Source: Candidatus Latescibacterota bacterium (lineage in GTDB: Bacteria > JAAXHH01 > JACQVL01). From it: a stretch of DNA of 5,720 nt. Below the pieces are notes generated by a model, which was given only the letters and a program-made list of their open reading frames with translations, did no database searches and was not told where the DNA came from. The DNA lies in assembly GCA_016209865.1 (NCBI GenBank), contig JACQVL010000032.1:1-5720 (forward strand), read 5' to 3'. Position numbers and translations under genes: made by a program. Of this stretch, positions 1 to 5,720 are shown piece by piece. Position 1 is the first letter of the stretch. Each line of letters begins with the position of its first letter.

Positions 1-222
1 GGGACGCTCGCGTTGCCCAACCATGCCGGCTGGGGCCATTGTATCATCGTCTCCCACGCGGGGGTGACGATCTGTATCCTGCCCGGCCCGCCCCACGAGG
101 TGCAGGCGCTGTTCTCCCAGTACATCGAGTCGAAATTGGCCACCTGCCCTGACTCCCCTCCCCACCGGGCAGATGGGCAGTCCCTGCACAGCCCCCCGGC
201 CCCACCGGGCAGTAGGCAGTAG
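1..222 (+). CDS. CinA/MoaB-like molybdopterin-binding domain protein, 3' end only
   Basis: The gene enters from the left edge in frame 1, so its start is not seen. The first 45 or so residues fit the end of the MoaB/Mog-type fold found in the N-terminal domain of CinA (competence/damage-inducible protein). The visible motifs are a PN-x-x-G element (residues 6-10) and the LPGPPHEVQALF segment (about 29-40), which matches the family's LPGxPxEMxxMF. The usual GTAPG after PN is replaced by GWGHC, so substrate binding may differ. No CinA amidohydrolase domain follows, so this is a single-domain relative or the remnant of one. The last 25 or so residues, after ESKLA, are rich in Pro, Ser and His. 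They are encoded by the repeat region and match nothing I recognise, so the stop at 220-222 looks fortuitous. Family assignment is reasonable; exact function is unknown. Confidence 0.65.
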   Translation, partial: GTLALPNHAGWGHCIIVSHAGVTICILPGPPHEVQALFSQYIESKLATCPDSPPHRADGQSLHSPPAPPGSRQ

Positions 223-272
223 ACGGGGGAATGGCTTCCATTGCCCACTGCCCATTGCCCACCTGCCCGGTG
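160..272. repeat. Short-repeat cluster with large imperfect palindrome
   Basis: CACCGGGCAG occurs at 163-172 and 203-212, and its reverse complement CTGCCCGGTG lies at 263-272. The two direct copies extend to 13 identical bases (160-172 and 200-212). The bottom strand of 241-263 reads as 7-bp units of the form TGGGCAR, three in a row. Related GGGCAGT units stand on the top strand at 168-181 and 208-220. The stretch 203-272 is an imperfect palindrome whose centre is a perfect AATGG-CTT-CCATT hairpin (230-242). It overlaps the end of the upstream reading frame and ends 22 bases before the HAD gene's ribosome-binding site. It has no T-run, so it is not a standard intrinsic terminator, though the RNA could fold. 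Confidence 0.75.
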
Positions 273-294
273 AGGAAAGGGGTGGCGGAGGTAG

Positions 295-300
295 AAGGAG
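295..300 (+). promoter_or_regulatory. Ribosome-binding site that fixes the HAD start
   Basis: AAGGAG sits 4 bases before the ATG at 305. The reading frame is open upstream as far as 173, but that stretch is repeat DNA and encodes no family-like sequence. This site and the HAD motif beginning at residue 4 select ATG 305. Confidence 0.85.
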
Positions 301-304
301 TCCT

Positions 305-1003
305 ATGCTGCGCGCGATTCTCTTCGATTTTGACGGCGTGATCATCGATAGCGAGAAGGTGCATTACCGGGCGTTTCGTCAGGTGCTGTTGGAAGAGGGG
401 ATCGACCTCCCGGAGGATATCTATTACGCGAAATACTTAGCGATGGATGACAAGAATTGTTTTCGGGCGGTGCTGGAAGCTGACGGCCGGCCGGTCGATC
501 GCCAGATGATCCTGACGCTCGTCGAGCGAAAATCGCGGTACTACGACCGGGCGATCAAAGATGGGCTGATCATCCTGCCGGGCGTGCCGGAGTTCATCCA
601 CGCCGCGGCCGGGCGCTACCGCCTGGCGATCGGGTCGGGCGCGCTCCGCCGGGAGATCGAGTACGCGCTCGACCGCGCCGGCCTCCGGTCGGCGTTCGAC
701 GTCATCGTCAGCTCAGAAGACATCGAGCACAGCAAGCCCGCGCCCGACTGTTACCTGACGGTGCTGGCGAGGTTGAACTCCACGCCCCCCGTGCCCGTCC
801 CCCCGCTCAGCGCGTCCGAGTGCGTGGTCATCGAAGATGCCTTCCACGGGATCACGGCGGCCAAAGCCGCCGGGATGCGCTGCGTGGGCATCACGACTTC
901 CTACCCGGCGGAACGATTGAACGGAGCGGACCTGGTCGTGTCCGGGTTAGACCGGCTTGCTATCGAGCAAGTCGAGAGGTTGTGTGAAGAGAGGTCCTCA
1001 TGA
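305..1003 (+). CDS. HAD-superfamily hydrolase, subfamily IA (beta-phosphoglucomutase/phosphatase-like)
   Basis: This is a 232-residue cytoplasmic enzyme that would remove or transfer a phosphoryl group through an aspartyl-phosphate intermediate. All four HAD motifs are visible. Motif I is FDFDGVIIDSE, with nucleophile D8 and acid/base D10. Motif II is the Ser of AIGSGA (S111). Motif III is K144 in HSKPAPD. Motif IV is the acidic pair E177-D178 in VVIEDAFHGI. Residues of about 16-85 form the helical cap of subfamily I, with H20 as in beta-phosphoglucomutase. The length is normal. A proline-rich loop (about 159-168) sits just before motif IV. Phosphatases and phosphomutases of this subfamily share these motifs, so the substrate is open; a sugar phosphate is likely. 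The stop overlaps the next gene's ATG by 4 bp (ATGA), implying translational coupling with the dehydrogenase. Confidence 0.93.
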   Translation: MLRAILFDFDGVIIDSEKVHYRAFRQVLLEEGIDLPEDIYYAKYLAMDDKNCFRAVLEADGRPVDRQMILTLVERKSRYYDRAIKDGLIILPGVPEFIHAAAGRYRLAIGSGALRREIEYALDRAGLRSAFDVIVSSEDIEHSKPAPDCYLTVLARLNSTPPVPVPPLSASECVVIEDAFHGITAAKAAGMRCVGITTSYPAERLNGADLVVSGLDRLAIEQVERLCEERSS

Positions 1004-1767
1004 GTCTCGAACGATTCCGCTTAGACGGCCGGGTGGCGCTCGTCACCGGCGGGAGCAAGGGACTGGGCAAGGCGATGGCACTCGCACTCGCCGGCGCTGG
1101 CGCGGATGTCGTCATCACGAGCAGACACCTCGATGAATCCGAGGCGGCGGCTGAGAGCATTCGGTCAGTGACCGGCCGCCGGGCGCTCGCCGTGCAGGCC
1201 GACGTGGCCGACCGGCCGCAGGTGGATGACATGGTCGCCCGCGCGCTGGCGGAGTTCGGGAAGATCGACATCCTGGTCAACAACGCCGGGATCAACATCC
1301 GGCGGCCGGTCGTCGAGCTGTCGGATGACGACTGGCACGCGGTCATCGACACCAACCTGCACGGGACGCTCTACTGCACGCGGGCCGTCGGGAAGGGCAT
1401 GGTCGCGCAACAGTACGGCCGGGTGATCAACATCGCGTCCACCTTAGGCAGCGTGGCCATCGCCCACCGCGCCGCGTACGCGTCGAGCAAGGGCGCGGTC
1501 ATCCAGTTGACGAAAGTGTTAGCGTTGGAATGGGCGCCGTCCAACATCACCGTCAACGCCCTCTGTCCGGGGCCGTTCCTGACCGAGATCAACCAGCCGA
1601 TCCTCAGCAACCCGGAGGCGTATCAGTTCTTCATCAGCAAAGTCCCCCTCGGACGGTTCGCCGACCCGGACGAGTTGGGCGGCGCCGCCATCTTCTTAGC
1701 GTCGGATGCCTCCAGCTTCGTGACCGGCACGACGCTGTACGTCGATGGAGGATGGACGGCGCAGTAA
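1000..1767 (+). CDS. SDR-family oxidoreductase, gluconate 5-dehydrogenase-like
   Basis: This 255-residue protein is a full-length classical short-chain dehydrogenase. The Rossmann dinucleotide motif is TGGSKGLG (16-23), followed by DV (68-69), NNAG (94-97) and the catalytic tetrad N119, S147, Y160 and K164 (YASSK). K20 in the glycine motif and S41-R42 after the second strand favour NADP(H). The GINIRRPVVEL segment, the PLGRFADPDELGGAAIFLAS tail and the terminal VDGGW resemble gluconate 5-dehydrogenase and 2-deoxy-D-gluconate or KduD-type enzymes, so a polyol, sugar acid or keto-sugar substrate is plausible. The same motifs occur in 3-oxoacyl-ACP reductases (FabG), so the substrate is not fixed. 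It begins inside the HAD stop (ATGA), with GAGG at 991-994 as the ribosome-binding site. A 7-bp repeat array begins 3 bases after its stop. Confidence 0.93.
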   Translation: MSLERFRLDGRVALVTGGSKGLGKAMALALAGAGADVVITSRHLDESEAAAESIRSVTGRRALAVQADVADRPQVDDMVARALAEFGKIDILVNNAGINIRRPVVELSDDDWHAVIDTNLHGTLYCTRAVGKGMVAQQYGRVINIASTLGSVAIAHRAAYASSKGAVIQLTKVLALEWAPSNITVNALCPGPFLTEINQPILSNPEAYQFFISKVPLGRFADPDELGGAAIFLASDASSFVTGTTLYVDGGWTAQ

Positions 1768-1770
1768 CAA

Positions 1771-1801
1771 CAGTGACAAGTGACCAGTGACGAGTGACGA
1801 G
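1771..1801. repeat. Heptanucleotide tandem array, NAGTGAC x4
   Basis: The units are CAGTGAC, AAGTGAC, CAGTGAC and GAGTGAC, followed by a partial GAG. Only the first base of each unit varies. The array starts 3 bases after the SDR stop codon and occupies much of the 81-bp spacer before the MetE-like gene. It resembles the short tandemly repeated (STRR) heptamers of cyanobacterial genomes. I see no clear -35/-10 promoter in the rest of the spacer. Confidence 0.85.
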
Positions 1802-1833
1802 CAAGAGAAACTCACCAACAATGTTTGCGGACC

Positions 1834-1840
1834 AAAGGAG
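1834..1840 (+). promoter_or_regulatory. Ribosome-binding site that fixes the MetE-like start
   Basis: AAAGGAG lies 8 bases before the ATG at 1849. An in-frame ATG at 1825 would add eight residues encoded across this site and has no comparable site of its own, so 1849 is preferred. The family motif TTVIGSY then begins at residue 9, as expected. Confidence 0.85.
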
Positions 1841-1848
1841 CCGATTCC

Positions 1849-2880
1849 ATGCAGTCATTGCCGTTATTGCCGACGACCGTGATCGGAAGCTACGCCACGC
1901 CGAGCTGGCTCTGGACCGCGATGGAGGAGATCAAGCACGGCCGGTACGGGACGACCGATCTCAACGAGACATACGACGACGCGGTGCGGATGGCCATCGG
2001 GGATCAAGAGCGGGCCGGGGTGGACATCATCAGCGACGGGGAGATGCGCCGGTTCTTCTTCGTCCAGAATTTCTACCGGAAGATCGAGGGGCTGGAGGAG
2101 CTCGAGCCGTTCCGGAAGACCGGGCTGTACGCGTACGACAGCGTCCCCCGGTACCGGCCGGTCGAGAAGATCACCGTCCCGCACGGCCTGGGAATCGTCG
2201 AAGAGTTCACCTTTCTGAAGGAGAACACTCAGAAGCGCATCATCGCCACCTGCCCGGGCCCGCTGACCCTGACGATCCACCTCCATCTCCGCAAAGGCGG
2301 GGCGTACGCCGACCGGCTGGAATTGGCGAACGACCTGGCCGGAGTGGTCAACGCGGAACTCAAAGCGCTCGTCGAGGCGGGCGCGGACTACGTCCAGATC
2401 GATGAACCATCCTCCGCCATCATCCCCGGCGACCTCCGCGACTGGATCGCGCTTATCAACCGGGCGATCGACGGGGTGAACGCGAAGATCGGCCTCCACA
2501 TCTGCTTCGGCAACCTGCTCAGCCGGCCGCGAGGAAAACGGACGTACCGGTGGATGTTCCCGGCCCTGCTCGACGTGAACTGCCATCGCTTCCTGTTCGA
2601 GTTCGCCAACCGGGAGTTGAGCGAGATCGAGATGTGGAAAGACGTCGGGGACGACCGGGAATTCGCCGCCGGACTGGTTGATGTGAAGTCATTCTACGTC
2701 GAGTCCCCGGAGGACGTCGCCGAGCGCATCCGAACCGCCCTGAACTCCATCCCCGCCGAGAAGCTGTACATCACCCCGGACTGCGGCTTCTTCCCCGTCC
2801 CGCGCTGGCTGGCCTTCCTGAAGCTCAAGAATATGGTGGCGGGGACGAAGATCGTGCGGAAAGAATTGGGAGTGGAATGA
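1849..2880 (+). CDS. MetE-like zinc methyltransferase (C-terminal catalytic domain only)
   Basis: This 343-residue cytoplasmic protein corresponds to the catalytic C-terminal half of cobalamin-independent methionine synthase (UROD/MetE-like barrel). Canonical MetE has about 750 residues; its N-terminal half is missing here. The N-terminal motif TTVIGSY (9-15), SDGE (62-65) and IDEP (184-187) are present. All four thiolate-activating zinc ligands can be placed: H217 and C219 (GLHICFGN), E251 (FLFEFAN) and C312 (PDCGF). The protein should therefore activate a thiol such as homocysteine for methyl transfer. The family's TGPxTxLxW segment reads CPGPLTLTIHL (135-145) and lacks the Trp, and the folate-tail contacts of the N-terminal domain are absent. 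The methyl donor may thus not be methyl-tetrahydrofolate; stand-alone core MetE proteins elsewhere use methylated corrinoids. The stop overlaps the sulfatase-like start by 4 bp. The true acceptor is uncertain. Confidence 0.92.
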   Translation: MQSLPLLPTTVIGSYATPSWLWTAMEEIKHGRYGTTDLNETYDDAVRMAIGDQERAGVDIISDGEMRRFFFVQNFYRKIEGLEELEPFRKTGLYAYDSVPRYRPVEKITVPHGLGIVEEFTFLKENTQKRIIATCPGPLTLTIHLHLRKGGAYADRLELANDLAGVVNAELKALVEAGADYVQIDEPSSAIIPGDLRDWIALINRAIDGVNAKIGLHICFGNLLSRPRGKRTYRWMFPALLDVNCHRFLFEFANRELSEIEMWKDVGDDREFAAGLVDVKSFYVESPEDVAERIRTALNSIPAEKLYITPDCGFFPVPRWLAFLKLKNMVAGTKIVRKELGVE

Positions 2881-4226
2881 ACATCCTCCTCATCGCCGTC
2901 GACACGCTCCGGGCGGATCACCTCAGCGGCTACGGCTACCCCCGGCTGACGAGCCCGCACATCGACGAGTTAGCCCGTGAGGGGACGCGGTTCACCGGGA
3001 TGATCGCGCCCCACATCCCGACGAGTCCGAGTTTCACGACGATCCTCACCGGCCACGACATCATGAGCCATCAGATCGTGTCCCAGGGCGGGGCGGTCGA
3101 CCTCGACCCGGCCGTGCACACCCTGGCCGAACTCCTCCAGCGCTCAGGCTACTTCACCGCCGCAGCGGACAACCTGAAGCGCTGGTTCGTCCGCGGGTTC
3201 GACGTGTACGAGAGCTACGCGTGGGACCGCGACCCGGCCACACCCTGGCGCAAGGCTGAAGCGGTGAACCGCGCCGCCCTCGACGCGCTCAACCGGTGCG
3301 CCAGCCAGGAGAAACCGTTCTTCCTGTTCGTCCATTACTGGGATCCGCACACGCCGTTCCTCCCGCCGCCGCCGTTCGACCGGATGTTCTACGAAGGGAA
3401 CGAGCGCGACCCGGCCAACGACAGCATGGGGCCAGTCTTCGCGTTCGAACCGTTCACGCAGTACTTCCAGAGCTGGATGGGTGGGGTGACCGACATCCGC
3501 TTCCCCATCGCGCAGTACGACGCGGCCATCGCATACGCCGATGCCTGTCTCGCCCATCTGCTGACCCGGTACAGGGAGTTGGGACTGGAAGGCGAGACGC
3601 TCGTCATCCTCCTGGCTGACCACGGGGAGACGATGGACGAGCACGCCGGGTACTTTGACCATCATGGCCTGTACGACCACAACCTCCGCATCCCGCTCAT
3701 CCTGACATGCCCCGGCACGGTCCCGGCCGGCCGTGCGGTCGATGGGATGGTCTGCACGATGGACATCGCCCCGACGGTCCTGGATTTCATCGGCCATGCC
3801 GACGTTGTCCGCGAGGAACGGATGACCGGGCAGAGCGTCCTCCCCCTCCTCACGAACGGATCGCACGATGGCCTCTACGACGCGCTCTTCCTGACGGAAT
3901 GCACCTGGATGCGCAAGCGCGGCGTCCGGACGCATCGGTGGAAGCTGATCGAGGCGATGGAGACCGATTTCCACGGCTTCCCGCCGGTCGAGCTGTACGA
4001 CCTCCATGAAGACCCCCGTGAGCAGACGAACAGCGCAGCGGAATATCCCGACGTGGTGAGCAACTTGCACGCGCGACTGATCGACTGGACGGAGCGCCGA
4101 CTGGCGGAGACGGGCAAGCCCAACCCGATCGTCGAGCAGCGGGTGAGCCTCACACGGCTTGGCCCGCTGACGGCGACCGTGCCGGACAATCAACGGTACG
4201 ACCCGGGCGTGAAGACTGGGAACTAA
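2877..4226 (+). CDS. Sulfatase-fold (alkaline phosphatase superfamily) hydrolase with Thr nucleophile
   Basis: This 449-residue protein has the sulfatase N-terminal domain. It starts directly on the first strand (MNILLIAVDTLRADH), with D9 as a metal ligand and no signal peptide, so it should be cytoplasmic. Further active-site elements are H153 and H158 in HYWDPH, D248-H249 in LADHGE, the HHGLYDHNLRIPLIL stretch (262-276) and K356 in THRWKLI. The ELYDLHEDPREQTN segment is the usual sulfatase C-terminal signature. The nucleophile motif, normally C/S-x-P-x-R, reads TSPSF (49-53), so T49 replaces the formylglycine precursor and F53 replaces the Arg. The GKWHLG motif is also missing; the stretch after GYFTAA reads DNLKRWF (98-104). 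Thr is the nucleophile in phosphodiesterases and phosphoethanolamine transferases of this superfamily, so a phospho- or phosphonoester substrate is more likely than a sulfate ester. Translation is coupled to the MetE-like gene (ATGA, with GGGAG at 2868-2872). Confidence 0.93.
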   Translation: MNILLIAVDTLRADHLSGYGYPRLTSPHIDELAREGTRFTGMIAPHIPTSPSFTTILTGHDIMSHQIVSQGGAVDLDPAVHTLAELLQRSGYFTAAADNLKRWFVRGFDVYESYAWDRDPATPWRKAEAVNRAALDALNRCASQEKPFFLFVHYWDPHTPFLPPPPFDRMFYEGNERDPANDSMGPVFAFEPFTQYFQSWMGGVTDIRFPIAQYDAAIAYADACLAHLLTRYRELGLEGETLVILLADHGETMDEHAGYFDHHGLYDHNLRIPLILTCPGTVPAGRAVDGMVCTMDIAPTVLDFIGHADVVREERMTGQSVLPLLTNGSHDGLYDALFLTECTWMRKRGVRTHRWKLIEAMETDFHGFPPVELYDLHEDPREQTNSAAEYPDVVSNLHARLIDWTERRLAETGKPNPIVEQRVSLTRLGPLTATVPDNQRYDPGVKTGN

Positions 4227-4239
4227 AAACCCCTCTAAC

Positions 4240-4246
4240 TAAGGAG
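4240..4246 (+). promoter_or_regulatory. Strong ribosome-binding site for the TPR-redoxin gene
   Basis: TAAGGAG, closely matching the anti-Shine-Dalgarno consensus, sits 7 bases before the ATG at 4254 in a 27-bp spacer. The spacer is too short for an obvious promoter, so read-through from the upstream gene with independent translation initiation is likely. Confidence 0.85.
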
Positions 4247-4253
4247 CCCCACT

Positions 4254-5567
4254 ATGCGTCCACTCAAACGTACCATCTCCATCCTCGCCAGCCTCGCCTT
4301 CGCACTCCTGGCGGGAACGGGGACGACCGTGTCCCTCGCACAACCCCCGTCCCCACCGGCCCAGATGGAGGACAACCCTCAGGCTCAGATGAAGGCGTTG
4401 CAGGATGCGATCAACGTGCCGGGGCCGCAAGAGCGCGTCACGCAACTGGAACAATTCCTGGCGAAGTACCCGGACACCCCGTTCAAGGCCAATGCGTACT
4501 GGATCCTGTTCAAGAGCTACGGAGAATTCTCTCAGGATCATGAGAAGCTGTGGGCGCTCGGGCAGAAGACGATCGAGGCGGGGAGACTGCAGGCGGAGAC
4601 GATGCTCCCTCCGTTCCAACGGAATCCCGCCCTCGCCGAGATGTACAACGGCATCGCGTACGGATTGGCCGACTACGGCATCCATCTGGACGAAGCGCTC
4701 GACTACGCTCAGCAAGCCCGCTCCCTGATCGAGCAGGCCGTCCCGATGCGTCCTCCGATGATGCCCAATGAGCAATGGCTGGAAGAGATGAGCCTCATGC
4801 GCGGTCAGATTCTTGACACTATCGGCTGGGTCCAGTTCAAACGAAACGTCCTGCCGGATGCTGAGAAAGCCATCGCCGAGGCGGTCGTCCTGCTCCCCGA
4901 CAACGGGACGCTGCGCTACCATCTCGGCCGGGTGTACGCCGCGGAAGGGCAGGCGGAGAAAGCGATCGGCGCGCATCTCGACGCCGTGACGGTGACGCAG
5001 CCGGATTCGTCGTCACAGGCCGAGTTGGAGAAGTTGTACAAGACCAGGTACGGCGCGGCATCCCGATCGAAGCTCACCGCTGACCTTGCCGCCGCGCGCG
5101 CGCGCGCCCAGGCCGCACAAAAGGTGAAGCTCCTGGCGGAACGGCTGAACACCCCCGCGCCCGATTTCGAGGTGGAAACCCTCACCGGAGAGAAAGTCAA
5201 GCTATCCAGCTTAAAGGGTAAGGTGGTCGTCGTCAACTTCTGGGCGACCTGGTGTGCCCCCTGCCGGGAAGAAATGCCCAAGCTCCAGCAGACGTACGAG
5301 GCGTATCGCGGGAAGGACGTCGCGTTCCTCGTCGCCAGTGTCGATCGGGAGCGGGAGAACGTGAAGCCGTATATCGACGAGAACCGGTACACGTTCCCGG
5401 TCTACTACGCCGGGCCTTCCGCCGAACTCTACCAGGTCGACTTCATCCCCACGACGTTCATCATCGACAAGCAGGGCATGATTCAGTTCAAACACACCAG
5501 CTACCGACCCGATATCCGCGACGTCCTGGGCTGGCAGATCGACGCGCTCTTGACCGGTGGTCGGTGA
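4254..5567 (+). CDS. Exported TPR protein with C-terminal TlpA/ResA-like thioredoxin domain
   Basis: This 437-residue protein carries a Sec-type signal peptide: basic MRPLKR, a hydrophobic stretch at 8-21, and likely cleavage after A29 (SLA|Q). There is no lipobox Cys. Residues of about 40-270 are helical and contain TPR-like repeats, clearest at about 185-250 (AEKAIAEAVVLLPDNGTLRYHLGRVY pattern, given here as 185-250 with the repeat pair AEKAIAEA and AEKAIGAH). A charged Ala/Arg helix follows. The thioredoxin-fold domain begins near 300 with APDFEVETLTG. It has the redox motif WCAPC (C334 and C337), the cis-Pro of FIPTTF (P399) and a C-terminal helix, matching the redoxin/AhpC-TSA family. 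It should act outside the cytoplasm as a thiol-disulfide reductase, with the TPR part binding a partner. TlpA/ResA relatives serve cytochrome c maturation or general thiol repair. No partner gene is in view. Its last codons and stop lie within a short repeat array. Confidence 0.94.
   Translation: MRPLKRTISILASLAFALLAGTGTTVSLAQPPSPPAQMEDNPQAQMKALQDAINVPGPQERVTQLEQFLAKYPDTPFKANAYWILFKSYGEFSQDHEKLWALGQKTIEAGRLQAETMLPPFQRNPALAEMYNGIAYGLADYGIHLDEALDYAQQARSLIEQAVPMRPPMMPNEQWLEEMSLMRGQILDTIGWVQFKRNVLPDAEKAIAEAVVLLPDNGTLRYHLGRVYAAEGQAEKAIGAHLDAVTVTQPDSSSQAELEKLYKTRYGAASRSKLTADLAAARARAQAAQKVKLLAERLNTPAPDFEVETLTGEKVKLSSLKGKVVVVNFWATWCAPCREEMPKLQQTYEAYRGKDVAFLVASVDRERENVKPYIDENRYTFPVYYAGPSAELYQVDFIPTTFIIDKQGMIQFKHTSYRPDIRDVLGWQIDALLTGGR
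5093..5107. repeat. Alternating CG tract inside the TPR-redoxin gene
   Basis: This is a 15-base run of alternating C and G that encodes part of the Ala/Arg-rich linker helix before the thioredoxin domain. Such tracts can adopt Z-form DNA and are prone to slippage, and the reading frame stays open through this one. Confidence 0.8.
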
Positions 5568-5586
5568 TCGGTAAAAATCAGTAAAA
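5555..5586. repeat. Short tandem repeats across the TPR-redoxin stop codon
   Basis: Two 7-bp units, CGGTGGT (5555-5561) and CGGTGAT (5562-5568), are followed by two 10-bp units, ATCGGTAAAA (5567-5576) and ATCAGTAAAA (5577-5586), which differ at one base. The TGA stop (5565-5567) lies inside the second heptamer, so the last codons of the gene are repeat DNA. An 11-base copy, ATCGGTAAAAA, recurs at 5709-5719. Confidence 0.75.
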
Positions 5587-5720
5587 CCATTGTGTTTTGA
5601 GGCTCATCCGGGATTTTGGCGGGAATCATGGGCAAGACTGTAGAGACGAGGCGGTGCCGCGCCCTGGGCGACTCACCGGGTCGCCCCTCATGAGATTTGA
5701 CGACCCAAATCGGTAAAAAC
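5568..5720. other. Non-coding 3' region bounded by an 11-bp direct repeat
   Basis: No reading frame of interest was found on either strand here. The stretch lies between two copies of ATCGGTAAAAA (5567-5577 and 5709-5719). It contains a weak AAAAC/GTTTT hairpin (5583-5598), a segment starting GGCTCATCCGGGATTTT (5601) that is faintly like an insertion-sequence end, a GTAGAGACGAGGC segment (5639-5651), a GC-rich hairpin and the 8-bp palindrome CTCATGAG (5687-5694). I see no clear intrinsic terminator, because no T-run follows the strong hairpin. Confidence 0.5.
5666..5686. repeat. GC-rich inverted repeat (7-bp stem, 7-base loop)
   Basis: GGGCGAC (5666-5672) pairs perfectly with GTCGCCC (5680-5686) around the loop TCACCGG. 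It stands about 100 bases after the last gene and is followed by CCTCATGAG rather than a T-run. It could be an atypical terminator, a transcript-stabilising hairpin, or part of a dispersed palindromic repeat. Confidence 0.7.

Follow-up and report, generated by a model that had tools for sequence, protein, structure and literature searches.

A conserved family of sulfatase-like proteins with a predicted threonine nucleophile and gene neighbours in sulfate activation

The window, by which we mean the whole 5,720-nucleotide stretch of Candidatus Latescibacterota DNA that was analysed, carries four genes in a row on the forward strand. A beta-phosphoglucomutase-like HAD phosphatase (305-1003) and a short-chain dehydrogenase (SDR, 1000-1767), both recognised by their open reading frames and domain matches, are followed by a MetE-like gene with the core of cobalamin-independent methionine synthase (1849-2880; PF01717, 126.9 bits). 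Directly downstream lies the gene studied here (2877-4226), which encodes a sulfatase-like protein of 449 amino acids with Thr at the nucleophile position (the Thr gene); its start overlaps the stop of the MetE-like gene in the sequence ATGA (2877-2880). We rejected the MetE-like gene as a conserved partner, because its occurrences are too few: the window and two Bacillaceae loci (L146 and L147), in which a distant homologue (24% identity) lies on the other strand near cysC. Two repeats were also observed in the window. A GC-rich intergenic repeat with internal inverted repeats (145-290, upstream of the HAD gene) is 86-88% identical to another locus of the same genome (L172, 1370-1491). About 120 bases at 5600-5720 recur in this genome at 99-100% identity (L045, 1207-1328, and L162, 4679-4779); they run to the contig end in L162, and are probably a dispersed repeat that breaks the assembly.

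The open reading frame of the Thr gene begins at the ATG at 2877, and its product has no signal peptide, the N-terminus being the first core strand of the structure model (residues 2-8). Pfam assigns the domains Sulfatase (PF00884, 147.5 bits) and SGSH_C (78.4 bits) to the protein, along with a short PF01663 match confined to residues 4-70. The label arylsulfatase was rejected, since the NCBIfam sulfatase equivalogs (PRK13759 and others) score far under their cut-offs. An AlphaFold2 model built from a 23-row alignment is confident (pLDDT 90, pTM 0.90) and has the fold of formylglycine (FGly) sulfatases and phosphonate monoester hydrolases (PMHs).

The sequence-only reading of this DNA had proposed that a Thr motif replaces the C/S-x-P-x-R signature of sulfatases, and this is borne out. 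Bases 3021-3035 read ACG AGT CCG AGT TTC, encoding T49-S50-P51-S52-F53, and in alignments to solved FGly enzymes (window IPTSPSFTTILTG; SISGPSRAVVLTG in 9s03 and APASPARATLYTG in 4uph) T49 (3021-3023) falls on the FGly or Ser and F53 (3033-3035) on the maturation and active-site Arg. T49 is also the first residue of helix 49-58 in the model, which is the usual nucleophile position. We assessed conservation in 119 family sequences that score above 400 bits and come from at least five bacterial groups. All of them carry the same Thr, which disposes of a sequencing error or a lone mutation, and position 53 is Tyr in 101, His in 12 and Phe in six, but never Arg; the Phe of the window is thus uncommon, as had been suspected, and Tyr is the rule.

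Eleven further residues are invariant in 119/119: D9, D156, H158, D248, H249, E251, H256, D261, H262, G264 and Y266. The predicted metal ligands D9, D248 and H249, rightly listed as retained by the sequence-only reading, lie in D9-T10 (2901-2906) and in the metal-site motif D248-H249-G-E251 (3618-3629); position 10, a second Asp in sulfatases, is Ser in 99 family members and Thr in 20. D156-P-H158 (3342-3350) corresponds to the 'PHxP' segment of sulfatases and contains its conserved His. Sequence and family alignment also agree that D98-F104 (3168-3188) stands in place of the GKxH (GKWHLG) segment, and R106 (3192-3194), a putative active-site residue, is kept in 118 of the 119 sequences. A last conserved cluster, H256 with D261-H262-H263 (3642-3665; position 263 is His in 109 and Cys in 10), lies where FGly sulfatases have their active-site Lys (Lys375 of AtsA). 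Here FDHHGLYD of the window aligns with FDKRFMYE, so that D261-H262 fall on the D-K pair conserved in 'WFDKRFMYE' and H262 on the Lys itself, and in a wider alignment the sulfate-site Lys shifts by at most one residue relative to D261-H262. By these alignments the window protein has neither the active-site Lys nor the Lys-x-His motif of FGly sulfatases. K356 had been mistaken for an active-site remnant; it is a general C-terminal Lys, near-invariant across the aligned sulfatases as well, and is therefore uninformative on the active site.

A Thr in every family sequence, with no Arg, no Lys and no Lys-x-His, argues against a FGly sulfatase, and judging from these residues the protein is almost certainly not a formylglycine enzyme, with Thr49 as its probable nucleophile. 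To this extent, and given the invariant metal residues, the earlier expectation of a probably active protein with different chemistry is supported; the phosphoesterase chemistry attached to it is a possibility. It is scarcely credible that the protein is a classical FGly sulfatase in which Thr matures by an unrecognised route. The fold, the annotation and the sulfatase-rich superfamily would agree with such a route, but Cys or Ser, Arg, Lys and GKxH are all missing, and oxidation of Thr would yield a ketone rather than FGly, whose formation from Thr has never been shown (PMC5066984). The SulfAtlas authors found Thr in 30 of 59 PF00884 seed sequences and did not expect FGly from those (PMC5066984). 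Loss of the classical sulfatase residues might instead mark a catalytically dead binding or regulatory protein, but this is quite improbable, because the metal-site and pocket residues stay invariant in all 119 sequences, which span several phyla and fall below 40% in overall identity.

The protein had been treated as an isolated case; it is in fact one member of a large, conserved and unstudied family that is widespread in bacteria. We define this Thr-type family by Thr49, [YFH]53, D261-H262-[HC]263-G264, R106, E341-[CAS]-x-W344 and a score above 540 bits against a profile built from 11 members; the window protein has all of these residues and scores 695 bits. In the sets first sampled, most family members exceeded 540 bits and all other PF00884 proteins fell below 285 bits. 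When more genomes were sampled, more distant members appeared at about 450-540 bits, as did a small related group, mostly PTTPGW, at 370-396 bits. Of the genomes sampled, 48/64 in the Latescibacterota phylum have matches at E <= 1e-100, as do 96/291 in the phylum to which a Fimbriimonadaceae genome belongs and 26/301 in one further phylum. At the stricter family level, eight of 299 Bacillales genomes carry the family, each with a pair of genes. Relatives are found in two Latescibacterota genomes (60% identity), on a Paenibacillus cellulositrophicus plasmid (45%) and in Lederbergia panacisoli (43%, two copies). No family relatives were found on viral contigs, and PADLOC gave no match to a known anti-phage defence protein.

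The genome of the window (3.75 Mb in 356 contigs, 83% complete) encodes four PF00884 proteins, none of them with a Cys nucleophile: PTSPSF in the window, PTTSAY (C217), PTQPSF (C268) and PTIPIR (C105). The last of these (L004, 1156-2526, reverse strand, on contig 105) is an otherwise canonical sulfatase with Thr for Cys, in which Arg and the active-site Lys (LKG) are kept. The same genome has three matches to PF03781, the FGE-type domain, which has other uses too.

The sequence-only reading had called for a structure model and a superfamily tree. In Foldseek searches the best matches to the confident model were PMHs and S1 sulfatases, with E values down to 2.4e-29, and VIA-align gave Z 41 to an S1_25 sulfatase over 352 aligned residues at 2.6 A. 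Neither a nucleotide pyrophosphatase/phosphodiesterase (NPP) nor a transferase appears among the best 50 structural matches listed, and no solved structure belongs to the Thr family, the best scoring 176 bits against the profile. Given this fold, and gene neighbourhoods (described below) that suggest sulfate activation and sulfotransfer no less than phosphorus, the earlier proposal of a phosphoesterase of the NPP or phosphoethanolamine transferase kind is at most a candidate reading. In a tree of 78 rows the Thr family forms a group (support 86/86), which clusters with Thr proteins of other types and with a Cys-type group in which [DE]-H likewise replaces the Lys. A 100/99 split divides this half of the tree from the canonical FGly sulfatases sampled, and forks inside the half stay open. 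The Thr and Cys groups meet in an open fork in a quick tree and in the 78-row tree alike, so that both a simple loss of Cys and the retention of an old Thr are possible histories.

Family genes are located in sugar operons, in the company of Gfo/Idh oxidoreductases, TIM barrels and ABC transporters. Subtype A, with the motif PTT-[SP]-[AG]-Y, adjoins genes for a Gfo/Idh oxidoreductase and for a TIM barrel resembling xylose isomerase in the genome of the window (C217), its relatives, Bacillota and other phyla. In Bacillota, A and B occur together in a single cluster under AraC regulation, which also encodes ABC transporters of the sugar or oligopeptide type. The window gene is of subtype B/C. 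In several lineages, at least four by our reading, family genes also lie near genes that make PAPS (Sat or CysDN, CysC) or use it (sulfotransferase), and they do so far more often than by chance. For example, the A/B cluster of four Bacillaceae extends to sat and cysC, separated in one case by the gene of an SLC13-type permease, and a Paenibacillus plasmid has cysC between its two Thr genes. Genome G393 has cysC, cysD and cysN directly after a set of three Thr-type genes, and the linkage thus involves two unrelated ATP sulfurylases, Sat in Bacillaceae and CysD-CysN in G393. Genomes G323, G957, G479 and G602 carry a Sulfotransfer_3 gene adjacent to the Thr gene or one gene away.

Neighbourhood statistics were drawn from 80 family-bearing genomes. 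In eight of the 80 a Thr gene has an APS kinase gene no more than 10 kb away (0.63 pairs expected), in seven it has a specific sulfotransferase no more than 2.1 kb away (0.15 expected), and in 7-8 the same sulfotransferase sits beside an APS kinase (0.11 expected); related genomes were counted apart here as well as in the comparison that follows. Window-type ThrB/C genes are present in 6/25 genomes with the sulfotransferase and in 45/55 without it (Fisher P 1.7e-6, a value that is too small because related genomes were counted apart), as if the two were alternatives. The direction is the same in every group where both classes occur, and we regard this anti-correlation as a lead, given that ThrA and ThrB/C were assigned by match length and that assemblies are incomplete.

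A small, distinct Sulfotransfer_3 family with the motif IGRGHSGTRAMS was also noticed (L276, 7861-8595; L282, 10806-11510; L290, 10461-11183; L153, 5730-6449). In 14 of 25 genomes its gene neighbours either an APS kinase gene or one of the Thr type, and we know of no description of this family. A literature search for Poribacteria with both sulfatase and sulfotransferase found no paper.

We propose that the window protein is an enzyme that works in the cytoplasm without formylglycine, on the fold shared by FGly sulfatases and PMHs. Its substrate would be a singly charged ester, whose central atom would be attacked by the alcohol group of Thr49, the first residue of helix 49-58. The resulting covalent Thr intermediate would then be transferred either to water or to the hydroxyl of an acceptor. 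D9, D248 and H249 would bind a single divalent metal, and the charged group may be held by H158 and H262, the latter in the region of the sulfatase Lys, perhaps together with R106. A pocket that has lost Arg, Lys and Lys-x-His makes a singly charged ester (a sulfate ester, phosphodiester or phosphonate monoester) likelier than a phosphate monoester. As to the group itself, the enzyme may remove sulfate from a sugar-like metabolite or move it on one; we tentatively place this full mechanism slightly ahead as the likeliest reaction, because PAPS genes occur as neighbours in sugar operons and the window subtype is mostly absent alongside the linked sulfotransferase. More specifically, the window subtype could be a sulfuryl-transfer enzyme, either a sulfotransferase or a sulfatase, that uses a plain Thr without formylglycine on an alkaline-phosphatase fold to do the job of the linked PAPS-dependent sulfotransferase of other genomes, which we regard as unlikely. 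Choline sulfatase with an unmodified Cys still turns over, if slowly (PMC6189696), so FGly is not strictly needed for turnover on this fold.

Several observations count against sulfuryl chemistry. No sat, cysC or sulfotransferase gene was found at the window locus, the only APS kinase gene of this genome lies away from it on contig 39, and for the majority of the family there is no PAPS gene in the vicinity. A sulfated Thr, moreover, has no elimination route of the kind open to formylglycine, and in work by Recksiek in 1998, to judge from its title (cited in PMC6189696), substitution of FGly trapped the sulfated intermediate. To our knowledge, all characterised Thr-nucleophile members of the superfamily, NPPs included, act on phosphorus. 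Among PF00884 proteins this applies to LtaS, EptA, MCR-1 and YejM, in which the Thr nucleophile stands beside one or more metals (PMC7576196).

Alternatively, hydrolysis of a phosphodiester or phosphonate is almost as likely. It is possible that the protein is a Thr-nucleophile phosphodiesterase or PMH whose substrate is a sugar-like metabolite with a singly charged phosphorus ester, and which forms phospho-Thr as its intermediate; the nearby sulfate genes would then serve other steps of the pathway. The phosphorus precedents and the PMHs at the head of the Foldseek matches are consistent with this, as are the few positive charges left in the predicted pocket, which would fit a singly charged ester, and the N-terminal motif DTLRADHLSGYGYPRLTSP, which resembles GETSRAENFSLNGYPRETNP of E. 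coli EptA. The metal His H249, too, has its counterpart in PMHs, as described for EfAS/PMH (PMC12421950). Phosphorus chemistry, however, leaves unexplained why sulfotransferase genes and genes of PAPS synthesis recur as neighbours. Context tips slightly towards sulfate, and precedent favours phosphorus.

Databases label these proteins sulfatases, and sulfatase counts serve to infer the diet of uncultured bacteria. For this family the label is unproven, as the residues that define formylglycine sulfatases are missing family-wide. If sulfate is handled, we know of no earlier route on this fold that dispenses with formylglycine; if phosphorus is handled, this would be a new family of soluble Thr phosphoesterases and a large annotation error. 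The PAPS-gene link is an unexpected tie to sulfate activation and offers a concrete handle on substrate and pathway. Thr proteins within PF00884 are already published, as the sequence-only reading had allowed, and what is new here is the genomic context.

Among known systems, FGly sulfatases (SulfAtlas S1, S1_25 module 6hr5; PF00884 with SGSH_C) share the fold over residues 1-412, the metal-site Asp and Asp-His, the His of the PH segment and the C-terminal subdomain, but have the Cys/Ser nucleophile, maturation Arg, active-site Lys and GKxH, all four of which the window protein lacks. PMHs (4uph, 2vqr), which are 24% identical at E 2.4e-29, have the metal His in common with it and carry FGly, Arg and Lys where it has Thr, Phe and His; of their metal site of Asp, Gln, Asp and His, the window protein retains D9, D248 and H249, with Thr10 instead of Gln. 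NPPs would share the Thr nucleophile, as alignment and helix position suggest. EptA, LtaS, YejM and OpgB (PF00884) resemble the window protein in the Thr nucleophile (predicted in the latter), in [DE][ST] after the first strand, in DHGE and in the xxHG His where sulfatases have Lys. These proteins, however, are membrane or periplasmic, whereas the window protein is soluble and has a sulfatase C-terminal subdomain; starting at the first core strand, it has no counterpart of the N-terminal transmembrane domain of EptA and LtaS, and its NCBIfam matches to this type are only weak and local. Nearer relatives, at about 30% identity, are found in the Cys-type 'EH/DH' group of PF00884 (haloarchaea, Bacillota and Streptomyces plasmids), which shares D215, Ser/Thr10 and [DE]-H in place of Lys but keeps CxPxR, and so probably FGly, and forms its own clade (100/100). 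The change of the sulfate-binding Lys to [DE]-His with CxPxR kept was observed at loci L078, L079, L080, L081 and L101-L116, and is common in haloarchaea and Bacillota. Finally, the TxPSH and WTxPS types of Planctomycetota and others also carry Thr at the nucleophile position, but occupy separate branches of the tree and score below 285 bits against the profile, compared with more than 540 for most members of the Thr family.
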